Shown piece after piece: positions 1-64,000 of a DNA stretch of 64,000 nt. How positions within the stretch are numbered: position 1 is the stretch's first letter; every line of letters starts with the position of its first letter. The position numbers were made by a program, and so were the translations under genes. The DNA is from Alteromonas macleodii ATCC 27126 (GTDB lineage Bacteria; Pseudomonadota; Gammaproteobacteria; Enterobacterales; Alteromonadaceae). The DNA is taken from contig NC_018632.1 in NCBI RefSeq assembly GCF_000172635.2, positions 3,472,001 through 3,536,000 of the forward strand. The letters run 5' to 3'. Under the pieces are notes generated by a model that did not search any database, was not told the DNA's origin, and saw only the letters and a program-made list of their open reading frames with translations.

Positions 1-2
1 TC

Positions 3-1106
3 TTTGTAGGTGGGGAATTAGATTTAAATACGCTAGCGGGCTGGAAAGACACCAAAATTCATATTGCCATGACAAACCGACACGGCAAAAACTTAGCCGA
101 GCACTACATTGGTAACAGTACGTCCGTACAAGAAATCTTTGGCGGCCAAAATACCCGTCTTGCACGGTTTACGATTTCTTCCTCGTTTTTAGATGGCGAT
201 TTAGAACTGGAAGGTGGCCGCACAGTAGCGAATATCAGCTTTTTAGGCTCTGAACTTTGTCAATATTTTCAAACCAATGCTGCTTGTGGGAACCCAACCT
301 TTGTATTTAGAACCAGTAACTTTACTTGGTGGCCGGTTTCGAGTTGGGGTGGCCATGCGAAATACTGGCTTTCGCAAAAAACATACTTTCATACCGGCGT
401 CTATGAAGATAACACCAGTCATCAAGACTTAGGCGATCACGGCTTCGATTGGGCGACTAATGAGGCTACAGGTGTTGTTGTGCCCTTCACTCTGGGATAT
501 CAAACTACGTGGGACAATGACGAACTTCCAAGACGCTACGAAATTGGCGGTTGGTACGATGGCGCAGACTACACCGACCCTGTCTTTGATGAGGAGGGCA
601 ACTATGCGGCGCAGTCAGGCAATGATTACGCTGTTAGAAACGGTCGCTCGGGTATATTCGCACGTTTTGAACAAACTGTTACTCGTCCTAACCCACTTAC
701 GAAAGAAGGGTTAACACTATTCGGTGCCGTGCTAACCGGTACATCGGGCGAGCTGATTGAAGACTACTATATAAAAGCGGGCTTTGTATTACGAGGCACA
801 CTGGCCTCACGCCCTGACGATACCATTGGCTTCGTATTTACCCGTCAACAGTACAGTGACGAAGCGCTAGAGGATCAGCGTATATTAAGAAGCATAAACG
901 GCGGGGTTGGTACACCAGCAAGCAGCCAAACCATGTTAGAGCTAAGTTATGGTTATCAACTCAATGACCACGTAAGAATTCAGCCGAACGTTCACTACAT
1001 TATCAACCCCGACCAATTCGCACAGCGCGACAGAGCCATGGCACTTGATGATGCGATTGTTCTGGGCCTAAGGTTCGACGTAAACCTAGCGGCTTTGATA
1101 CTTTAA
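3..1106 (+). CDS. OprB-family carbohydrate-selective porin (5' end outside window)
   Basis: Outer-membrane beta-barrel porin of the OprB type, expected to let sugars diffuse through the outer membrane. The frame is open from base 3, so the start codon and signal peptide lie upstream; the first ATG at 69 is internal. The text LAGWKDTKIHIAM just before it fits an early barrel strand of OprB. The visible part is about 367 residues, rich in aromatic and Gly residues with alternating strands (YEIGGWYDGADY, YYIKAGFVLRG, IQPNVHYIINPD). The last conserved strand GLRFDVN is followed by LAALIL rather than ending on the aromatic residue usual for outer-membrane proteins, so the tail may be altered. The family assignment is by recognition of the strand pattern; the substrate is unknown. 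Confidence 0.8.
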   Translation, partial: FVGGELDLNTLAGWKDTKIHIAMTNRHGKNLAEHYIGNSTSVQEIFGGQNTRLARFTISSSFLDGDLELEGGRTVANISFLGSELCQYFQTNAACGNPTFVFRTSNFTWWPVSSWGGHAKYWLSQKTYFHTGVYEDNTSHQDLGDHGFDWATNEATGVVVPFTLGYQTTWDNDELPRRYEIGGWYDGADYTDPVFDEEGNYAAQSGNDYAVRNGRSGIFARFEQTVTRPNPLTKEGLTLFGAVLTGTSGELIEDYYIKAGFVLRGTLASRPDDTIGFVFTRQQYSDEALEDQRILRSINGGVGTPASSQTMLELSYGYQLNDHVRIQPNVHYIINPDQFAQRDRAMALDDAIVLGLRFDVNLAALIL

Positions 1107-1128
1107 TTCTCCCTGCAATACACTTTAC

Positions 1129-1149
1129 AGCGCCTTCGGGCGCTTTTTT
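1129..1149 (+). terminator. Rho-independent terminator of the porin gene
   Basis: A perfect stem AGCGCC / GGCGCT closed by a TTCG tetraloop is followed by five further T residues, 22 bases after the porin stop codon. Confidence 0.9.
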
Positions 1150-1316
1150 CAAACCGATGCCATTCCCTGCCGTTGTGTTTAATTAGTTTCAAGGACAACT
1201 TTCTACCAATCCAACTTCTCGCTATCTCTGTATTCACTACTATCTTATAGCGTTTTGAGCACCAATACGCTTAGCGCTTCAACATCAATCTATTCTACGT
1301 TGAATAAGGAATAAGA

Positions 1317-2438
1317 ATGACAGACTCAGTACTTTTTAGCTCGTTTGATTGGGCAGAGAATACATTGCAAAACCGCATGGTATTAGCCCCTATGACGAGA
1401 GGTAGAGCTGGCGCCGATCGCATACCCAATAAAATTATGGGCGATCACTATGTACAACGCGCAGATGCAGGGCTCATTATTACTGAAGCAACGGCCATTT
1501 CAGAAGAAGGCATTGGCTGGGTTGATACCCCTGGAATTTATACCGACAAAATGGTCGAGGGCTGGCGCTCGGTGGTCAATAGAGTGCACGAGGCAGGGGG
1601 AAAAATCGTTTTGCAGCTCTGGCATACTGGACGCGCATCACACAGCGATTTCCACAATGGAAATTTGCCCCTGTCTGCATCAGCAATAAAAATTGAAGGG
1701 GACGAAATTCACACGCCTAAAGGCAAGAAGTCCTACGAAGTGCCGAAGGCGATGACCTTTGACGATATAAAACGCACAGTACAAGACTACAAAAAAGCTG
1801 CCATTAACGCCAAGGCAGCCGGATTCGACGGTGTGGAAGTTCATGCGGCAAATGGCTATCTCATCAATCAATTTTTGGATAGCCGCAGCAATCAGCGCAC
1901 CGATAATTATGGTGGTAGTGTCGATAACCGCTACCGCTTTTTGGCCGAGGTGATGGACGCAGTATTGAGCGTGTGGGATAAGGAGCACGTTGGCGTGAGA
2001 TTATCGCCAAACGGTGTATTTAACGATATGGGGGCCGATGATTTTCGTGAAACCTTTACCTTTGTTGCCCAACAGCTAAACAAATTGGAGATAGGTTATT
2101 TACACGTAATGGATGGCTTGGCCTTTGGCTTCCATGAACGAGGCGAAGCCATGACCCTTGCTGAATTTAGAGCGCTTTTCGACGGTATGATCATTGGAAA
2201 CTGTGGCTACACCAAAGAAGAAGCCGAGAAACGTTTATCTGATGGCGATGGTGACATGATTGCGTTTGGAAGACCTTGGATCACGAATCCAGATCTTCCG
2301 ACACGATTTAAGCATAATTACCCTCTCGAGTCCTTTGACGATCCATCATCGTGGTACGGAGGTGGTGTTGAAGGCTACAACGATTTTGAAACCTACCGCG
2401 AGAAGAGTGGGAAGGACGCGATGACTTCGCTGACCTGA
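1317..2438 (+). CDS. Old Yellow Enzyme family alkene reductase (NADH:flavin oxidoreductase)
   Basis: FMN-dependent ene-reductase of the OYE family, 373 residues, the usual length for NemA-like enzymes. These cytosolic TIM-barrel proteins use NAD(P)H to reduce activated C=C bonds, and sometimes nitro-compounds or nitrate esters. The N-terminal LAPMTRGRA segment contacts the flavin. QLWHTGRASH is the conserved second-strand block. VEVHAANGYLINQFLD carries the substrate-binding His-Asn pair and the following Tyr, and SNQRTDNYGGS is the family signature. FGRPWITNPDLP near the C-terminus binds the FMN phosphate. The start ATG is preceded by AAGGAATAAG. It is a single gene with its own terminator. 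Physiological substrate unknown; a role in detoxification of electrophiles is inference from the family. Confidence 0.93.
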   Translation: MTDSVLFSSFDWAENTLQNRMVLAPMTRGRAGADRIPNKIMGDHYVQRADAGLIITEATAISEEGIGWVDTPGIYTDKMVEGWRSVVNRVHEAGGKIVLQLWHTGRASHSDFHNGNLPLSASAIKIEGDEIHTPKGKKSYEVPKAMTFDDIKRTVQDYKKAAINAKAAGFDGVEVHAANGYLINQFLDSRSNQRTDNYGGSVDNRYRFLAEVMDAVLSVWDKEHVGVRLSPNGVFNDMGADDFRETFTFVAQQLNKLEIGYLHVMDGLAFGFHERGEAMTLAEFRALFDGMIIGNCGYTKEEAEKRLSDGDGDMIAFGRPWITNPDLPTRFKHNYPLESFDDPSSWYGGGVEGYNDFETYREKSGKDAMTSLT

Positions 2439-2446
2439 TTGTCTTT

Positions 2447-2473
2447 GGGCAGAGCCTAGCGCTCTGCCCTTTT
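2447..2473 (+). terminator. Rho-independent terminator after the OYE gene
   Basis: A nine-base perfect stem GGGCAGAGC / GCTCTGCCC with a five-base loop is followed by TTTT, nine bases after the stop codon. Confidence 0.9.
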
Positions 2474-2538
2474 CAAAAGCGTTATTTGAAATAACACGAT
2501 GCGTAATGCTAACGCGTTCTCACTATTTTAGTATGGCC

Positions 2539-2985
2539 TTAGTTAAACGACTTTTTCTTAGCGGCTAATACGGCAAGTTTTTCTAGACACGACATCCACG
2601 CGTAGTTGTGCTGATCGCACTCTTGCTTATTGAGAAAGCCCTGCTGAATGAGCACCAACCTTACATTCCCCTCTTCGGTCTTTTCGAAGTGAATGTCTAC
2701 TGATGTCATCACCGACTCTTCCATATCATCTTCCCACGCCCAGGAAAACGACAGCTGCTCGTTCGCTAAAATAGTCACATACTCACCAGTTAATGACATT
2801 TCAATACCGCTGGGATCCATCATCTTTATGCGATAGCGACCGCCTTCCTTGAAATCACTCATGATTTGTGTGACCGAACAATCGCCCGGTGCAAACCACT
2901 CACTAAGATATTCAGGCTCGTGAAATGCTGCAAAAACAAAGGGCAATGATGCATCTAGCGTTACATCAATTTTAAACTCGTGCAT
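2539..2985 (-). CDS. SRPBCC/AHSA1-family protein
   Basis: 148-residue protein of the START-like AHSA1 fold (Activator of Hsp90 ATPase homologue 1-like), a single helix-grip domain that usually binds a hydrophobic ligand. Diagnostic features are the N-terminal VTLDASLPFVFAAF, then EYLSEWFAP, then FKEGGRYRIKMMDPSG and GEYVTILANEQLSFSW, in the order seen across this family. No signal peptide or membrane segment, so cytosolic. It is monocistronic and convergent with the OYE gene. Many relatives lie beside ArsR regulators, but none is present here. Ligand and role unknown. Confidence 0.85.
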   Translation of the reverse strand: MHEFKIDVTLDASLPFVFAAFHEPEYLSEWFAPGDCSVTQIMSDFKEGGRYRIKMMDPSGIEMSLTGEYVTILANEQLSFSWAWEDDMEESVMTSVDIHFEKTEEGNVRLVLIQQGFLNKQECDQHNYAWMSCLEKLAVLAAKKKSFN

Positions 2986-3083
2986 AAGGCTGCCTTAGAT
3001 ATTCTTTGACGTTAAAGATCTGTGTCTATCTTACCTTATAACAAAAGTTAGGCGCTCTAGCGTCATTTACCTTTGCTATAAAT

Positions 3084-3120
3084 AAAAAAATCCCGAGCCC
3101 GCGTAAGGAAAGGCCCGGGA
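3084..3120 (-). terminator. Terminator of the PLP lyase gene
   Basis: On the minus strand the stem TCCCGGGCC / GGCTCGGGA (one mismatch) is followed by seven T residues. A second weaker hairpin based on AGCTCAA / TTGAGCT lies between it and the stop codon, around 3154-3176. Confidence 0.85.
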
Positions 3121-3186
3121 GAAGGAGAACATCCTCAATATTTTTTATCGACAGCTCAAAGCAACTTCTTGAGCTAAAAAATGAAC

Positions 3187-4998
3187 CTATGCACCTTTCA
3201 TCAGTGAATCCATACTGGCCTTGCTGCCAAAGTGCTGTGAACTTACTCTTTCACTTACCGACAAATACAGATTGTCGATGTCGGCATTTGCCATAAACTT
3301 TTCACAAAATCCTGGAACATGAGGCTCGATAAAATGTTTGGCGGCTAGCATAAAGTGGGCAATGAGCTGTTTAACGTTGTCGGTACCCATGGCGATACGC
3401 ATAGTGGTCAGTTCTATCCCTGCTTTCTTCTGCTCGTCTGAGCTGAGCTCAGAGTGAGAGGTCAGCGCCGGGCATAAAATTATCGTATTATTCTGGCCAA
3501 TACTCACTTGGTGGCTGAATGCAGGCTCTAGGGCATCGAAGAACCGCACAAATACATCGCGAGGAAGGTTTGCCGGCGCCATATCAACCGTGAATAAAGT
3601 ACACGGCCAGCCGTGTGTATGCTGCTTTTCACGCAAACCGGCATTACTGTGTTCAGGCAGTGCGTGACAGTTAACGCGAATTTGATCGTGGGCATTCAAA
3701 AATGCAGTAAACACTTGCGTATTGATGACCTTGGTCATCATGCGCTGCTCTAAGGTCTTCATGCCGTTTAATACATCAAAGGCCTTTTCAGAATCTAAGA
3801 ACGCACCTTTGATGTAGTACACATCCCAAAACATGGTCTGTGACCAATCAACACCATTTGCTGAACTGCCTTTTGGCTGGAACATGCGGTGCCCTTCGCC
3901 AATAACTACGCCTGCTGTGGTAGCACCGCTACCACACAAATCTTTAGTGTAGCTGTGGATCACATAGTCAGGTCGTGCAGCTTTGTTTTTATGCTGAAGT
4001 GGCTGGTGCAGTAGAGGTGTCGCAAGGGTGGAGTCCAACATTACCAACGCATCTTGTGCATGCGCTAATTCACAGATCCCAGGCACATCCAATACGTAAC
4101 CATGTGGGTTACAAGGCGACTCTAAATACACGTGCATTTTCGCACCATTGTTCAAGCGCGACGCATGTTCAGTTTTAGTTTGCTGCATGAACTCTGCAAA
4201 GCTCTGTGCGTCATAACCGTCAAACCACGCAATCCGTATGTCCATTCGGTTGCTGCGGGCGAAATAATCATGAAGTAGCTGGTACACTCCGCCGTACACG
4301 TTCCTCGAAACAATCAGTACATCGCCATGACTAAGAACATTTGATAAACACGCATCAATGGCAGCCATGCCCGAGTTGAAGTTCCAGGCTAGATATTCGG
4401 CAGCGTAAGGACCCGCTTCCATATCCACAATGGCGTTAGCAAGGGAAATATTCGTTGGGTTTAACAGACGTGAATAAATTTGGTGAGTAAATTCTTTGCC
4501 TTGAAACGCGTCGTCGACCCATTCAGTACAGGCATACACATAAGTCGCTGTTCTTACCACCACGGGTGTTGCAGAAAAAAGTGCCGTGACATTGTCGAAC
4601 AGTGGATAGTGCCCTTGCGAGCCATTGCCACTCGACAAACTTTGGTACGTGGCACGAAATGGGTTTTGCAACGTATCCAGTATCTTCGCAATTTGAAAAG
4701 ACAGAAACTTTTTAGCGTTGAAATAAGCCAGTCTGTCTTCTTTATCAAGTCCTTGTAGCGTATTACTCGTAATATCCCATAGCTGCCTAACGCTTGCTTG
4801 AGCACCATATAAGTGATGAGCGGTGTTGGCGAGTGCCCTACCGTAGTCGCTCTCAGCATTTATACCGAAATGAGATAATTGTTCCTCAACTAAAGCCTGC
4901 GTTGTTTCGGCTTGGGTCGTGTTACGCTTAGGTGAAAGCACCTTAGCGTGCGTTACATCAACATCTGTTGAGTTTTGGAATTTGTTTTCTGACTGCAT
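3187..4998 (-). CDS. Long Cys/Met-metabolism PLP-dependent enzyme (cystathionine gamma-lyase/synthase superfamily)
   Basis: Fold-type I PLP enzyme related to trans-sulfuration enzymes. Seen: a glycine-poor cofactor segment NFNSGMAAIDACLSN, then LESPCNPHGYVLDVP, MLDSTLATPLLHQP with the PLP-ring Asp, and VIHSYTKDLCGSGATTAG, where the Lys is the expected Schiff-base residue. The protein has about 603 residues, against roughly 400 for typical members. The excess is an N-terminal helical region of about 140 residues plus expanded C-terminal segments. I chose the ATG at 4998 because ACGGA lies eight bases upstream; an in-frame ATG at 5037 has no convincing ribosome site. It is divergent from a D-2-hydroxyacid dehydrogenase gene 155 bases away, suggesting shared control. 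Exact reaction unknown; amino-acid or sulfur-compound lyase activity is inferred. Confidence 0.8.
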   Translation of the reverse strand: MQSENKFQNSTDVDVTHAKVLSPKRNTTQAETTQALVEEQLSHFGINAESDYGRALANTAHHLYGAQASVRQLWDITSNTLQGLDKEDRLAYFNAKKFLSFQIAKILDTLQNPFRATYQSLSSGNGSQGHYPLFDNVTALFSATPVVVRTATYVYACTEWVDDAFQGKEFTHQIYSRLLNPTNISLANAIVDMEAGPYAAEYLAWNFNSGMAAIDACLSNVLSHGDVLIVSRNVYGGVYQLLHDYFARSNRMDIRIAWFDGYDAQSFAEFMQQTKTEHASRLNNGAKMHVYLESPCNPHGYVLDVPGICELAHAQDALVMLDSTLATPLLHQPLQHKNKAARPDYVIHSYTKDLCGSGATTAGVVIGEGHRMFQPKGSSANGVDWSQTMFWDVYYIKGAFLDSEKAFDVLNGMKTLEQRMMTKVINTQVFTAFLNAHDQIRVNCHALPEHSNAGLREKQHTHGWPCTLFTVDMAPANLPRDVFVRFFDALEPAFSHQVSIGQNNTIILCPALTSHSELSSDEQKKAGIELTTMRIAMGTDNVKQLIAHFMLAAKHFIEPHVPGFCEKFMANADIDNLYLSVSERVSSQHFGSKASMDSLMKGA

Positions 4999-5153
4999 AG
5001 CGATTCCGTTGCAAATTGACTTCAGGTGCATGTACATGACACCAACACTGTTTACAAAAATGTAAAACTTAAATCACATTTTTAGAACAATTGGCATTAC
5101 GATTGTGCAGTCAGACAGAGGAAAGAAAAGTTTACTTTAGGAGTGTTAAGCAA

Positions 5154-6146
5154 ATGACAGCAAGGAGTTCAAAGAGGATTGAACTGACTATTTTAAGCGA
5201 TGAGGCGAATGATATTGCCGAAGCGATTCGCCAAAGAATAGCAGATAATAACGACTTCATAGGCGCTGATGGTCTCCCGCTTTTAACGCTTAAAAAAATT
5301 GCTCAATGCCCAGAAGATGTAAATCCAGAAACCGTTACGGTACTGCTTGCAGACCCCGACCTTGCGTCTCGAATCATTGATACATGTTCAGCACTCACCT
5401 GGTGTCAGTCTACCTGGGCAGGCAATGCTCCCCTTCTAAATGCCGATAAGAAGAACTACATACTTACCGGACTAAAGGGAATTTTCGGTAAACTCATGAG
5501 AGAGTATGTTTTTGCTTACTTGCTTGGGCATGCCAGAAACGTAAAGGCTTTTGAGCAAAACCAGCGTGCCGCTCAGCCAATATGGGAAGCATCAAAGCGA
5601 ATGCCGCTAAATGGTCAAACGCTTGGCATTGCTGGACTGGGCAGTATTGGGCAAGCATTGATCCCCGTTGCTCACGCATTGGGTATGAGCGTTGTGGGTT
5701 TAACCCGAAGCGGGCAAGCAGTGGAAGGTGCCGATGCTGTTTATACACCTGACACTATCGAAGCGTTTGCCAGAGCATGTGACCACGTGGTGAATTTAAT
5801 GCCCGACACGCCATCTACGCAAAACATGCTTTCTCACGAATTTTTTAGTGCGCTGAAACCCCACAGTGTATTTATTAACGCAGGGCGAGGCAGTGCGGTT
5901 GACGACGATGCGCTCTTGCAAGCTTTAGACAACGGCGCATTGGCCCATGCAGTATTGGACGTCTTTCGTAACGAGCCTCTCGACCCAGCTCATTCGTTTT
6001 GGCAGCACCCTCGTATTTCAGTAACCGCTCACACTGCAGCGGAATCACAGCCAAGCGACGTAGCCGACGTGTTTTTAGAGAATGCGCTGCGTTACATCAA
6101 CGGTGAATCGCTTAATTACCAGTTTGATTTTGCAAAAGGCTATTAG
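5154..6146 (+). CDS. D-isomer-specific 2-hydroxyacid dehydrogenase (GhrA-like)
   Basis: NAD(P)-dependent reductase that interconverts 2-oxoacids and D-2-hydroxyacids, cytosolic, 330 residues from the start chosen here. The nucleotide-binding loop is GIAGLGSIGQAL. Catalytic residues are visible: Arg in INAGRGSAVDD, Glu in DVFRNEPLD, and His in ISVTAHTAAES. The ATG at 5154 is preferred over an in-frame one at 5091 because TTTAGGAG sits ten bases upstream, and because it gives the family's normal length. Divergent from the long PLP lyase, which could supply its 2-oxoacid; that link is inference. Most like the glyoxylate/hydroxypyruvate reductase A branch, but the substrate cannot be read from sequence. 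Confidence 0.88.
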   Translation: MTARSSKRIELTILSDEANDIAEAIRQRIADNNDFIGADGLPLLTLKKIAQCPEDVNPETVTVLLADPDLASRIIDTCSALTWCQSTWAGNAPLLNADKKNYILTGLKGIFGKLMREYVFAYLLGHARNVKAFEQNQRAAQPIWEASKRMPLNGQTLGIAGLGSIGQALIPVAHALGMSVVGLTRSGQAVEGADAVYTPDTIEAFARACDHVVNLMPDTPSTQNMLSHEFFSALKPHSVFINAGRGSAVDDDALLQALDNGALAHAVLDVFRNEPLDPAHSFWQHPRISVTAHTAAESQPSDVADVFLENALRYINGESLNYQFDFAKGY

Positions 6147-6218
6147 TGTTTAAATAGCCCTTCTCGTCATCCATTCAAGGCTAAAATACAGCCTGTCTGT
6201 AGCTAGTTACGCTGACGC

Positions 6219-6791
6219 TTAAATTCTAGGGTCAGTTGCCGTTATCTCAATGCGATCATGGTGCTTTTCATGAAACGATAACAGCTGAGGATAATCCTTC
6301 ATGCTGTGTAGCTCACGGAAAAGTACCCAGTCAATCATGCTGTACAAACAGATTTCGGGATAAGTCCAACCACTAAATCCACCCGCATCAAGCTGGTTTG
6401 ACAGCGCATCTAACACAGCTTCAATTCGCTCGTTTTGAAGACGGTAATACATTTTGTCTTCGCTAATATCAAAGTCTGAACGTTTCAGCAGCATAAGCTG
6501 AACAAAGGAGTCGTTAGCTGCATCAATCAGGGTTAGTTGATTCTCTTCTTCCCAACTTAACCCTTCGTGATCAAGCTTATCGGCAAGGTAGTTATAAATA
6601 ATGCGAGAGTCGAAAATCATTTGGCCGTCATCTTCAAGACAAGGCACTTTAAGCGTAGGGTTGCGAGAGGCGAGCAACTCGCGATCTTCACCTGAAAAAA
6701 TTTGAAGATTAAGAAATTCATGTTCTGTAGACGCAAGTACGATGCGAATGCGGCGCACGTAGGGAGAAGTGGTGGAGCCATATAATTTCAT
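6219..6791 (-). CDS. Glutathione S-transferase family protein
   Basis: 190-residue soluble GST-like protein. The N-terminal thioredoxin fold begins MKLYGSTTSPYVRRIRIVLAS and continues to TLKVPCLEDDGQMIFDSRIIYNYL, which contains the cis-Pro and the glutathione gamma-glutamyl-binding DSR block. The helical C-terminal domain follows. I chose the ATG at 6791, not the in-frame one at 6890, because TAGGA lies just upstream and because the canonical fold starts exactly there. Ser rather than Cys occupies the likely active-site region (TTSPYVRR). Single gene, convergent with the dehydrogenase. Substrate unknown. Confidence 0.87.
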   Translation of the reverse strand: MKLYGSTTSPYVRRIRIVLASTEHEFLNLQIFSGEDRELLASRNPTLKVPCLEDDGQMIFDSRIIYNYLADKLDHEGLSWEEENQLTLIDAANDSFVQLMLLKRSDFDISEDKMYYRLQNERIEAVLDALSNQLDAGGFSGWTYPEICLYSMIDWVLFRELHSMKDYPQLLSFHEKHHDRIEITATDPRI

Positions 6792-6982
6792 AAACGCTGT
6801 CCTAAACCGTAGTCGTTCTATGAAATCAGTGTAGCCGGAATTTGAAAATAAAAGGAAGTGTTGAGAACAAGACAACCGACAGGCATACAAAATGATGCGA
6901 TGTATGCCTATCGTATTAACATCAAGCGCTCAAAGCTGAACGTTCAACGCTTAAAAAGAGAAGTAGTGTATAACTTAAGCCC

Positions 6983-7327
6983 TTAAACGCTAAAGCTTGC
7001 ACCACAGCCACAGGTCGTCGTGGCATTTGGGTTTTGAACTAAAAACCGTGAACCTTCCAGACCATCTACATAATCGACAATGCCACCGACCAAGTATTGT
7101 AAGCTCATCGGGTCGACAACCATAGTTACGCTGTCTTTTTCAATAGTCATATCGCCTTCGTTCACCTTCTCATCGAACGTGAAACCATATTGGAAGCCAG
7201 AACAACCACCACCTGTTACGTATACACGTAATTTCAAATCAGGATTTTCTTCTTCTGAAACAAGGGCTTTCACTTTCGCTGCTGCAGCGTCTGAAAACTC
7301 AATTGGCAACGCCGTTTCTACAGACAT
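6983..7327 (-). CDS. erpA: ErpA, iron-sulfur cluster insertion protein
   Basis: A-type Fe-S carrier that delivers clusters to apo-proteins, including those of isoprenoid synthesis in enterobacteria. It has 114 residues, the standard length, and all three cluster-binding cysteines: one in [14 protein letters not shown] and two in the C-terminal [12 protein letters not shown]. The start at 7327 is fixed by the strong ribosome site GAGGTGGGT directly upstream and by the typical N-terminus [13 protein letters not shown]; an in-frame ATG at 7360 is unlikely. It is transcribed alone and diverges from the PPK2 gene. Confidence 0.95.
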
Positions 7328-7575
7328 ACCCACCTCTACATTAACCTCGTGCTTTCGCACTTTGTGCTTGGTCGCAATTATCTAATACTTGCGGATAGTT
7401 AGCAATTATTGGGGCAAAACTTAACGATTCAAGTTACTGCACATTAACGGCATTTCTGTTAAGTGACACGTTAAGATAGAAAAGTTAAGTAAACTAGTTA
7501 ACACTAACAGATAGAAAATAGCAGTGTGGTCAACGTATCTAAAATATTGACGATACACGAATAAAGGGGCGGCAT

Positions 7576-8409
7576 ATGAGTACAACCGACAACTCCCAAT
7601 TACCTTCTTCCACCCCAGTGCTGTTTGACGATTTCGGACAGTCTCGCTTTACGAGCAAAGAAGAATACAAAGACGCGTTAGTGAAACAGCAAGAAAAACT
7701 CTTTCACGTTCAGCAATCTTACTTTCATCAGAAAAAACGAGCACTCATTGTGTTTGAAGGATGGGATGCGTCAGGGAAAGGCGGCGCTATAAGGCGTATT
7801 ACTGAGAAATTAGACCCTCGTGGCGTGAGTGTATTTCCTGTGGCAAAGCCCGCAAAAGAAGACCAAGACAAACACTTTCTCTATCGCTTTTGGCAACACA
7901 TCCCCTCCCCTGGCACACTTAAAATATTTGACCGCTCACATTACGGAAGAGTGCTTGTAGAAAGAGTAGATAAGTTGGTTGATGAAGAGGTATGGCAGCG
8001 CGGTTATGAAGAAATAAACGCATTTGAGAAAACGCTCAGTGACAGCGGGGTTCGTATTATCAAACTCTTTATGCATATTTCGTCAAGCGAGCAGCGCGAG
8101 CGATTTGAAGAGCGGCTGCACAATCCTTTCAAGCGCTGGAAGTTAACCGAAGAAGACTTGCATAACCGCAAGATGCGAAACGCCTACGTAGAAGCTACAA
8201 ATGACATGTTCAAGCACACCCACACGCGTTATGCGCCATGGCATGTAATTAACGGAGAGTTTAAGTGGCAAGCAAGGGTTAACGTACTTGACGCCGTTAT
8301 CGACAAACTCAGTGAAGGCGTAGATATCTCTCCGCCTCCACTTGATGAGCGTTTAATCGCGCTAGCCTCCAAACAACTAGATGTCGATGAAGATCTAATG
8401 AGCGGCTAA
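7576..8409 (+). CDS. ppk2: PPK2-family polyphosphate kinase
   Basis: 277-residue P-loop kinase that transfers phosphate between polyphosphate and nucleotides. The Walker A loop is FEGWDASGKGGAIRR, the lid/Walker B region is IFDRSHYGRVLVERV, and RRITEKLDPRG is the conserved PPK2 block. The motifs WQHIPSPG and RFEERLHNPFKRWKL are also characteristic. The length corresponds to a single-domain PPK2. Whether it prefers nucleoside mono- or diphosphates (class I, II or III) cannot be decided by eye. Ribosome site AAAGGGG is nine bases before the ATG. Single gene, convergent with minE. Confidence 0.92.
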   Translation: MSTTDNSQLPSSTPVLFDDFGQSRFTSKEEYKDALVKQQEKLFHVQQSYFHQKKRALIVFEGWDASGKGGAIRRITEKLDPRGVSVFPVAKPAKEDQDKHFLYRFWQHIPSPGTLKIFDRSHYGRVLVERVDKLVDEEVWQRGYEEINAFEKTLSDSGVRIIKLFMHISSSEQRERFEERLHNPFKRWKLTEEDLHNRKMRNAYVEATNDMFKHTHTRYAPWHVINGEFKWQARVNVLDAVIDKLSEGVDISPPPLDERLIALASKQLDVDEDLMSG

Positions 8410-8457
8410 GGTGAAAGAACGCTGGCAGGCAGCCATAACTAATTAAGCGATTAAGCC

Positions 8458-8718
8458 TTAGTTATTGCTGTCTGGCAAAGTCACGTTCAATTCAAGTACG
8501 CTGCAATCATCGTTATTGTCTAGCTGTACTGATACTTGATCGTCAGCAATCGTCACGTATTTGCGAATTACCTGAATAATTTCCTGCTGCATCATTGGCA
8601 AGTAATCAGGCTCTGTCCGCTTTTTACGTTCGTGCGCAACAATGATTTGTAACCGCTCTTTGGCGACCGCTGCGGTGCTTGGCTTTTGCTTCTTTTTGAG
8701 CAGGTCGAAAATTCCCAT
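8458..8718 (-). CDS. minE: MinE, cell division topological specificity factor
   Basis: 86 residues. It stimulates MinD ATPase and drives pole-to-pole oscillation so that the Z-ring forms at midcell. The N-terminal membrane-targeting and anti-MinCD segment is [16 protein letters not shown], followed by [16 protein letters not shown] and the beta-rich topological specificity domain ending [12 protein letters not shown]. Its start codon overlaps the minD stop by one base, so the two are translationally coupled. Last gene of the minCDE operon. Confidence 0.97.
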
Positions 8719-9527
8719 TACTTCCCTCCTAGCAGACGCTTAAAGAACCCTTTCTTCTCTGCTTCTAGGAAACGATGTGGAACAGTTTCGCCTAGCAGAC
8801 GTTTTACAGCGTCAGCATAAGCTTGTCCTGCATTAGCTTCTTCGTCAAGAATAACCGGCTGACCTTGGTTAGATGCTTTAAGTACCGCTTCAGATTCTGG
8901 AATAACACCCAATAGTGGAATCGCCAAAATTTCTTCAACGTCTGCGACACTTAGCATTTCAGCACTTTCAACACGGCTTGGGTTGTAACGGGTTAATAAA
9001 AGGTGTTCTTTAACCGGTTCGCCCTTTTCTGCGCGCATCGATTTACTTTGAAGAATCCCCAAAATACGATCTGAATCACGTACAGACGACACTTCAGGGT
9101 TAGTAACCACAATGGCTTCATCAGCGAAATACAACGCCATCTGTGCGCCTTGCTCAATCCCCGCTGGCGAATCACAGATAATAAACTCAAAGTCTTTCTT
9201 AAGCTCATCTAATACGGCCTGCACACCATCAACGGTAAGCGCGTCTTTATCGCGAGTTTGTGATGCCGGAAGAATGAAAAGGTTTTCCGTTCTTTTGTCT
9301 TTAATTAGTGCCTGTTTAAGTGAGGCCTCTTTATTAATGACGTTTACAAAATCGTAAACAACGCGGCGTTCACATCCCATGATAAGATCAAGGTTTCGCA
9401 AGCCCACATCGAAGTCGATCACCACCGTTTTATGGCCTGCTAACGCAAGTCCCGTACTTATTGCTGCACTCGATGTAGTTTTGCCTACACCACCTTTTCC
9501 TGAGGTTACTACGATAATCTTTGCCAT
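8718..9527 (-). CDS. minD: MinD, septum-site determining ATPase
   Basis: 269-residue ParA/MinD-type ATPase, the membrane-recruited partner of MinC and MinE. The deviant Walker A motif [10 protein letters not shown] is at residues 9-18, with its signature Lys. [18 protein letters not shown] and [14 protein letters not shown] (Walker B region) follow. The C-terminal amphipathic membrane-targeting helix is [12 protein letters not shown]. Middle gene of minCDE, with a 30-base gap after minC and a one-base overlap with minE. Confidence 0.98.
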
Positions 9528-9557
9528 CTATTCTTTCCTATTAGTGCGTACAAAGCA

Positions 9558-10340
9558 TTAAGCCAACGGCTCTATACGTAATGTTTCTTCTTCTAAATAT
9601 ACTTGTGCAGGTTTCTTCCAGCATTCACCTTTTACGGTTTCGTGCATAATGAATTGCCCTGCAATTGAAATAAGTTCCGCGTCTAACGACTGGCAAAATA
9701 CACGGGCTCCCGTATTGCCTTTTACGCCTGCCAACGCGCGGCCGCGCAGGGTGCCGTAAACATGAATATTACCATCGGCAAGCAGCTCAGCCCCCTCGCT
9801 TACAGAAGCCGTTACCACCAAGTCTCCGCCTTCGGCATAGACTTGCTGACCAGAACGTACCGGACGGTTAATTACTTTGGCAGGTTTGAGCGTGGTTGCG
9901 GCTGCAGGAGCCGGTTCACTTTTTGGCGGCGCTGAAACGGTTTGATCTTGTTGTGCGGTTTGAGACGGGTTTTCGCCGCTTCCGTTATTGTTTTCACTAC
10001 CATTCGCTTTGTTCGAACGAAGTGCGCTGTCTGTAAATTTGCTTTGGCTTACATCGGCTAACCCCAAATCATTGATGGTGGGCTTCAGCTCTGCCACCTC
10101 ACCTTTCACGGCCATGGGCTGTAATTGCAATCGACGACATAGCGCCACCAGCAGCTCGAACTCTGTAGCAGATAAAGGCTTTATCAAATGTAAAATCAGT
10201 GAGGAACGGGTAAAGAACTGCGGCGCGCTCGCGACCTTCTGAGATAACTGAGCTTCAAAATTATCTGGCTCAAAATCTATTACTTCTAACACAATACTGG
10301 TGAGCGTAGTGCCCTTCATGCGAAAGCAAGTTTCTGTCAT
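9558..10340 (-). CDS. minC: MinC, septum-site determining protein
   Basis: Inhibitor of FtsZ polymerisation brought to the membrane by MinD. 260 residues from the ATG at 10340, which has GGGAAG eight bases upstream; an in-frame ATG at 10391 would add an atypical N-terminus. The N-terminal FtsZ-binding domain ([15 protein letters not shown] to about residue 105) is joined to the C-terminal beta-helix domain by a low-complexity linker rich in Ser, Asn, Gln, Pro and Ala. The second domain begins [17 protein letters not shown] and includes the MinC signature [16 protein letters not shown]. First gene of the operon. Confidence 0.96.
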
Positions 10341-10640
10341 TTTTTCTTCCCGAAAAGGCGTCACTTTCCTCATAGCAATTAGCCATGACAATAAGCAAAA
10401 CCTATTAGCGCTAGTGTCTGTTGCTGTCTTACGCAGCTATACAATTTATTTATTGCGTCACTGTATCAAAAATCCCGTTCGCATACAGCAACTGTATACC
10501 GGTTAAAACACGTTTTACCCTGATAATAACCCTAGAACAAGCCAAGAACGTGCCAATCGTTGAGCAGTTTTTAATCAAGCGTGGATCATGCGAGTTTTTA
10601 GTGCGTCCTGTTTGTATACAAACATCTCTTTCACCACAAA

Positions 10641-10667
10641 AAAAGTGCGATCGTAGATCGCACTTTT
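10641..10667 (-). terminator. Terminator of fumC
   Basis: A twelve-base perfect stem AAAAGTGCGATC / GATCGCACTTTT with a three-base loop and A/T tails on both sides, 27 bases beyond the fumC stop. It could work in both directions. Confidence 0.85.
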
Positions 10668-10693
10668 TATCATCTTCGTTCTCTCACAGCGCT

Positions 10694-12067
10694 TTAAGGT
10701 GTGGTAAGTTTTTTCGGGTCTAGTAGTGATTCTAGCTCGCCTCTGGGGATATCTGTCATCGCTTCAGCCACATCAATAACAGGCTTGTTTTCTTTGTAGG
10801 CTGTTTTTGCTATTTCTGCGGCTTTAGCATAGCCAATAACAGGGTTGAGCGCGGTGACGAGCACGGGGTTTCTGTAAAGCGCAGCTTCAATGTTATCTTG
10901 ATTTACAGTAAAGCCCTCGATCGCCTGCTCGCCGATTAGCGTCGCACTGTTGGTCATTAGCGACAGACTTGAAAGCAAATTGCTGGCAATCATTGGTAGC
11001 ATTACATTTAACTCAAAATTCCCAGACTGCCCACCTACGGTAATCGCCGTATCGTTACCTATTACCTGTGCTGAAGCCATCGCCACTGCTTCCGGAATAA
11101 CCGGGTTTACCTTGCCGGGCATAATCGATGAACCTGGCTGTAGCGCAGGCAGCGCAATCTCACCTAAACCAGCCAAAGGCCCAGAATTCATCCAGCGCAA
11201 GTCATTAGCAATTTTCATGAGGGTGACGGCTAAACTTTTTGTCGCACCGGAAAGCGTCACTGCTGTGTCTTGAGAGCCAATCAATGCAAAGAAATTGTCA
11301 GCGGGCTTAAACACAATGTCGGTCAGCTCCCCTAGCGCATCTGAAAATGTCGTAGCAAAATCCGCATGGGCGTTTACACCTGTTCCCACGGCAGTGCCTC
11401 CTTGGGCAAGGGTTTGAATAGCTGGCTGCACAGCGCGCAGGGTTTTAATCTGCTGCTTAAGCTGAGAAGCCCAAGCCAGTAAGCTTTGATCCATGCCTAC
11501 AGGCATCGCATCCATGAGATGAGTGCGTCCGGTTTTGCAGTATTGCGCTACCGACTTTGCTTTAACTTCAATAGTACGAACTAAACTTTCAACGGCCGGT
11601 ATAAGCTCGTTTGACAATGCAATAGCCGCGCTAACATGAATGGTGGTAGGGATCACATCATTTGAACTTTGCCCGTAATTTACATGATCATTCGGATGAA
11701 CCTCTTCGCTAGAATAACGAGAGGCTAAGCGAGCAATGACCTCGTTGGCGTTCATGTTTGTGCTGGTGCCTGAACCAGTCTGAAATATATCAACGGGAAA
11801 ATGCTGCATCACATCATCAAGTGCCAACAGCTCATCACAGGCTTTAACTATCGCTTGGCCGCGATCTTTATCCAGCACTTTGAGTTTCATGTTGGCTTGT
11901 GCTGCGGCTTTTTTTACTGTAATCAACGCGCGTACGAAGGCTTCAGGCATGCGCTGCCCGCTTACAGGGAAGTTTTGAATGGCACGCTGAGTTTGCGCGC
12001 CGTAGAGTGCATTTTCGGGGACCTGTAGCTCGCCCATACTGTCGCGTTCTGTGCGTGTTGCTGTCAT
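10694..12067 (-). CDS. fumC: Class II fumarate hydratase
   Basis: Iron-independent fumarase of the TCA cycle, converting fumarate to L-malate; cytosolic homotetramer, 457 residues. The fumarase/aspartase superfamily signature GSSIMPGKVNPV is present, with its catalytic Ser. TGSGTSTNMNANEV, the NYGQSSNDVIPT block and the GRTHLMDAMPV block are the other conserved regions. Because it lacks iron-sulfur cysteines, such enzymes often replace class I fumarases under oxidative or iron-poor conditions; no regulatory site was recognised here. Monocistronic with its own terminator. Confidence 0.96.
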   Translation of the reverse strand: MTATRTERDSMGELQVPENALYGAQTQRAIQNFPVSGQRMPEAFVRALITVKKAAAQANMKLKVLDKDRGQAIVKACDELLALDDVMQHFPVDIFQTGSGTSTNMNANEVIARLASRYSSEEVHPNDHVNYGQSSNDVIPTTIHVSAAIALSNELIPAVESLVRTIEVKAKSVAQYCKTGRTHLMDAMPVGMDQSLLAWASQLKQQIKTLRAVQPAIQTLAQGGTAVGTGVNAHADFATTFSDALGELTDIVFKPADNFFALIGSQDTAVTLSGATKSLAVTLMKIANDLRWMNSGPLAGLGEIALPALQPGSSIMPGKVNPVIPEAVAMASAQVIGNDTAITVGGQSGNFELNVMLPMIASNLLSSLSLMTNSATLIGEQAIEGFTVNQDNIEAALYRNPVLVTALNPVIGYAKAAEIAKTAYKENKPVIDVAEAMTDIPRGELESLLDPKKLTTP

Positions 12068-12220
12068 GACTCGTATCCTTGTGTTGATATAGCTAGTTTT
12101 TCGGCGTGGTTGCCACGCTTTTATCAGAATCCTATTAGGGCTAGTGGCATTAGAAAACTAGGCCCTAGTAAGTGAATTATAAAAAATGGTGCACTAGCGC
12201 TTGCAGACCTTTGCTATACA

Positions 12221-12559
12221 TCAAAGATCAACAGGCTCTCTGGTGTTCATGTCTATTTTTATTCTCGCAAGCGCAATTCGATCACTCTCGTTACACGCGT
12301 AGCGCTCAGCTTTAAGCAACGGCTTGTACAAATGCTCTAAACAACTATGCCGCCATTGCTGACTGACCTGCGGATCGCACAGGGTTTCATAAAGCACCTC
12401 AACCGCATTTTTATAGATAGAAAATTTGTCTTTATCACTTGGCAATAAGTTGGCAACGAAAGTTACGCCATCTAGATAGTTTCTTAAAAGCGTTGAGTTC
12501 AGCTCATTGTCGTTGTATCCAAATCGAACGTGTTGAACTGCATTTCGTATCGAAGACAT
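12221..12559 (-). CDS. Uncharacterised small protein beside a Fur-box-like site
   Basis: 112-residue soluble protein that I do not recognise. It is predicted mainly helical, with no signal peptide or membrane segment. Notable stretches are HVRFGYNDNELNSTLLRNYLDGV and a pair of cysteines (ETLCDP, RHSCLEH), plus a third in RYACNE. I chose the ATG at 12559 because AAGGG lies six bases upstream, although in-frame ATGs at 12565 and 12586 exist. It diverges from azurin, and the Fur-box-like sequence between the two genes may control it. Iron-related function is inference from the site only. Confidence 0.6.
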   Translation of the reverse strand: MSSIRNAVQHVRFGYNDNELNSTLLRNYLDGVTFVANLLPSDKDKFSIYKNAVEVLYETLCDPQVSQQWRHSCLEHLYKPLLKAERYACNESDRIALARIKIDMNTREPVDL

Positions 12560-12632
12560 GTGCATCCCTTGTGCGTGAAAAAACAAAAAAGCTCGATGTA
12601 CATAAAAGCCCTTTCTTTATATACCACTCAAT

Positions 12633-12651
12633 ATAAATGATAATCGTTAGC
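12633..12651. promoter_or_regulatory. Fur-box-like operator between the small gene and azurin
   Basis: ATAAATGATAATCGTTAGC matches 14 of 19 positions of the Fur consensus GATAATGATAATCATTATC, including the central core. It lies 74 bases upstream of the small minus-strand gene and 99 bases upstream of azurin, so it could repress either or both in iron-replete cells. Confidence 0.5.
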
Positions 12652-12749
12652 ATTTACAATGATCCAGTGCTATTCTTTTTCGTAAAGAAAATTGGATCTT
12701 CCAATTCCACCGATAGGTGAAGTTAACCAAAATTCAAAGGACATTATTT

Positions 12750-13199
12750 ATGATCAAGAAGTTACTTGGTGGCACAGCCCTTTTTCTTATGGCCTCTGGT
12801 GCATTTGCTAACGAATGCGAAGTGACTGTGGAATCAAACGACGCCATGCAATTCAATACGTCGAACGTTGTTATCCCGGCGAGTTGTAGCGAGTTTACCG
12901 TGACTTTAAAGCACACAGGTCAGTTACCTAAACAAGCCATGGGCCATAACTGGGTGATGACAACAAAAGCCAACGGACAAGCAGTGGCAACAGACGGTAT
13001 GAGTGCGGGTTTAGACAACAATTACGTTAAGCCAGACGATGAGCGCGTAATTGGCGCGACTGACATTATTGGCGGCGGTGAACAAACTTCTACGACCTTT
13101 TCTGTTGAAGGGTTAAGCAAAGATGAAGAATACATGTTTTTCTGCTCGTTCCCTGGTCACATCGGCATCATGAAAGGCACAGTTACGCTTTCGAGCTAA
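12750..13199 (+). CDS. azu: Azurin (periplasmic blue copper protein)
   Basis: 149-residue precursor of a type 1 copper electron carrier. The signal peptide MIKKLLGGTALFLMASGAFA is followed by mature NECEVTVESNDAMQFN, the classic azurin N-terminus with one disulfide cysteine. Copper ligands are visible: His in MGHNWVM, then Cys, His and Met in FFCSFPGHIGIMKG. The ATG at 12750 is preferred over 12717 because AAAGG is nine bases upstream and because it starts the signal peptide. It probably passes electrons between periplasmic redox partners such as peroxidases or oxidases; no partner is adjacent. A Fur-like site lies upstream. Confidence 0.95.
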   Translation: MIKKLLGGTALFLMASGAFANECEVTVESNDAMQFNTSNVVIPASCSEFTVTLKHTGQLPKQAMGHNWVMTTKANGQAVATDGMSAGLDNNYVKPDDERVIGATDIIGGGEQTSTTFSVEGLSKDEEYMFFCSFPGHIGIMKGTVTLSS

Positions 13200-13214
13200 G
13201 GCGTTGCGAAAACT

Positions 13215-13238
13215 AGGCGTGCTTAACTAGGCACGCCT
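13215..13238 (+). terminator. Hairpin after azurin
   Basis: An eight-base perfect stem AGGCGTGC / GCACGCCT with an eight-base loop lies 15 bases after the azurin stop. There is no T-run, so termination may be partial, with read-through into the downstream exporter gene. Confidence 0.5.
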
Positions 13239-13275
13239 TAAACATGGATAACAGTAGGTCGAGGGTGTAGTTGTA

Positions 13276-14511
13276 ATGGATACGGCGTCTCACACATCAA
13301 AAAGCGCTAAGGCGGTGGTCCGGTATAAGCACTTACCTTCTTTTACTAGCGCCCTATTAAGAAACGTTTTTTTTCCTCACTTAACCAATAAGCGGCTGTT
13401 GATGCCGCTGTTTATAGCCATTCTTCTTACTTATGACAGCACCCGTGCGGTTACCTTATCGGTGTTGTCAGATGCATTTTTTCAAGTGGCAGCGTTTGTA
13501 TATGCATCGCTTGCGCTTTATTACGTCGCCACGTTGCGCGTTTCGGCCGAAGCCATTGGTAATTATATGAAAGCGCACCCTGTACATGAGGTAGGATTAT
13601 CTGCCCTACTTGGTGCTATGCCAGGCTGCGGCGGTGCTATTATCGTTGTCACTCAGTACACGCGAGGTGTGACAAGCTTTGGAGCCGTGGTAGCAGTGCT
13701 AACCAGCACTATGGGCGATGCCGCATTTCTGTTACTCGCCCAAGCACCGTTAGATGCCTTAACCGTAATGGCCGTCAGCGTCACGGTGGGTGCAATGACG
13801 GGGCTAGTGGTCAATAAATTTCATAATTACCAGGCTCCTGAAGCCGATGGTGCGCTCCAACAATCGCAAACCTGTGATAAACCCAAAACAGTAAGCCACA
13901 AAGCCATATCACTTTCTAAAGTATTCTGGATGATTGCGAGCTTACCCTCGTTGGCGATTGCGCTTGGTTTGGCCTTTCAACTTCCCGTACACAGTTACCT
14001 TGCTATCAGTGAAAGTACGCTAACGCTGATTGGTGCCGCGTTATGTATTTCGAGCCTTGGACTATGGTCTTTGTGTGGTTTGGGAAGCGGATACGCTTCG
14101 ATTACGAAAGAGGATTTAATTCCGCCTCCGCCTAAATGGCAAGAGAAAGCCGCACTAGACACTCAATTTGTATTGGCATGGGTAGTACTCGCGTTTCTTA
14201 TGTTCGAGCTGTCTGTTGTCTGGTTTGGGCTAGACATTGCAGGGCTGCTTCAATCCATGGGCCCCGGCTTAGTTGGCCTGGCGATCATCATCGGGTTCTT
14301 ACCTGGTTGCGGTCCGCAGATATTGGTAACCAGCTTATACCTTAATGGCGCAGTTCCGTTTTCAGCACAACTTGGCAATGCAATAAGTAATGACGGCGAC
14401 GCGTTGTTTCCCGCCATTGCGCTCTCACCCAAAGCAGCGCTTATTGCCACAGTGTACTCTGCTATTCCTGCGTTTCTTGTGGGTTATGGCTACTGGTATT
14501 TGTTTGAATAA
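13276..14511 (+). CDS. Putative 10-TM heavy-metal exporter (ArsP_2-like)
   Basis: 411-residue polytopic inner-membrane protein resembling the 'putative 10TM heavy-metal exporter' family (also annotated as putative manganese transporter). It is an inverted or tandem duplication: GAMPGCGGAIIVVTQY in the first half matches GFLPGCGPQILVTSLY in the second, each with a Pro-Gly-Cys-Gly turn in a membrane segment. Each is followed by a matching block, FGAVVAVLTSTMGDAAFLL and FSAQLGNAISNDGDALFPA, with an acidic residue in the membrane. The halves are joined by a hydrophilic loop around residues 180-210. It lies 76 bases behind azurin. The substrate is unproven; the conserved Cys pair suggests a soft metal. 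Confidence 0.75.
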   Translation: MDTASHTSKSAKAVVRYKHLPSFTSALLRNVFFPHLTNKRLLMPLFIAILLTYDSTRAVTLSVLSDAFFQVAAFVYASLALYYVATLRVSAEAIGNYMKAHPVHEVGLSALLGAMPGCGGAIIVVTQYTRGVTSFGAVVAVLTSTMGDAAFLLLAQAPLDALTVMAVSVTVGAMTGLVVNKFHNYQAPEADGALQQSQTCDKPKTVSHKAISLSKVFWMIASLPSLAIALGLAFQLPVHSYLAISESTLTLIGAALCISSLGLWSLCGLGSGYASITKEDLIPPPPKWQEKAALDTQFVLAWVVLAFLMFELSVVWFGLDIAGLLQSMGPGLVGLAIIIGFLPGCGPQILVTSLYLNGAVPFSAQLGNAISNDGDALFPAIALSPKAALIATVYSAIPAFLVGYGYWYLFE

Positions 14512-14569
14512 AGCTTTCGATGCGTTAAAAGGTTGAATTAACGGATAGGCTAGCGCTGCCCCACAGCGA

Positions 14570-15277
14570 TTACTCTATTTCGACAGAAAGCGCTTCATTC
14601 CACGGCACGCTTATCTCATAGTTGCCTTTACGGGTTTTGTATTGATAGACCGTTGTAGAAAAACTAATGGATTCGGGGTTTATATCTTCCTCGATAGTGA
14701 GAGTTACGTTAACGGCTTGGAAAAAGCGAAAGCGGTATTTGATATCTTCTGCCAGCAGGCTCGATTCGCCCGATTTCAGCGTGAGCGCTTCACCGTTTCG
14801 CTGACCGACTACGGCAATATCTAAACTGCCATTTATCACTGCTTTTTGCTGTTTAGACTGCAACAGAACCAATCTAAGTTGATAGGTATTGTCACTTAAC
14901 TTAAAAACTTCTACCCCTTCAATGGCAAAACCTTCGTCGGTTTTCTCAGGCGCCACGACGCGTTCATAGAAACTCAGTAATTCTTGTTGTGCCTCTAGTT
15001 CTTTTTTCTGTTCGCCTAACGTATTGGTAATGCTCTCCGTCTCGAGCGTGGCAAGCTCCATGGCGACTTCCAGCTGATTCACTTTGGTAGTAAGCGCATG
15101 ATTTTCTTCAGACAAAATAGCAATAGTTTCTTGCTGAGCCTGTACTTTCTTGCTGTCACCTTCGTCAATAATTCGCGCTAGCTTATAGCCGAACCCAACC
15201 ATGGCAAACATAATAAGCGCCACTAACAGTGTCCACTTGTAGTTGCCTAAAACTTCTTTTAACTGATCTGTCGTCAT
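14570..15277 (-). CDS. DUF6776-like membrane protein with coiled coil
   Basis: About 235 residues. A single N-terminal membrane anchor (WTLLVALIMFAMVGFGYKLA) is followed by a long coiled coil (roughly residues 45-105, rich in Glu, Gln and Leu heptads). A beta-rich C-terminal domain follows, with VEVFKLSDNTYQLRLVLLQS and GSLDIAVVGQRNGE. This layout fits the DUF6776 family of gammaproteobacterial inner-membrane proteins exposed to the periplasm. The start is uncertain: the ATG at 15277 gives a compact N-terminus, and an in-frame GTG at 15301 is the alternative. Function unknown. Confidence 0.7.
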   Translation of the reverse strand: MTTDQLKEVLGNYKWTLLVALIMFAMVGFGYKLARIIDEGDSKKVQAQQETIAILSEENHALTTKVNQLEVAMELATLETESITNTLGEQKKELEAQQELLSFYERVVAPEKTDEGFAIEGVEVFKLSDNTYQLRLVLLQSKQQKAVINGSLDIAVVGQRNGEALTLKSGESSLLAEDIKYRFRFFQAVNVTLTIEEDINPESISFSTTVYQYKTRKGNYEISVPWNEALSVEIE

Positions 15278-15383
15278 GATATCTACATCAACAAAAAACA
15301 CCGTGCGCTAAGGCGCTCTAAACATTATGAATTTTAGGTGTTTATGGTAAGCTTCTTTTTACGTTAATCTACTGTACCACAAC

Positions 15384-17060
15384 ATGCGCTTGCAGGCTTT
15401 AAGAGAGGAAGTAGCTCATCCACGCACATCCATTCAGTTGTGCATGCTGGGCATTGTAGGGGGAACCTGCGCGGCGCTTATCATTATACTGTTTCGGCTG
15501 TGCGTAGAATGGCTACAAGAAACAGGCGTTTCGTCGCTTCAGTCGGTGCTTACCTATGACTGGTTAGTTTGGCTTATCATGCCATTTATCAGTGTAGGGT
15601 TAATTCTATTTATCGCCTTTCTTACGGGCTTCAAGCACTACCGTTTAGGTATTCCCTTCGTTATTCATCGAGTGAAGTACTATTACGGTCATATTCCATT
15701 TAGAACCACCATTAACCAGTTCTTTGGGGGCATGCTAGCCCTGGCCGGCGGTTTCGTTGTCGGTCGAGAAGGCCCTTCCGTTCATTTAGGCGCGTCAGGC
15801 AGTAGTTTCTTAGGGCAATGGCTTCGCTTGCCCTACAACAGTATTCGAATACTTGCAGGCTGCGGCATTGCGGCAGGGATCTCCGCATCCTTCAACACCC
15901 CGTTTGCTGCCGTAATATTCGTGATGGAAGTGGTACTTAGGGAATACAAAATACATATTTTTGTTCCTGTCATGCTGGCTGCTGCCTGTGGCTCGGTGCT
16001 CACTCGCATTGTATTTGGAGAAGTAAACGAGCTTTCGTTTTTATCGTTTAATGCATTTAGCCAGTGGATGTATTTTTACTTGGTGCTGCTAGGCATTCTG
16101 TTGGGCATGCTGGCCGTTTTATTCAATAGCCAGCTTATGCGGGTGATGACGTGGTTCAGGCCGGTTTCCATGGTGTGGCGTTTAATACTTGCTGCGCTAA
16201 TTACCGGTACCATTGGTATGTTTATACCTGAAGCCCTTGGCGCCAACTTTATCGATGTTGAGCACTTATTTGATAGCTCCCCCGGCGCGCTGCTGTTGGT
16301 TTCTACTTTGGTGTTTAAAGTTATCTTGGCGGTATTTGCTATTGGCCTCGGTATTCCAGGAGGGATCATTGGCCCAGTGATGGTTATTGGCATGCTTGCT
16401 GGCGCCGTACTTTTATTACCACTGTCGTACTTTATTGACGTACCCGAATTTACCAACAGCTTCGCCCTGTTAGGCATAGCAGGCATGTTGACCGCAGTAT
16501 TGCACGCGCCTCTTGCAGCGCTTTCCGCGGTTATGGAACTATCGTACAGCCCGCAAATTATTCTACCAGCCATGTTGGTAATTGTGCCTGCTTACGTGAC
16601 TTCTACGCAGTTCTTTGGCAACCGCTCTATTTTCATACGCCAGCTTGATTATCAAAATCTCCCTTACGCTATCTCGTCTATTCGTGAAGCACTTGAGAAA
16701 ACGGGCGTACTTGCAGCGATGAATACCGAGTACAAGCTATTTCACGATGCGCCGGAGCAAGCGTTAATTAACTACTTAGAAAGCGATCCAACAAAAATTG
16801 TCATTCAGAAGTTAAAATTTGAAATAGATGTACAGTATAAGCTGGTCCAATACAATGTGAGTTTGGAACACGATGCAACAGCGTTAAACTATTACGAAAT
16901 GGAAGGTATTAGCGCGCAGTCTACGCTGCACGAAGTATACGAACACCTTAAAAACTCGCGCTCTGGCGCAGTTTATATTTACGATCAGGAGCTAAACGAT
17001 ATTATTGGCGTAGTAACGTGGAATATCTTACAAAGCTTCTTACAAAAGGCTCATTATTAG
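15384..17060 (+). CDS. CLC-family chloride channel/antiporter with C-terminal CBS domain
   Basis: 558-residue CLC protein of the inner membrane. The gating-glutamate motif is VVGREGPSVHLGASGS, and the second filter region is GIPGGIIGPVMVIGM. The motif that should read GSGIP reads YRLGIPF, so the central Ser that coordinates chloride in E. coli ClcA is replaced by Leu. About ten membrane helices occupy residues 20-400. The cytoplasmic tail (about 400-558) contains at least one CBS half (ISAQSTLHEVYEHLKNSRSGAVYIYD), suggesting nucleotide control. hemJ begins one base after its stop, so the two are co-transcribed. Whether it is a channel or a proton-coupled antiporter cannot be told. Confidence 0.9.
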   Translation: MRLQALREEVAHPRTSIQLCMLGIVGGTCAALIIILFRLCVEWLQETGVSSLQSVLTYDWLVWLIMPFISVGLILFIAFLTGFKHYRLGIPFVIHRVKYYYGHIPFRTTINQFFGGMLALAGGFVVGREGPSVHLGASGSSFLGQWLRLPYNSIRILAGCGIAAGISASFNTPFAAVIFVMEVVLREYKIHIFVPVMLAAACGSVLTRIVFGEVNELSFLSFNAFSQWMYFYLVLLGILLGMLAVLFNSQLMRVMTWFRPVSMVWRLILAALITGTIGMFIPEALGANFIDVEHLFDSSPGALLLVSTLVFKVILAVFAIGLGIPGGIIGPVMVIGMLAGAVLLLPLSYFIDVPEFTNSFALLGIAGMLTAVLHAPLAALSAVMELSYSPQIILPAMLVIVPAYVTSTQFFGNRSIFIRQLDYQNLPYAISSIREALEKTGVLAAMNTEYKLFHDAPEQALINYLESDPTKIVIQKLKFEIDVQYKLVQYNVSLEHDATALNYYEMEGISAQSTLHEVYEHLKNSRSGAVYIYDQELNDIIGVVTWNILQSFLQKAHY

Positions 17061-17061
17061 T

Positions 17062-17490
17062 ATGTACATTTTATGGTTTAAAGCGCTGCACATCTTTTTC
17101 ATGCTGGCTTGGATGGCAGGGCTTTTCTATTTACCGCGACTTTTCGTGTATCACGCGACAACGAAATCTCAAGTGGTAAAAGACGAATTTAAGGTCATGG
17201 AGCGCCGCCTGTGGTTCTTTGTTACTCCATTCGCCTTGTTAACTCTGGCATTCGGCGTTGCGCTTATTGTCAGCTATGGTGGAACTTGGTTTAAAATGTC
17301 GGGGTGGCTTCATATAAAGTTGCTGCTGCTTCTTGCTATTTACGGCTATCACTTCTATTTGTTTAAGTTAATGAAGCAATTTGCACGCGACGAAAATAGA
17401 CACTCTCCGCGCTTTTATCGCTTTTTAAATGAAGCGCCGGTGCTTATCATTCTCGCCATCGTTTGCCTGGCTGTGGTAAAACCTTTATAA
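17062..17490 (+). CDS. hemJ: HemJ, protoporphyrinogen oxidase
   Basis: 142-residue inner-membrane protein that oxidises protoporphyrinogen IX to protoporphyrin IX, the penultimate step of heme synthesis, in bacteria lacking HemG or HemY. Four membrane helices are visible. The essential His is in WFKALHIFFMLAWMAGLFYLPR, and the conserved Lys is in GWLHIKLLLLLAIYGYH, which together define the family. Co-transcribed with the upstream CLC gene, with a one-base gap. Confidence 0.93.
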   Translation: MYILWFKALHIFFMLAWMAGLFYLPRLFVYHATTKSQVVKDEFKVMERRLWFFVTPFALLTLAFGVALIVSYGGTWFKMSGWLHIKLLLLLAIYGYHFYLFKLMKQFARDENRHSPRFYRFLNEAPVLIILAIVCLAVVKPL

Positions 17491-17686
17491 AAGTTTAAGC
17501 CAAACTAAATAGTAAAGGCGCACGTACAAAGTTATTGAAAAGTCAGTACTCAAGGAACCAGTACTGCTGTGTAGTGTGAGAAGTAATTTTAAGCTTGTTG
17601 TTGAGAGTGTTGTAAGCATTGCACATAGTCGCCCAGAACCTGCTGTTTCTCGGGTTTAACGAATTGTTTTTATCGGAATGCTATAC

Positions 17687-17878
17687 ATGGATGACAGTAA
17701 TCAACACCTCAAGCATTTGCTCAAACAGACAGACATTGCCTTTAAGGCGCTCATGAGGGAGCCTGCTTCACGGCTTCTTAACGAGCAATACGAAAAGGCA
17801 AAACTTGAACTAGACAGCTATACCGCTTCGCTTAAACACACGTTGAATCAACGGCATCAACAACAAAGACAGCGCTAA
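17687..17878 (+). CDS. Small uncharacterised helical protein
   Basis: 63 residues (MDDSNQHLKHLLKQTD to the Gln/Arg-rich tail), predicted as two amphipathic helices, with no membrane segment. The ATG at 17687 has CGGA ten bases upstream; the in-frame ATG at 17678 lies too close to that site. It is followed at once by a terminator whose stem overlaps the stop codon, which supports a real transcribed gene. No family recognised. Confidence 0.6.
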   Translation: MDDSNQHLKHLLKQTDIAFKALMREPASRLLNEQYEKAKLELDSYTASLKHTLNQRHQQQRQR

Positions 17879-17897
17879 TTTTGAATTAGCGTTTTTG
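17873..17897 (+). terminator. Terminator overlapping the stop of the small gene
   Basis: The perfect stem CGCTAATT / AATTAGCG with a three-base loop is followed by TTTTT; the TAA stop codon lies in the left arm. Confidence 0.85.
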
Positions 17898-17938
17898 TTT
17901 TTTGCTTCTCCTGCAGCTCCCAGTTATCAAGTTTTCCC

Positions 17939-18640
17939 CTAGGTTACTTTGTTGAAGGTTTCAAATTGATTGGGTAACGCGCCTGCTAGCTCCCCTGACA
18001 ACTTAGTGTAATCTGCCAGCACCGAAGGAAGCTGTTTAACAAGCATGTTTATATTACTTTCAAGCTGAGCAGCTTGTTTGTCGTTTCTGTAAGACAAGGC
18101 TAATTCAATATTAGCAAGCGTTGAGAAAAGCTTTAAACATCGAGACAGGCGAGCTTCTGCAGGTTCTGTTTTCTCAGGCTCGTTATCGTCACAGTCTTTC
18201 TTGTTCGCCTTACTTTTTTCTAAATGCTTTTCCCAATGGTTCCACGCATTTTGCCACACAGGTTCTAATTGCTTGTGCACGTGTAAAAGCCCATTTAGCC
18301 AGCTTTCGAGTTCTTTCGAAGGCCTCGTCGTTCCTTGCACCTCTATCGCAACGTTCAATTCACTAGGCATGGGCGACTTTTCTTGACGCATAAAATCCAA
18401 ATGCGCCCGCAGGCCATTCATTAATGTATCAGCAAGCTTATCTACATCTTTGTCTACAAGGTGGCTGTCACTAGACTGTATGAGCCACGGCATCCACTGT
18501 TCGGGCATGGGAATTTCTGGTGCGGAGGCAACGGCAAAGATCATTCCATCTACGTAATAAGCATCCGGAAGCACATTTTCGAAACTGGGAAGCGAAACAA
18601 TATCGCTGATTGTGTTTATTGGAAACCCATCTCTCACCAT
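17939..18640 (-). CDS. UPF0149/YecA-like family protein
   Basis: About 233 residues, cytosolic. The N-terminal part, PDAYYVDGMIFAVASAPEIPMPEQWMPWLI, matches the UPF0149/YecA family pattern (L-x-G-x-L-x-A/G followed by a proline-containing W-x-P segment). The rest is helical with an acidic low-complexity stretch (KKDCDDNEPEKTEPAE). I chose the ATG at 18640 because AGGATGGTA precedes it; an ATG two codons upstream has no room for a ribosome site. Monocistronic. Function unknown. Confidence 0.6.
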   Translation of the reverse strand: MVRDGFPINTISDIVSLPSFENVLPDAYYVDGMIFAVASAPEIPMPEQWMPWLIQSSDSHLVDKDVDKLADTLMNGLRAHLDFMRQEKSPMPSELNVAIEVQGTTRPSKELESWLNGLLHVHKQLEPVWQNAWNHWEKHLEKSKANKKDCDDNEPEKTEPAEARLSRCLKLFSTLANIELALSYRNDKQAAQLESNINMLVKQLPSVLADYTKLSGELAGALPNQFETFNKVT

Positions 18641-18893
18641 TACCATCCTATTTTAATTTGCGTTCTCTTTTATGAAACGGTAGTCTGCGCGGCCACTTTG
18701 TAGAGGGCATGTTTTGTAACCTTTTATCTACCCAAAATAATGGGAAATAAGGTAAAGAGTAAACAACAAACTTCTACACTGGGTACGCGACAATAGGTTT
18801 AAAACCAATCTGTTACTGTATTGGTTTAGCGGTACTGTTGCGTGCTCGCCTACCTATTGTCATGATAGCAAAACTTAACTAAGAGTCGTTGCA

Positions 18894-20090
18894 ATGGCAA
18901 AAGATAAATCAGGATACATCATCGCGGCCGCCTTTATTGGCCCTGGAACAGTAACTACGGCAAGTCTAGCAGGTGCAAACTTTGGCTTTCACCTAGTATG
19001 GGCGCTCCTTTTCTCCATATTCGCAACCATAGTATTGCAAGACATGGCTGCGCGTTTAGGTGTGGCCAGCGGCCAAGGCCTAGCCAGTGCAATGAAAAAC
19101 ATGGCTTACAAGCCATGGCTAAAGAATCTTTTTATCGTGCTTATTGTCAGTGCTATCGGCATTGGCAACGCAGCCTATGAATCGGGCAACCTAACCGGCG
19201 CTGCAATCGGGCTAGACGCATTTATCAGTATAGGCATTGGCCCCTGGGCCAGTATTTTGGGCACGATCGCTATAGTTTTACTCTGGTCGGGCAGCTACAA
19301 GTGGATAGAGACAGTACTGGTTTATCTCGTCTTTATTATGGCTGGCGTATTTCTTATCACGCTGTTGGTAGCCAAACCTGATATCGCCGCGATGTTTAGT
19401 CAGTTAATGTCTCCGCGGCTGGACGCTGACGCCATTACCACGGTGCTGGCGCTTATTGGTACCACCATCGTGCCTTACAACTTGTTTCTTCACGCGAGCC
19501 TAGTTGCAAAATCATCGAAAGGCCAAGATAAACAAGACGCGGTCGTCGCGTGCCGAAACCAGTCTGCTAGAGCTATTAGTATGGGTGGGCTTATTACGCT
19601 TATCGTAATGGCAACAGCAATGATGGCGTTCTTCAATCAAGCTGCCACTATGGACGCTTCAAACATGGGCGAACAGCTTAAACCGGTTTTAGGTGACAAA
19701 GCTCAGTGGTTCTTTGCACTAGGGTTATTCGCCGCAGGCTTAACCAGTGCTATCACTGCGCCGCTAGCAGCCGCTTATGCGGTAACAGGAGCTCTGGGGC
19801 TTTCTGACGATATGCAAAGCAAGAGCTTTAAAGCGGTATGGTTTATCATCATTGTAGTGGGTGTCAGCGTTGCAGCACTTGGCTTTAAGCCCCTACCCGC
19901 CATCCTGTTTGCTCAAGCGACTAATGCTCTTTTACTGCCAATTATTGCCATATTTCTATTGGTCGTTATGAATAAAAGCACCGCACTGGGGGAGTTTAGA
20001 AACACATGGAAAAGTAACCTGGCAGGCTTTCTAGTAGTGGGTACTGTGATTGGTTTAGGCCTGTATAAACTAATCGGCGTATTTAGCTAA
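18894..20090 (+). CDS. Nramp-superfamily transporter lacking the canonical metal ligands
   Basis: 398-residue LeuT-fold inner-membrane protein with about 11 helices. It aligns along its length with MntH/Nramp: AGANFGFHLVWALLFSIFATIVLQ corresponds to the TM1-TM2 region, and VPYNLFLHASLV to TM6. The ligand motifs differ. TM1 DPGN is GPGT (residues 16-19), and TM6 MPH is VPY. The Asp, Asn and Met that bind Mn2+ or Fe2+ in canonical Nramps are therefore all absent, as is the TM6 His. The substrate must be considered unknown. Weak ribosome site AAGAG nine bases upstream. The gene is followed by the TGGGGTCAGAGTA repeat element. Confidence 0.85.
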   Translation: MAKDKSGYIIAAAFIGPGTVTTASLAGANFGFHLVWALLFSIFATIVLQDMAARLGVASGQGLASAMKNMAYKPWLKNLFIVLIVSAIGIGNAAYESGNLTGAAIGLDAFISIGIGPWASILGTIAIVLLWSGSYKWIETVLVYLVFIMAGVFLITLLVAKPDIAAMFSQLMSPRLDADAITTVLALIGTTIVPYNLFLHASLVAKSSKGQDKQDAVVACRNQSARAISMGGLITLIVMATAMMAFFNQAATMDASNMGEQLKPVLGDKAQWFFALGLFAAGLTSAITAPLAAAYAVTGALGLSDDMQSKSFKAVWFIIIVVGVSVAALGFKPLPAILFAQATNALLLPIIAIFLLVVMNKSTALGEFRNTWKSNLAGFLVVGTVIGLGLYKLIGVFS

Positions 20091-20103
20091 TCTCAAAAAT
20101 GGC

Positions 20104-20307
20104 AAAAATGGGGTCAGAGTAATTTTCTCCCTTTGTATGTCATTATAGTGTGCACTCGCAGGTAACAGTGAAATTACGTGACTAACAAACTTACTGCATA
20201 TGAGAAGGGCCAAAGTAATATTTTGGCCCTTTTTAATAGAGAGCGTAGCTGCAAAAAGTACTCTGACCCCATTTTGGGGCTGAAAAAGTACTCTGACCCC
20301 AATTTTT
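20104..20307. repeat. TGGGGTCAGAGTA repeat element (one forward, two inverted copies)
   Basis: The core TGGGGTCAGAGTA followed by A/C and TTTT occurs forward at 20109-20126 and inverted at 20253-20271 and 20283-20301, the two inverted copies being only 30 bases apart. The outer copies act as terminal inverted repeats around a segment of about 125 bp that carries its own terminator-like hairpin. The last copy reaches into the stop codon of the MalY-like gene. Sequences of this kind are common around IS200-like/RAYT transposase genes in marine gammaproteobacteria (from general knowledge); no transposase is here, so this looks like a non-autonomous remnant. Confidence 0.7.
20205..20234 (+). terminator. 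Terminator-like hairpin inside the repeat element
   Basis: The perfect ten-base stem AAGGGCCAAA / TTTGGCCCTT is followed by further T residues. It could end transcription from the Nramp-like gene. Confidence 0.75.
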
Positions 20308-21481
20308 AGCTGGCGAGGCGTTGCAGAATATCCTGGAGCATCGCTTTGCTGCAGCCAAAGTTAATTCTGAAATGATCCGCCTTGTGAAAATCGATGCCTG
20401 GTGACGGGCCTACGCCTTTCTCTTCGGCCCACTGCTGGACGTTCTCTACACCTAGTCCACTGGCGTCTACCCACGCAAGGAACGTCGCATCGGCTTTGAG
20501 CATTTTAAGCCCGTCAATGCTGTTAACTGTGTTAAACACCATATCTCTGTTTTCACGCAAGTAGGTAAGTTGCTGCTGATGCCACTCATCACATTGAGTG
20601 AATGCTGCTTCTGTAGCCGCTAAGCCCAATACAGTAACCCAAGGTACGATGCCCGCTGCGGCATTGGTAAATGCCTGACGCAGTTGGCGATTAGGGATGA
20701 TGGCAAAGGACGTTCCCAAACCAGCAATATTAAATGTTTTACTGGCAGCCATTAGCGTAACGCTATTTTCAGCAAGGTTGGACTCGCGGCCCGCCGGTAT
20801 ATGCTGTTTGCCTTCTTCTAGAATAAGGTCGCAGTGGATTTCATCAGAACATAGCTTAACGTTGTTCGCGTTACAAATTTCAGCAATGCGATCTAATTCA
20901 GCTTTAGTAAGCACCGAACCTACCGGGTTCATTGGGTTACAAAGAATAAACAGCTTACATTTAGGATCAGCCGCTTCTCTTTCTAATGCTTCAAAATCTA
21001 ACGTATAGCGCGCACCTTCAACACTCGAGATAGTTTCAGAACTTGTGCCGTCGTCATTTTGCACTACCGTGCCTATATCTACCCGTTCGAGACCATTTAG
21101 TTTTGGGGCAGCCAGTAGAGGCGGATAATTAGGTGTTTGAATAAGTACTTTATCACCGGGTTCACAATAGGCTTTACACGCTACGTTAAACGCTGGCACA
21201 ACGCCTGGTGTCCACACTAGCCACTCGGGTTGAATTTCCCAATTATGCTTATCTTTAAGCCATCTCACTACAGCCTGAATGGCGCCTTCGTGATGTGCAG
21301 GCAGTATGTAACCCATGTTGCCATGCTCAACCTGACCCGAAATGGCGTCTAGAATTGGCTGCGCGCAACGAAACTCAGTATCGGCAACCCACGCAGGAAT
21401 GATGTCTTTCCCTTTGTACTTTTGCCATTTAAACGAAAACGTGTCTTTTCTGGGAGGGGTATTATCGAATAAGGCGCTCAC
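20306..21481 (-). CDS. MalY/PatB-family PLP aminotransferase / cystathionine beta-lyase
   Basis: 391-residue fold-type I PLP enzyme of the MalY/PatB subgroup, which cleaves C-S bonds of cystathionine or cysteine conjugates. N-terminal KWQKYKGKDIIPAWVADTEF is the subgroup hallmark. CNPMNPVGSVL is the aminotransferase class I/II block, LCSDEIHCDLIL carries the PLP-binding Asp, and MAASKTFNIAGLG the Schiff-base Lys. The C-terminal FRINFGCSK holds the carboxylate-binding Arg. No maltose genes are nearby, so MalY's regulatory role in E. coli need not apply. The 3' end touches the TGGGGTCAGAGTA repeat. Confidence 0.92.
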   Translation of the reverse strand: MSALFDNTPPRKDTFSFKWQKYKGKDIIPAWVADTEFRCAQPILDAISGQVEHGNMGYILPAHHEGAIQAVVRWLKDKHNWEIQPEWLVWTPGVVPAFNVACKAYCEPGDKVLIQTPNYPPLLAAPKLNGLERVDIGTVVQNDDGTSSETISSVEGARYTLDFEALEREAADPKCKLFILCNPMNPVGSVLTKAELDRIAEICNANNVKLCSDEIHCDLILEEGKQHIPAGRESNLAENSVTLMAASKTFNIAGLGTSFAIIPNRQLRQAFTNAAAGIVPWVTVLGLAATEAAFTQCDEWHQQQLTYLRENRDMVFNTVNSIDGLKMLKADATFLAWVDASGLGVENVQQWAEEKGVGPSPGIDFHKADHFRINFGCSKAMLQDILQRLAS

Positions 21482-21744
21482 ATTACATCCTGTTGCATAA
21501 AAACTTATGCCAACAGTGTAGAATTTTAGCGCCTCATAAACTAGGGGCGTGAGATGAATTAACCCGAATTTTCTATATCGAAATGTACTTTAATAGAGAT
21601 AAATTAACACGTTAAGGCCAAAGGTAAATTGCGCTTTGCTGTCCTAACCTGTTTTACGTTGTCATCGTTAACCACGAAGTAGATTTTTGGCTCGCATGCA
21701 CACCTTTAGCGTGCGATACATAAAATGAAAAACAACCTACAGGC

Positions 21745-22122
21745 TTAGCTGGCCTGCGACACCGCCTCTCTCGATTTTTGAACTAGCTCTTCCATATTGA
21801 GTGGCTTAGCAAGAAAACCGGTAACCTGAAGCTTACGCGCTTCTATCACTAACTCTTTGTTAGGGTCTGCAGTAATGAGTAAAAATGGAACGTCCAAACC
21901 CGAAGACTGGCAGGTTTTTAGAAGACTTAGTCCATCATAATCCGGCATTACTTGGTCACTGATGATCAAGCTGATAGATTCTGCGGTTTGTTGCAGCAAA
22001 AAATCCCTTGCAAATTTACTACGTGTAAATGGATACACGGTGGCGTCTAACTGCGTTTCCAACGCGTCAGTGATAAGGTCAAGCGTGATAGGATCATCTT
22101 CAACTACTGCTACAGAAAACAC
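21745..22122 (-). CDS. Stand-alone response regulator receiver protein
   Basis: 125-residue CheY-like protein with only a receiver domain. N-terminal acidic pair in VVEDDP, phospho-acceptor Asp in LIISDQVMPDYDG, conserved Thr in FLLITADPN and Lys in GFLAKPLNME are all present, so it should be phosphorylatable. There is no output domain and no adjacent kinase, so it acts by protein contact or as a phosphate shuttle. Partner unknown. Monocistronic. Confidence 0.9.
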   Translation of the reverse strand: MFSVAVVEDDPITLDLITDALETQLDATVYPFTRSKFARDFLLQQTAESISLIISDQVMPDYDGLSLLKTCQSSGLDVPFLLITADPNKELVIEARKLQVTGFLAKPLNMEELVQKSREAVSQAS

Positions 22123-22484
22123 TACCCTTCCCCTTTTTGTTAGGTCATTAGCCGTAAATATTACAACGACTTAGCTCACGTGTTAAGACGTCAGTCAATT
22201 GTACCAATCCGCATAGATAAATGCTCGCTGGGTATTGATCTATGCGGACTGATATTTTCAAGGATAGAATCTCTGAACGCTTTTGACCACTAACCTTTGG
22301 TCGATATTTAAACTTTTTCTAACGTTTTAGTGATAATGCTAGAAAGCAGCTTTTCTGATGGGAAGTGACGGTGTGTAAGTTGAGACACGATTTGAACGAT
22401 TGCAGGCCAAACTCATCGGCAAAATGGAAAAAAAATGCCAGCTGACGCTGGCATTTTCAAAATCAATGTAAGTCTTAGAAGCTA
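22123..22484. other. Gene-free interval with a hairpin repeat
   Basis: About 360 bases between the receiver gene and typA. A hairpin with the perfect arms TCCGCATAGAT (22208-22218) and ATCTATGCGGA (22238-22248) is present. The sequence at 22203-22229 matches 40279-40305 at 23 of 27 positions, so it belongs to a dispersed intergenic repeat. The rest shows no convincing gene or RNA. Confidence 0.6.
22432..22457 (-). terminator. Terminator of typA
   Basis: An eleven-base perfect stem AAAATGCCAGC / GCTGGCATTTT with a four-base loop and an A-run on the plus strand (T-run in the transcript), 28 bases after the typA stop. Confidence 0.9.
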
Positions 22485-24317
22485 TTAAGACTTAGGTGCA
22501 CGTGATGCACGCTTACGCTCGTTTTCTGTAAGAAGCTTCTTACGAATACGGATAGATTCAGGCGTTACTTCTACTAGTTCGTCGTCATCGATGAACTCAA
22601 GCGCTTGCTCAAGTGACATTCTGATAGGCGGAACAAGTGTTTGCGCTTCATCAGTTCCTGATGCACGAACGTTAGTAAGCTGCTTACCTTTAAGCGCGTT
22701 AACAGTAAGGTCGTTGTCACGGCTGTGAATACCGATAACCATACCTTCGTACACTTCAACACCGTGACCGATGAATAGGCGACCGCGTTCTTGAAGGTTA
22801 AACAGGGCGTTAGTTAGTGCTTTACCGTTTGCATTAGCGATTAGAACACCGTTCTTACGCTTACCAATGATACCGCCTTTGTACGGACCATAGTGATCGA
22901 ACGTGTGATATAGCAAGCCAGAACCCGACGTTAACGTCATGAACTCTGTTTGAAAACCAATTAGGCCACGGCTTGGAATGATAAAGTCGATACGTACACG
23001 ACCTTTACCATCTGGAGACATGTCAGTCATTTCTGCTTTACGCAGACCAAGCTGTTCCATGATTGAACCCTGGTGCTGTTCTTCACAGTCAATAGTCAAG
23101 GTTTCGTATGGTTCTTGCGTTGCGCCGTCAACTTCTTTCAGAATTACTTCTGGACGCGACACTGCAAGCTCATAACCTTCACGACGCATGTTTTCGATAA
23201 GAATACCTAGGTGAAGTTCACCACGACCAGATACGCGGAACTTGTCCGGATCAGGCATTTCTTCAACGCGCAGTGCAACGTTGTGTACTAGTTCGTCTTT
23301 AAGGCGCTCTAGAATGTTACGTGACGTTACATACTTACCTTCTTTACCTGCAAACGGCGAGGTGTTTACCTGGAACGTCATGGTTACTGTAGGCTCGTCA
23401 ACCGTAAGTGGAGGAAGTGCTTCTACAGTGTTGATGTCACAAATGGTGTCAGAGATCTTAAGTTCGCCAAGACCTGTGATTGCAATGATGTCGCCCGCGT
23501 GAGCAGATTCAACTTCGTGACGAGCAAGGCCAAGGTAGCCGTAAACTAAGCCAACTTTGCCGTTGCGCTTTTTGCCATCAGCAGTAACAACCGTTACTTG
23601 TTGGTTTGGCTTAACAGAACCACGCTTAACACGACCTACGCCGATAACACCCACGTATGAGTTGTAGTCAAGCTGAGAGATCTGCATTTGGAATGCGCCG
23701 TCGATATCTGCATCAGGAGGAGAAACCTGGTCAACGATAGTTTGGAACAATGCCGTCATATCGTCTTCTTTAGTATCTGCATCTAGTGATGCCCAACCGT
23801 TAAGTGCAGACGCATAAACAACTTGGAAATCTAGCTGTTCGTCAGTTGCACCTAGGTTGTCGAATAGGTCGAAAACTTGATCCATAACCCAGTCAGGACG
23901 CGCACCAGGCTTGTCGATTTTGTTGATAACAACAATTGGCTTAAGACCTTGAGCAAATGCCTTTTGCGTAACGAAGCGGGTTTGTGGCATCGGGCCTTCT
24001 TGCGCATCTACAAGTAGAAGTACAGAGTCAGCCATCGACATTACACGCTCTACTTCACCACCGAAGTCAGCGTGTCCTGGAGTGTCTACGATGTTGATAC
24101 GGTAGTCGTTCCAGTTAATCGCTGTATTCTTAGCTAGGATGGTAATGCCACGTTCTTTCTCGATGTCGTTCGAGTCCATTACGCGCTCTTCTTGCTCGCC
24201 TCGAGATTCAAGGGTGCCAGACTGCTGTAACAGTTTGTCTACCAGGGTGGTCTTACCGTGGTCAACGTGGGCGATGATTGCGATGTTACGCAATTTATTA
24301 ATATCAGTGGTATTCAT
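22485..24317 (-). CDS. typA: TypA/BipA translational GTPase
   Basis: 610-residue ribosome-binding GTPase of the EF-G superfamily, involved in 50S assembly and in stress and cold adaptation in enterobacteria. G1 is [18 protein letters not shown]2 contains RGITI, G3 is [17 protein letters not shown]4 is [16 protein letters not shown]. Later come domain II ([21 protein letters not shown]), the EF-G-like domains III and V ([19 protein letters not shown]), and the BipA-specific C-terminal domain ([18 protein letters not shown]). Divergent from glnA, as in many gammaproteobacteria. Confidence 0.98.
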
Positions 24318-24591
24318 GCTTATATAGAGCCTGTGTAAATCAACGTCTACTTCAATTCAGTGGAAAGGAGTATGCGTTAGATTTGTTGCAAAAAAATGCA
24401 GATAGAAAAATTTGCGCGGATTGTACAGAAAAACCACGACGTTTGCGCATCTTTTTTTTGATGGAAACGAGTTTTATTGGTTTTCAAACACTTGTTCAAC
24501 AAATAACCAGCCCCGTTGCACCTAATTGATCATATTTGGTGGCTATACGCTACAAAGTAATCTAGGCTGATTGACGTACAAATGAGCATAA

Positions 24592-24629
24592 AACGCCATA
24601 TTGGTGCAACATTGCACCAATATAATGCA
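24592..24629 (+). promoter_or_regulatory. Paired NtrC-like enhancer sites upstream of glnA
   Basis: A ten-base perfect inverted repeat (ATTGGTGCAA and TTGCACCAAT, two-base spacer) at 24600-24621 carries two outward-facing NtrC-like sites: AACGCCATATTGGTGCA (24592-24608) and TGCACCAATATAATGCA (24613-24629). Each has one perfect half of the NtrC consensus TGCACC-N5-GGTGCA. They lie about 60-115 bases upstream of the sigma-54 promoter, the usual enhancer distance. Confidence 0.75.
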
Positions 24630-24691
24630 ATTTAATTCAAACGGAAGTGATAGATGCCCGTCTATGCCACAGAAATCGGTATACATATAGA

Positions 24692-24707
24692 TGGCATGAT
24701 AATCGCT
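24692..24707 (+). promoter_or_regulatory. Sigma-54 promoter of glnA
   Basis: TGGCATGATAATCGCT agrees with the -24/-12 consensus TGGCACG-N4-TTGCW at 10 of 12 defined positions, with the GG and GC pairs at the exact spacing. It is 68 bases before the glnA ATG. Together with the upstream NtrC-like sites it predicts induction on nitrogen limitation. Confidence 0.8.
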
Positions 24708-24774
24708 TTCACTTTTGCCACTGTTGGAGTGAAGCTGATCATTCCGCATTTTTACATTAAACCTGGAGGACACG

Positions 24775-26184
24775 ATGTCAGTAGAAAAGGCATTAGAGCT
24801 GATTAAAGAAAGTGAAGCGAAGTTTGTAGATTTACGTTTTACCGATACAAAGGGTAAAGAACAACACGTATCTATTCCTGCGAGCGTTGTTGATGAAGAG
24901 TTTTTCGAAGAAGGTAAAATGTTCGATGGTTCTTCAATCGCTGGCTGGAAAGGCATCAACGAATCAGACATGGTTCTTCTTCCAGACGCAACAAGCTGCG
25001 TAGTTGACCCTTTCGCTGAAGAGACACAAGTAAACATCCGTTGTGACATCGTTGAACCTTCAACAATGGAAGGTTATGAGCGTGACCCTCGTTCAGTTGC
25101 TCGTCGTGCAGAAGAATTCCTAAAATCAACTGGCATCGGTGACACATGTTTCTTCGGCCCAGAGCCAGAGTTTTTCCTTTTTGATGACGTACGCTTCCAC
25201 ACTGACATGGCGGGTTCTTTCTACAAGATTGACTCTTCTGAAGCAAAGTGGAACTCTGGCGAAGAGTTTGAAGGCGGCAACATGGCACACCGCCCTGGCG
25301 TTAAAGGCGGTTACTTCCCAGTACCACCAGTGGACTCTGCTCACGATATCCGTGCTGCAATGTGTCTAGTTATGGAAGAGATGGGCCTTGTTATCGAAGC
25401 GCACCACCACGAAGTAGCAACTGCTGGCCAAAACGAAATTGCTTGCCAATTCAATACGCTAGTTAAGAAAGCTGACGAAATTCAAGTTTACAAGTATGTT
25501 GTTCACAACGTTGCACACGCATACGGTCAAACAGCTACCTTTATGCCTAAGCCGCTTGTTGGCGATAATGGTTCTGGTATGCACTGTCACCAATCTATCT
25601 CTAAAGATGGCGTAAACATCTTTGCAGGTGACAAGTACGCAGGTCTTTCTGAGGAAGCACTTTACTACATTGGTGGTATCATCAAGCACGCGCGCGCAAT
25701 CAACGCGTTTGCTAACGCTTCTACTAACTCATACAAGCGTCTAGTTCCTGGATTCGAAGCACCGGTAATGCTTGCATACTCTGCACGTAACCGTTCTGCA
25801 TCTATTCGTATTCCTCACGTAACTAGCGATAAAGCACGTCGTATTGAAGTACGTTTCCCTGACCCAACAGCTAACCCATACCTAGCGTTCACTGCTATGC
25901 TTATGGCGGGTATCGACGGTATTAAGAACAAGATCCACCCTGGTGATTCAATGGATAAAGACTTGTACGACCTACCGCCAGAAGAAGCTGCTGAAATTCC
26001 AACAGTTGCAAGCTCGCTAGAAATGGCACTTGAAGCTCTTGATAACGACCGTGACTTCCTTAAAGCTGGTGGCGTTATGACTGACGACATGATTGATGCA
26101 TACATCGATCTTAAGTCTGAAGAAGTAACGAAACTTAACATGACTACTCACCCTGTTGAGTTCGACATGTACTACAGCGTGTAA
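24775..26184 (+). CDS. glnA: Glutamine synthetase, type I
   Basis: 469-residue dodecameric GSI that makes glutamine from glutamate, ammonia and [30 protein letters not shown] and the ATP/glutamate site block [10 protein letters not shown] are present. [21 protein letters not shown] and NRSASIRIP follow. [11 protein letters not shown] contains the Tyr that is adenylylated by GlnE in the GSI-beta subgroup. Strong ribosome site CCTGGAGGA. Codon use looks strongly biased, as expected of a highly expressed gene. Nitrogen control is predicted by the sigma-54 promoter and NtrC sites upstream. Confidence 0.99.
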
Positions 26185-26210
26185 TTTCGCACTGTATAGC
26201 AATTTATACT

Positions 26211-26235
26211 AAAGCCCGCTCTGCGGGCTTTTTTT
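26211..26235 (+). terminator. Terminator of glnA
   Basis: An eight-base perfect stem AAGCCCGC / GCGGGCTT with a three-base loop is followed by TTTTT, 27 bases after the stop codon. Confidence 0.93.
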
Positions 26236-26423
26236 ATGCGTACGATTTATCTACTATGTTTTTATAGCTATGCTAATGAATACTCTTTCATGCTGTATCA
26301 ACTGCGCACAGGGCTTTGCCCGCTTGCATCTGCATACAACTAGAAAGGTTATCCATAAGCCAAACATAGCAAGCTATATGAATTAGCCAGCTAGCCAAAA
26401 CCACATTGATTAGGTAACGACAC

Positions 26424-27050
26424 GTGCACTACATGACGCGACACATTTGCTTAATTTCGCTATTACTAAGTAGCGGCAATGGCTTACTGCCTGTGCAAGC
26501 GGAAATGCTGAGCCAAGAAAGTACCCAGCAAGAAGCACAAGAAAGCGAAACCGGACAAAGCAGCAATGCAACATCAGCCGCAGCTACCTCTCCAATGACC
26601 ATATACAAGGTGGTAGGTAAAGACGGCTCTGTGACTTACACCGACAAGCCGCAGCAAAACGCAGAACCCCTAGCTTTCGATGTAAAAACGCAAAACGTAG
26701 TAACCGCGGCAAAGGTTACCCCACCTCCCCCTGCGAAGCCGGCTGCCCCCAAGCCCAACTATCGCGTAGTCATTAAGTCACCTGCACCAGAAGCGACAAT
26801 TCGCAATAACTTGGGTGAATTCACTATTTCTGCCGCACAACCTGGTGCACCCAAAGCGCCAATCTACCGATTAATCTTTGACGACGCCCCATTAGCTAGC
26901 AATAGTTCAGGCGTCTTTAAGCTTACTGGTATCCATCGTGGGGCACATACTTATAAAGTTGAACTCACGAACAATACGGGCAAGACTCTTGCATCGTCTC
27001 CATTACAAACCCTTTACCTGCATCAGGCATCGGCGTTAATTAATAACTAA
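26424..27050 (+). CDS. DUF4124-domain envelope protein
   Basis: About 208 residues. A signal peptide (HICLISLLLSSGNGLLPVQA) is followed by a Ser/Gln/Glu-rich linker and the DUF4124 motif TIYKVVGKDGSVTYTDKPQQ near residue 60, a short WW-like or glycan-associated module found in many secreted proteobacterial proteins. A Pro/Ala-rich linker and a beta-sandwich-like C-terminal domain (YRVVIKSPAPEATIRNNLGEFTIS) come next. The start is either GTG at 26424 or ATG at 26433; TAGGT favours the GTG. It sits between glnA and ntrB, an arrangement seen in related genera. Its function in nitrogen metabolism is unknown. Confidence 0.8.
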   Translation: MHYMTRHICLISLLLSSGNGLLPVQAEMLSQESTQQEAQESETGQSSNATSAAATSPMTIYKVVGKDGSVTYTDKPQQNAEPLAFDVKTQNVVTAAKVTPPPPAKPAAPKPNYRVVIKSPAPEATIRNNLGEFTISAAQPGAPKAPIYRLIFDDAPLASNSSGVFKLTGIHRGAHTYKVELTNNTGKTLASSPLQTLYLHQASALINN

Positions 27051-27147
27051 TAGCGTGCAACCACTGTTATGTATGCGCACCATAGAGGTTCAGTGAACAT
27101 TTCTTCTTGAGCTCTTTATTCGCGCAACGCATCATTGCAAGCTACAA

Positions 27148-27164
27148 TGCACAATTATGGTGCA
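27148..27164 (+). promoter_or_regulatory. NtrC operator directly before ntrB
   Basis: TGCACAATTATGGTGCA differs from the NtrC consensus TGCACCAWWWTGGTGCA at a single position. It overlaps an upstream in-frame ATG (27157) and ends one base before the ribosome site AAGGAG of ntrB. In enterobacteria NtrC represses the promoter in front of glnL-glnG; the position here fits such autoregulation. Confidence 0.8.
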
Positions 27165-27180
27165 AAGGAGACGAGCTCGG

Positions 27181-28266
27181 ATGCATTCCACCGAGTTAGA
27201 AACACAACAGCTAATCAATAGCCTAAATACCGCACTGGTAATGGTAGACAACAAACTTACGATTGTTTATGCCAACCACGCTGGTGAAGCTTTGTTTGAG
27301 ACTGGATTAAAACAACTTATTGGGCATCCACTTCAAGATTTTTTCTTGCCGGGCACAATAGAAACCACCCGACTTAAAGCTGCCATCAGAAAAGGTGAAG
27401 ATTTCACCGAAAACGAAATTAAGTTGGCTTTTCGAGATAACCGCTATGTATCTGCCGACCTAACCGTTACCAACTTGCACTTCGAAGACGGCCCACGACT
27501 GCTATTTGAAGTTAAAAAGATTGACCAGCAAAAGCGAATTTCTCGAGAAACTTTACAAAACGCGCAGCATTACGCAGCACGGGAATTGGTTCGCGGCCTT
27601 GCACACGAAATCAAAAATCCTCTTGGTGGTATTCGCGGTGCAGCACAGCTATTAGAAAAAGAGCTGATTGACGAGCATAAAGAATTTACAAGCATGATCA
27701 TTGAGCAGTCTGACCGTCTGCGAAACTTAGTTGATCGATTGCTTGGACCAAATTCACTACCTCGATTTGAAGAAAGCAACGTGCATCAAGCGCTTGAAAA
27801 AATACGCAGCTTAATGCGCTTTGACTCAGACAATCCCATTACCATAGTTCGCGACTATGACCCCAGCATTCCACCGCTTATGTTAGACCCTGACATGATT
27901 CAGCAAGCGGTGCTCAACATTGTGCGCAACAGCGTTCAGGCATTAACCGAGAGCCAAACCCCCAACCCACAAATTAGGTTAATTACGCGAATAGAGCGCC
28001 AAATGACAATTCAAACGAAGCGTCACGCGCTGGTAGCAAAAATAAAAATTATTGATAACGGCCCGGGTATTCCGGCTGAAGTAAAAGACACACTTTTCTA
28101 CCCCATGGTCACAAGCAAGCAAAATGGCTCTGGGTTGGGTTTGTCTATTTCACAGACCCTTATAAACCACCACGGCGGCAAAATAGATGTAGATAGCTAC
28201 CCTGGTCACACTGAGTTCGTAATTTACATACCAATAGATCGTAAGGAGACAGACGATGACGAATGA
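27181..28266 (+). CDS. ntrB: NtrB, nitrogen regulation sensor histidine kinase
   Basis: 361-residue cytosolic kinase/phosphatase controlling NtrC in response to PII. An N-terminal PAS domain (residues about 5-115, LNTALVMVDNKLTIVYANHA) precedes the dimerisation/His domain GLAHEIKNPLGGIRGAAQLLEKE, with the phospho-His at residue 142. The ATPase domain follows, with the N box NIVRNSVQAL, the G1 box IIDNGPGIP and the G2 box SGLGLSISQT. The ATG at 27181 follows AAGGAG by ten bases; an upstream ATG at 27157 lies inside the NtrC operator and is rejected. It overlaps ntrC by 11 bases. Confidence 0.96.
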   Translation: MHSTELETQQLINSLNTALVMVDNKLTIVYANHAGEALFETGLKQLIGHPLQDFFLPGTIETTRLKAAIRKGEDFTENEIKLAFRDNRYVSADLTVTNLHFEDGPRLLFEVKKIDQQKRISRETLQNAQHYAARELVRGLAHEIKNPLGGIRGAAQLLEKELIDEHKEFTSMIIEQSDRLRNLVDRLLGPNSLPRFEESNVHQALEKIRSLMRFDSDNPITIVRDYDPSIPPLMLDPDMIQQAVLNIVRNSVQALTESQTPNPQIRLITRIERQMTIQTKRHALVAKIKIIDNGPGIPAEVKDTLFYPMVTSKQNGSGLGLSISQTLINHHGGKIDVDSYPGHTEFVIYIPIDRKETDDDE

Positions 28267-29665
28267 GTCTGTGTGGATTGTCGATGATGACAGTTCTATT
28301 CGTTGGGTGCTGCAAAAGGCCTTACAAGCAGCAGATATCAGCTGCTTAAGTTTTGAAAACCCTGAAGATTTATTGCTTCAACTTCAAAGCGGCCAAGCCC
28401 CTGAAGTCATCATTTCAGACATAAGAATGCCACAAATGGACGGCATGACGTTACTGAACGAAGTGCATGCCTCGCACCCACTGCTGCCCGTTATCATTAT
28501 GACGGCGCATTCGGATTTAGACAGCGCAGTTAACGCATATCAAAAAGGCGCCTTTGAATATTTGCCAAAGCCATTTGATATCGACGAGGCAGTAACCTTA
28601 ACCCAGCGGGCGCTGGCACATGCCAGAGAGCAGTCCACCGTATCTAAAGCGCAAGTGGAAGACGTAGTAACGGAAATTATTGGCGAAGCACCTGCCATGC
28701 AGGAAGTGTTTCGTGCCATAGGTCGCTTGTCTCGCTCTTCAATTAGCGTGCTAATTAACGGGCAATCAGGAACGGGTAAAGAACTTGTGGCGCACGCCCT
28801 TCATAGGCACAGCCCAAGAGCAAGTAAACCTTTCATCGCCCTTAATATGGCCGCCATTCCTGCCGACCTTGTAGAATCAGAACTATTTGGCCATGAGAAG
28901 GGCGCATTTACCGGAGCCCAGGCAGCTCGTCAAGGCCGCTTCGAACAAGCCGACGGCGGAACATTGTTCTTAGATGAAATAGGCGATATGCCGTTAGATG
29001 TACAAACCCGCCTTTTACGTGTGCTTGCAGACGGCCAGTTTTATCGTGTCGGTGGCCATCAGTCAGTGAGTGTGGACGTACGCATCATCGCTGCAACTCA
29101 CCAGAATTTAGAACAAAGGGTTGCTGAAGGTAAGTTTAGGGAAGATTTGTTCCACCGCTTAAACGTTATCCGAGTGCACCTTCCTTCACTTAACGAGCGC
29201 CGCGAAGATATTCCACTACTGACCCGTCACTTCTTGCGCCGAGCAGCCAAAGAACTTGATGTAGAAGCTAAAAGCATATCGAAAGACGCTGAGCGCGTAA
29301 TGTCTCAGCTACCATGGCCTGGAAACGTAAGGCAGCTAGAAAACGTGTGTCGCTGGTTAACGGTAATGGCGAGTGGTCAAGAAGTGCTGCCCAGCGATCT
29401 GCCACCGGAAATTCACAGCGATAGCAGTATTGAAAAACCTAGCGCTGAATCGGGTGAGTGGCCAGATTTGTTGGCAAGCTGGACCGATAAACAGCTTCGC
29501 GACGGCCATCACAATATTCTTAACGACGCGATGCTGACGTTTGAGCGTATTATGCTTGAGCGAGCACTTCAGCACACTCATGGCCACAAACAAGATGCGG
29601 CTAAACGCTTGGGTTGGGGAAGAAATACCCTGACAAGAAAGTTAAAAGAATTGGGTGTGAACTAA
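28256..29665 (+). CDS. ntrC: NtrC, sigma-54-dependent nitrogen response regulator
   Basis: 469-residue activator with three domains. The receiver domain (residues 1-120) has phospho-Asp 55 in [12 protein letters not shown]. The AAA+ sigma-54 activation domain has Walker [16 protein letters not shown], the sigma-54 contact loop [13 protein letters not shown] and Walker [14 protein letters not shown]. The C-terminal Fis-type helix-turn-helix is [23 protein letters not shown]. It is the presumed binder of the three NtrC-like sites found upstream of glnA and ntrB. Translationally coupled to ntrB. Confidence 0.97.
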
Positions 29666-29682
29666 CCCTAGTGATTACGCCG

Positions 29683-29712
29683 TAAGCTAGCAGGGAACTC
29701 ACTGCTAGCTTA
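29683..29712. terminator. Bidirectional hairpin between ntrC and the HD-GYP gene
   Basis: An eleven-base perfect stem TAAGCTAGCAG / CTGCTAGCTTA with an eight-base loop lies between two convergent genes. It lacks a strong T-run, so it may work only partially. Confidence 0.6.
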
Positions 29713-29727
29713 TGAGCGGCTTGCTAC

Positions 29728-30867
29728 CTAATGTCCTTTCGTCAGTAGCGCCGTCATTCCCTGATTGAAATGCCTTACCCACTTCATACTAAACTGGCCT
29801 TTGGCGCTTCGATTTATTTCTATCACCGCCTCTTTTTTAGAAAGTACGTTATCTTCATTGTGCGCTCTTGGGTGTGTCATTGCATCGTAGGTATCAACAA
29901 TGGCTAATAACTTCGCACCTTCACAGATATCGTCTTCTTTTAGCCCCAATGGATAACCTGTTCCATCAGTGCGTTCATGGTGCTGCATCACGATTTTGCG
30001 CGCCATATCCCATTGGTCTAGGTGCTCTAACAAACGGGCGCTTTTATACACATGAGAGCGCATAAGATTAAATTCGATATCGCTTAGCGCATCGCCTTTG
30101 TGCAAAAGCTTCAATGGCATGAAGGCCATACCGAAGTCATGTACATAGCTGGCTACGGCAAGCTGATCTTCGTCTATAGGGTTTTCGGCCACGTCGTTAA
30201 TATACATAGCCAGTTTGGCAATGCGATCACCACGACCAGACCAGTAGTTAGAGCGGCGTTCAATGGTTTGCATTAAGTCGCGGAAAAATAGAATATCTTG
30301 CTTCTTTTCACTACTAATATCTTTAGGGATACCTGTAGCCGCTAACGTAGGGGGCTTTATCTGAACGTTTTGTGGGTCGTCTTCATCCGCAACAATATCT
30401 AACGCTGGGTTAAGTAATAAGACCGCTTCGGTAAGGCGTTTTTCATGCTCAGCAGTATTTTCAGGCGTCACACGACCGATAGCTAAAACCAGCTGATTGT
30501 GAAGATTGTCATCGTATTCGGCTTTGCCACTGGCCATTACAGCCTCTACGAAGGCTTTTACTCTGTCCATTGTAAGCAATACCAAGTCACTCATAGTACT
30601 TGTGTACGCCACCTGCCCTTTGCGCAAATAATCTAGCAAGTCCTCTACATGCTGCAAAAGCGGGATCATGGGCGAGAAATTAACCAGGCCTAAATCACCT
30701 TTAATGGTGTGGATTGAGCGAAACAGAGCACGCTGCAATTCGTTGTCTTCCGGACGAAGCTCTAATTCAATCAAGGTTTGTTCACTTGATTCATAGAGTT
30801 CGTTTATTTCCTCCATAAGGTCAGCAAGAATATCTTCTTCTAGGTCGTCTGGAGTAAATGTCTGCAT
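29728..30867 (-). CDS. HPt-HD-GYP fusion protein
   Basis: 379 residues. The N-terminal domain (about 1-110) is a histidine phosphotransfer module: FRSIHTIKGDLGLV, with phosphorylatable His53. The C-terminal domain (about 200-360) is an HD-GYP phosphodiesterase expected to hydrolyse cyclic di-GMP: HD in ASYVHDFGMAFMP, HHERTDGTGYPLGLKEDDI, and IVDTYDAMTHPRAH. There is no receiver domain, so phosphate would arrive through the HPt module from a kinase or receiver elsewhere. Cytosolic and monocistronic, convergent with ntrC. A regulated link between phosphorelay and c-di-GMP turnover is the natural reading but is inferred. Confidence 0.88.
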   Translation of the reverse strand: MQTFTPDDLEEDILADLMEEINELYESSEQTLIELELRPEDNELQRALFRSIHTIKGDLGLVNFSPMIPLLQHVEDLLDYLRKGQVAYTSTMSDLVLLTMDRVKAFVEAVMASGKAEYDDNLHNQLVLAIGRVTPENTAEHEKRLTEAVLLLNPALDIVADEDDPQNVQIKPPTLAATGIPKDISSEKKQDILFFRDLMQTIERRSNYWSGRGDRIAKLAMYINDVAENPIDEDQLAVASYVHDFGMAFMPLKLLHKGDALSDIEFNLMRSHVYKSARLLEHLDQWDMARKIVMQHHERTDGTGYPLGLKEDDICEGAKLLAIVDTYDAMTHPRAHNEDNVLSKKEAVIEINRSAKGQFSMKWVRHFNQGMTALLTKGH

Positions 30868-31072
30868 ATAGTGGTTACCGAGTTAGGTTCGATTGCGCTT
30901 TTTATTATTGTAATCGGGTATCGGCAAAATTTCCTCATACTAAAGGTGAGAAACATAGCCACTTTTCCAACTTATTGCTCAACTATACCTTCCGCACTGT
31001 AAAAACTCATCGGACAAGTGTACGCTGAAACTTCATCTATACTGCGCGCGTCAATTGTATCTAGGAGTTGTT

Positions 31073-31798
31073 TTGATCGCTTTATTCCGCATTCCGGCAC
31101 TTTTTATCGCTTTTTTACTCATTAACATTGTTCTGCTAATTGTTTGTATCGCACGACCTTTTCACAAAGATAACGTGCATATTGCGGGTAGTATGTATTC
31201 ACTTATGGCTAAGGTCGTAGGTCTCAAAATTATTATAAAGAAAGATCCTGCGGTTAAAATAAACGAGCCCTACGTTTACATCGCCAATCATCAAAACAGT
31301 TTCGACGTTATCACTATCTGTAAAGCTGCACTGCCTGGCGTGGTAACCATTGGCAAAAAGAGCTTAAAGTGGATCCCTATTTTCGGCCAAATCTATTGGT
31401 TGTCAGGCAATATCATGATTGATAGAAAGAATTCCGGTAAAGCCCGTAATACACTCGATATTGCTGCAAAACGCATTGCGAAAAAGAAAACGTCGGTATG
31501 GCTATTCCCAGAAGGTACACGAAGCTATGGCAGAGGCATATTACCTTTCAAACAAGGTGCGTTTCGCCTAGCTAAGACCACCAACGAACCGGTTGTCATG
31601 GTAACCGCCAGCAATTTGCACAATAAAGTAAAATGGAACCGTTGGAATAACGGCATTGTGCTTATTGATATAGCTGCCCCTCAGGCTTTGAGCGAAGACA
31701 AGACAATTAAAGAGTGGATGGTGCATTTTAACGATGAAATGAAACAAAAGTTTGATGCGCTTAATACACAGGTCGATGAACTGGAAAAAAGCAGGTAA
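31073..31798 (+). CDS. plsC: 1-acyl-sn-glycerol-3-phosphate acyltransferase
   Basis: About 241-residue inner-membrane acyltransferase that makes phosphatidic acid from lysophosphatidic acid. Two N-terminal hydrophobic segments precede the catalytic HX4D motif IANHQNSFDVI. GNIMIDRKNSGKA and the FPEGTRSYGRG block (glycerophosphate binding) are also present. The start appears to be TTG at 31073, with AGGAG five bases upstream; another in-frame TTG at 31055 has no ribosome site. rraB follows 32 bases downstream on the same strand. Confidence 0.93.
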   Translation: MIALFRIPALFIAFLLINIVLLIVCIARPFHKDNVHIAGSMYSLMAKVVGLKIIIKKDPAVKINEPYVYIANHQNSFDVITICKAALPGVVTIGKKSLKWIPIFGQIYWLSGNIMIDRKNSGKARNTLDIAAKRIAKKKTSVWLFPEGTRSYGRGILPFKQGAFRLAKTTNEPVVMVTASNLHNKVKWNRWNNGIVLIDIAAPQALSEDKTIKEWMVHFNDEMKQKFDALNTQVDELEKSR

Positions 31799-31830
31799 AC
31801 TTGCGCCTAAATTGCTAACGAGTGTTTATT

Positions 31831-32229
31831 ATGACCCAGTTCGATGAAAGAGAAGAGTGGTACGAGTTTAACCAAGAAACTATTGATGCCCTTCTAGAAG
31901 ACGGCAGCCAAGCCGATGCCGACTATACCATTGAGCACCACTTCGCCAGCACTGACTTCGACGTGCTAGAAAAGGCAGCTGTTGATGCGTTTAAAGCTGG
32001 TTTTGAAGTCACCGACGCAGAAGAGCTTATTCTTGATGATGGCGAAACCATTTTCTGCTTCGACGCAGTTGCAGAGCGAAAGCTAGATATTGAAAAGCTT
32101 AATGCGGACTCTGACACCTTGCTTAAAATTGCCGACAAGCATGATGTAACCTACGACGGTTGGGGTACTTACTTCGAGCCGCGTGAAGAAGGTGAATACG
32201 AAGAAGAAGATCACTACTTCGACGACTGA
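31831..32229 (+). CDS. rraB: RraB, regulator of ribonuclease E activity
   Basis: 132-residue highly acidic protein that binds RNase E and alters degradosome composition in E. coli. The N-terminal EREEWYEFNQETIDALLEDGSQ, the central YTIEHHFASTDFDVLEKAAVDAFK, the later DGWGTYFEPRE and the acidic tail EYEEEDHYFDD are typical. The ATG at 31831 is preferred to the in-frame GTG at 31822. Probably co-transcribed with plsC. Confidence 0.93.
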   Translation: MTQFDEREEWYEFNQETIDALLEDGSQADADYTIEHHFASTDFDVLEKAAVDAFKAGFEVTDAEELILDDGETIFCFDAVAERKLDIEKLNADSDTLLKIADKHDVTYDGWGTYFEPREEGEYEEEDHYFDD

Positions 32230-32345
32230 TCTCTAAGGCACCCTCACCGTTTTAACTGAGAAGGCGTTAAGTTACCCTTCAGCTTTTGTTCATCTTTTTC
32301 CGTCAACAATGACACTGTCATTATCGATTGGAAAAGGATGGACAG

Positions 32346-33161
32346 ATGAAAAAGCTACTTTTCTCACTTACTACATATTCTGCTATTGCAACATTACAGC
32401 TTGCGCTTATGTCACCTGTGCATGCCAGTACCGAAAATAGCGCACAAAACAAAAACGTTACCTCTAACGAATACCGTTACAACAAACCATTTGTTGCCGC
32501 TGAATCGCTGCTGCCTAAAACCTCAGGTGCATTGACAAGCGAAGAAACAATCTCTCAATCTGTTGATGACGTTGAAACTGATCAACAGTCCCTTGCCAAG
32601 GCGGGTAAGCATCAACAGCATTTAGCCGTGAGTAAGTCCTCTAGCGATATCGTAGTCAGCAGTATTAATGAGTTTTGGATTTATGAAAGCTGGGTAACGC
32701 TTGAGCAAGACATTGATTACGATGGTTTTCACTCTACGTTTTCGATTGAGTTTGACGCCGACACCATTTTCACTCGCGCGCCAGTATACGCGGTCTTGTA
32801 TTTGGGCAAAAACGACGTGTACGAGTCTATTCACGTGTCGTCTGAATTTTACATTTACTCAGAAGACTCAACAGATACCTTTACCATTGAAAGCACATTA
32901 GTTTCTGGCTATCCGCCGGGTGAGTACGACATTCTATTAGAGCTTTATGATGCAGATACCGAAATACTTGTGGCGTATACCGATGCCTATGATGACAGTG
33001 CACTCGCCTATCTTCCCCTTGAAAGTGAAAATAATGAATATGTGGTTGAAGATACGGTAGTCATAGTAGAAGAGCATGGCGGAGCATGGTCTTTACTCCC
33101 ACTGTGTCTATTAGGTGGCATTGTACTTGTTAGACGAACTGTTAGACGCCGACACTGCTAA
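32346..33161 (+). CDS. Secreted protein with C-terminal sorting signal (GlyGly-CTERM-like)
   Basis: 271-residue envelope protein. The signal peptide MKKLLFSLTTYSAIATLQLALMSPVHA is followed by a Ser/Thr/Gln-rich region and a beta-rich domain (FWIYESWVTLEQDIDYDGFHSTFSIEFD) reminiscent of 'choice-of-anchor' domains. The C-terminus has HGGAWSLLPLCLLGGIVLV followed by RRTVRRRHC: a Gly-Gly, one hydrophobic segment and a basic tail, the layout of rhombosortase-processed proteins. The ATG at 32346 follows AAGGA by seven bases; an ATG at 32328 would break the signal peptide. Function unknown. Confidence 0.7.
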   Translation: MKKLLFSLTTYSAIATLQLALMSPVHASTENSAQNKNVTSNEYRYNKPFVAAESLLPKTSGALTSEETISQSVDDVETDQQSLAKAGKHQQHLAVSKSSSDIVVSSINEFWIYESWVTLEQDIDYDGFHSTFSIEFDADTIFTRAPVYAVLYLGKNDVYESIHVSSEFYIYSEDSTDTFTIESTLVSGYPPGEYDILLELYDADTEILVAYTDAYDDSALAYLPLESENNEYVVEDTVVIVEEHGGAWSLLPLCLLGGIVLVRRTVRRRHC

Positions 33162-33180
33162 CTATCTTGGAAAGTTAATC

Positions 33181-33221
33181 AGCTAAAAGCTGCATGCACC
33201 TGCAGCTTTTGGCTATTTTTT
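33181..33221 (+). terminator. Terminator after the sorted surface protein gene
   Basis: A ten-base perfect stem AAAAGCTGCA / TGCAGCTTTT with a six-base loop, extendable with mismatches, is followed by a T-run four bases later. Confidence 0.8.
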
Positions 33222-33328
33222 ATACTAAAGTCTATTATATAATATAAACCTTCTTTTCCAATTAACGTTGATTCGCCAATGTACCAAGGAAAACAGTACA
33301 TACTGACGCTTTCAATTGGTGTAGTGCA

Positions 33329-34804
33329 ATGAGCATCGACAATGTTAACTTGTTCAATCTATTAGAAAATACGCAAATTGGCGTAGTCATTCACAATGCT
33401 ACTGGCGTTGTAGAGTATGCCAATCCCGCTGCGTTAACGCTACTTCGATTGAGTATAGGTAAACTTAAAGAGAAAAGCTTAGACGTGGACTCCTGGGAGT
33501 TCATTGACATGCAAAACAGAAAAGTACCTTACCACGAACTTCCCATTGCCCAGGTGCTTGCTACTAGCACCGCTATAAATAACCGAATATTGGGAACGAT
33601 AAATAAAGATACCGATAAAATAACGTGGTTTAATGTCAACGCATATCCCGAAAAGTACAAGGTCAATGGCAGTTCACCGTCTTTTGTAGTGGTTTATTTC
33701 ACTGATATCACGGCAAAGATTAGTGATTTCTCTTACAAAGATATTGTTCAACATTCACAAGATATGATTTTGGTAACGGAAGCTCAGAATATCGATGCCC
33801 CGCTTTCTCCTAAAATCATCTATGCAAATGAAGCATTGTGTAAACATACTGAATATAGTCTTGAGGAGTTATTGGGTGAGACACCTCGCATTTTTCAAGG
33901 TGCCCTAACCGACAAAGCCTCTACGCTGCGTATTCGGCAGTCACTTATTGATCAACGCCCATGTACCGAAACACTTTTAAATTATACGAAGTCTGGCACA
34001 CCTTTCTGGGTTCAAATGAACATATTCCCGCTTACCAATGAATTCGGTGAAGTAACCCATTTTGCAGCTGTTCAGCGTAACGTTAGCGAAAGGAAGTTCC
34101 AATCTGAACAGCTAGATAAGCGCAATGCAGAACTTAAGAAAATAAAGCAGAACTTAGAAAGCCTGGTTAACCGTCGAACCAGCGAGCTTCGTTCAGCCAA
34201 TCATAAATTAGAGAAACTGGCATATTATGACGCGCTCACGAACATTCCAAATAGACGGGCATTTCTAGACGCATTTGCAAAGTCTTTAAACTTCGCAAAA
34301 CGCAATGGACATGCAATGTTGATTGGCATCGCCGATGTTGATCACTTTAAGGCTATTAATGATAGTTACGGCCACGGGTTTGGCGATGACGTATTAACCA
34401 TCGTTGCTCAGACAATGCAGCAATTTTTTCGTCAAGAAGATGCCATTGGCCGCATAGGTGGCGAAGAGTTTGCGTTCTGTATGGTACTAACAAGTCCAGT
34501 CTCCCCTCGCCAACTATTAGACAGATTTCGCGAGAAAGTCAGCATTCTCCATGAAACCCATCCTCCGTTGAAAGGAAGACAAGTTACCCTTAGTTTGGGA
34601 GCGGTATATGTAAGCGACTTAAAAGAGGTAAGCATAAAGCAACTACTTTGCGATGCAGATGAAGCCCTTTATAGAGCCAAAAATAAAGGTCGCAATACCA
34701 TAGAGTGCGAATGTTATGACGATATCGATAACGAAGGGTTAGAACCCTGTGAAGATGGTAGAGCTGGCACAGAGTCTCGTTCTAAACCTCATCATGTTAC
34801 GTAA
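33329..34804 (+). CDS. Diguanylate cyclase with PAS and LOV-like sensor domains
   Basis: 491-residue cytosolic protein. A first PAS domain covers about residues 10-130. The second (about 140-260) resembles a LOV domain: TLLNYTKSGTPFWVQM and FAAVQRNVSERK. However, the flavin-adduct motif NCRFLQ is TPRIFQ, with Pro186 in place of the Cys, so LOV photochemistry is not expected. A coiled coil (about 262-300) leads to the GGDEF domain: active site GRIGGEEFAF at residues 375-383 and an RxxD inhibitory site (RQED) five residues before it. It should make cyclic di-GMP under feedback inhibition. The signal is unknown. Monocistronic. Confidence 0.92.
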   Translation: MSIDNVNLFNLLENTQIGVVIHNATGVVEYANPAALTLLRLSIGKLKEKSLDVDSWEFIDMQNRKVPYHELPIAQVLATSTAINNRILGTINKDTDKITWFNVNAYPEKYKVNGSSPSFVVVYFTDITAKISDFSYKDIVQHSQDMILVTEAQNIDAPLSPKIIYANEALCKHTEYSLEELLGETPRIFQGALTDKASTLRIRQSLIDQRPCTETLLNYTKSGTPFWVQMNIFPLTNEFGEVTHFAAVQRNVSERKFQSEQLDKRNAELKKIKQNLESLVNRRTSELRSANHKLEKLAYYDALTNIPNRRAFLDAFAKSLNFAKRNGHAMLIGIADVDHFKAINDSYGHGFGDDVLTIVAQTMQQFFRQEDAIGRIGGEEFAFCMVLTSPVSPRQLLDRFREKVSILHETHPPLKGRQVTLSLGAVYVSDLKEVSIKQLLCDADEALYRAKNKGRNTIECECYDDIDNEGLEPCEDGRAGTESRSKPHHVT

Positions 34805-34923
34805 AAGCTAATATTGATTCGTGGTAACGCTACATGAGCATATTGTTCACTACGGCTCACCTTTAATAACCTAAATCGTTAGCTTATCAGCTCAGCATCG
34901 ATTTGGCTGTCCAGCCACGTTGC

Positions 34924-35139
34924 TTAGTTTTCTCCCCCGTCAGGCGGCTCAATACCTTCAACCTCTACTACCACTTTTTCTACCAGCTTCACTCTTCCCT
35001 GCTTCACTAGCGCTTGTCTTAATACATACTCTATTTGCGCATTTACACTGCGCAAGTCATCGGCAGCCCATCGCTCCATAGCGGCAAGTACATTTTCATT
35101 TATCCTAAGTGGATACGCTTTTTTCTTTGCCAAAATCAC
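34924..35139 (-). CDS. Arc-like ribbon-helix-helix protein
   Basis: 71-residue small DNA-binding protein. [40 protein letters not shown] has the ribbon-helix-helix pattern: a basic beta strand (YPLRIN) and two helices with the SVNAQIE turn typical of Arc/MetJ types. The acidic C-terminus ends [11 protein letters not shown]. It follows the SPFH gene on the same strand, with a hairpin between them; this pairing suggests an operon. Candidate targets are the inverted GATATC sites at the SPFH start. Confidence 0.8.
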
Positions 35140-35148
35140 AAACCTTAT

Positions 35149-35173
35149 GTGCCGCAGTGCATCGCTGCGGCAC
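35149..35173 (-). terminator. Hairpin between the SPFH and ribbon-helix-helix genes
   Basis: A perfect nine-base stem GTGCCGCAG / CTGCGGCAC with a seven-base loop and no T-run. It may lower expression of the downstream gene or stabilise the SPFH message. Confidence 0.5.
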
Positions 35174-35204
35174 TACAATTTCAAACTTAAATTAAAAAAA
35201 CGAG

Positions 35205-36053
35205 CTAGTAGATTGTACCTGTATTAATAACCGGTTGCGTCGACTTATCACCACACAGCACAACTAATAAATTACTGATCATCGTCGCCTTACGCTCTTC
35301 ATCAAGCTCTACTACACCCTTTTCATTTAATCGCTGAAGTGCCATTTCTACGGTTCCCACAGCACCATCTACAATTTGCTTCCGGGCAGCCACAATAGCT
35401 GATGCTTGTTGACGCTGAAGCATGGCACTTGCGATTTCTTGCGCGTAGGCAAGGTGGCTGATACGAGACTCCAAAATTGTGATCCCAGCTTTCGCAAGGC
35501 GAGCTTGGATCTCTTCTTGTAAACGCGCTGATATCTCTATTGGGTGGCTACGAAGTGCGACTTCCGCTTGCTCGTCGTCACGCGGATCGTAAGGAAAGCT
35601 ACTTGCCATATTGCGGATCGCGGACTCACTTTGAATTCGCACAAAACTTTCGTAATCGTCTACGTCAAACATTGCTTCAGCAGTATCGCTCACTTTCCAC
35701 ACGACAATAGAGGCGATTTCAATGGGGTTTCCTTGATTGTCGTTAACTTTAATTCTGGCACTTTCAAAGTTTCTTATGCGCAGAGAAATATTAGCTCTAC
35801 GGAACAAAGGAATTGTCCAGCGTAATCCAACATCAGAGACAGTACCTACATAGCTGCCGAAAAACGTCATGACCTTAGCTTGGTTGGGTTGCACCATGAA
35901 ATAGCCCAACCACAAACTCCCCACTAAAACGCTTAGAATTACACCAGCTTCGGGGTTACCCGACACTGCATAGAAAAACGTAGCAACCTGTGCGACTAGC
36001 AAAACACAGATCATCAAATAACCGTTTACCGAAAACCCTTTCTTTTCTTTCAT
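35205..36053 (-). CDS. SPFH/Band 7 domain membrane protein
   Basis: About 283 residues. Two adjacent membrane segments (GYLMICVLLVAQVATFFYAV and GVILSVLVGSLWLGYFMV) are followed by the band-7/prohibitin-like domain: VMTFFGSYVGTVSDVGLRWTIP, SLRIRNFESARIKVNDNQGNPIEIASIVVWKV, and the helical EIQARLAKAGITILESRISHLAYAQEIASAMLQRQQASAIVAARKQ, with the family's Ala/Glu-rich coil. It is probably an oligomeric membrane scaffold. The ATG at 36053 has AAGGTGAG upstream; other in-frame ATGs at 36095 and 36074 lie in the operator region. Operon with the ribbon-helix-helix gene. Confidence 0.88.
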   Translation of the reverse strand: MKEKKGFSVNGYLMICVLLVAQVATFFYAVSGNPEAGVILSVLVGSLWLGYFMVQPNQAKVMTFFGSYVGTVSDVGLRWTIPLFRRANISLRIRNFESARIKVNDNQGNPIEIASIVVWKVSDTAEAMFDVDDYESFVRIQSESAIRNMASSFPYDPRDDEQAEVALRSHPIEISARLQEEIQARLAKAGITILESRISHLAYAQEIASAMLQRQQASAIVAARKQIVDGAVGTVEMALQRLNEKGVVELDEERKATMISNLLVVLCGDKSTQPVINTGTIY

Positions 36054-36066
36054 ATCACTCACCTTT

Positions 36067-36083
36067 GATATCATTTTGATATC
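36067..36083. promoter_or_regulatory. Inverted GATATC operator candidate before the SPFH gene
   Basis: GATATC-ATTTT-GATATC lies 14 bases upstream of the SPFH start and next to an AT-rich hexamer (TATTAT on the minus strand). Such a pair of self-complementary half-sites 11 bases apart would suit a ribbon-helix-helix dimer pair such as the one encoded at 34924. Confidence 0.4.
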
Positions 36084-36122
36084 CTTATAATACAAAATTT
36101 AACTACTCGCTAATTTTGATGT

Positions 36123-36183
36123 GTTACCAAATATGTCAAAGCAACATTTTATTTTTAACTATGGGGTAACATTTTTTGGTAAC
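36123..36183. promoter_or_regulatory. Three GGTAAC hexamers between divergent SPFH and solute-binding genes
   Basis: GTTACC at 36123-36128 (inverted) and GGTAAC at 36165-36170 and 36178-36183 (13 bases apart, separated by an A/T tract). They occupy the only intergenic space shared by the two divergent genes and could be regulator sites; the binder is unknown. Confidence 0.35.
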
Positions 36184-36240
36184 TCTATGAAATAGATGCC
36201 AGAATAATGGAGGGTCATCGTTTACTATGGACGTACGTTA

Positions 36241-37524
36241 ATGCCTTCAAACTCAGATAAAAACGTCGCTTCTTCTTTCCAGCGCCGTACCTTATTAAAG
36301 GGCGGTCTCGCCTTTGGTCTTACTGCGGGCATTACCCCTTTTTCAATCGGAAAAGAAAAACCGACGCTGCGCGTATTAGGCACCCATGTCACGCTTCAGG
36401 AAGCCATTCGTCAGCGCGCCATGGAAGACTTAGGCATTAATATTGAGTTTGAGCCAGGTGGCAGTGCAACCGTTCTTCAAAAGGCGTCGATGAACCCCAC
36501 GTCATTCGACCTTTATGAGCAGTGGTCTAATAGCATTAATGTATTGTGGCGCGCTCACGCTATTCAGCCCATAGAGAAAAAACGCCTTCAGTATTGGGAA
36601 GAAATAAACGATTTAAGCAAGACCGGAAAACTTACCGAGAAAGCGCGAATGGGCGCTGGCGACGCACCGCATAAAATTATTAATGTTCAGGACGACGGCA
36701 CACTAGGTGCCAACCATACTGACACAATTAGCTTTTTACCTTATGTGCACAATGTTGACTCTTTTGGCTATGACACATCAAAGTTACCCAACGAACTGCA
36801 AGGGCAAGAAGAAAGCTGGGGCTGGCTTTTAGACAGTCGCTATTCAGGAAAAGTGGGCATAGTTAACGACCCCACTATCGGACTTTTCGATTTAGCACTT
36901 GCCGCACAAGCTAAAGGATTCATTCAATTCCAAGACATCGGTGCCATGACCGAGTATGAACTTGATGATTTGTTTAGCTTACTTATAGAGTTGACTCAGT
37001 TAAACCATTTCAATGGATTCTGGACCTCGGTCCCTGAGTCTGTTGAGTTCATGAAAAGTGGACGGGTTGCAATCGAAAGCATGTTCTCGCCTGCGGTCTC
37101 TGCACTGAACGGTCAAGATATTCCGGTTACGTTTGCAGCACCGAAAGAAGGCTACCGCGGATGGCACGGTGTAATGTGCATGTCCTCTGCCACACAAGGT
37201 AGAATAAAGGACGTGGCTTATGAGTATATGAACTGGTGGCTGTCGGGGTGGCCTGGCGCATTTATTGCCAGACAAGGCTACTATATTTCCAACCCTAAAC
37301 GTTCAGCTCAATATCTTTCAGACGCCGAATGGAATTACTGGTACAAAGGGCAAGTAGCATCAGAGCCGCTAAAAGGGCCCGACGGAAATATTAGTGTTAG
37401 ACAAGGCGCCCAGCGCACTGGTGGGAGTTATGAAGAGCGTTTTAGTAATGTTGCCGTATGGAATACCGTTATGCCAACCTACGAATACAGTTTGCAGAAG
37501 TGGTACGAATTCATCACTGCATAA
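36241..37524 (+). CDS. Tat-exported ABC-type solute-binding protein (PotD-like)
   Basis: 427-residue periplasmic binding protein resembling polyamine/PotD-type proteins. The N-terminus FQRRTLLKGGLAFGLTAG is a twin-arginine signal (RRxLLK) with hydrophobic core. The mature part begins KPTLRVLGTHVTL and has the two-lobe pattern, with SFLPYVHNVDSFGYD and SGKVGIVNDPTIG, then GRVAIESMFSPAV and YEYMNWWLSGWPGAFIARQGYY. No permease or ATPase genes are adjacent; a hybrid histidine kinase starts 55 bases downstream. It probably works as the ligand-sensing partner of that kinase rather than in transport. Ligand unknown. Confidence 0.85.
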   Translation: MPSNSDKNVASSFQRRTLLKGGLAFGLTAGITPFSIGKEKPTLRVLGTHVTLQEAIRQRAMEDLGINIEFEPGGSATVLQKASMNPTSFDLYEQWSNSINVLWRAHAIQPIEKKRLQYWEEINDLSKTGKLTEKARMGAGDAPHKIINVQDDGTLGANHTDTISFLPYVHNVDSFGYDTSKLPNELQGQEESWGWLLDSRYSGKVGIVNDPTIGLFDLALAAQAKGFIQFQDIGAMTEYELDDLFSLLIELTQLNHFNGFWTSVPESVEFMKSGRVAIESMFSPAVSALNGQDIPVTFAAPKEGYRGWHGVMCMSSATQGRIKDVAYEYMNWWLSGWPGAFIARQGYYISNPKRSAQYLSDAEWNYWYKGQVASEPLKGPDGNISVRQGAQRTGGSYEERFSNVAVWNTVMPTYEYSLQKWYEFITA

Positions 37525-37579
37525 TGTTGCGTTAAGTAAAAACCCATAACGTTAATGGAATAAGGCTTTTTTAGTTCAC

Positions 37580-40252
37580 ATGTTATCGTCAATTCGAATT
37601 CAGCTTATCACCGTGCTACTCGCTCTAATAGCGCTTATATTGGCACAGGGGTTTATTGCTAGAGAAAACCAAGAAGTCCTAAACAAAGGCGTGGCATCAG
37701 CGTCAAAGGCAGTAGTTGATGTTGCACTTGTTAAGGAACTTGAACGGGATGTAGTGGACTTACAGCGCAACGTGCTCATATTCAAAGAGAATGCGAGCAA
37801 ATCAGCCATTACTCGCTTCAGTCGACTCATGGTGACTATTAACACCAAACTCGACAAGTTAGCCCTGGTAGACGAAGACAAGGAAATACAGGAAGACAAC
37901 CATATCCTTTCAAGAATGAAGGAGCACCTTAACGCCTATCAGGAGAATTTTACCCAAGTTGTCGATGCGCGCTCTGAAAGAGATAACCTTATAGCAAGAG
38001 GCACCCTATCTGATATTACGTTACTGGAAAAGATACTGAGTGACGCTAAAACAAACGGAGATATCTCTGCTGCCTCTGAAGAACAGGCAAAGACGCTTCT
38101 TATTCGGGCAGAAAATGCGATGTTGAAATATCTGATGAAACCCGACATGGGTTTTATTCGAGCATTCAACGAAGCCGCAGATTCACTACGAAAATTAACG
38201 CTAACGAAAAATACATCCCTTCAGGAAAGAGTGGAGCGATTGTCGGAAAAAATTAAAGCCGATTTCGTTAAGCTAACCCAGATAACCCAAGGTAATTTAT
38301 TCTTGGTTAACGTAGTCATGGCGGGGTCTGCCAATGAATTTCTCTATTTAAGCGGTGAGCTGGCCAAAAAAGTAACCACAGACTCTGAAATTGCGACTCA
38401 ACGCACCTACACACTGGCTGAAAGCACACAGCGTAACGGAGAGTTATTTTCTCTTGTTGCCATTCTACTCGCCCTCTCAGCAGCGCTGTTTGCCATGTTT
38501 CGCATATTGGGCCCTATCCGCTCTATCACTCAAGTTTTCAACAAACTTGCCCAAGGCGTACAAATTTCCAATATTCCTGGCAGCAGCCGAAAAGATGAGA
38601 TTGGCAAGCTAGCAAAAGCGGCGCTTGTTTTTAGTGATAAAAACCGAGAGACAGAAAAACTGCTAGATGAAGCAAGAACCATGAACTCTCAGCTTGAAAG
38701 CTTAAATAAAGCGATTACTGAGGCGAAAATAAAAGCGGAGCAAGCAACCGCGTCAAAGAGTATGTTTTTAGCCAATATGAGTCATGAAATCCGCACGCCG
38801 ATGAATGGCATTATCGGGCTAATAGAACTGGCGCAACAGCAAGAGCTGTCCACTACTGTTAAAGGGTATCTCGACAAGGCAGCGTATTCTGGGCAAATAT
38901 TACTGAGCGTAATTAACGATATTCTCGACTTCTCAAAAATTGAAGCGGGTAAATTGAAGATTGAGGAAGTGAGCTTTTCTTTGCATTCACTGTTCGACAA
39001 CCTCATTGCAGTTATTGCACTACGCGCAAAAGAAAAGAACTTATCGGTGCACTTTACGGTAAATCCAAAGATACCTCCGCAAGTAATTGGCGACCCACTG
39101 CGTATTGCCCAAATAATTATGAATATAGGCAACAATGCTGTGAAGTTCACCGAGCAAGGGCGTATAGATATTGAGTTTGACGGCAACTTGAACGAAAAAG
39201 GGAACGTGTTAAACCTTACCATGCGAATCACCGATTCAGGCATAGGTATGAGTGCAGCCCAGCTAGATAGAATATTTAAGCCTTTCACTCAAGCAGACGG
39301 TTCAACCAATAGAAAATACGGCGGTACCGGCCTTGGCCTTGCGATTGTAAGCCAGCTTACTGAACTTATGAACGGCCGCCTTGATGCCACTTCTACTATG
39401 GGAAAAGGCAGTACGTTTGAAGTTGAACTGCCGCTGAAAGCATTTAAAAACCAACCTGGCGTGCTTGAACAAACACCTCAGCTACCTGTTGATAGCCTTT
39501 ATGTTACTGAAGCAGCATTGCTGCCTGCGGCTTATTGCAACCAAATACAGCTGCCAACTAAATCAACGCTATCAATAGAAGATGCCAAAAATATCGCCGC
39601 TTTACCTGAACATATCATTGTAGATATCCATGAGTTCAGTGAATTCAGACAGAATATTGCTTGGTTAAACACCTTGCTAGAAAAAGGGAAGTCGGTAGGC
39701 CTGGTAATGGAAAGTGCAGGCAGCGCGCTACAGGCTAAATATGACACGCTATGGAAAGGTCCACTTATCATGCATCCATTCACACCTGCGCAATTTGAGC
39801 GTTTTGTTCATCAGGTGATATCTAAAGATGCAAGTTATGACGGACATCATTTTAGTGAAGAAGCGGAAGCAACATCGCTAGAAGGCCACGTGCTTTTAGT
39901 AGAAGACAATAATATAAATCAACTCGTCACCGGAGAAATGCTTACCAATCTTGGGCTTACTTTCGATATTGCAGAAGACGGCAAGCAAGCCGTGCAAAAA
40001 GTAGAAAATGCCCCGCAGTACGACCTAATATTGATGGATGTACAAATGCCGGTGATGGACGGTTATGAGGCAACCAAACAACTCCGCGAAAAAGGCTTTA
40101 CTGGCGTACCTATTATCGGCCTTTCGGCTAATGCAATGAAGGAAGATAAACAAAGCGCGATAGACGCGGGTATGAACGACTACCTCACCAAGCCAATAAA
40201 GCAAAAATCATTGATAGGCATGTTAAAACAGTACTTAGGCAAACAGCTCTAA
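37580..40252 (+). CDS. Hybrid sensor histidine kinase/response regulator (TorS-like layout)
   Basis: 890 residues. TM1 at about 6-24, a large periplasmic all-helical sensor domain (about 25-285), TM2 near 290-310 (LVAILLALSAALFAMF), and HAMP. The HisKA domain follows with phospho-His402 in ANMSHEIRTPMNG, then HATPase_c (GNNAVKFTEQG, DSGIGMSAAQLDRIF, GTGLGLAI). An inter-domain region with a degenerate receiver-like fold comes next. The C-terminal receiver has phospho-Asp820 in LILMDVQMPVMDG and Lys in YLTKPIKQ. There is no HPt domain, so phosphate must pass to an outside HPt protein. The solute-binding gene directly upstream is the likely ligand receptor, by analogy with TorT-TorS. Confidence 0.93.
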   Translation: MLSSIRIQLITVLLALIALILAQGFIARENQEVLNKGVASASKAVVDVALVKELERDVVDLQRNVLIFKENASKSAITRFSRLMVTINTKLDKLALVDEDKEIQEDNHILSRMKEHLNAYQENFTQVVDARSERDNLIARGTLSDITLLEKILSDAKTNGDISAASEEQAKTLLIRAENAMLKYLMKPDMGFIRAFNEAADSLRKLTLTKNTSLQERVERLSEKIKADFVKLTQITQGNLFLVNVVMAGSANEFLYLSGELAKKVTTDSEIATQRTYTLAESTQRNGELFSLVAILLALSAALFAMFRILGPIRSITQVFNKLAQGVQISNIPGSSRKDEIGKLAKAALVFSDKNRETEKLLDEARTMNSQLESLNKAITEAKIKAEQATASKSMFLANMSHEIRTPMNGIIGLIELAQQQELSTTVKGYLDKAAYSGQILLSVINDILDFSKIEAGKLKIEEVSFSLHSLFDNLIAVIALRAKEKNLSVHFTVNPKIPPQVIGDPLRIAQIIMNIGNNAVKFTEQGRIDIEFDGNLNEKGNVLNLTMRITDSGIGMSAAQLDRIFKPFTQADGSTNRKYGGTGLGLAIVSQLTELMNGRLDATSTMGKGSTFEVELPLKAFKNQPGVLEQTPQLPVDSLYVTEAALLPAAYCNQIQLPTKSTLSIEDAKNIAALPEHIIVDIHEFSEFRQNIAWLNTLLEKGKSVGLVMESAGSALQAKYDTLWKGPLIMHPFTPAQFERFVHQVISKDASYDGHHFSEEAEATSLEGHVLLVEDNNINQLVTGEMLTNLGLTFDIAEDGKQAVQKVENAPQYDLILMDVQMPVMDGYEATKQLREKGFTGVPIIGLSANAMKEDKQSAIDAGMNDYLTKPIKQKSLIGMLKQYLGKQL

Positions 40253-40278
40253 ACGCAAACGTAAAGATAAGTTCTTAT

Positions 40279-40305
40279 ACCAATTCGCATAAATAATTGC
40301 CCGCT
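40279..40305 (+). repeat. Second copy of dispersed intergenic repeat
   Basis: The sequence beginning ACCAATTCGCATAAATAAT matches 22203-22229 at 23 of 27 positions, in the same orientation. It lies just after the hybrid kinase gene. Confidence 0.6.
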
Positions 40306-40398
40306 CAGTAGGCGCTGGCAAGCTTCATAGCGAAGTGTGAGAATGCAGGAACGGCTTTCGAACAAACGCGCTATGTTTAGGGCCTGTTAAATCGCTAA

Positions 40399-40427
40399 TA
40401 AAAAAGGGCTACCTTTCGGTAACCCTT
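40399..40427 (-). terminator. Terminator of the pepA-holC-valS operon
   Basis: On the minus strand the stem AAGGGTTACC / GGTAGCCCTT (one mismatch) with a GAAA loop is followed by a T-run. Confidence 0.85.
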
Positions 40428-40464
40428 CTAATTTGTATCGATCCCCCCGTTCTAGGGGCTGCAC

Positions 40465-43239
40465 TTAAAGCGCTTTAATGGTCTCGAACTGCTCTTTAAG
40501 TTTGGCTAGGGCTTTTTCACCCTCTTCCAACTTAGCGCGCTCCTTTTCAATTACTGCTTCTGGCGCATTACTTACGAACTTCTCATTACCCAACTTACCA
40601 CGAGTACGAGATACGTCTTTCTCGATTTTCTCCATGGCTTTAGTTATACGAGCAAGCTCTGCGTCTTTGTCGATAAGCCCTGCCATTGGGATAAGAATTT
40701 CCATCTCGCCCACTAGCGCTGTTGCGCTGGCTGGTGCTTCTTCACCATCTTTTAATATAGTTACGGTTTCAAGCTTAGAAAGCTTATCGAGGAATGCCTT
40801 AGCCGCATCAAGACGACGCGCGTCTTCGTCGCTTACGTTTTTAAGTAGCGCATTAAGTGGTTTGTTTGGTGAGATATCCATTTCACCACGGATATTACGA
40901 ATACCCACGATAAACTTCTTCACCCACTCGATATCGGCAAGCACTTTGTCGTCTTGTTTCGCTGCATCAACTTCAGGGAATGCCTGAACCATAATGCTTG
41001 CGCCCTCTTCCACTTTAAGTGCACTTAGTGGCACAACGCGCTGCCAAATAGTGTCGGTGATAAATGGCATTAGCGGATGCAACAAGCGAAGCAAGCTTTC
41101 AAGTACGTTAATAAGCGTATGACGTGTACCGCGCTTTTCAGCTTCGGTGCTGGCGTCATTGTTAAGCACTGGCTTAGTAAGTTCTAGATACCAGTCACAG
41201 AACTGGTTCCAAGTGAACTCGTAAACGGTTTGCGCAGCGATGTCGAAACGGTAGTCTTCAAGCGCTTTTTCAAACTCAATCAGCGTTTGTTGGAACTTAG
41301 CCCAAATCCAGCGATCGGCCATGCTAAGCACCATTTCGCCGCCGTCACGACCTGTATCGTGCTCTTCTGTGTTCATCAGTACGAAACGCGATGCGTTCCA
41401 AATCTTGTTACAGAAGTTGCGGTAGCCTTCAACACGGGCCATATCAAAGTTGATATCGCGGCTGGTTGACGCCATAGCTGCAAAGGTAAAGCGCAATGCG
41501 TCTGTACCGTAGGCCTGAATACCATCAGGGAATTGCTTGCGAGTACGCTTGGCAATCTTCTCAGCAAGCTGAGGCTGCATCATGCCCGCGGTGCGTTTAG
41601 TGACTAGCGACTCAATATCAATGCCGTCAATCAAATCGATTGGGTCAAGCACGTTGCCCTTCGACTTTGACATTTTATCGCCATTCTCATCGCGGATAAG
41701 ACCAGTAATGTAGATGTCTTTAAACGGAATTTTGCCCGTGAACTTCTTGGTCATCATGATCATTCTGGCAACCCAGAAGAAGATGATGTCAAAGCCTGTA
41801 ACTAGCACTGAAGACGGTACAAAGGTTTCTAGATCTGGCGTTTCTTCTGGCCAGCCCATGGTGGCGAACGGCCATAGTGCACTTGAGAACCAGGTATCTA
41901 GTACATCGTCGTCTTGAGAAAGGGTTACGTCACTGCCAAGGCCGTGCTTTTCGCGCACTTCTTCTTCGGTGCGGCCAACAAAAACGTTACCGTTTTCGTC
42001 GTACCACGCCGGAATGCGGTGTCCCCACCACAGCTGACGTGAAATACACCAGTCTTGAATGTTGTGCATCCACTGGTAGTAAGTCTTGTTCCAGTTCTCT
42101 GGCACAAAACGAATTTCGCCACTTTCAACCGCTTCAATTGCAGGCTTAGCAAGAGATTCAACCGCAACATACCACTGGTCAGTTAGGTAGGGTTCAATTA
42201 CCGCCCCCGTTCTGTCGCCACGCGGCACTTTAAGCTTGTGCGGCTCAATCTTAACCAATGCGCCTTGTGCGTCTAAATCAGCAACAATTTGCTTACGGGC
42301 GTCGAAGCGATCTAAACCGCGATACGCTTCTGGCGCTTCGTCGTTAATTTTCGCATCGTCGGTAAGAATGTTGATCATAGGCAAGTTATGACGCTTACCC
42401 ATATCGTAGTCGTTGAAGTCGTGAGCAGGCGTGATTTTAACGCAGCCTGTACCGAATTCTTGATCGACATAGTCATCGGCGATAACCGGAATTAAACGGC
42501 CAGTAATCGGTAGCTTAATCTCTTTGCCGATAAAGCCTTGGTAACGCTCGTCATCTGGGTGTACCGCAACCGCGGTATCACCTAGCATGGTTTCTGGGCG
42601 CGTTGTCGCAACTACTAGTTCACCGCTACCATCTGCAAGTGGGTAGCGCATGTGCCACATGTGGCCATCTTCTTCTTCGTTCAGTACTTCAAGATCAGAT
42701 ACTGCAGTGTGAAGCACTGGGTCCCAGTTAACCAAACGCTTACCACGGTAAATAAGGCCTTCTTCGTGTAGCTTAACGAATACTTCAGTTACGGCTTTAG
42801 ACAGGTCTTCGTCCATGGTGAACACTTCGCGAGACCAGTCAGGAGACGTACCTAGACGGCGCATTTGACCGGTGATCGTTCCGCCGCTGTGCTCTTTCCA
42901 TTCCCACACTTTCTTGATGAAGTCTTCGCGACCTAAATCGTGGCGCGTCTTGCCTTCAGCGTTAAGTTGGCGTTCTACCACCATTTGGGTAGCAATACCG
43001 GCGTGGTCAGTACCCACTTGCCATAGCGTATTGTCGCCCTTCATACGGTGATAACGGGTTAAGGCGTCCATAATGGTTTGCTGGAAACCATGACCCATGT
43101 GAAGGCTACCGGTAACGTTTGGTGGCGGAAGCAAAATACAATAAGGGTCGCCGCTACCTGAAGCTTTAAATAAACCCGCCTCTTCCCATGACTTGTAGCA
43201 TTGCTGCTCGATGGACTGCGGTTCGAAGGTTTTATCCAT
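40465..43239 (-). CDS. valS: Valyl-tRNA synthetase
   Basis: 924-residue class I aminoacyl-tRNA synthetase charging tRNA-Val. The HIGH motif is [14 protein letters not shown], and the KMSKS loop is [14 protein letters not shown]. The editing domain ([23 protein letters not shown]) lies between them. The anticodon-binding domain and the C-terminal coiled-coil arm ([23 protein letters not shown]) complete the usual length. Third gene of the conserved pepA-holC-valS operon, 35 bases after holC. Confidence 0.99.
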
Positions 43240-43274
43240 TACACACTCTCAAATTGAAGCTAAACGCGAATGAC

Positions 43275-43697
43275 TTATGCAGATTTGAACTGCATGTTGC
43301 ATCCAGCTTGCTGATAGTTTTTGTATCTTACCCGCGCGGCCTGTTTGGCGTTCTCGTCCACGGGTACAAAATCGATGATTTGACGATGCTGGTTGGGTGA
43401 AGGCACCATACCGGACCCCACATTAACCACCATTTGTCGTCTGGCTACCTGCTCTGGCCGCCAACAAATTTCCACCGGCGTTCCCGATTGCGGCCCTTCA
43501 CCATAAAGGTTATGGGGCACAAAGCGGTCAGCCGGCAGCTGCCACAACAATTCATCAACTTCTTCAGCCTGCGCCTGTGTATCGCACAGCACGCTAATCT
43601 TTTGCTTATTGGCAAACGCTGATGCAATAACTTCGCTGGCGCGGCCTGCCACACCATTGTCACTGCTGGTAAGTTGATAAAATATCACTTGTGGCAT
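43275..43697 (-). CDS. holC: DNA polymerase III subunit chi
   Basis: 140-residue clamp-loader accessory protein that with psi (HolD) links the polymerase III holoenzyme to SSB. MPQVIFYQLTSSD at the N-terminus, VLCDTQAQAEEVDELLWQLPADRFVPHNLYGEGP in the middle and VNVGSGMVPSPNQHRQIIDFVP are the family's conserved blocks. Position between pepA and valS, six bases after pepA, confirms the identity. Confidence 0.96.
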   Translation of the reverse strand: MPQVIFYQLTSSDNGVAGRASEVIASAFANKQKISVLCDTQAQAEEVDELLWQLPADRFVPHNLYGEGPQSGTPVEICWRPEQVARRQMVVNVGSGMVPSPNQHRQIIDFVPVDENAKQAARVRYKNYQQAGCNMQFKSA

Positions 43698-43703
43698 GAA
43701 TGA

Positions 43704-45209
43704 TTAGTCCTCTAACTTGATATCAGCGCGGTTCATTAGGAACTGAGACAGCATAGGCACTGGACGGCCTGTTGCGCCTTTGTTCTTACCACTGCGCCAT
43801 GCCGTACCGGCAATATCAAGGTGAGCCCAGTTGTATTTCTTAGTGAAGCGCGACAAGAAACAACCCGCCGTAATTGACCCTGCTGGGCGACCACCAAGGT
43901 TCGTCATGTCGGCAAACGGGCTTTCAAGCTGCTCTTGGTAATCGTCCCATAGCGGTAAACGCCATGCGCGATCTGAGCTTTGCTCTGATGCATTAAGTAG
44001 TTCGTGAGCAAGCGGGTTGTGCGTGCTCATTACCGCTGTTGCATGGTGACCAAGTGCGATAATCGCTGCACCAGTTAGCGTGGCTACGTCAATCACTAGC
44101 TCTGGGTCGAAGCGCTCTACATAGGTTAGTGCGTCGCACAATACCAAACGGCCTTCGGCATCAGTGTTTAGTACTTCAACGGTTTGACCCGACATAGTCG
44201 TTAGAATGTCACCCGGACGGTACGCTTTGCCATCTGGCATGTTTTCACAGCCTGCCAATACACCAATAACGTTAATGGGCAGATTCAGCGCCGCGATAGT
44301 GTGCATAGTACCCAGTACGCCTGCAGCACCACCCATGTCGTACTTCATTTCATCCATGGCTTCGCCTGGCTTAATTGAAATGCCGCCTGAATCGAACGTA
44401 AGGCCTTTACCTACAAGTACAATTGGGGCTTGATCAGCTGGACCACCGCGGTGATGCATAATACTCATCATGCTTTCGTTGTCTGAACCACGACCAACAG
44501 CCAAATACGCTTGCATACCAAGCTCAGCCATTTGGGTTTCATCAACGACTTCAGCGGTTACGCTGTCGTACTGGCTGGCAAGCTCTTGCGCCTGCTGCCA
44601 TAGGTACGCTGGGTTACAGATGTTTGGCGGCATGTTAGCCACATCTTTGGTCACTTTCGCACCACGAGCAACCGCTAAACCATGCTCAACTGCACGTTCA
44701 CCAACGGTAAGTTCACGGCGTGTAGGTACATTAAATACAATTTTACGCAGTGGGCGACGTGGTTCGCCTTTCTTGGTTTTAAGCTGCATAAAGGTGTAAA
44801 GCGTGTCTTCAGTTGCTTCTACTGCCTGACGTACTTTCCAGTAGGTATCGCGACCTTTAACGTGAAGTTCGGTAAGGAAACATACCGCTTCCATCGAGCC
44901 TGTTTCATTCAATGTTTGAATGGTTTTGGCGATTATGTTTTTGTACTGGCGCTCGTCTAATTCGCGCTCTTTACCACAACCGACTAGAAGCACGCGCTCG
45001 CTTAGTACATTTGGCACGTTGTGTAGCAACAACATTTGGCCGGCTTTACCTTCAAGGTCGCCACGGCGTAACAAGTTGCTGATATAACCTTCACTGATTT
45101 CGTCTAGCTGTTCAGCCACTGCCGTTAGGCGGCGCGGCTCGAAGACACCCACAACAATACATGCGCTGCGTTGCTTTTCAGGACTGCCACTTTTTACACT
45201 AAACTCCAC
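43704..45209 (-). CDS. pepA: Leucyl (cytosol) aminopeptidase PepA
   Basis: 501-residue M17 metallo-aminopeptidase that removes N-terminal residues; in E. coli it also serves as DNA-bending co-factor. The start is GTG at 45209: it follows AGGTG by six bases and gives [23 protein letters not shown], the standard N-terminus. An in-frame ATG at 45260 would add 17 foreign residues. Metal and catalytic motifs are [16 protein letters not shown], the signature NTDAEGRL, and [18 protein letters not shown]. First gene of the operon, divergent from lptF. Confidence 0.97.
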
Positions 45210-45472
45210 GATATCACCTCGCTTTTCGTCGTTTATGGTTTGCACGATGACTAAAATCACGTAACGTTTCGCGCTGCTTTATGTTTTAATACGCAGCATA
45301 ACTTTTTAGTTCGCTGCAATTCACGCTTACAGACCTATTGAATATAGGTTAAATTTGCGTCAAAACACCATGCAAACGGTTTATGATTGCAGGCAAAACT
45401 TGTAAAAACGGTAAGTTTAAACAAAATTGTGCTTTCTTTCACTAAAATTCCTAATTTTCCGGAAGGGCTGAG

Positions 45473-46573
45473 ATGCTGATATTCCGCTATTTACTTAAGG
45501 AAACGCTGAAATCTCAGTTAGCGATTTTCTTTATCCTAATGGCAATTTTTGTCACCTTGCGATTTGTGCGCGTTTTGGGCGACGCCTCGGACGGTGATAT
45601 TCCCGCTGGGCTAGTGCTTGGCTTCCTAGGTTTATATGCCCCTATCCTCTCTTCATTAGTGCTGCCTATCAGCGCCTATTTGGGCATTATGCTGGCACAT
45701 GGCAGGCTGTATGTAGACAGTGAAATGACCGTAATGCGAGCCTGTGGTATCAGTGAATGGTATGTAACGCGGGTAATGCTGTTCTTGTCTGTACTTATCA
45801 TGATAGTCACAGGCGCAATTACCCTTTATTTCGCGCCATTGGCTGCAGAGAACGAGTATCAGCTGCGAGAAAAAGCCAGAAATGAGGCGGGAATATCGGC
45901 GCTAATGCCAGGTAGATTCCAGCAAACCGGTAACGAAAAAGCGGTTATTTTTGTGCACGATGTAGACAACAACGATAAGCTACAACGTGTGTTTTTATCG
46001 CAAAATCAAACAGACGATAGCGAAGGCGACGTGCGCGTTGTGTATGCGCAAACTGGAGAAGTGGCTAATAACCCTGACGGCACGCGAAACCTTGTATTGA
46101 AAGAAGGGGTACAGTACGAAGGAAAGCAATCTGAAAAGGCTTTCCGCAAAGTAGAATTTGACGAATACCAAATTCAGATTGCCGATAAACCTGCTGACGA
46201 AACTCGTCGTAAGGTAAGTGTACTGCCTACTAACGAACTGTGGGAAGACGACAGTATTGAAGCCAGAGCAGAGCTTCAGTGGCGTATTGCCATACCGCTT
46301 TCCATTCCATTTTTAGTACTGATTGCTGTGCCGCTAAGCGCAGTCGACCCGCGTCAGGGCCGCTTTGGTAAAATGTTCCCTGCCATCCTGCTTTACTTGG
46401 GATACTTCTTGCTGCTACTGGCAAGTAGACGAGTGTTAGAAGACGGCAAAATGCCACCTCAGCTTGGCTTATGGTGGGTGCACACCATCATGCTGATAAT
46501 TGGTGTCATGTTAATTGTGCGAGACAGAAAAACCGGCACTGAGCTTCGCGCTTGGATATTGGGGAAAAAGTAG
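45473..46573 (+). CDS. lptF: LptF, LPS export permease subunit
   Basis: 366-residue inner-membrane component of the LptB2FGC extractor that drives lipopolysaccharide to the outer membrane. Six membrane helices (three N-terminal, three C-terminal) flank a periplasmic beta-jellyroll (about residues 130-260). MLIFRYLLKETLKSQLAIFFIL and WRIAIPLSIPFLVLIAVPLSAVDPRQGRFG are typical. The ribosome site GGAAGGG lies just upstream. Its stop is directly followed by the lptG start. Confidence 0.96.
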   Translation: MLIFRYLLKETLKSQLAIFFILMAIFVTLRFVRVLGDASDGDIPAGLVLGFLGLYAPILSSLVLPISAYLGIMLAHGRLYVDSEMTVMRACGISEWYVTRVMLFLSVLIMIVTGAITLYFAPLAAENEYQLREKARNEAGISALMPGRFQQTGNEKAVIFVHDVDNNDKLQRVFLSQNQTDDSEGDVRVVYAQTGEVANNPDGTRNLVLKEGVQYEGKQSEKAFRKVEFDEYQIQIADKPADETRRKVSVLPTNELWEDDSIEARAELQWRIAIPLSIPFLVLIAVPLSAVDPRQGRFGKMFPAILLYLGYFLLLLASRRVLEDGKMPPQLGLWWVHTIMLIIGVMLIVRDRKTGTELRAWILGKK

Positions 46574-47635
46574 ATGTTTAAGATCCTCGATTTATATATC
46601 GCCCGTACGCTGTTAGGCACTATTACCGTTACGCTTAGTGTACTTATTGGCTTAAGCGCACTTATTAAATTTGTAGAACAGCTGCGAAAAATTGGCGAAG
46701 GCGACTATGACATGCTGGTCGCTTTTATCTACGTATTGCTAAGCTTGGCTCGCGACTTAGAGCAGTTCTTCCCTATGGCAACATTGCTAGGCGGCCTTAT
46801 TGGTATGGGCGTACTGGCTAGCAATAGCGAATTGGTAGTGATGCAAGCCGCAGGTATGAGCCGCTGGAACATCATAAACTCAGCCATGAAGTCGACCCTT
46901 GTAATGATCTTATTAGTGATGGCCGTTGGCGAGTGGGTAACCCCGTACAGTGAAACCAAGGCAAAACAGATAAGAACCGAGGCTATTTCAGGCGGTAGTT
47001 TATTTTCTTCCGATAAGCTGGTGTGGGCAAAGGATGGCGACCGATTTGTAAGCATAGGTCAGGTGTTAAGCCAAGACTCTCTCAAAGATGTGAGCATATT
47101 TAGCTTTAACCCTGACTTGTCGCTAGAGAGTATTACTCACGCTAAAAATGGGGCCTTCGACGGCGACGGTTGGTGGCTAAGCGACGTTGAAGTAACCAAG
47201 TTTACTGAAACGAATGTTACGGTAGATGAAAATAACCGCATGCGTTGGAATTCAACACTGACACCAGACAAACTAGGCATTGTTGCGGTTAAGCCAGAGG
47301 CTTTATCTATTACTGGGCTGCTGGATTACGTGAACTACCTAGAAAATAACGATCAAGACCCTTCTCGTTATCAACTCGCCTTGTGGCGCAAGGTATTCCA
47401 ACCTATTTCGGTAGGCGTAATGCTGTTAATGGCATTGTCGTTCATCTTTGGCCCGCTGCGTAGCGTTACAATGGGCGCTCGCGTGATCATGGGCGTACTG
47501 ACAGGCTTCGGTTTCTTTATTCTTAACGAAGTATTTGGGCCAGTGAGTTTAGTCTATCAGCTGCCACCATTCCTTGGCGCCTTACTGCCTAGCTTACTGT
47601 TTGCGGCCATTGCAGGGGTAATGTTGAGGCGTTGA
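46574..47635 (+). CDS. lptG: LptG, LPS export permease subunit
   Basis: 353-residue partner of LptF with the same six-helix plus jellyroll plan. The N-terminus MFKILDLYIARTLLGTITVTLSVL, the coupling segment LARDLEQFFPMATLLGGLIGMG and the C-terminal ALSFIFGPLRSVTMGARVIMGVLTGFGF are characteristic. No gap after lptF; a strong terminator follows. Confidence 0.96.
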   Translation: MFKILDLYIARTLLGTITVTLSVLIGLSALIKFVEQLRKIGEGDYDMLVAFIYVLLSLARDLEQFFPMATLLGGLIGMGVLASNSELVVMQAAGMSRWNIINSAMKSTLVMILLVMAVGEWVTPYSETKAKQIRTEAISGGSLFSSDKLVWAKDGDRFVSIGQVLSQDSLKDVSIFSFNPDLSLESITHAKNGAFDGDGWWLSDVEVTKFTETNVTVDENNRMRWNSTLTPDKLGIVAVKPEALSITGLLDYVNYLENNDQDPSRYQLALWRKVFQPISVGVMLLMALSFIFGPLRSVTMGARVIMGVLTGFGFFILNEVFGPVSLVYQLPPFLGALLPSLLFAAIAGVMLRR

Positions 47636-47676
47636 TCAAGCTATCACACTCGTCTGATTCAACAGTCAAAACTAAT

Positions 47677-47706
47677 AAAAAAGAGGCCTTACAGCCTCTT
47701 TTTTTT
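47677..47706. terminator. Bidirectional terminator between lptG and the RDD gene
   Basis: An eleven-base stem AAAAAAGAGGC / GCCTCTTTTTT with a six-base loop and A/T tracts on both sides, between convergent genes. Confidence 0.9.
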
Positions 47707-47735
47707 CCGATTCTTTAGCGTCTTACAAGGCATCT

Positions 47736-48320
47736 TTACCAGCTCTTGTGGTCGTTCGCTTCTTTGGTCAACTTTAGCACTTCGGTCTTTGCCAGTCGGT
47801 CTTGCAGTGATTGTTTATTTTTAAAATCAAACAAAACAAGTAAGGTGCCTAGACCACCTAACGATGCTATTAGGCGAATGAACAAGCGTGGCCAGGTCAT
47901 TGGCTCTTCAACCGTGCTGTAAATTCGCAAACGCCATGCACGCATGCCTAGGGTTTGCCCGCCCCTGCGCCAGAACCACAAGAAAAACCCAGCTATCCAC
48001 AAGCCCACCCACGTTTGAATAAGCAGCTTATAAACAAAAGAGGCCTGAATCAGATCGGCAGGTTCAGCATAGCCTTGTAGGTCAAGCGCGCCATTTTTCA
48101 GCATAACCACCAGCGTTACGATCATGACCATGGCCGCACACATCCCTACGGCAGTGGCTACTAGTGTATCGTAAATCATTGCCAACAATCGTCGCACAAA
48201 CCCCGCCCGCTCAAGCGATGAACTGTCTGATTCTGAGTTGGGCGCGTTTTTATCATCCTTCGTTTTTAGAGGGTTTGATGATGGGGACTTCTTCTTGGCT
48301 TTTCTGTCGTGTCTCGCCAC
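47736..48320 (-). CDS. RDD-family membrane protein
   Basis: 194 residues. A hydrophilic basic N-terminus (KAKKKSPSSNPLKTKDDK) precedes the RDD domain: the Arg in GFVRRLLAMIYDTLVATAVGMCAAM with the Asp shortly after, then two further membrane helices and GQTLGMRAWRLRIYS. LGTLLVLFDFKNKQSLQDRLAKTEVLK ends the family pattern. Inner membrane, function unknown; some RDD proteins act in ion exchange. Located beside lptFG in related bacteria. Confidence 0.9.
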   Translation of the reverse strand: MARHDRKAKKKSPSSNPLKTKDDKNAPNSESDSSSLERAGFVRRLLAMIYDTLVATAVGMCAAMVMIVTLVVMLKNGALDLQGYAEPADLIQASFVYKLLIQTWVGLWIAGFFLWFWRRGGQTLGMRAWRLRIYSTVEEPMTWPRLFIRLIASLGGLGTLLVLFDFKNKQSLQDRLAKTEVLKLTKEANDHKSW

Positions 48321-48495
48321 GGGCTTCTCTTCACTTCATTAACAACAGCGTTTATTTTGACACAAGCACCAGATAGCTTAAACAACATAAGCCTTAGTTA
48401 ACGGCATTTAATAATGCAATAGGCAAAGAAAAATGATTTCCACCTTTTTGCATCCATTAACCATTGTTAATCGTTATTGCTATTACAAACGGATA

Positions 48496-50571
48496 ATGGA
48501 CGTAAATACGGTGACAGCAAAAACTCTGGTAACAACACTTCTCGCTAGCTCATTTTCGCTTGGTATGGGCGCTGCAATGGCGTTAGACGACCCCGAAGGT
48601 GATATTGAGCATATTCGAGTACGTAGTGACTCATCTGTAAAAGACGGAGAGTTTATCTCGGCTTCGCAGGGATGGGTGTCTGGTGACACCTTGATTGAAC
48701 GCCCAATGTTGCGCGCCGGTGAAATACTCGAATTCATCCCAGGCATGATGGTGACCCAACACAGCGGTTCGGGAAAAGCCAACCAGTACTTTTTGCGTGG
48801 ATTTAACCTAGACCATGGCACTGATTTCACGGTGAGTGTAGACGGTATGCCAGTGAACATGCGAAGCCACGGACATGGCCAAGGCTACAGTGACCTTAAC
48901 TTTATTATCCCCGAATTTATCGACAATCTAAGCTACTTCAAAGGCACCTATTATGCCAACATCGGCGATTTTTCTAGCGCTGGCGGGGCGTTCTTCAATT
49001 TAAGAGATTCACTTGAGCAAAACCAGTTGTTCTTAGGCTTAGGAGAATATGGGTTCAAGCGCGCTGTTGCATTAAATCACTTTGAAGCAGGAGAGAGCCG
49101 CGTTGTTACAGCGCTGGAATATCAAACCTATGACGGCCCGTGGACTGACGTTGACGAAGATGTAAAAAAGAAAAACGCCCATATTCGTTATATTACGCCT
49201 TTGTTAGACGGCCAACTCACCATTACAGGAATGGCCTACGATAATAGCTGGAACGGTGCTGACCAGGTACCTGAGCGCGCTATTGAAAGCGGCTTAATAG
49301 ACCGTCTTGGCTCTATCGACACCCAAGTTGGCGGTGATTCGTCTCGCTATAGTCTCTCCGCAAACTATACGAGTGATACATGGAATGCCTCACTGTATGC
49401 CATAGATACAACGCTAAGCCTTTTTTCAAATTTTACTTACTTTCTTGATAACCCAGAGACAGGCGATCAATTCGAACAGGCCGACGACCGAAAAATTTAC
49501 GGTGGTGAAATATTCACTACCCTTCCCTTGGCGCTTACGGATGGAAGCAGTATTACCTTAGGCGGCCAGTGGCGTTTCGACGATATTGAAAACGTGGGTT
49601 TGTATCGCACCCAAAACTTAACCCGCTTTGGCACTATCCGAGAAGACGAGATTAACAGCAACAGCTATGCACTTTTTGCTCAATCAAACATCGTATTAAG
49701 CGACGCACTAAGCCTGTCATTAGGTGGTCGATACGATTACTTAGATGTGGACGTTACCAGCAGTCTTGGGGCCAATTCAGGTAGCGAAAGTGACGGTTTA
49801 TTTACCCTTAAAGCAGGCTTGAAGTACGGTGTATCAGACCAACTCACCGCATTTGCCAACATTGGGCAGGGCTTTCACTCTAACGATGCGCGAGGAGCAA
49901 CAATTAGCATAGACCCGGTAAGTGGTGACGCTACCGAAGCAGCTCCCTTATTGGTAAAGAGCCTTGGCTATGAAGCGGGCGTTAACTATACCGATAATAA
50001 AACCTATAACCTGTCTGCTGCCCTGTGGCGCTTAGAGCTTGATAGCGAGCTGGTATATGTTGGTGATGCAGGCTTTACTGAAGCCAGTCGCCCCTCCGAG
50101 AGACACGGCATTGAAGTGAGTGCCTACTACTGGATAAGCCATCACCTAACAACAGACATTGAAGCTGCGTGGACCAAGGCACGATTTAGCGACAGCGTTG
50201 AAGGCGAAGGCCGTCACATTGATGGCACCGTGCCAGGTGTGGTGAGTGCAGGGCTAACCTACTATCAAAGAAGTAACCAACTAGGGTTCAGCTATACCCT
50301 ACGAGGCCGCTACTTAAGCTCTCGCACCGTAGAAAGTTTCGATGAAATTTCACCGCCATCAACATTTTTGATTAATGGTCAAATTGCCTATAGCCAGCCA
50401 ACTTGGGACGTAACACTAGAAGTACTCAATGCCCTAGACAGTGACGATCACGATATTGATTATTTTTACGCATCTAGGCTGCCCGGAGAGCCAGAGGAAG
50501 GGATTGAGGATTTGCATTATCACCCTGTAGAGCCAAGAAATGTTCGCCTTACCTTTTCAGTAAAGTATTAA
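48496..50571 (+). CDS. TonB-dependent receptor with His-rich plug motif
   Basis: Outer-membrane active transporter, about 691 residues from the ATG at 48496, which gives a clean signal peptide (TLVTTLLASSFSLGMGAAMA). An in-frame ATG at 48433 with a weak ribosome site would add 21 residues. The plug domain contains AGEILEFIPGMMVTQHSGSGKANQYFLRGF and then the unusual segments LDHGTDFTVSVDGMPV and RSHGHGQGYSDLNFI. The 22-strand barrel ends PVEPRNVRLTFSVKY with the terminal aromatic. The HGHG motif is suggestive of metal or metallophore binding, but that is inference. It precedes the ECF sigma operon by 151 bases on the same strand. Confidence 0.9.
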   Translation: MDVNTVTAKTLVTTLLASSFSLGMGAAMALDDPEGDIEHIRVRSDSSVKDGEFISASQGWVSGDTLIERPMLRAGEILEFIPGMMVTQHSGSGKANQYFLRGFNLDHGTDFTVSVDGMPVNMRSHGHGQGYSDLNFIIPEFIDNLSYFKGTYYANIGDFSSAGGAFFNLRDSLEQNQLFLGLGEYGFKRAVALNHFEAGESRVVTALEYQTYDGPWTDVDEDVKKKNAHIRYITPLLDGQLTITGMAYDNSWNGADQVPERAIESGLIDRLGSIDTQVGGDSSRYSLSANYTSDTWNASLYAIDTTLSLFSNFTYFLDNPETGDQFEQADDRKIYGGEIFTTLPLALTDGSSITLGGQWRFDDIENVGLYRTQNLTRFGTIREDEINSNSYALFAQSNIVLSDALSLSLGGRYDYLDVDVTSSLGANSGSESDGLFTLKAGLKYGVSDQLTAFANIGQGFHSNDARGATISIDPVSGDATEAAPLLVKSLGYEAGVNYTDNKTYNLSAALWRLELDSELVYVGDAGFTEASRPSERHGIEVSAYYWISHHLTTDIEAAWTKARFSDSVEGEGRHIDGTVPGVVSAGLTYYQRSNQLGFSYTLRGRYLSSRTVESFDEISPPSTFLINGQIAYSQPTWDVTLEVLNALDSDDHDIDYFYASRLPGEPEEGIEDLHYHPVEPRNVRLTFSVKY

Positions 50572-50722
50572 TACATAAACGCTTTACTGTTTGGGGTCTG
50601 TCTATTGATTAGGTAACCATTCAGGCAGTTGTATATAAAACATGCTACTTTAAGAAGTAGCCGCCAAATAGTTAGAGCAATAAACAAATGGCCGCGCTAC
50701 AACGATAAAAATAGGAGCAACA

Positions 50723-51256
50723 ATGGAACACGAAACTCTGTTTCCTCTGCTGTGTAAAACCGCAGACGGCGACAAAAAAGCGTTCGCAGAGCTTTATAAG
50801 ATAACAAGTCCACAGCTCTACGCTGTTGCTTTAAGGCTTTTGAAACGCCCTGAACTCGCTGACGAAGCCACACAAGACGCCTATATAAAAATTTGGCATA
50901 ACGCCGGTAATTATCAACGAGGCAAAGGTACGGTACTTACTTGGATGGTCAGTATAGCTCGCTATCGTGCGCTCGATTTAATCCGCTATCACAACGTAAG
51001 AAATGAAGTCGAATTAAATGATGACGCACCGTCAGGTGTGGAAACCACACAATCAATAAAGTTAGAGGCAGAGCAAGCAAAGTTGGCCTCTTGTTTAGAT
51101 GAACTTGATGGACCGCAGCGTCAGGCTATCCATTTAGCCTATGTGAATGGCATGTCGCATCAAGAGGTGGTAACTCACTTGGCGTCACCACTTGGAACCA
51201 TTAAAAGCTGGATAAGACGAGGCTTGCAAAGCTTGCAGAGGTGCCTATCACTATGA
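50723..51256 (+). CDS. ECF-type RNA polymerase sigma factor
   Basis: 177-residue group IV sigma factor. Region 2 spans about residues 18-90 (LYAVALRLLKRPELADEATQDAYIKIW and GTVLTWMVSIARYRALDLIR) and region 4 about 120-175 (LDELDGPQRQAIHLAYVNGMSHQEVVTHLASPLGTIKSWIRRGLQSL). It resembles SigK-type factors. Its stop overlaps the start of an RskA-type anti-sigma gene (ATGA), so it should be held inactive until an envelope signal frees it. Probable targets are its own operon and the DUF4331 genes downstream; the promoter motif was not identified. Confidence 0.95.
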   Translation: MEHETLFPLLCKTADGDKKAFAELYKITSPQLYAVALRLLKRPELADEATQDAYIKIWHNAGNYQRGKGTVLTWMVSIARYRALDLIRYHNVRNEVELNDDAPSGVETTQSIKLEAEQAKLASCLDELDGPQRQAIHLAYVNGMSHQEVVTHLASPLGTIKSWIRRGLQSLQRCLSL

Positions 51257-51990
51257 ATTATTTAAAAGAAGAGCGATTAAACGCCCTCGCCGCTGAGTAT
51301 GTAGTTGGAACGCTGCGCGGCAAAGCGCGTACGCGCTATCAAAAGTTAATGATGCAGTATCAGGCTGTTAGCGATGCAACCGCACAATGGGAGCAATACC
51401 TTACTGGATTTGCTGAAACCTTGCCTCCGGTGACACCACCTGACAGCGTGTGGGAGAGCATACAAGTGAAGCTTGGCCACAAGGCGGCCAATGATACAGA
51501 GTTTGTCGATCAAACGACTAACGCAAAACCAAGTAGCGACAATGTAGTTGATCTTGAAAAAGAAAAGCAGAAACGCTGGAAGAACTTATCATTCATATCC
51601 ACAGCTGCTGCATTGGTGTTAGCCGTATTGCTTTTCATGATGCAACCTGTGCCTACCCCAGAGGTTTCCCATATTGCCGTAGTCAATAATGCTGATAACA
51701 CGCCATTGTGGGTAATAGAAGTTTCTGACACGACAATGAATGTTAAGGTCACCGATGCATTTGTGGCGTTAGCAGACAAAGACTATGAGCTTTGGATGGT
51801 GCCGGCAAACGGCGAAGCACCAATTTCTCTCGGCTTGATGCCTGAAGTTAATGGCGACACGCGCGTGACACCAGATATCTTGCTAGATCAAAGTATCGCG
51901 GCGTTAGCAGTGAGCTTAGAAGCACCAGGCGGCTCGGTAACAGGCGCACCAACGGAAGTGCTATATATAGCGCCGATTGTTTCAGTGTAA
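51253..51990 (+). CDS. RskA-type anti-sigma factor
   Basis: About 245 residues from the ATG at 51253, four bases inside the sigma gene. The cytoplasmic N-terminal sigma-binding domain (RLNALAAEYVVGTLRGKARTRYQKL) is followed by a linker and one membrane helix (FISTAAALVLAVLLFMM, around residue 115). The periplasmic RskA domain comes last, with LWVIEVSDTTMNVKVTD and DYELWMVPANGEAPISLGLMP. A tail-out membrane anti-sigma of this type is usually released by regulated proteolysis. Translationally coupled to the sigma gene. Confidence 0.92.
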   Translation: MNYLKEERLNALAAEYVVGTLRGKARTRYQKLMMQYQAVSDATAQWEQYLTGFAETLPPVTPPDSVWESIQVKLGHKAANDTEFVDQTTNAKPSSDNVVDLEKEKQKRWKNLSFISTAAALVLAVLLFMMQPVPTPEVSHIAVVNNADNTPLWVIEVSDTTMNVKVTDAFVALADKDYELWMVPANGEAPISLGLMPEVNGDTRVTPDILLDQSIAALAVSLEAPGGSVTGAPTEVLYIAPIVSV

Positions 51991-52013
51991 TTTTACGCAC
52001 AAAGCAGCACACC

Positions 52014-52043
52014 AAAAGGCCACGAAACGTGGCCTTTTACTTT
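52014..52043 (+). terminator. Terminator after the anti-sigma gene
   Basis: An eleven-base perfect stem AAAAGGCCACG / CGTGGCCTTTT with an AAA loop is followed by a T-run. It separates the sigma pair from the DUF4331 operon. Confidence 0.9.
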
Positions 52044-52141
52044 TTATAAAAACTTTATTTTAATTTTTAAATATTTTTGCATCTAAGGTGAAACCTCAGT
52101 CGTTTGGTCTCTTGAACTCATAAAAAACAGAGAGACTCGAC

Positions 52142-53734
52142 ATGATCCAATTCAAACGCAAAACTTTGTCACTGGCTGTTGCCGTGACATGTGCAGCCGT
52201 AACTGCTGGCGCAATAGCGTCAAGTCACCGAGAAGCACCTAATATCACTCGCCACCCAGCGTTAGATAGCACCGACTTTTATGCTTTCAATAGCTATGAA
52301 CAAGGCCGTGAAGATTATGTGACATTCATAGCAAACTATATTCCACTGCAAGATGCTTATGGTGGCCCTAACTACTTTGCAATGGACCCGAATGCGCACT
52401 ACGCGATTCATATTGATAGTGACGGCGACGCGGTTGAAGACTTAAGCTTTGTTTTTAAGTTTAACAATATGCTTGCTGCCGATAACGAAGGTATCGCCTT
52501 GCCGATAGGCCCTGAAGGCGAGCAGAAAATGGTGAAAGTACCGCTTAAAAATGTAGGCGGTATCAGCGCAGACGATTCAAGCGCAGCAAACTTCTCAGAA
52601 ATGTACAGCCTTACTATGGTGAGTGGCGACATGCAGACAGGCACGCGCACTACTCTTACTCCCGCCATGGGCGATATGTTTAAAAAGCCGCTTGATTACA
52701 TTGGCAATAAAACCTTTACCAGTGAAGCGGAATACGCACGTTATGCTGAAAGCTTCATTTATTCGTTCAGTATCCCTGGATGCGATGACATGGCCAAAGT
52801 GTTTGTTGGTCAGCGTAAAGACCCCTTCGTTGTTAACTTGGGCAAAACATTCGACTTGGTAAATTATGTACCTGTTGAGGGCGACAGCGCACCGGGCGCA
52901 GGCGATGGTGAAGGTTTTCCTGGCGGTATAACGCAAAGTGCCATGAATGATGACTTAGCCGATAAAAACGTGACAGCGTTATCTATTGAAGTACCTAAGG
53001 CGTGTGTTACCGGTGAAGGTAATGGCGTAATTGGTAGCTGGACCACGGCAAGCTTGCCGCAAGCGCGTATCCTAAACCCAGATGCTACTTTTGCGAAACC
53101 TGAGACTAATGGTGGTGCGATGACTCAAGTGTCTCGTTTAGGTAGCCCGCTAGTTAATGAGCTTGTTATCGGTATTGGCGATAAAGACAAATTCTCTACT
53201 TCTCATCCAAGTGCAGACGGTCAATTCGCTGATTATGTAACCCACCCTTCTTTACCAGAACTACTGAACATTCTGTTTAAAGATGCAGTGAATACTACGC
53301 TGGGTACGGATATTGAGACCCTTGCGCCGACGAATTTCCCGCGTATGGACTTAGTGACAGCGTTCCTTACAGGTTTCCCAGGCGTTAACCAACAAGCAAC
53401 TGTAACAGCATCAGAAATGCTGCGCCTAAACACAGGGATCCCAGCAACGCCAGCCGAATCGCAGTCAGCATTTGGTGTTGTAGGCGATGACTTAGCAGGA
53501 TTCCCGAATGGTCGCCGCCCAGGTGATGACGTGGTTGATATTGCCCTTCGCGTAGTCATGGGCCGCTTGTGCTACCCCATCCCGGTAGCAGGTGAAGATA
53601 CAGATCTTGGCCTTTGTACACCAGAAGACGCCAGCGTAGGTAATGTACCTTTCACTGATGGTGCACCTGTAGATGCAAGCATGATTGATTCATCGTTTCC
53701 GTACCTAAAAACACCACTTGCTGGCTCTGAATAA
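52142..53734 (+). CDS. DUF4331 secreted protein
   Basis: 530-residue exported protein. A signal peptide (LSLAVAVTCAAVTAGAIA) leads into the mature start SSHREAPNITRHPALDSTDFYAF, the DUF4331 hallmark. HIDSDGDAVEDLSFVFKF is an acidic, possibly calcium-binding segment. Others are FVGQRKDPFVVNLGKTFDLVN and SIEVPKACVTG, and the C-terminal GRRPGDDVVDIALRVVMGRLC block. Four or more cysteines suggest disulfides. DUF4331 proteins have no established function. First gene of an operon with a lipoprotein, a helical-repeat protein and a HupE/UreJ permease, and presumably under the adjacent ECF sigma factor. Confidence 0.9.
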   Translation: MIQFKRKTLSLAVAVTCAAVTAGAIASSHREAPNITRHPALDSTDFYAFNSYEQGREDYVTFIANYIPLQDAYGGPNYFAMDPNAHYAIHIDSDGDAVEDLSFVFKFNNMLAADNEGIALPIGPEGEQKMVKVPLKNVGGISADDSSAANFSEMYSLTMVSGDMQTGTRTTLTPAMGDMFKKPLDYIGNKTFTSEAEYARYAESFIYSFSIPGCDDMAKVFVGQRKDPFVVNLGKTFDLVNYVPVEGDSAPGAGDGEGFPGGITQSAMNDDLADKNVTALSIEVPKACVTGEGNGVIGSWTTASLPQARILNPDATFAKPETNGGAMTQVSRLGSPLVNELVIGIGDKDKFSTSHPSADGQFADYVTHPSLPELLNILFKDAVNTTLGTDIETLAPTNFPRMDLVTAFLTGFPGVNQQATVTASEMLRLNTGIPATPAESQSAFGVVGDDLAGFPNGRRPGDDVVDIALRVVMGRLCYPIPVAGEDTDLGLCTPEDASVGNVPFTDGAPVDASMIDSSFPYLKTPLAGSE

Positions 53735-53745
53735 GGAGATCCATC

Positions 53746-54324
53746 ATGTCTATGAAGATTAGGTTATTTAACAAGAATCCAAATGCCCCCGCGTCTATGA
53801 AGTCGGCTCAAGCCCCTTTGCAGAAACATAAGTTGTGGGTCATTTCTGGATTGGTGCTAGCGCTAACTGGTTGTTTCGATAGTGATGACGATAACGATTA
53901 TCAAGCGCCAGAAGAAAATGCAGCGCCTGTAGCCGTTGATGAAATGCTAACGACACAAGCAGATATTGCGTTTGATGGCACGTTGACAGCAACCGATGCC
54001 GATGGTGATGCACTTACCTTCGGGCTTGGTGAAAACGGTACGTTAGGTAATGCAGAAGTTAATGCTGATGGCAGCTTTACCTACACACCTGACGCTCAGG
54101 TAACGGGTAGCGATAGCTTCACATTCACCGTTTCTGACGGCGTAAATCCAGAAGTTACGGCCACCGTAAGCGTTACGATTGAGGCTCAGCAGGTATCGTT
54201 CTCTAGCTATACCCGTGATGCCTTTAATCAAGCACCGACCGATGAACCTCTGCCAATTAACGGGCGCGAGTTCACCCAAGATGCTGACGACACCACGTTC
54301 GATGATTTATTGATTGGTCAATAA
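53746..54324 (+). CDS. Lipoprotein with one cadherin/Ig-like domain
   Basis: 192 residues. A long basic N-terminus precedes a hydrophobic stretch ending in the lipobox LALTGC (Cys at about residue 43), then an acidic linker (FDSDDDNDYQAPEE). One tandem-repeat-type beta-sandwich domain follows: GTLTATDADGDALTFGLGENG and GSFTYTPDAQVTGSDSFTFTVSDG are the usual repeat blocks of VCBS/cadherin-like domains. The C-terminal 45 residues are unassigned. It is 11 bases after the DUF4331 gene and likely a partner on the cell envelope. Confidence 0.8.
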   Translation: MSMKIRLFNKNPNAPASMKSAQAPLQKHKLWVISGLVLALTGCFDSDDDNDYQAPEENAAPVAVDEMLTTQADIAFDGTLTATDADGDALTFGLGENGTLGNAEVNADGSFTYTPDAQVTGSDSFTFTVSDGVNPEVTATVSVTIEAQQVSFSSYTRDAFNQAPTDEPLPINGREFTQDADDTTFDDLLIGQ

Positions 54325-54386
54325 CGAGCGGTCAGTACACAGTGTCAACCGTAAAGCCAAGGACGGCTTTTATAAAGGAAGTTCTG

Positions 54387-55457
54387 ATGAAGTTGATGAG
54401 AAGCAGTACTCTCATACTCCCTATAATGAGCGTATTGTCAGCCCTAACAGTCTGTTCGGTATCTGCTCAGTCTGAAAAACTCAATTATGATACCGTCATC
54501 GCAACGTGGCAGCCTCAACAGCTATCCATAGCAAGTATCGACGAAGCGGAAAAAATTTTAACTTCAAGTAGATACCTTCAAGCAAAAGGTGATGAGAGAG
54601 AGCGTATTGTTAGGTTCACGGACATAATGCGACAAAAATTCGATTCGTTGAACGCAGGTCAAAAAGAGCGTTTAGTTGTTTTAGAAGCTCGACTACTTCA
54701 AGGCATTCATAAGTTCGAACAAGCCAAGCAACACGTTAATAAAATAGCCCGCTTTCGCTCTCCAGCTGCACAGTTATTGTTGGCAGATATAAACGTTCAG
54801 CAAGGTAACGCTAAAAAGGCGAAAGAAAACTGTGAAAAGCTGGTAGGGCAAACAAGTTTTTTAATCGCTTTCACGTGTATGGTTAACGCTGATTTTTCAC
54901 AAAATAAAGACGTAAAATTTTTAAAAAAGCTTAGTGCTTTTGAGGCCTACACGACTACAGTGAGACCTGCGGAGCGCCAGTGGTTTTATGAAGTACTTGC
55001 AGACATGTCGCTTCAACTTGGTAACGCTGAAGCCGCGCTTGAGCATTTGTCACAGACAGAACTCGAAAAGCTACCTATAAGCGCAATGTTAGTTTGGGCC
55101 GACGCACATTTTGCGTTGAATAACTATAAGGCAGTGAGTTCTGGGTTTAGCAACTCCGTACCCGATATATTGACAGCCGACGATGGCTTGCTACTTAAAT
55201 GGGCAATTGCGGAACGAGCGCAAGGTATCGTGCGCTCTGAAGTACAAACTCAACTTGCTAAGAACATGGAAATTCGAGTATGGCGAGAAGACAGTTCTCA
55301 CGCCTCACAGGTCGCCACTTACTTTTTAGAGATTGAACCTGATTACCCACTGGCGCTTAAATTTGCCGAAATAAACTGGCAATACGCACAGTCATTGGAT
55401 GACAAAAACCTCCTAGAGCGCGCTCGACAGGCTAATGAAGTATCGACCAATGCCTAA
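54387..55457 (+). CDS. Exported helical-repeat (TPR-like) protein
   Basis: 356 residues. The ATG at 54387 follows AAAGGAAG by five bases and begins a signal peptide (LILPIMSVLSALTVCSVSA). The mature protein is all-helical, with TPR-like pairs such as ARLLQGIHKFEQAKQHVNKIARF, LLLADINVQQGNAKKAKENCEKLV and MSLQLGNAEAALEHLSQTELEKLP. Probably a periplasmic scaffold for the neighbouring DUF4331 protein and lipoprotein. An in-frame upstream ATG at 54342 lacks a ribosome site. Function unknown. Confidence 0.75.
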   Translation: MKLMRSSTLILPIMSVLSALTVCSVSAQSEKLNYDTVIATWQPQQLSIASIDEAEKILTSSRYLQAKGDERERIVRFTDIMRQKFDSLNAGQKERLVVLEARLLQGIHKFEQAKQHVNKIARFRSPAAQLLLADINVQQGNAKKAKENCEKLVGQTSFLIAFTCMVNADFSQNKDVKFLKKLSAFEAYTTTVRPAERQWFYEVLADMSLQLGNAEAALEHLSQTELEKLPISAMLVWADAHFALNNYKAVSSGFSNSVPDILTADDGLLLKWAIAERAQGIVRSEVQTQLAKNMEIRVWREDSSHASQVATYFLEIEPDYPLALKFAEINWQYAQSLDDKNLLERARQANEVSTNA

Positions 55458-55485
55458 TGTTCTCAACCCCTTCAGTAAACGAGTC

Positions 55486-56583
55486 ATGATTAAATTTATC
55501 ACATTTTTCATCTTCGCCGCCTTCAGCGTTTTCACGCATTCACACGAACTGAGTAACGGCTACTTAACGCTTAAAAACGATTCAAATAACACTTTGTCTG
55601 GCGAGCTTTTGCTAAAGCCTGAAGATATAGGACAAGCAGCAGGGCTAGATGGCAATAATGACGGTAATTTGACCTGGGGTGAAGTCAACAGAAACCACAC
55701 TATGGCGAACGACTATATCCAAAACCACCTAGTGATTCGAGATAGCGAAACGCGATGTACGGTTAGTATTGTTCCCCCTTCTATACGAGATATATCTGCA
55801 GAGTCATTACTGGTATACCCGCTGTCGGTGAATTGCGTATATGTAAACGAAGTATCGATACAATACACTGGCATAGTTAGCGATTTTCCCACCCACAAGC
55901 TCCTCACAACGGTAACGTTAAACGATCACACAAGTGTTTATGTGCTAAGTGATGAACGCTCTTTTATCACTGCTTCTGCTACAGGAAACAGCTGGATTTC
56001 GCAGTTTGGGGAAATGGTTTATCAGGGAATTTGGCACATTTTCATTGGACTAGACCATATACTGTTTTTGGTTGCTACGTTGCTCACCGTTAATCTTTAC
56101 AGGGAAAATAAGAGCTGGGTGAAAGAGCAAAGCAAAAAGCACATTATAAAAAGCACGGTGATATTGGTAAGCACGTTTACGTTAGCGCACTCGATTACAT
56201 TAACTGCCACAGCACTGGATTTTATTACGCTAGATAGCCGTATTGTTGAGCTAGGCATTGCTATATCAGTGGCTATAACTGCGCTTAACAATGTGTACCC
56301 TATCATCATGCGTTTAGGATTTATTACCTTTGGGTTCGGCCTACTCCATGGAATGGGATTTGCGAGCGTGTTTGGCGACCTTAACGCCCAGTCGGGCAGC
56401 TTGGTAATGAATGTATTCGCTTTTAATGTAGGGGTAGAGCTGGGCCAACTTGCCATAGTTACGCTGCTATTGCCCTTACTCATCTTACTTAGAAACGTAA
56501 GGTTATATTCAAAAGCCATAATGCCAATTGCATCGTCAGCAATCGCGGTAGTAGCGATTAATTGGACGCTTCAGCGTTGGTAA
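55486..56583 (+). CDS. HupE/UreJ-family membrane protein with EF-hand loop
   Basis: About 365 residues. A signal-like helix is followed by a periplasmic N-terminal domain containing the perfect EF-hand-type loop DGNNDGNLTWGE (D-x-N-x-D-G-x-L-x-x-x-E). Then come six or seven membrane helices with the His-rich HupE/UreJ motifs GIWHIFIGLDHILFL, TFTLAHSITLTATAL and FGFGLLHGMGFASVFG. Members of this family are thought to move nickel or related metals. An in-frame ATG at 55435 overlapping the upstream gene is possible, but the ATG at 55486 gives the natural signal peptide. Last gene of the DUF4331 operon. Confidence 0.85.
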   Translation: MIKFITFFIFAAFSVFTHSHELSNGYLTLKNDSNNTLSGELLLKPEDIGQAAGLDGNNDGNLTWGEVNRNHTMANDYIQNHLVIRDSETRCTVSIVPPSIRDISAESLLVYPLSVNCVYVNEVSIQYTGIVSDFPTHKLLTTVTLNDHTSVYVLSDERSFITASATGNSWISQFGEMVYQGIWHIFIGLDHILFLVATLLTVNLYRENKSWVKEQSKKHIIKSTVILVSTFTLAHSITLTATALDFITLDSRIVELGIAISVAITALNNVYPIIMRLGFITFGFGLLHGMGFASVFGDLNAQSGSLVMNVFAFNVGVELGQLAIVTLLLPLLILLRNVRLYSKAIMPIASSAIAVVAINWTLQRW

Positions 56584-56678
56584 AAGTGTGCGTTCTGTTG
56601 ATTAATAAGAAATAGATAAAGCAAAATACGCTTTTGAACAATCTTTCGGCACTTAATCACAAAAAGCTTAAAAAGTTG

Positions 56679-56706
56679 TTGTATAGGCGCGCCGCATCGC
56701 TATAAT
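56679..56706 (+). promoter_or_regulatory. Sigma-70 promoter of tRNA-Leu
   Basis: A consensus -10 TATAAT at 56701-56706 and a -35-like TTGTAT at 56679-56684 with a 16-base spacer, 37 bases before the mature tRNA. Confidence 0.7.
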
Positions 56707-56743
56707 GCCATGCATCAACACCACGTTGATAACCATACACAAT

Positions 56744-56830
56744 GCCAGTGTGATGGAATTGGTAGACATGACGGATTCAAAATCCGTTGCTAGCGATAGC
56801 GTGGCGGTTCAAGTCCGCCCACTGGTACCA
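56744..56830 (+). tRNA. tRNA-Leu (anticodon CAA)
   Basis: 87-base class II tRNA. Acceptor arms GCCAGTG / CACTGGT (one G-T pair) with encoded ACCA end. The anticodon stem ACGGA / TCCGT surrounds the loop TTCAAAA, giving anticodon CAA (reads UUG). A long variable arm based on GCTAGCG / TAGCG follows, and the T-arm contains GGTTCAAGTCC. It lies between the HupE-like gene and the McrBC operon. Confidence 0.97.
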
Positions 56831-56857
56831 TCTTCTTCTTTGTAGAAGTAGATACTG

Positions 56858-56883
56858 AAACCGACTTTTGAGTCGGTTTTTTT
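56858..56883 (+). terminator. Terminator of tRNA-Leu
   Basis: A nine-base perfect stem AAACCGACT / AGTCGGTTT with a four-base loop and a T-run, 28 bases after the tRNA. Confidence 0.92.
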
Positions 56884-57022
56884 GCGTCTGGAAGAAAGTT
56901 TTTGCTACGTACCATATTAGAACAACTACTACTCCGGTGCAGTTCCCTCTATTAGCATAGTTATTCTTTAGTTAGCGATTCATGTCTCACGATTTTTTAC
57001 GCTACTTGTTATCGAAATGTCG

Positions 57023-58303
57023 TTAAAAAAGTATAGGCGCGTTTATTCGGAGCTCATCTTTGTCTAGATCGTAAGGGACTACGTGTAAAAGTAAACCTGG
57101 TTTAAATTCAAATGATGGAAGAGATTCAAGAAAATTTTCATTTTTAGGATAAATAAGCACTAGAGAGCCCTGCCCTTTGAGATACTTCTCACCGTAAGCG
57201 AATAACTGATACATATCTGATTGTGCTAGATAATATTTGTCTTTCGATGTATTAAGATTTTCGTTAATTATCTTCCACTTAGTATCAGCAATAACAGCTA
57301 TCTCACCATTGTCATAAATAGCGATATCTGGGCGCAAGTTGAACCAATTCTGTCCATTATGGCTTGTGAGTGACTCTCCTTTTATTTGGCCTTTTACTGA
57401 GAACCGACTCGGTAATAATTTGCTTAGTTTCTTCTCTACATATCGCTCAAACAAGACTTCCATAGGAAACAAAAATGATACCCCCTCCGTATTGCCCGAC
57501 ATGGTAAGCGGAGACTCGTTGAAAAGTATTAATTTGCACCAGGATTCTAAATTTCGATAGTGAGTTAGATTTCTGTCCTTCGACCAACGCTTAAAATCTT
57601 CATTGTGGTTATTTGATTTATTCATACCATCAAAGGCAAAGATAAGTTCTCTCGCTAGACGCTGATTTTGTGAACTTCTTGTCCATCTCGAAACAATATT
57701 AACAGCAGACAAAATAAGCCTGTTTTCAGCTCTATTAACAGAAAAAGTATCGTAGGAAATTTGAAAGATATGATCTCTTCCGGGCCGTTGTCGCATCTGT
57801 TTGACTGTGTTCAACCGTCCTTTCAAAAAGCTTCTTTGAGCATCAACACGTTGATATTCACTACGCAAACCTTTTTTTAGTAGAAGAGAAACCTGTGACA
57901 AAAACTGTGAGATCAGCACTTCAATTAGTGGCTGATTTACCACTTGAAGATGGGCATTATTGAATTGCTCTAGCTTTAGATTTTCAACAACTGCCAACAT
58001 TTTCAGTAGCGTTTTTCTTGAGGCCTCTATTGACGTTCGGTCACTGTAGATTTTCGGTAAAATCTCTATACGTGTACCGCACGGAGTGTCAAGTACACCG
58101 ACAAAGTTAACAACTTGCAACGCGAGCTTCTTACCCATTCGCTTTACACGAACAAGCTCTCTACCAGCTATGCTTAAGCCGTTACTCATCAACCAATTAA
58201 ACGCCGAAGTCGAGACTTCTGCATGATTAAGGTTAGTATCGTCACCGGTTTCCACCAGTAATCCATACTCTTTTACCTGAACATAGGATTTAACGTGGTT
58301 CAT
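57023..58303 (-). CDS. mcrC: McrC, nuclease subunit of McrBC type IV restriction
   Basis: 426 residues. The N-terminal domain (about 1-200) binds the McrB ring and carries KLALQVVNFVGVLDTPCGTRIEILPKIY. The C-terminal part is a PD-(D/E)xK nuclease: Asp326 in LRPDIAIYDNGE, then Asp340 and Lys342 in VIADTKWK, followed by QMYQLFAYGEKYL. All catalytic residues are present, so the enzyme looks active. The start overlaps the mcrB end by 14 bases. With McrB it should cut DNA containing modified cytosine or a related modification. Confidence 0.95.
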   Translation of the reverse strand: MNHVKSYVQVKEYGLLVETGDDTNLNHAEVSTSAFNWLMSNGLSIAGRELVRVKRMGKKLALQVVNFVGVLDTPCGTRIEILPKIYSDRTSIEASRKTLLKMLAVVENLKLEQFNNAHLQVVNQPLIEVLISQFLSQVSLLLKKGLRSEYQRVDAQRSFLKGRLNTVKQMRQRPGRDHIFQISYDTFSVNRAENRLILSAVNIVSRWTRSSQNQRLARELIFAFDGMNKSNNHNEDFKRWSKDRNLTHYRNLESWCKLILFNESPLTMSGNTEGVSFLFPMEVLFERYVEKKLSKLLPSRFSVKGQIKGESLTSHNGQNWFNLRPDIAIYDNGEIAVIADTKWKIINENLNTSKDKYYLAQSDMYQLFAYGEKYLKGQGSLVLIYPKNENFLESLPSFEFKPGLLLHVVPYDLDKDELRINAPILF

Positions 58304-60788
58304 AACACGCTATATAGGCATCTGGATTGGTTAAAGCGTAATCATTTCTTATAAATGCTTGCACTCCATTGGGTTCCCACTCACTTCCCATTAGTTCTGC
58401 AATTTCACTTGTAGAATATTTCTCGATAATGAATCTATGGTCTTTTTCAGCCTTATTACTTGGGGCTTTGAGATGATCCCCTAAAACTTGTCCAACCCGT
58501 TCCCAGTCTTCAAAGAAATACTCTTCCAATAGCGGCAAGATTTGAAGTTCAAATATTTCCCCTAACTTCTCAATAGTCGGCTCAGTAATAAGAGGAAGAA
58601 AAAAACTGTGGCCTATGGTGTGCTCTCGATCGAACAACAATTCGATTCGTTGATTAATTGCTTTAGCTAGGCGCGAAATATCAATTCCCTGAATTTTGGG
58701 GATTGATTTGAGTACCTCATAGTCAGGCATCATTTCAACAAATTCAAACCGCCGCCGAAGCGCAATGTCTACCTGAGCTAACGACTTATCAGCAGTATTC
58801 ATTGTTCCAAGTAGATAGAGGTTTGAAGGCACACTAAATGGCTTTTTGGTATACGGAAGAGTCACGGATAAAGCATCTGGTTCACCTGCTCTTTTACTCG
58901 GCTCAATCAAAGTAATTAACTCACCAAAAATGTTGGCTATATTCCCTCGATTAATTTCGTCGATAATCAGTACCCTATTGTCACTGGACACCCGATCACC
59001 AAAAGAAAGTCCATTATCAATAATATAGGCAACTAGTTGAGCCAATAAATTGCTGTAACCATTAACTAGATATTTCTCTAAGTTCGTTTCTACTTTGTCG
59101 AATAACGTCTTATTTTTTATGTCTTCTATAGTACCTTTGCCATTTTTCACCAAGTCAACGAGCTCATTAATAATACTCATTGGTAACGGTAACCGAGAGC
59201 CATTAGGTTTCTTGAACTCAATGATTTCACTACTTATCGACGTAACTGCGTAACCAGAGATGTTTGATCCAACCGCTAAACTGCCTTTTTCTTCTCTCCC
59301 GGTCAGTAAAGCCTGTAGTTTTATTAAATCTAGAGTTGGGGGCTTTAAACTATAAATAGTTTGTTGCGAGAGATTTTTACTGAATAGCTCACTTGTTGGT
59401 AGAGACGGGGAATAAACTTTTAACCATCGTACTTTTCTTAGCTGGCAATAATGACCAGTTTCATTTTCTTCGAAGTAATATTCACTAGTCACTTCAGCTA
59501 TGGCTCTAAACTTTTGGTTTCCATCTGAAACAATGACTAAATCGCCAACATTCATATGGTTTTTAAAGTAGTTGATAGAAGTTACGTTGTAATCGTAGCT
59601 TTCGTTGTCTATCGTAAAGCCAGCATCACGGTATAGTTTAGTAATCTCTTTTCTGGAATCTGCTCCCGAAAAGTCTATCGTACCGCCATAACCTAAAGCG
59701 ATATAATTATGTTCAATACAATGATCATAAACATATGCATCCTCACCTTGGGTGTTGCCTAAGGACATTTTCCAAACGTTCCGACTTGAGACATCGATAG
59801 AGAGATCACTCTCTTCAGTCACAACACGCGAGGATGCAGCATCGCACATTTGCTTAAAAATACCTTCTTCTATGTCATAGCTTATTTTGCCATTTTCATC
59901 GGTATTAGCTTTGATGCCTTCAACAAAATCTTCGTAGCTAAAGCTCTGGTGAAAAGTAACAAAATTTATTCGATTAGATTTTACAAGCTCATCAAATCGC
60001 TGTTTTAAAGCAGTTCTGTTTTTTATATTTGTGGCCCAGAACTTTGGTTCAATGATCTCAATTGCTTTGCTTATTGTGGAATAAGTTTTTCCCGTTCCTG
60101 GTGGCCCATAAAGAATTGTATTAAGCGCTGCGGAAGATTTACTTGTTTGATAATGCTTTTCGTCATCATCATCATCATCATCGTCATCGTCAAGGAGTAA
60201 CATTGCTTTATGCTGCTTATACACGTCAAAGCCATATTCGATAACGTTTTTGCTTCCACGCTCAGCCATCAGTAATCGATATGCTTCTGGAAAAGTTGCT
60301 TTGGGTTTATTACTTATCTGTCGTAACGATTCAAGTTTGAATATATTTAAAAGGGCTGGGGTTCCCTGATTTTGATAAAGAAAAGCAACTTTCCATTTGA
60401 GTGTATCCCCCAAATCAATATTATCAATACCTTCAAGATCATCTGCCCCTACTAGTCTAATAATATCGATTAATTTAGCTTTTACGTTTTCAAAAGCGTC
60501 TTCTTCTGAATTACCAAACCGGCTAACCCAAGAATAAAGCTCTCCGTGAGAGATGTGCTTCCTGTTACCTTTGGGCGGTTGTTTTCGCTTATAAATTCCA
60601 AATTTAGAAGCATCACCTCCTCTGATCGATCCTAATTCACGCGTTTTATGCTCTAACCAATAGGCAAAAGTGTCATTATTATCTACATCAATATATTCTT
60701 CTAACGTCAACTGGCTAATCTTTTCAACTGGCCAGCGCTCGAGGAATTGGTTTAGTAGGCTTTTTTGTTCTTCTAATGAAATTTCCAT
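58290..60788 (-). CDS. mcrB: McrB, GTPase subunit, with EVE-like domain inserted in the AAA+ module
   Basis: 832 residues. The N-terminal region (about 1-198) is unlike E. coli McrB's methyl-binding domain and is unassigned. A run of ten Asp (200-209) follows. The AAA+ module starts with Walker A ILYGPPGTGKT (225-235). After FHQSFSYEDFVEGIK comes an insert (about 335-470) with VWKMSLGN, YIALGYGG, NVGDLVIVSDGN and YCQLRKVRWL, matching the pattern of EVE/PUA-like modified-base readers. Walker B is VLIIDEINRGN (Asp610-Glu611), then the GTPase signature MNTADKS and the arginine-finger block IALRRRFEF. Probably the modified-base recognition arm sits inside the motor. A/T-rich compared with neighbours by eye. 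Confidence 0.93.
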   Translation of the reverse strand: MEISLEEQKSLLNQFLERWPVEKISQLTLEEYIDVDNNDTFAYWLEHKTRELGSIRGGDASKFGIYKRKQPPKGNRKHISHGELYSWVSRFGNSEEDAFENVKAKLIDIIRLVGADDLEGIDNIDLGDTLKWKVAFLYQNQGTPALLNIFKLESLRQISNKPKATFPEAYRLLMAERGSKNVIEYGFDVYKQHKAMLLLDDDDDDDDDDEKHYQTSKSSAALNTILYGPPGTGKTYSTISKAIEIIEPKFWATNIKNRTALKQRFDELVKSNRINFVTFHQSFSYEDFVEGIKANTDENGKISYDIEEGIFKQMCDAASSRVVTEESDLSIDVSSRNVWKMSLGNTQGEDAYVYDHCIEHNYIALGYGGTIDFSGADSRKEITKLYRDAGFTIDNESYDYNVTSINYFKNHMNVGDLVIVSDGNQKFRAIAEVTSEYYFEENETGHYCQLRKVRWLKVYSPSLPTSELFSKNLSQQTIYSLKPPTLDLIKLQALLTGREEKGSLAVGSNISGYAVTSISSEIIEFKKPNGSRLPLPMSIINELVDLVKNGKGTIEDIKNKTLFDKVETNLEKYLVNGYSNLLAQLVAYIIDNGLSFGDRVSSDNRVLIIDEINRGNIANIFGELITLIEPSKRAGEPDALSVTLPYTKKPFSVPSNLYLLGTMNTADKSLAQVDIALRRRFEFVEMMPDYEVLKSIPKIQGIDISRLAKAINQRIELLFDREHTIGHSFFLPLITEPTIEKLGEIFELQILPLLEEYFFEDWERVGQVLGDHLKAPSNKAEKDHRFIIEKYSTSEIAELMGSEWEPNGVQAFIRNDYALTNPDAYIACYEPR
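60162..60191 (-). repeat. GAT/GAC triplet tract in mcrB
   Basis: Ten consecutive Asp codons, seven of the first nine being GAT in sequence order with interspersed GAC, encode residues 200-209. A triplet tract like this can gain or lose units without breaking the frame. Confidence 0.85.
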
Positions 60789-61234
60789 TACTGAGAAAAG
60801 TCCCTATTTTAATTGCAACATACTAACTTCGTTTCTTTGAACATAGCAATGCAGTGCTTTCAGCTTATTCTATTGCAAGCTACTTTTTAATCTATATACA
60901 GCCGCATTTCTTATATCCAGCTTCCCATTCTTTAAAGCGTTGTTCTAGAACTTTTTCGGCTCTCTTCTATGGCTAAAGGATCCAATCTTATGGTCACCCT
61001 TAAAGCCCTCAATCTCCTTAAACGAATGACTCTTTGTTATTTAACGCAGTAGTACTATAAAGGCAACTCACTTTCTTTAATCACTTAACCAATTGATTCA
61101 AAATAAATTTATACAATATCCCGTTATTCCCCAACATGGTTACCAAAACACCACTAGTTGTTTAAAGTTTAAAGGTCACTAAAATAAACCACCAGTAAGC
61201 AATAAGCTTTATTCAATTTTTTTGGAGTTTTGAG
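60789..61234. other. Gene-free interval upstream of mcrB with possible gene remnants
   Basis: About 445 A/T-rich bases between mcrB and mdaB. No intact gene. On the minus strand a short frame ending at 60892 reads RAEKVLEQRFKEWEAGYKKCGCI, and an overlapping frame upstream (to about 61050) reads SFKEIEGFKGDHKIGSFSH before stops; they look protein-like and could be the decayed 3' part of a lost gene. No copy of the tRNA-Leu 3' end, which would mark an attachment site, was found. The region must also hold the promoters of mcrB and mdaB. Confidence 0.35.
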
Positions 61235-61831
61235 ATGACCACAACAAAGACAGGCAATGTGCTAATTATTAATGCACACCAGTATTACCCTTTTTCAGAA
61301 GGCAAGTTAAACGCATCTTTTGTCGATAAAGCAGTAACGCTGCTTGAAGCTAAAGGCTATAACACTCGCGTAGTGACAATGGCCGAAGCGCACGACGTTG
61401 AAGAACAGTTGGCCCATCATCAGTGGGCTGACATCGTTTTTCTACAGGCACCAATCAATTGGATGGGTGTGCCATGGTCTTTCAAAAAGTACATGGATGA
61501 AGTTTACACTGCGGGCATGGGTGGCGCCTTATGTGCTGGCGATGGTCGCGTTGCCGAATCACCGAAGAAAAACTACGGCACAGGCGGTACGCTTACCAAC
61601 GTTAAATACATGATGTCTTTAACCTTCAATGCACCAGAAGAGTCATTCAACGACAGCGAAGAGTTTTTTGAAGGTAAATCTGTAGACGATTTACTGTTTC
61701 CAATGCATATGAACTTCAAGTTCTTTGGCATGAAGCCAATGGAAACTTTCGCTAGCTTTGACGTGATGAAAAACGCCGATGTGGAAAACGATTTCAAACG
61801 TTTTGAAGCTCACATTCACAAGCATTTTTAA
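61235..61831 (+). CDS. mdaB: MdaB-like NAD(P)H:quinone oxidoreductase
   Basis: 198-residue flavodoxin-fold FAD enzyme that reduces quinones by two electrons, protecting against redox-cycling. [19 protein letters not shown] is the nucleotide phosphate loop region, [31 protein letters not shown] the MdaB signature, and [23 protein letters not shown] the isoalloxazine contact. Ribosome site TTGGAG. The stop lies nine bases before the peroxiredoxin-like gene, so the pair forms an operon for oxidative or electrophile stress. Confidence 0.94.
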
Positions 61832-61840
61832 GGAACTATC

Positions 61841-62383
61841 ATGGCTACTGAATACACCAATAAGTTACATGCAGGCTCTGCTTTTCCAGATGTTTCAGCA
61901 AAGCTGTTAAATGGCGACACTAAAAAGTTAGCGACACCTGAGAACGGTCTTGACTGGAAAATGGTGGTGATTTACCGAGGGCAGCATTGTCCACTTTGCA
62001 CTCGATACCTCAATCAACTCGAAAGTGTTAGAGGATATCTTGCCGAAACTGGTGTAGATCTCATTGCAGTGTCTGGCGACAGTAAAGCGCAGCTTGAAAG
62101 TCACCTGCCTAGATTGGATATCAACTTTCCTATTGCGTACGGCTTAACGGTGGAGCAAATGGAGGAGTTAGGCGTTTATATCTCTGATCCAAGATCGCCT
62201 CAAGAAACTGATCACCCGTTTTCCGAACCCGCGCTGTTTGTTGTGAACAATGAAGGTCTTGTGCACGTCGCAGATATTTCTAACAATCCATTTGTTAGAC
62301 CTGAATTAGAGACATTAGTAAGTGGTTTGGGCTGGATTCGTAATCCTGATAACAACTACCCTATTCGCGGTATGCACAAATAA
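61841..62383 (+). CDS. Peroxiredoxin-like (AhpC/TSA-family) protein
   Basis: 180-residue thioredoxin-fold protein. The active site VIYRGQHCPLCTRYLNQL has a CxxC rather than the single peroxidatic Cys with Thr/Pro context of AhpC, so it may be a thiol-disulfide oxidoreductase or an atypical peroxiredoxin. LIAVSGDSKAQLESHLPRLDINFPIAYG follows the peroxiredoxin fold. No signal peptide. Ribosome site AAGGA. Co-transcribed with mdaB. Confidence 0.87.
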   Translation: MATEYTNKLHAGSAFPDVSAKLLNGDTKKLATPENGLDWKMVVIYRGQHCPLCTRYLNQLESVRGYLAETGVDLIAVSGDSKAQLESHLPRLDINFPIAYGLTVEQMEELGVYISDPRSPQETDHPFSEPALFVVNNEGLVHVADISNNPFVRPELETLVSGLGWIRNPDNNYPIRGMHK

Positions 62384-62394
62384 GCGCACTTATG

Positions 62395-62430
62395 AAGTTA
62401 GTGTCATGGCTACTTGACGCTAACTTTATT
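62395..62430 (+). terminator. Terminator of the mdaB operon
   Basis: A twelve-base stem AAGTTAGTGTCA / TGACGCTAACTT (one wobble pair) with an eight-base loop, followed by TTTATTAT, 11 bases after the stop. Confidence 0.75.
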
Positions 62431-62573
62431 ATCTCGGCGCATACGCTTACTTATATTTGTCCTTTCACACCTGCAGACCAATTTAGAAACAATCTTTATT
62501 TGATTTTTATAGCGTAAACATTATATTAACGCTCGTCGAAAATTCGACATTCAAAATCAGAAAGGGAAATATA

Positions 62574-62930
62574 ATGAAAAAAATAATTGGACTAGCTGCT
62601 GCAAGCCTTATTCTTACCTCAGGTTGTGCCACCATTCTTACCGAAGAAACACACAAAATAAACGTTACGACAACTAGCGGTGAAACGACTACAGTTACTG
62701 TTGACGGCATGTCTCAAACAGTGCCTGGCGTGGTTACTGTTAAGAAAGAGAACAAAGATAAAGTGCTAGTTGCTGACGATGCAAAATGTACCGACGTTAA
62801 CCTGAACAAAGAAGTTGAATCTGCGTTTTTTATCAACATTCTTAGTGGCGGTGTATTCGGTTCGTCTACCGATTACGGCTCAGACAAAATGTGGAAATAC
62901 CAAGATTCAGTAAGCGTACCTTGTAAATAA
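62574..62930 (+). CDS. Small lipoprotein
   Basis: 118 residues. A lipoprotein signal (MKKIIGLAAASLILTSGC, lipobox LTSGC, Cys18) is followed by a Thr-rich beta-stranded region (INVTTTSGETTTVTVDG, PEGA-like: TVPGVVTVKKENKDK). A C-terminal segment FFINILSGGVFGSSTDYGSDKMWKY follows; such a glycine-rich helix is common in small proteobacterial envelope lipoproteins. Two cysteines in the mature part. Its stop is three bases before the DUF4105 gene, so they form an operon. Function unknown. Confidence 0.85.
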   Translation: MKKIIGLAAASLILTSGCATILTEETHKINVTTTSGETTTVTVDGMSQTVPGVVTVKKENKDKVLVADDAKCTDVNLNKEVESAFFINILSGGVFGSSTDYGSDKMWKYQDSVSVPCK

Positions 62931-62933
62931 GAT

Positions 62934-64000
62934 ATGTTTACACGAATTCTAAAAGGAAGCATTCTTGCTTCCTTTTTTTTGATTTTCGCAGCTAATTCCA
63001 CGGCCAGTGACGTTACTCAAACTAGTTACTCGAAAGTTGATAGCGCAACGTTACAGCAAATAGCTAACGACCCATTGTGGCACCTATTGTTACAACTAAA
63101 AAATGGGAAGCCAATTACTAACGACACCTCTATTTATATATCAAAGTCGTTCGTCAGCCCGTTGGCCGAAGCGCAAGCTACCATAGACCTTTTTCAGCGT
63201 AATACCCAAAACATTTGCAACTACCCTGCCCGTTTACGGCTGCTCAAGCGCTACATACCCGAATTTAAATCTATTACCCCTGCCGAGCACTGCGCAGAAT
63301 ATCGCAAATTTGTAGAAAGTGTTCCGGCCGATAGTATCAAGCTAATTTACGCCTCAGAAAATGTTACATCTGCTAGCTCAATGATGGGGCATATTATGCT
63401 TCGTCTAGATGGAACTAATGATAAAGGCATTCCCGTTAAGCACGGTATTACGTTTTTTACAGAACTAGACTCTTTAAACGTTCCTCACATCATGTACGAA
63501 ACATTGATGACAGGAAAAGAAGGCGTATTTAAGGTTGCTCCTTACCAAGAATTTGAGCAGTTTTATCTCTATGAGGAGCAAAGAAACATTTGGCGATACA
63601 CGCTAGATTTCAACGAGCAACAGCGCCACTTTGTGCAAGACTACATATGGGAATTGGGACAGCAGAGCCCCGCTTATTTTTTCATATATTCAACTGTGCG
63701 ACCGTTACTCAGTTGTTGGTAAATATTGCTCGTCCTGCTCATCTAAATCAAGTAGCAAGCTGGCTGACCCCTCTTGATGTTGTTAAGTTTGCACAAGCAA
63801 ACTCTCTCGTTGCATCAACCCAATTCGTACCTTCTAACAAATGGGAAATAACGACGTTAGAAGAAAGCATCGGGAGTAAACGCGCGTCTGCCATATCTTC
63901 GCATTTAGCTCGCGCTCAGCTAGATTCATTATCACTTTCGTTTGTTGAAACCAAATACGCACTGGCGCTTAATCAGTACTTTAGGTCAGCACAAACAATT
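62934..64000 (+). pseudogene. DUF4105 envelope protein gene, frameshifted at a T6 run (3' end outside window)
   Basis: Signal peptide (ILKGSILASFFLIFAANSTAS) and DUF4105 body: SITPAEHCAEYRKFVES, SVPADSIKLIYASENVTSASSMMGHIMLRLDG and APYQEFEQFYLYEEQRNIWRY. The frame meets a TAA at 63720-63722. At 63677-63682 there is a run of six T residues. Adding one T joins the frame to a downstream one that reads YFFHIFNCATVTQLLVNIARPAH, restoring the conserved Asn-Cys motif of the family, and then stays open to the window end (LALNQYFRSAQTI). So the gene has a one-base deletion, or expression relies on slippage, or the assembly has an error. Co-transcribed with the small lipoprotein. Confidence 0.85.

Follow-up and report, generated by a model that had tools for sequence, protein, structure and literature searches.

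Metal capture coupled to uptake has been proposed for the Ang-1-HupE/UreJ-2 'anglerase' permeases, in which an exported domain starting with histidine is fused to a PF13795 permease (Franco Cairo et al. 2025, PMC12537917). The Alteromonas macleodii locus described here, lying in a stretch of 64,000 nucleotides that we analysed as a whole and refer to as the window, encodes a permease with the same fusion and, as predicted and modelled, the same N-terminal histidine and domain fold. DUF4331 and sigma are nowhere mentioned in that paper, and the parts consulted report no lipoprotein or TPR partners, whereas the permease of the window belongs to what appears to be a multi-gene regulon. FecI/FecR signalling also groups a TonB receptor with an ECF sigma factor and an anti-sigma factor, and the receptor gene is likely to be positively controlled in both. 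It differs in that the window's receptor has only Plug and barrel matches in Pfam and no N-terminal signalling domain among them, and in that the anti-sigma factor is RskA-type without a FecR domain (both at E up to 0.01). The SigK/RskA pair of actinobacteria resembles ours in its RskA_C anti-sigma factor and in SigK being the best NCBIfam model for the sigma factor; this match nevertheless scores 146.6 bits, under a cut-off of 226, and the target genes are different. Literature tying SigK/RskA to copper yielded indirect material only (PMC10449499). Bufferin (MNIO RiPP) copper-response clusters make copper binders for the envelope, as our locus may, and in one bufferin class share ECF sigma genes with it, but no MNIO, DUF2063 or Cys-rich precursor occurs among the window's seven genes and DUF4331 is a 500-residue protein. 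The periplasmic proteins ZrgA and PA4063 share the fold of our modelled HupE N-terminal domain; they are zinc proteins and are not fused to a HupE permease.

A seven-gene envelope locus and its recurrence

Profile matches and sequence bear out the seven consecutive forward-strand genes listed in an earlier note on this DNA. A TonB-dependent outer-membrane receptor (48496..50571; Pfam Plug 48.8 bits, barrel 113) is followed by an ECF sigma factor (50723..51256; Sigma70_r2 and r4_2) and an RskA-type anti-sigma factor (51253..51990, within an ORF at 51241-51990; RskA_C 63.8 bits against a cut-off of 29.4). The anti-sigma gene begins with an ATG at 51253 that overlaps the stop codon of the sigma gene, and its product has, by eye, one apparent transmembrane stretch; the pair lies between receptor and DUF4331, as had been claimed. 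Next come an exported DUF4331 protein (52142..53734; PF14224, 496.5 bits against a cut-off of 27, spanning profile positions 1-421 of 421) and a lipoprotein with lipobox LALTGC and a Big_9 Ig-like domain (53746..54324; assigned from Pfam and the short lipoproteins of related loci). An exported TPR-like protein (54387..55457; a sub-cut-off TPR-type match and co-occurrence in the genus) and an Ang-1-like domain fused to a HupE/UreJ_2 permease (55486..56583; PF13795, 139.2 bits against 24.5) complete the set. These genes place likely metal-catching proteins in every layer of the envelope and form a widespread yet unstudied set that seems to be activated by a sigma factor of its own.

The idea of a functional unit had been drawn from gene order and spacing, and a neighbourhood survey, chosen beforehand as the test able to refute it, showed recurrence. 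Of 119 non-redundant DUF4331 loci (160 in the fuller set), 85 have a TPR gene no more than eight genes from DUF4331, 78 a sigma gene, 78 a HupE gene and 65 an anti-sigma gene; a short lipoprotein gene usually comes after DUF4331. A related TonB receptor recurs, with relatives near DUF4331 also in Adhaeribacter, but it is found in 16 of the 119 loci (one copy, at L260, being a fragment), so its tie to the core is looser than the earlier note assumed. The module genes recur jointly throughout Gammaproteobacteria; part of the grouping also turns up in Alpha- and Betaproteobacteria, Sulfurovum MAGs, Bacteroidota and Actinomycetota. Raw genome counts within the genus, which ignore relatedness, include 48 DUF4331 bearers, 11 of them with TPR but without a HupE match of 300 bits and 10 without both TPR and HupE, while HupE persists without the remaining module genes in genome G029. 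We therefore consider that parts of the module can work apart.

A shared promoter pattern

The seven genes do group together, but they are likely to form two transcription units rather than a single one. The first unit is probably ended by a hairpin at 52014..52038 on the forward strand, whose 11 pairs are followed by ACTTTTTATA. Across the stretch as a whole, sites resembling terminators are no more frequent than expected by chance (9 observed, 8.7 in shuffled sequence); what sets this hairpin, with its T-rich tail, apart is the length of its stem. Both units are headed by the same ECF-type promoter-like pattern, GCATCY-N16-CGTW, which a search of the organism's own genome places at 48450..48476 before the receptor gene (GCATCC-N16-CGTTA) and at 52079..52105 before DUF4331 (GCATCT-N16-CGTTT), each on the forward strand. 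We take GCATCC to resemble the SigK -35 element. The pattern was derived from upstream regions and replaced a guess of GAAAC/GAAC with GTCT, which, apart from one stray site, matched only the window and its nearest relative.

Of 120 DUF4331 genes, 70 have the pattern upstream and 50 do not, compared with 16 of 1277 other genes that have it. It stands before each of the 10 linked receptor genes that were tested (14 are linked in the genus). Among unlinked receptor genes of the genus it precedes 14 of 25 in genomes that have DUF4331, with 11 lacking it, and none of 6 in genomes that do not. Upstream of the sigma gene in the window itself, no match was found. The organism's genome holds 18 matches, against 8 for a reversed control: two are the window sites, one lies shortly before the start of an NHL-repeat lipoprotein gene (L266) and one shortly before that of a presumably Coq7-like gene (L267), and of the remaining 14 matches, 13 overlap an ORF of at least 120 aa. 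Because the pattern is common to them, receptor, sigma factor and DUF4331 make up one probable regulon, and we hold with high confidence that the module as a whole is one.

Putative metal ligands of the exported proteins

Members of DUF4331 number in the thousands, and no function is assigned to the family; neither its name nor its accession was mentioned in the literature searched, which covered few subscription papers. At least 7999 relatives were found, all at E <= 0.001, and the best 120 of these, from several gammaproteobacterial genera, share 73-99% identity with the window protein. The cleavage pattern predicts a mature N-terminus of Ser-Ser-His at 52220, an ATCUN-type Cu/Ni site. Among 120 ORFs the predicted mature N-terminus is SSH in 115, ANH in one and ASH in one, with three not captured by the pattern. 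Remote paralogues were read individually, a regular expression having returned no short ones; in them the third-position histidine is kept while neighbouring residues change (the N-terminus at L100 was unreadable). SSH also lies within a nearly invariant SSHREAP block, and could thus be kept for folding. A cytosolic form starting Met-Ser-Ser-His had been expected in actinobacteria; the three examples read all have leader sequences. The structure model is confident (pLDDT 89.8) and resembles none of the solved folds closely, and alignments of the family show many invariant polar residues. Copper or nickel may thus be bound by the first three amino acids of DUF4331.

The lipoprotein ends in an acidic tail, EPLPINGREF...FDDLL. 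An Ig-like lipoprotein is present, as the earlier note held, but the Ig domain is not what is conserved, as roughly half of those encoded behind DUF4331 are too short to contain one; judged from sequence, the Big_9 domain is a lineage insert. Among 106 candidate lipoproteins at least four look false (L107, L159, L215, L242), and a regular expression for the tail, matching only 26, was dropped. The TPR-like protein has a single TPR-type match below cut-off, its homologues at L253, L279, L280 and L281 pass TPR cut-offs, and it carries conserved His and Cys positions. In the receptor, SHGHGQGY is present and, with QHSGSGKANQYFLRGF, is a motif of the subfamily; to call the protein 'His-rich' overstates this.

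The HupE protein contains the EF-hand-type loop that had been noted, LDGNNDGNLTWGE, with the first D and last E at least 90% conserved, and a Cys pair in its Ang-1-like domain. Its predicted mature first residue is a histidine (His1, at 55543), invariant in all 54 unclipped HupE ORFs (53 distinct) and preceded in every one by A, S or G. The modelled Ang-1-like domain matches the fold of the Cu-bound structure 9gce; a sequence search with the HupE profile fails to recover 9gce, so this link is structural only.

From metal ligands to an envelope route

The fold match to 9gce, the predicted N-terminal histidines and some neighbour genes together argue for the metal acquisition or sensing suggested at the outset. 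Nickel as the metal found no support in enzyme co-occurrence: NiSOD, NiFe hydrogenase or urease occurs in 22 of 48 DUF4331 bearers and 5 of 11 non-bearers of the genus, and these enzymes, singly or together, were set aside as a clue to the metal. Handling of a Cu/Ni-type metal by the module is probable, and given such handling we lean towards import over detoxification. The Streptomyces locus carries a NicO permease with a His-rich stretch, which is typical of exporters in that family and weighs against import.

A copper (or nickel) stress module, which we consider doubtful, would reverse this direction: excess envelope metal would free the sigma factor, DUF4331 and the lipoprotein would buffer metal outside the cytoplasm, the HupE/Ang-1 protein would remove it for storage or export, and the receptor would import a chelator or needed metal. 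The lack of a tie to nickel enzymes and the retention of DUF4331 in genomes without HupE and TPR are in keeping with it. So are the AcrB-like RND efflux genes near some loci (11 of 160, mostly on the opposite strand; 9 of 119 within eight genes), a point weakened by the fact that AcrB-type efflux usually serves other compounds. TonB receptors, however, serve uptake and not expulsion, and none of the recurrent neighbour clusters, judged from sequence starts, could be identified as a metal-efflux gene. Bufferin-type genes directly adjoin the module in two Acinetobacter loci (L253 and L256, the only ones of 160 with MNIO/DUF2063 genes near DUF4331) and would point to copper excess rather than hunger, as bufferins aid growth under copper stress (PMC12452194). 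The evidence in PMC5557971 cuts both ways: in Sphingobium on nickel-rich medium a HupE/UreJ-domain gene was the most up-regulated, and copper genes and TonB-type receptors rose as well, but E. coli expressing hupE or ureJ is cited there as accumulating nickel.

A redox or envelope-stress response of the SigK/RskA kind, in which DUF4331 would be an enzyme or structural surface protein with incidental metal-binding ends, seems improbable to us. It would accommodate the SigK and RskA_C matches, the fasciclin gene behind the Streptomyces module (mycobacterial SigK controls fasciclin-type proteins) and a confident DUF4331 model that lacks a close solved fold, together with the many invariant polar residues of the family, which would suit an enzyme. 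It leaves unexplained the recurrent HupE, TPR and receptor partners, the Cu-type fold of the HupE domain and the kept third-position histidine. Very improbable is a system for zinc or another divalent metal, with the Ang-1-like domain acting as in ZrgA and PA4063, whose fold its model shares.

On balance we favour one regulon of two transcription units that serves as a capture and transport route for a Cu/Ni-type metal across the envelope. Gene content, recurrence, promoter pattern, terminator-like hairpin, N-terminal histidine positions and the fold match of the Ang-1-like model are the computed basis for this proposal. The RskA-type anti-sigma factor would keep the ECF sigma factor bound to the inner membrane until an envelope signal frees it. 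The freed sigma factor would then read GCATCY-N16-CGTW, its presumed partner, before the receptor-sigma-anti-sigma unit, making the response self-amplifying, and would likewise drive the DUF4331-lipoprotein-TPR-HupE unit. The receptor would carry a metal complex through the outer membrane, and DUF4331, once its signal peptide is cleaved, could bind Cu(II) or Ni(II) by its free Ser-Ser-His. With the lipoprotein as a putative membrane anchor and the TPR protein as a candidate scaffold, metal might be handed to His1 of the Ang-1-like domain, which would feed an inward-transporting HupE pore. More tentatively, DUF4331 could represent a widespread class of exported ATCUN metalloproteins that has so far gone unrecognised and has its own fold, a Cu/Ni carrier forming the middle station of a sigma-controlled route from outer membrane to cytoplasm; receptor, DUF4331, lipoprotein, TPR protein and His1 permease would then be one assembly line in which the permease can be exchanged, being HupE in Proteobacteria and NicO in Streptomyces. 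If mature DUF4331 does bind Cu(II) or Ni(II) by its first three residues and is driven by its own sigma factor, partners would have been found for the newly described Ang-HupE permeases, and a marine bacterial route for copper/nickel would become testable.

Gene set and layout

All seven genes claimed in the earlier note are present on the plus strand (48496-56583), as judged from open reading frames and Pfam assignments: Plug and barrel for the TonB receptor, Sigma70 r2/r4, RskA_C, DUF4331, Big_9, and HupE_UreJ_2. The TPR match of the window copy falls under the cut-off, with four homologues above it. A terminator-like hairpin between the anti-sigma and DUF4331 genes (52014-52038) and a promoter-like site before the DUF4331 gene (52079-52105) together suggest a split into receptor-sigma-anti-sigma and DUF4331-lipoprotein-TPR-HupE. 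Terminator-like sites in the whole stretch show no excess over chance (9 versus 8.7 in shuffles), the hairpin at 52014 being the only one to stand out, by length; a sigma-70 promoter scan found 4 sites versus 14 in shuffles. The predicted DUF4331 structure (pLDDT 89.8, pTM 0.91; first ten residues 76) mixes beta and alpha elements and has no PDB match at E 0.001. Downstream of the module lies a tRNA-Leu (56744), and just behind it a McrBC-type restriction pair on the minus strand (57023-60788): one gene scores 331 bits for the McrBC family, and its AAA partner gives matches of the PD-T4-1 and PDC-S02 types.

Recurrence of the module

Of the genus's 59 genomes, 48 carry PF14224, as do 26/295, 31/369, and 22/398 genomes in the order, class, and phylum samples. 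We surveyed 160 neighbourhoods, 80 of up to 20 kb from sampled genomes and the best 80 of 584 named loci, a choice that skews this second set to near relatives. Profile searches placed a DUF4331 frame in 151, and removal of near-identical copies left 119 loci. The module genes do recur in this survey, the kind of check that the earlier note proposed: within eight genes of DUF4331 we find TPR at 85 loci, sigma at 78, HupE at 78, and anti-sigma at 65, with all four at 46, TPR plus HupE at 75, and none of the four at 13. The TonB receptor is this close at 16 loci and a lipoprotein of at least 80 aa at 52, an undercount because the length minimum dropped shorter ones. A downstream scan found a lipobox frame behind DUF4331 at 106 of 117 loci (at least 4 of the 106 false), about half of these frames being too short for an Ig domain. 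An AcrB-like RND efflux gene lies in 11 of the 160 neighbourhoods, mostly on the opposite strand (L188:17251-20382, for example).

Within the genus, TPR is found in 38 of the 48 genomes bearing DUF4331 and, as one decayed remnant, among the 11 non-bearers; the ten bearers lacking TPR have no HupE match. HupE reaches at least 300 bits in 29 genomes, 27 of them bearers. Exceptions are genome G029, which has HupE, preceded by the same lptF/lptG-type genes found in the window, and lacks the other module genes; G026 (locus L309), a decayed module whose HupE open frame adjoins a TPR remnant with stops, with no DUF4331 match in the genome; and G050, where HupE adjoins the receptor without DUF4331. 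Receptor genes occur in 46 of the 59 genomes, six of them without DUF4331.

More remotely, we inspected 8 of 31 plasmid-borne DUF4331 matches (two of these eight records carry no gene annotation). Beyond the Proteobacteria, a Streptomyces plasmid has the order DUF4331-TPR-NicO permease-fasciclin and Miltoncostaea a DUF4331-TPR pair, and in Adhaeribacter a receptor sharing the plug motifs is oriented divergently from DUF4331-TPR. SigK has fasciclin targets, of which the plasmid's fasciclin gene (L279:11235-11888), downstream of DUF4331-TPR-NicO, is reminiscent. Other Proteobacteria have short and remote paralogues of DUF4331 (L064, L072, L051, L065) that retain a His at the third position past the likely cleavage site (ambiguous in L065).

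Promoter pattern and probable regulon

Reading upstream regions yielded TGCATCC...CGT, searched as GCATCY-N14..19-CGTW. In the surveyed loci this pattern precedes 70 of 120 DUF4331 genes versus 16 of 1277 other genes, with a spacer of 16 in 65 matches and 17 in five; of the 50 DUF4331 genes without it, 25 are named Alpha- or Betaproteobacteria. It also precedes sigma (36/78) and receptor (2/17) genes, and rarely or never anti-sigma (1/66), lipoprotein (2/50), TPR (0/85), or HupE (0/76) genes. In the genus, all 10 tested of 14 receptor genes near the module carry the pattern, and the sigma gene behind these ten does not. Among relatives without a linked receptor, it stands before sigma in L170, L171, L173, and L179 and is absent there in L135, L138, L174, and L175. 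For receptor genes elsewhere in the genome, 14 of 25 in bearers versus 0 of 6 in non-bearers carry it (Fisher p 0.02 on an earlier count, uncorrected for relatedness); every testable gene was scored in a single 560-nt window, leaving out a truncated copy in G056 and a second, pattern-less copy in G038. We infer that the module's own sigma factor reads this pattern.

The same pattern lies shortly upstream of the start of an NHL-repeat lipoprotein gene in the same genome (L266; C1, around 1371785), possibly a further regulon member, and 68 nt upstream of a CHRD-domain secreted protein gene a few genes behind DUF4331 (L229:8498-9094). DUF3034 genes lie near DUF4331 or the receptor gene (L254:4625-5996, L159:6171-8260, L258:4446-5297, L291-L293), mostly accompanied by a truncated-globin-like gene; one copy, in L258, is marked by a GCATCC-type promoter pattern.

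Significance

The kinds of parts that make up the module were already known; what is new here is the probable regulon with its promoter pattern, together with the predicted N-terminal Ser-Ser-His site of mature DUF4331. Collectively, the seven-gene set is a real, widely kept envelope module, probably sigma-controlled, whose purpose most likely concerns a copper/nickel-type metal.
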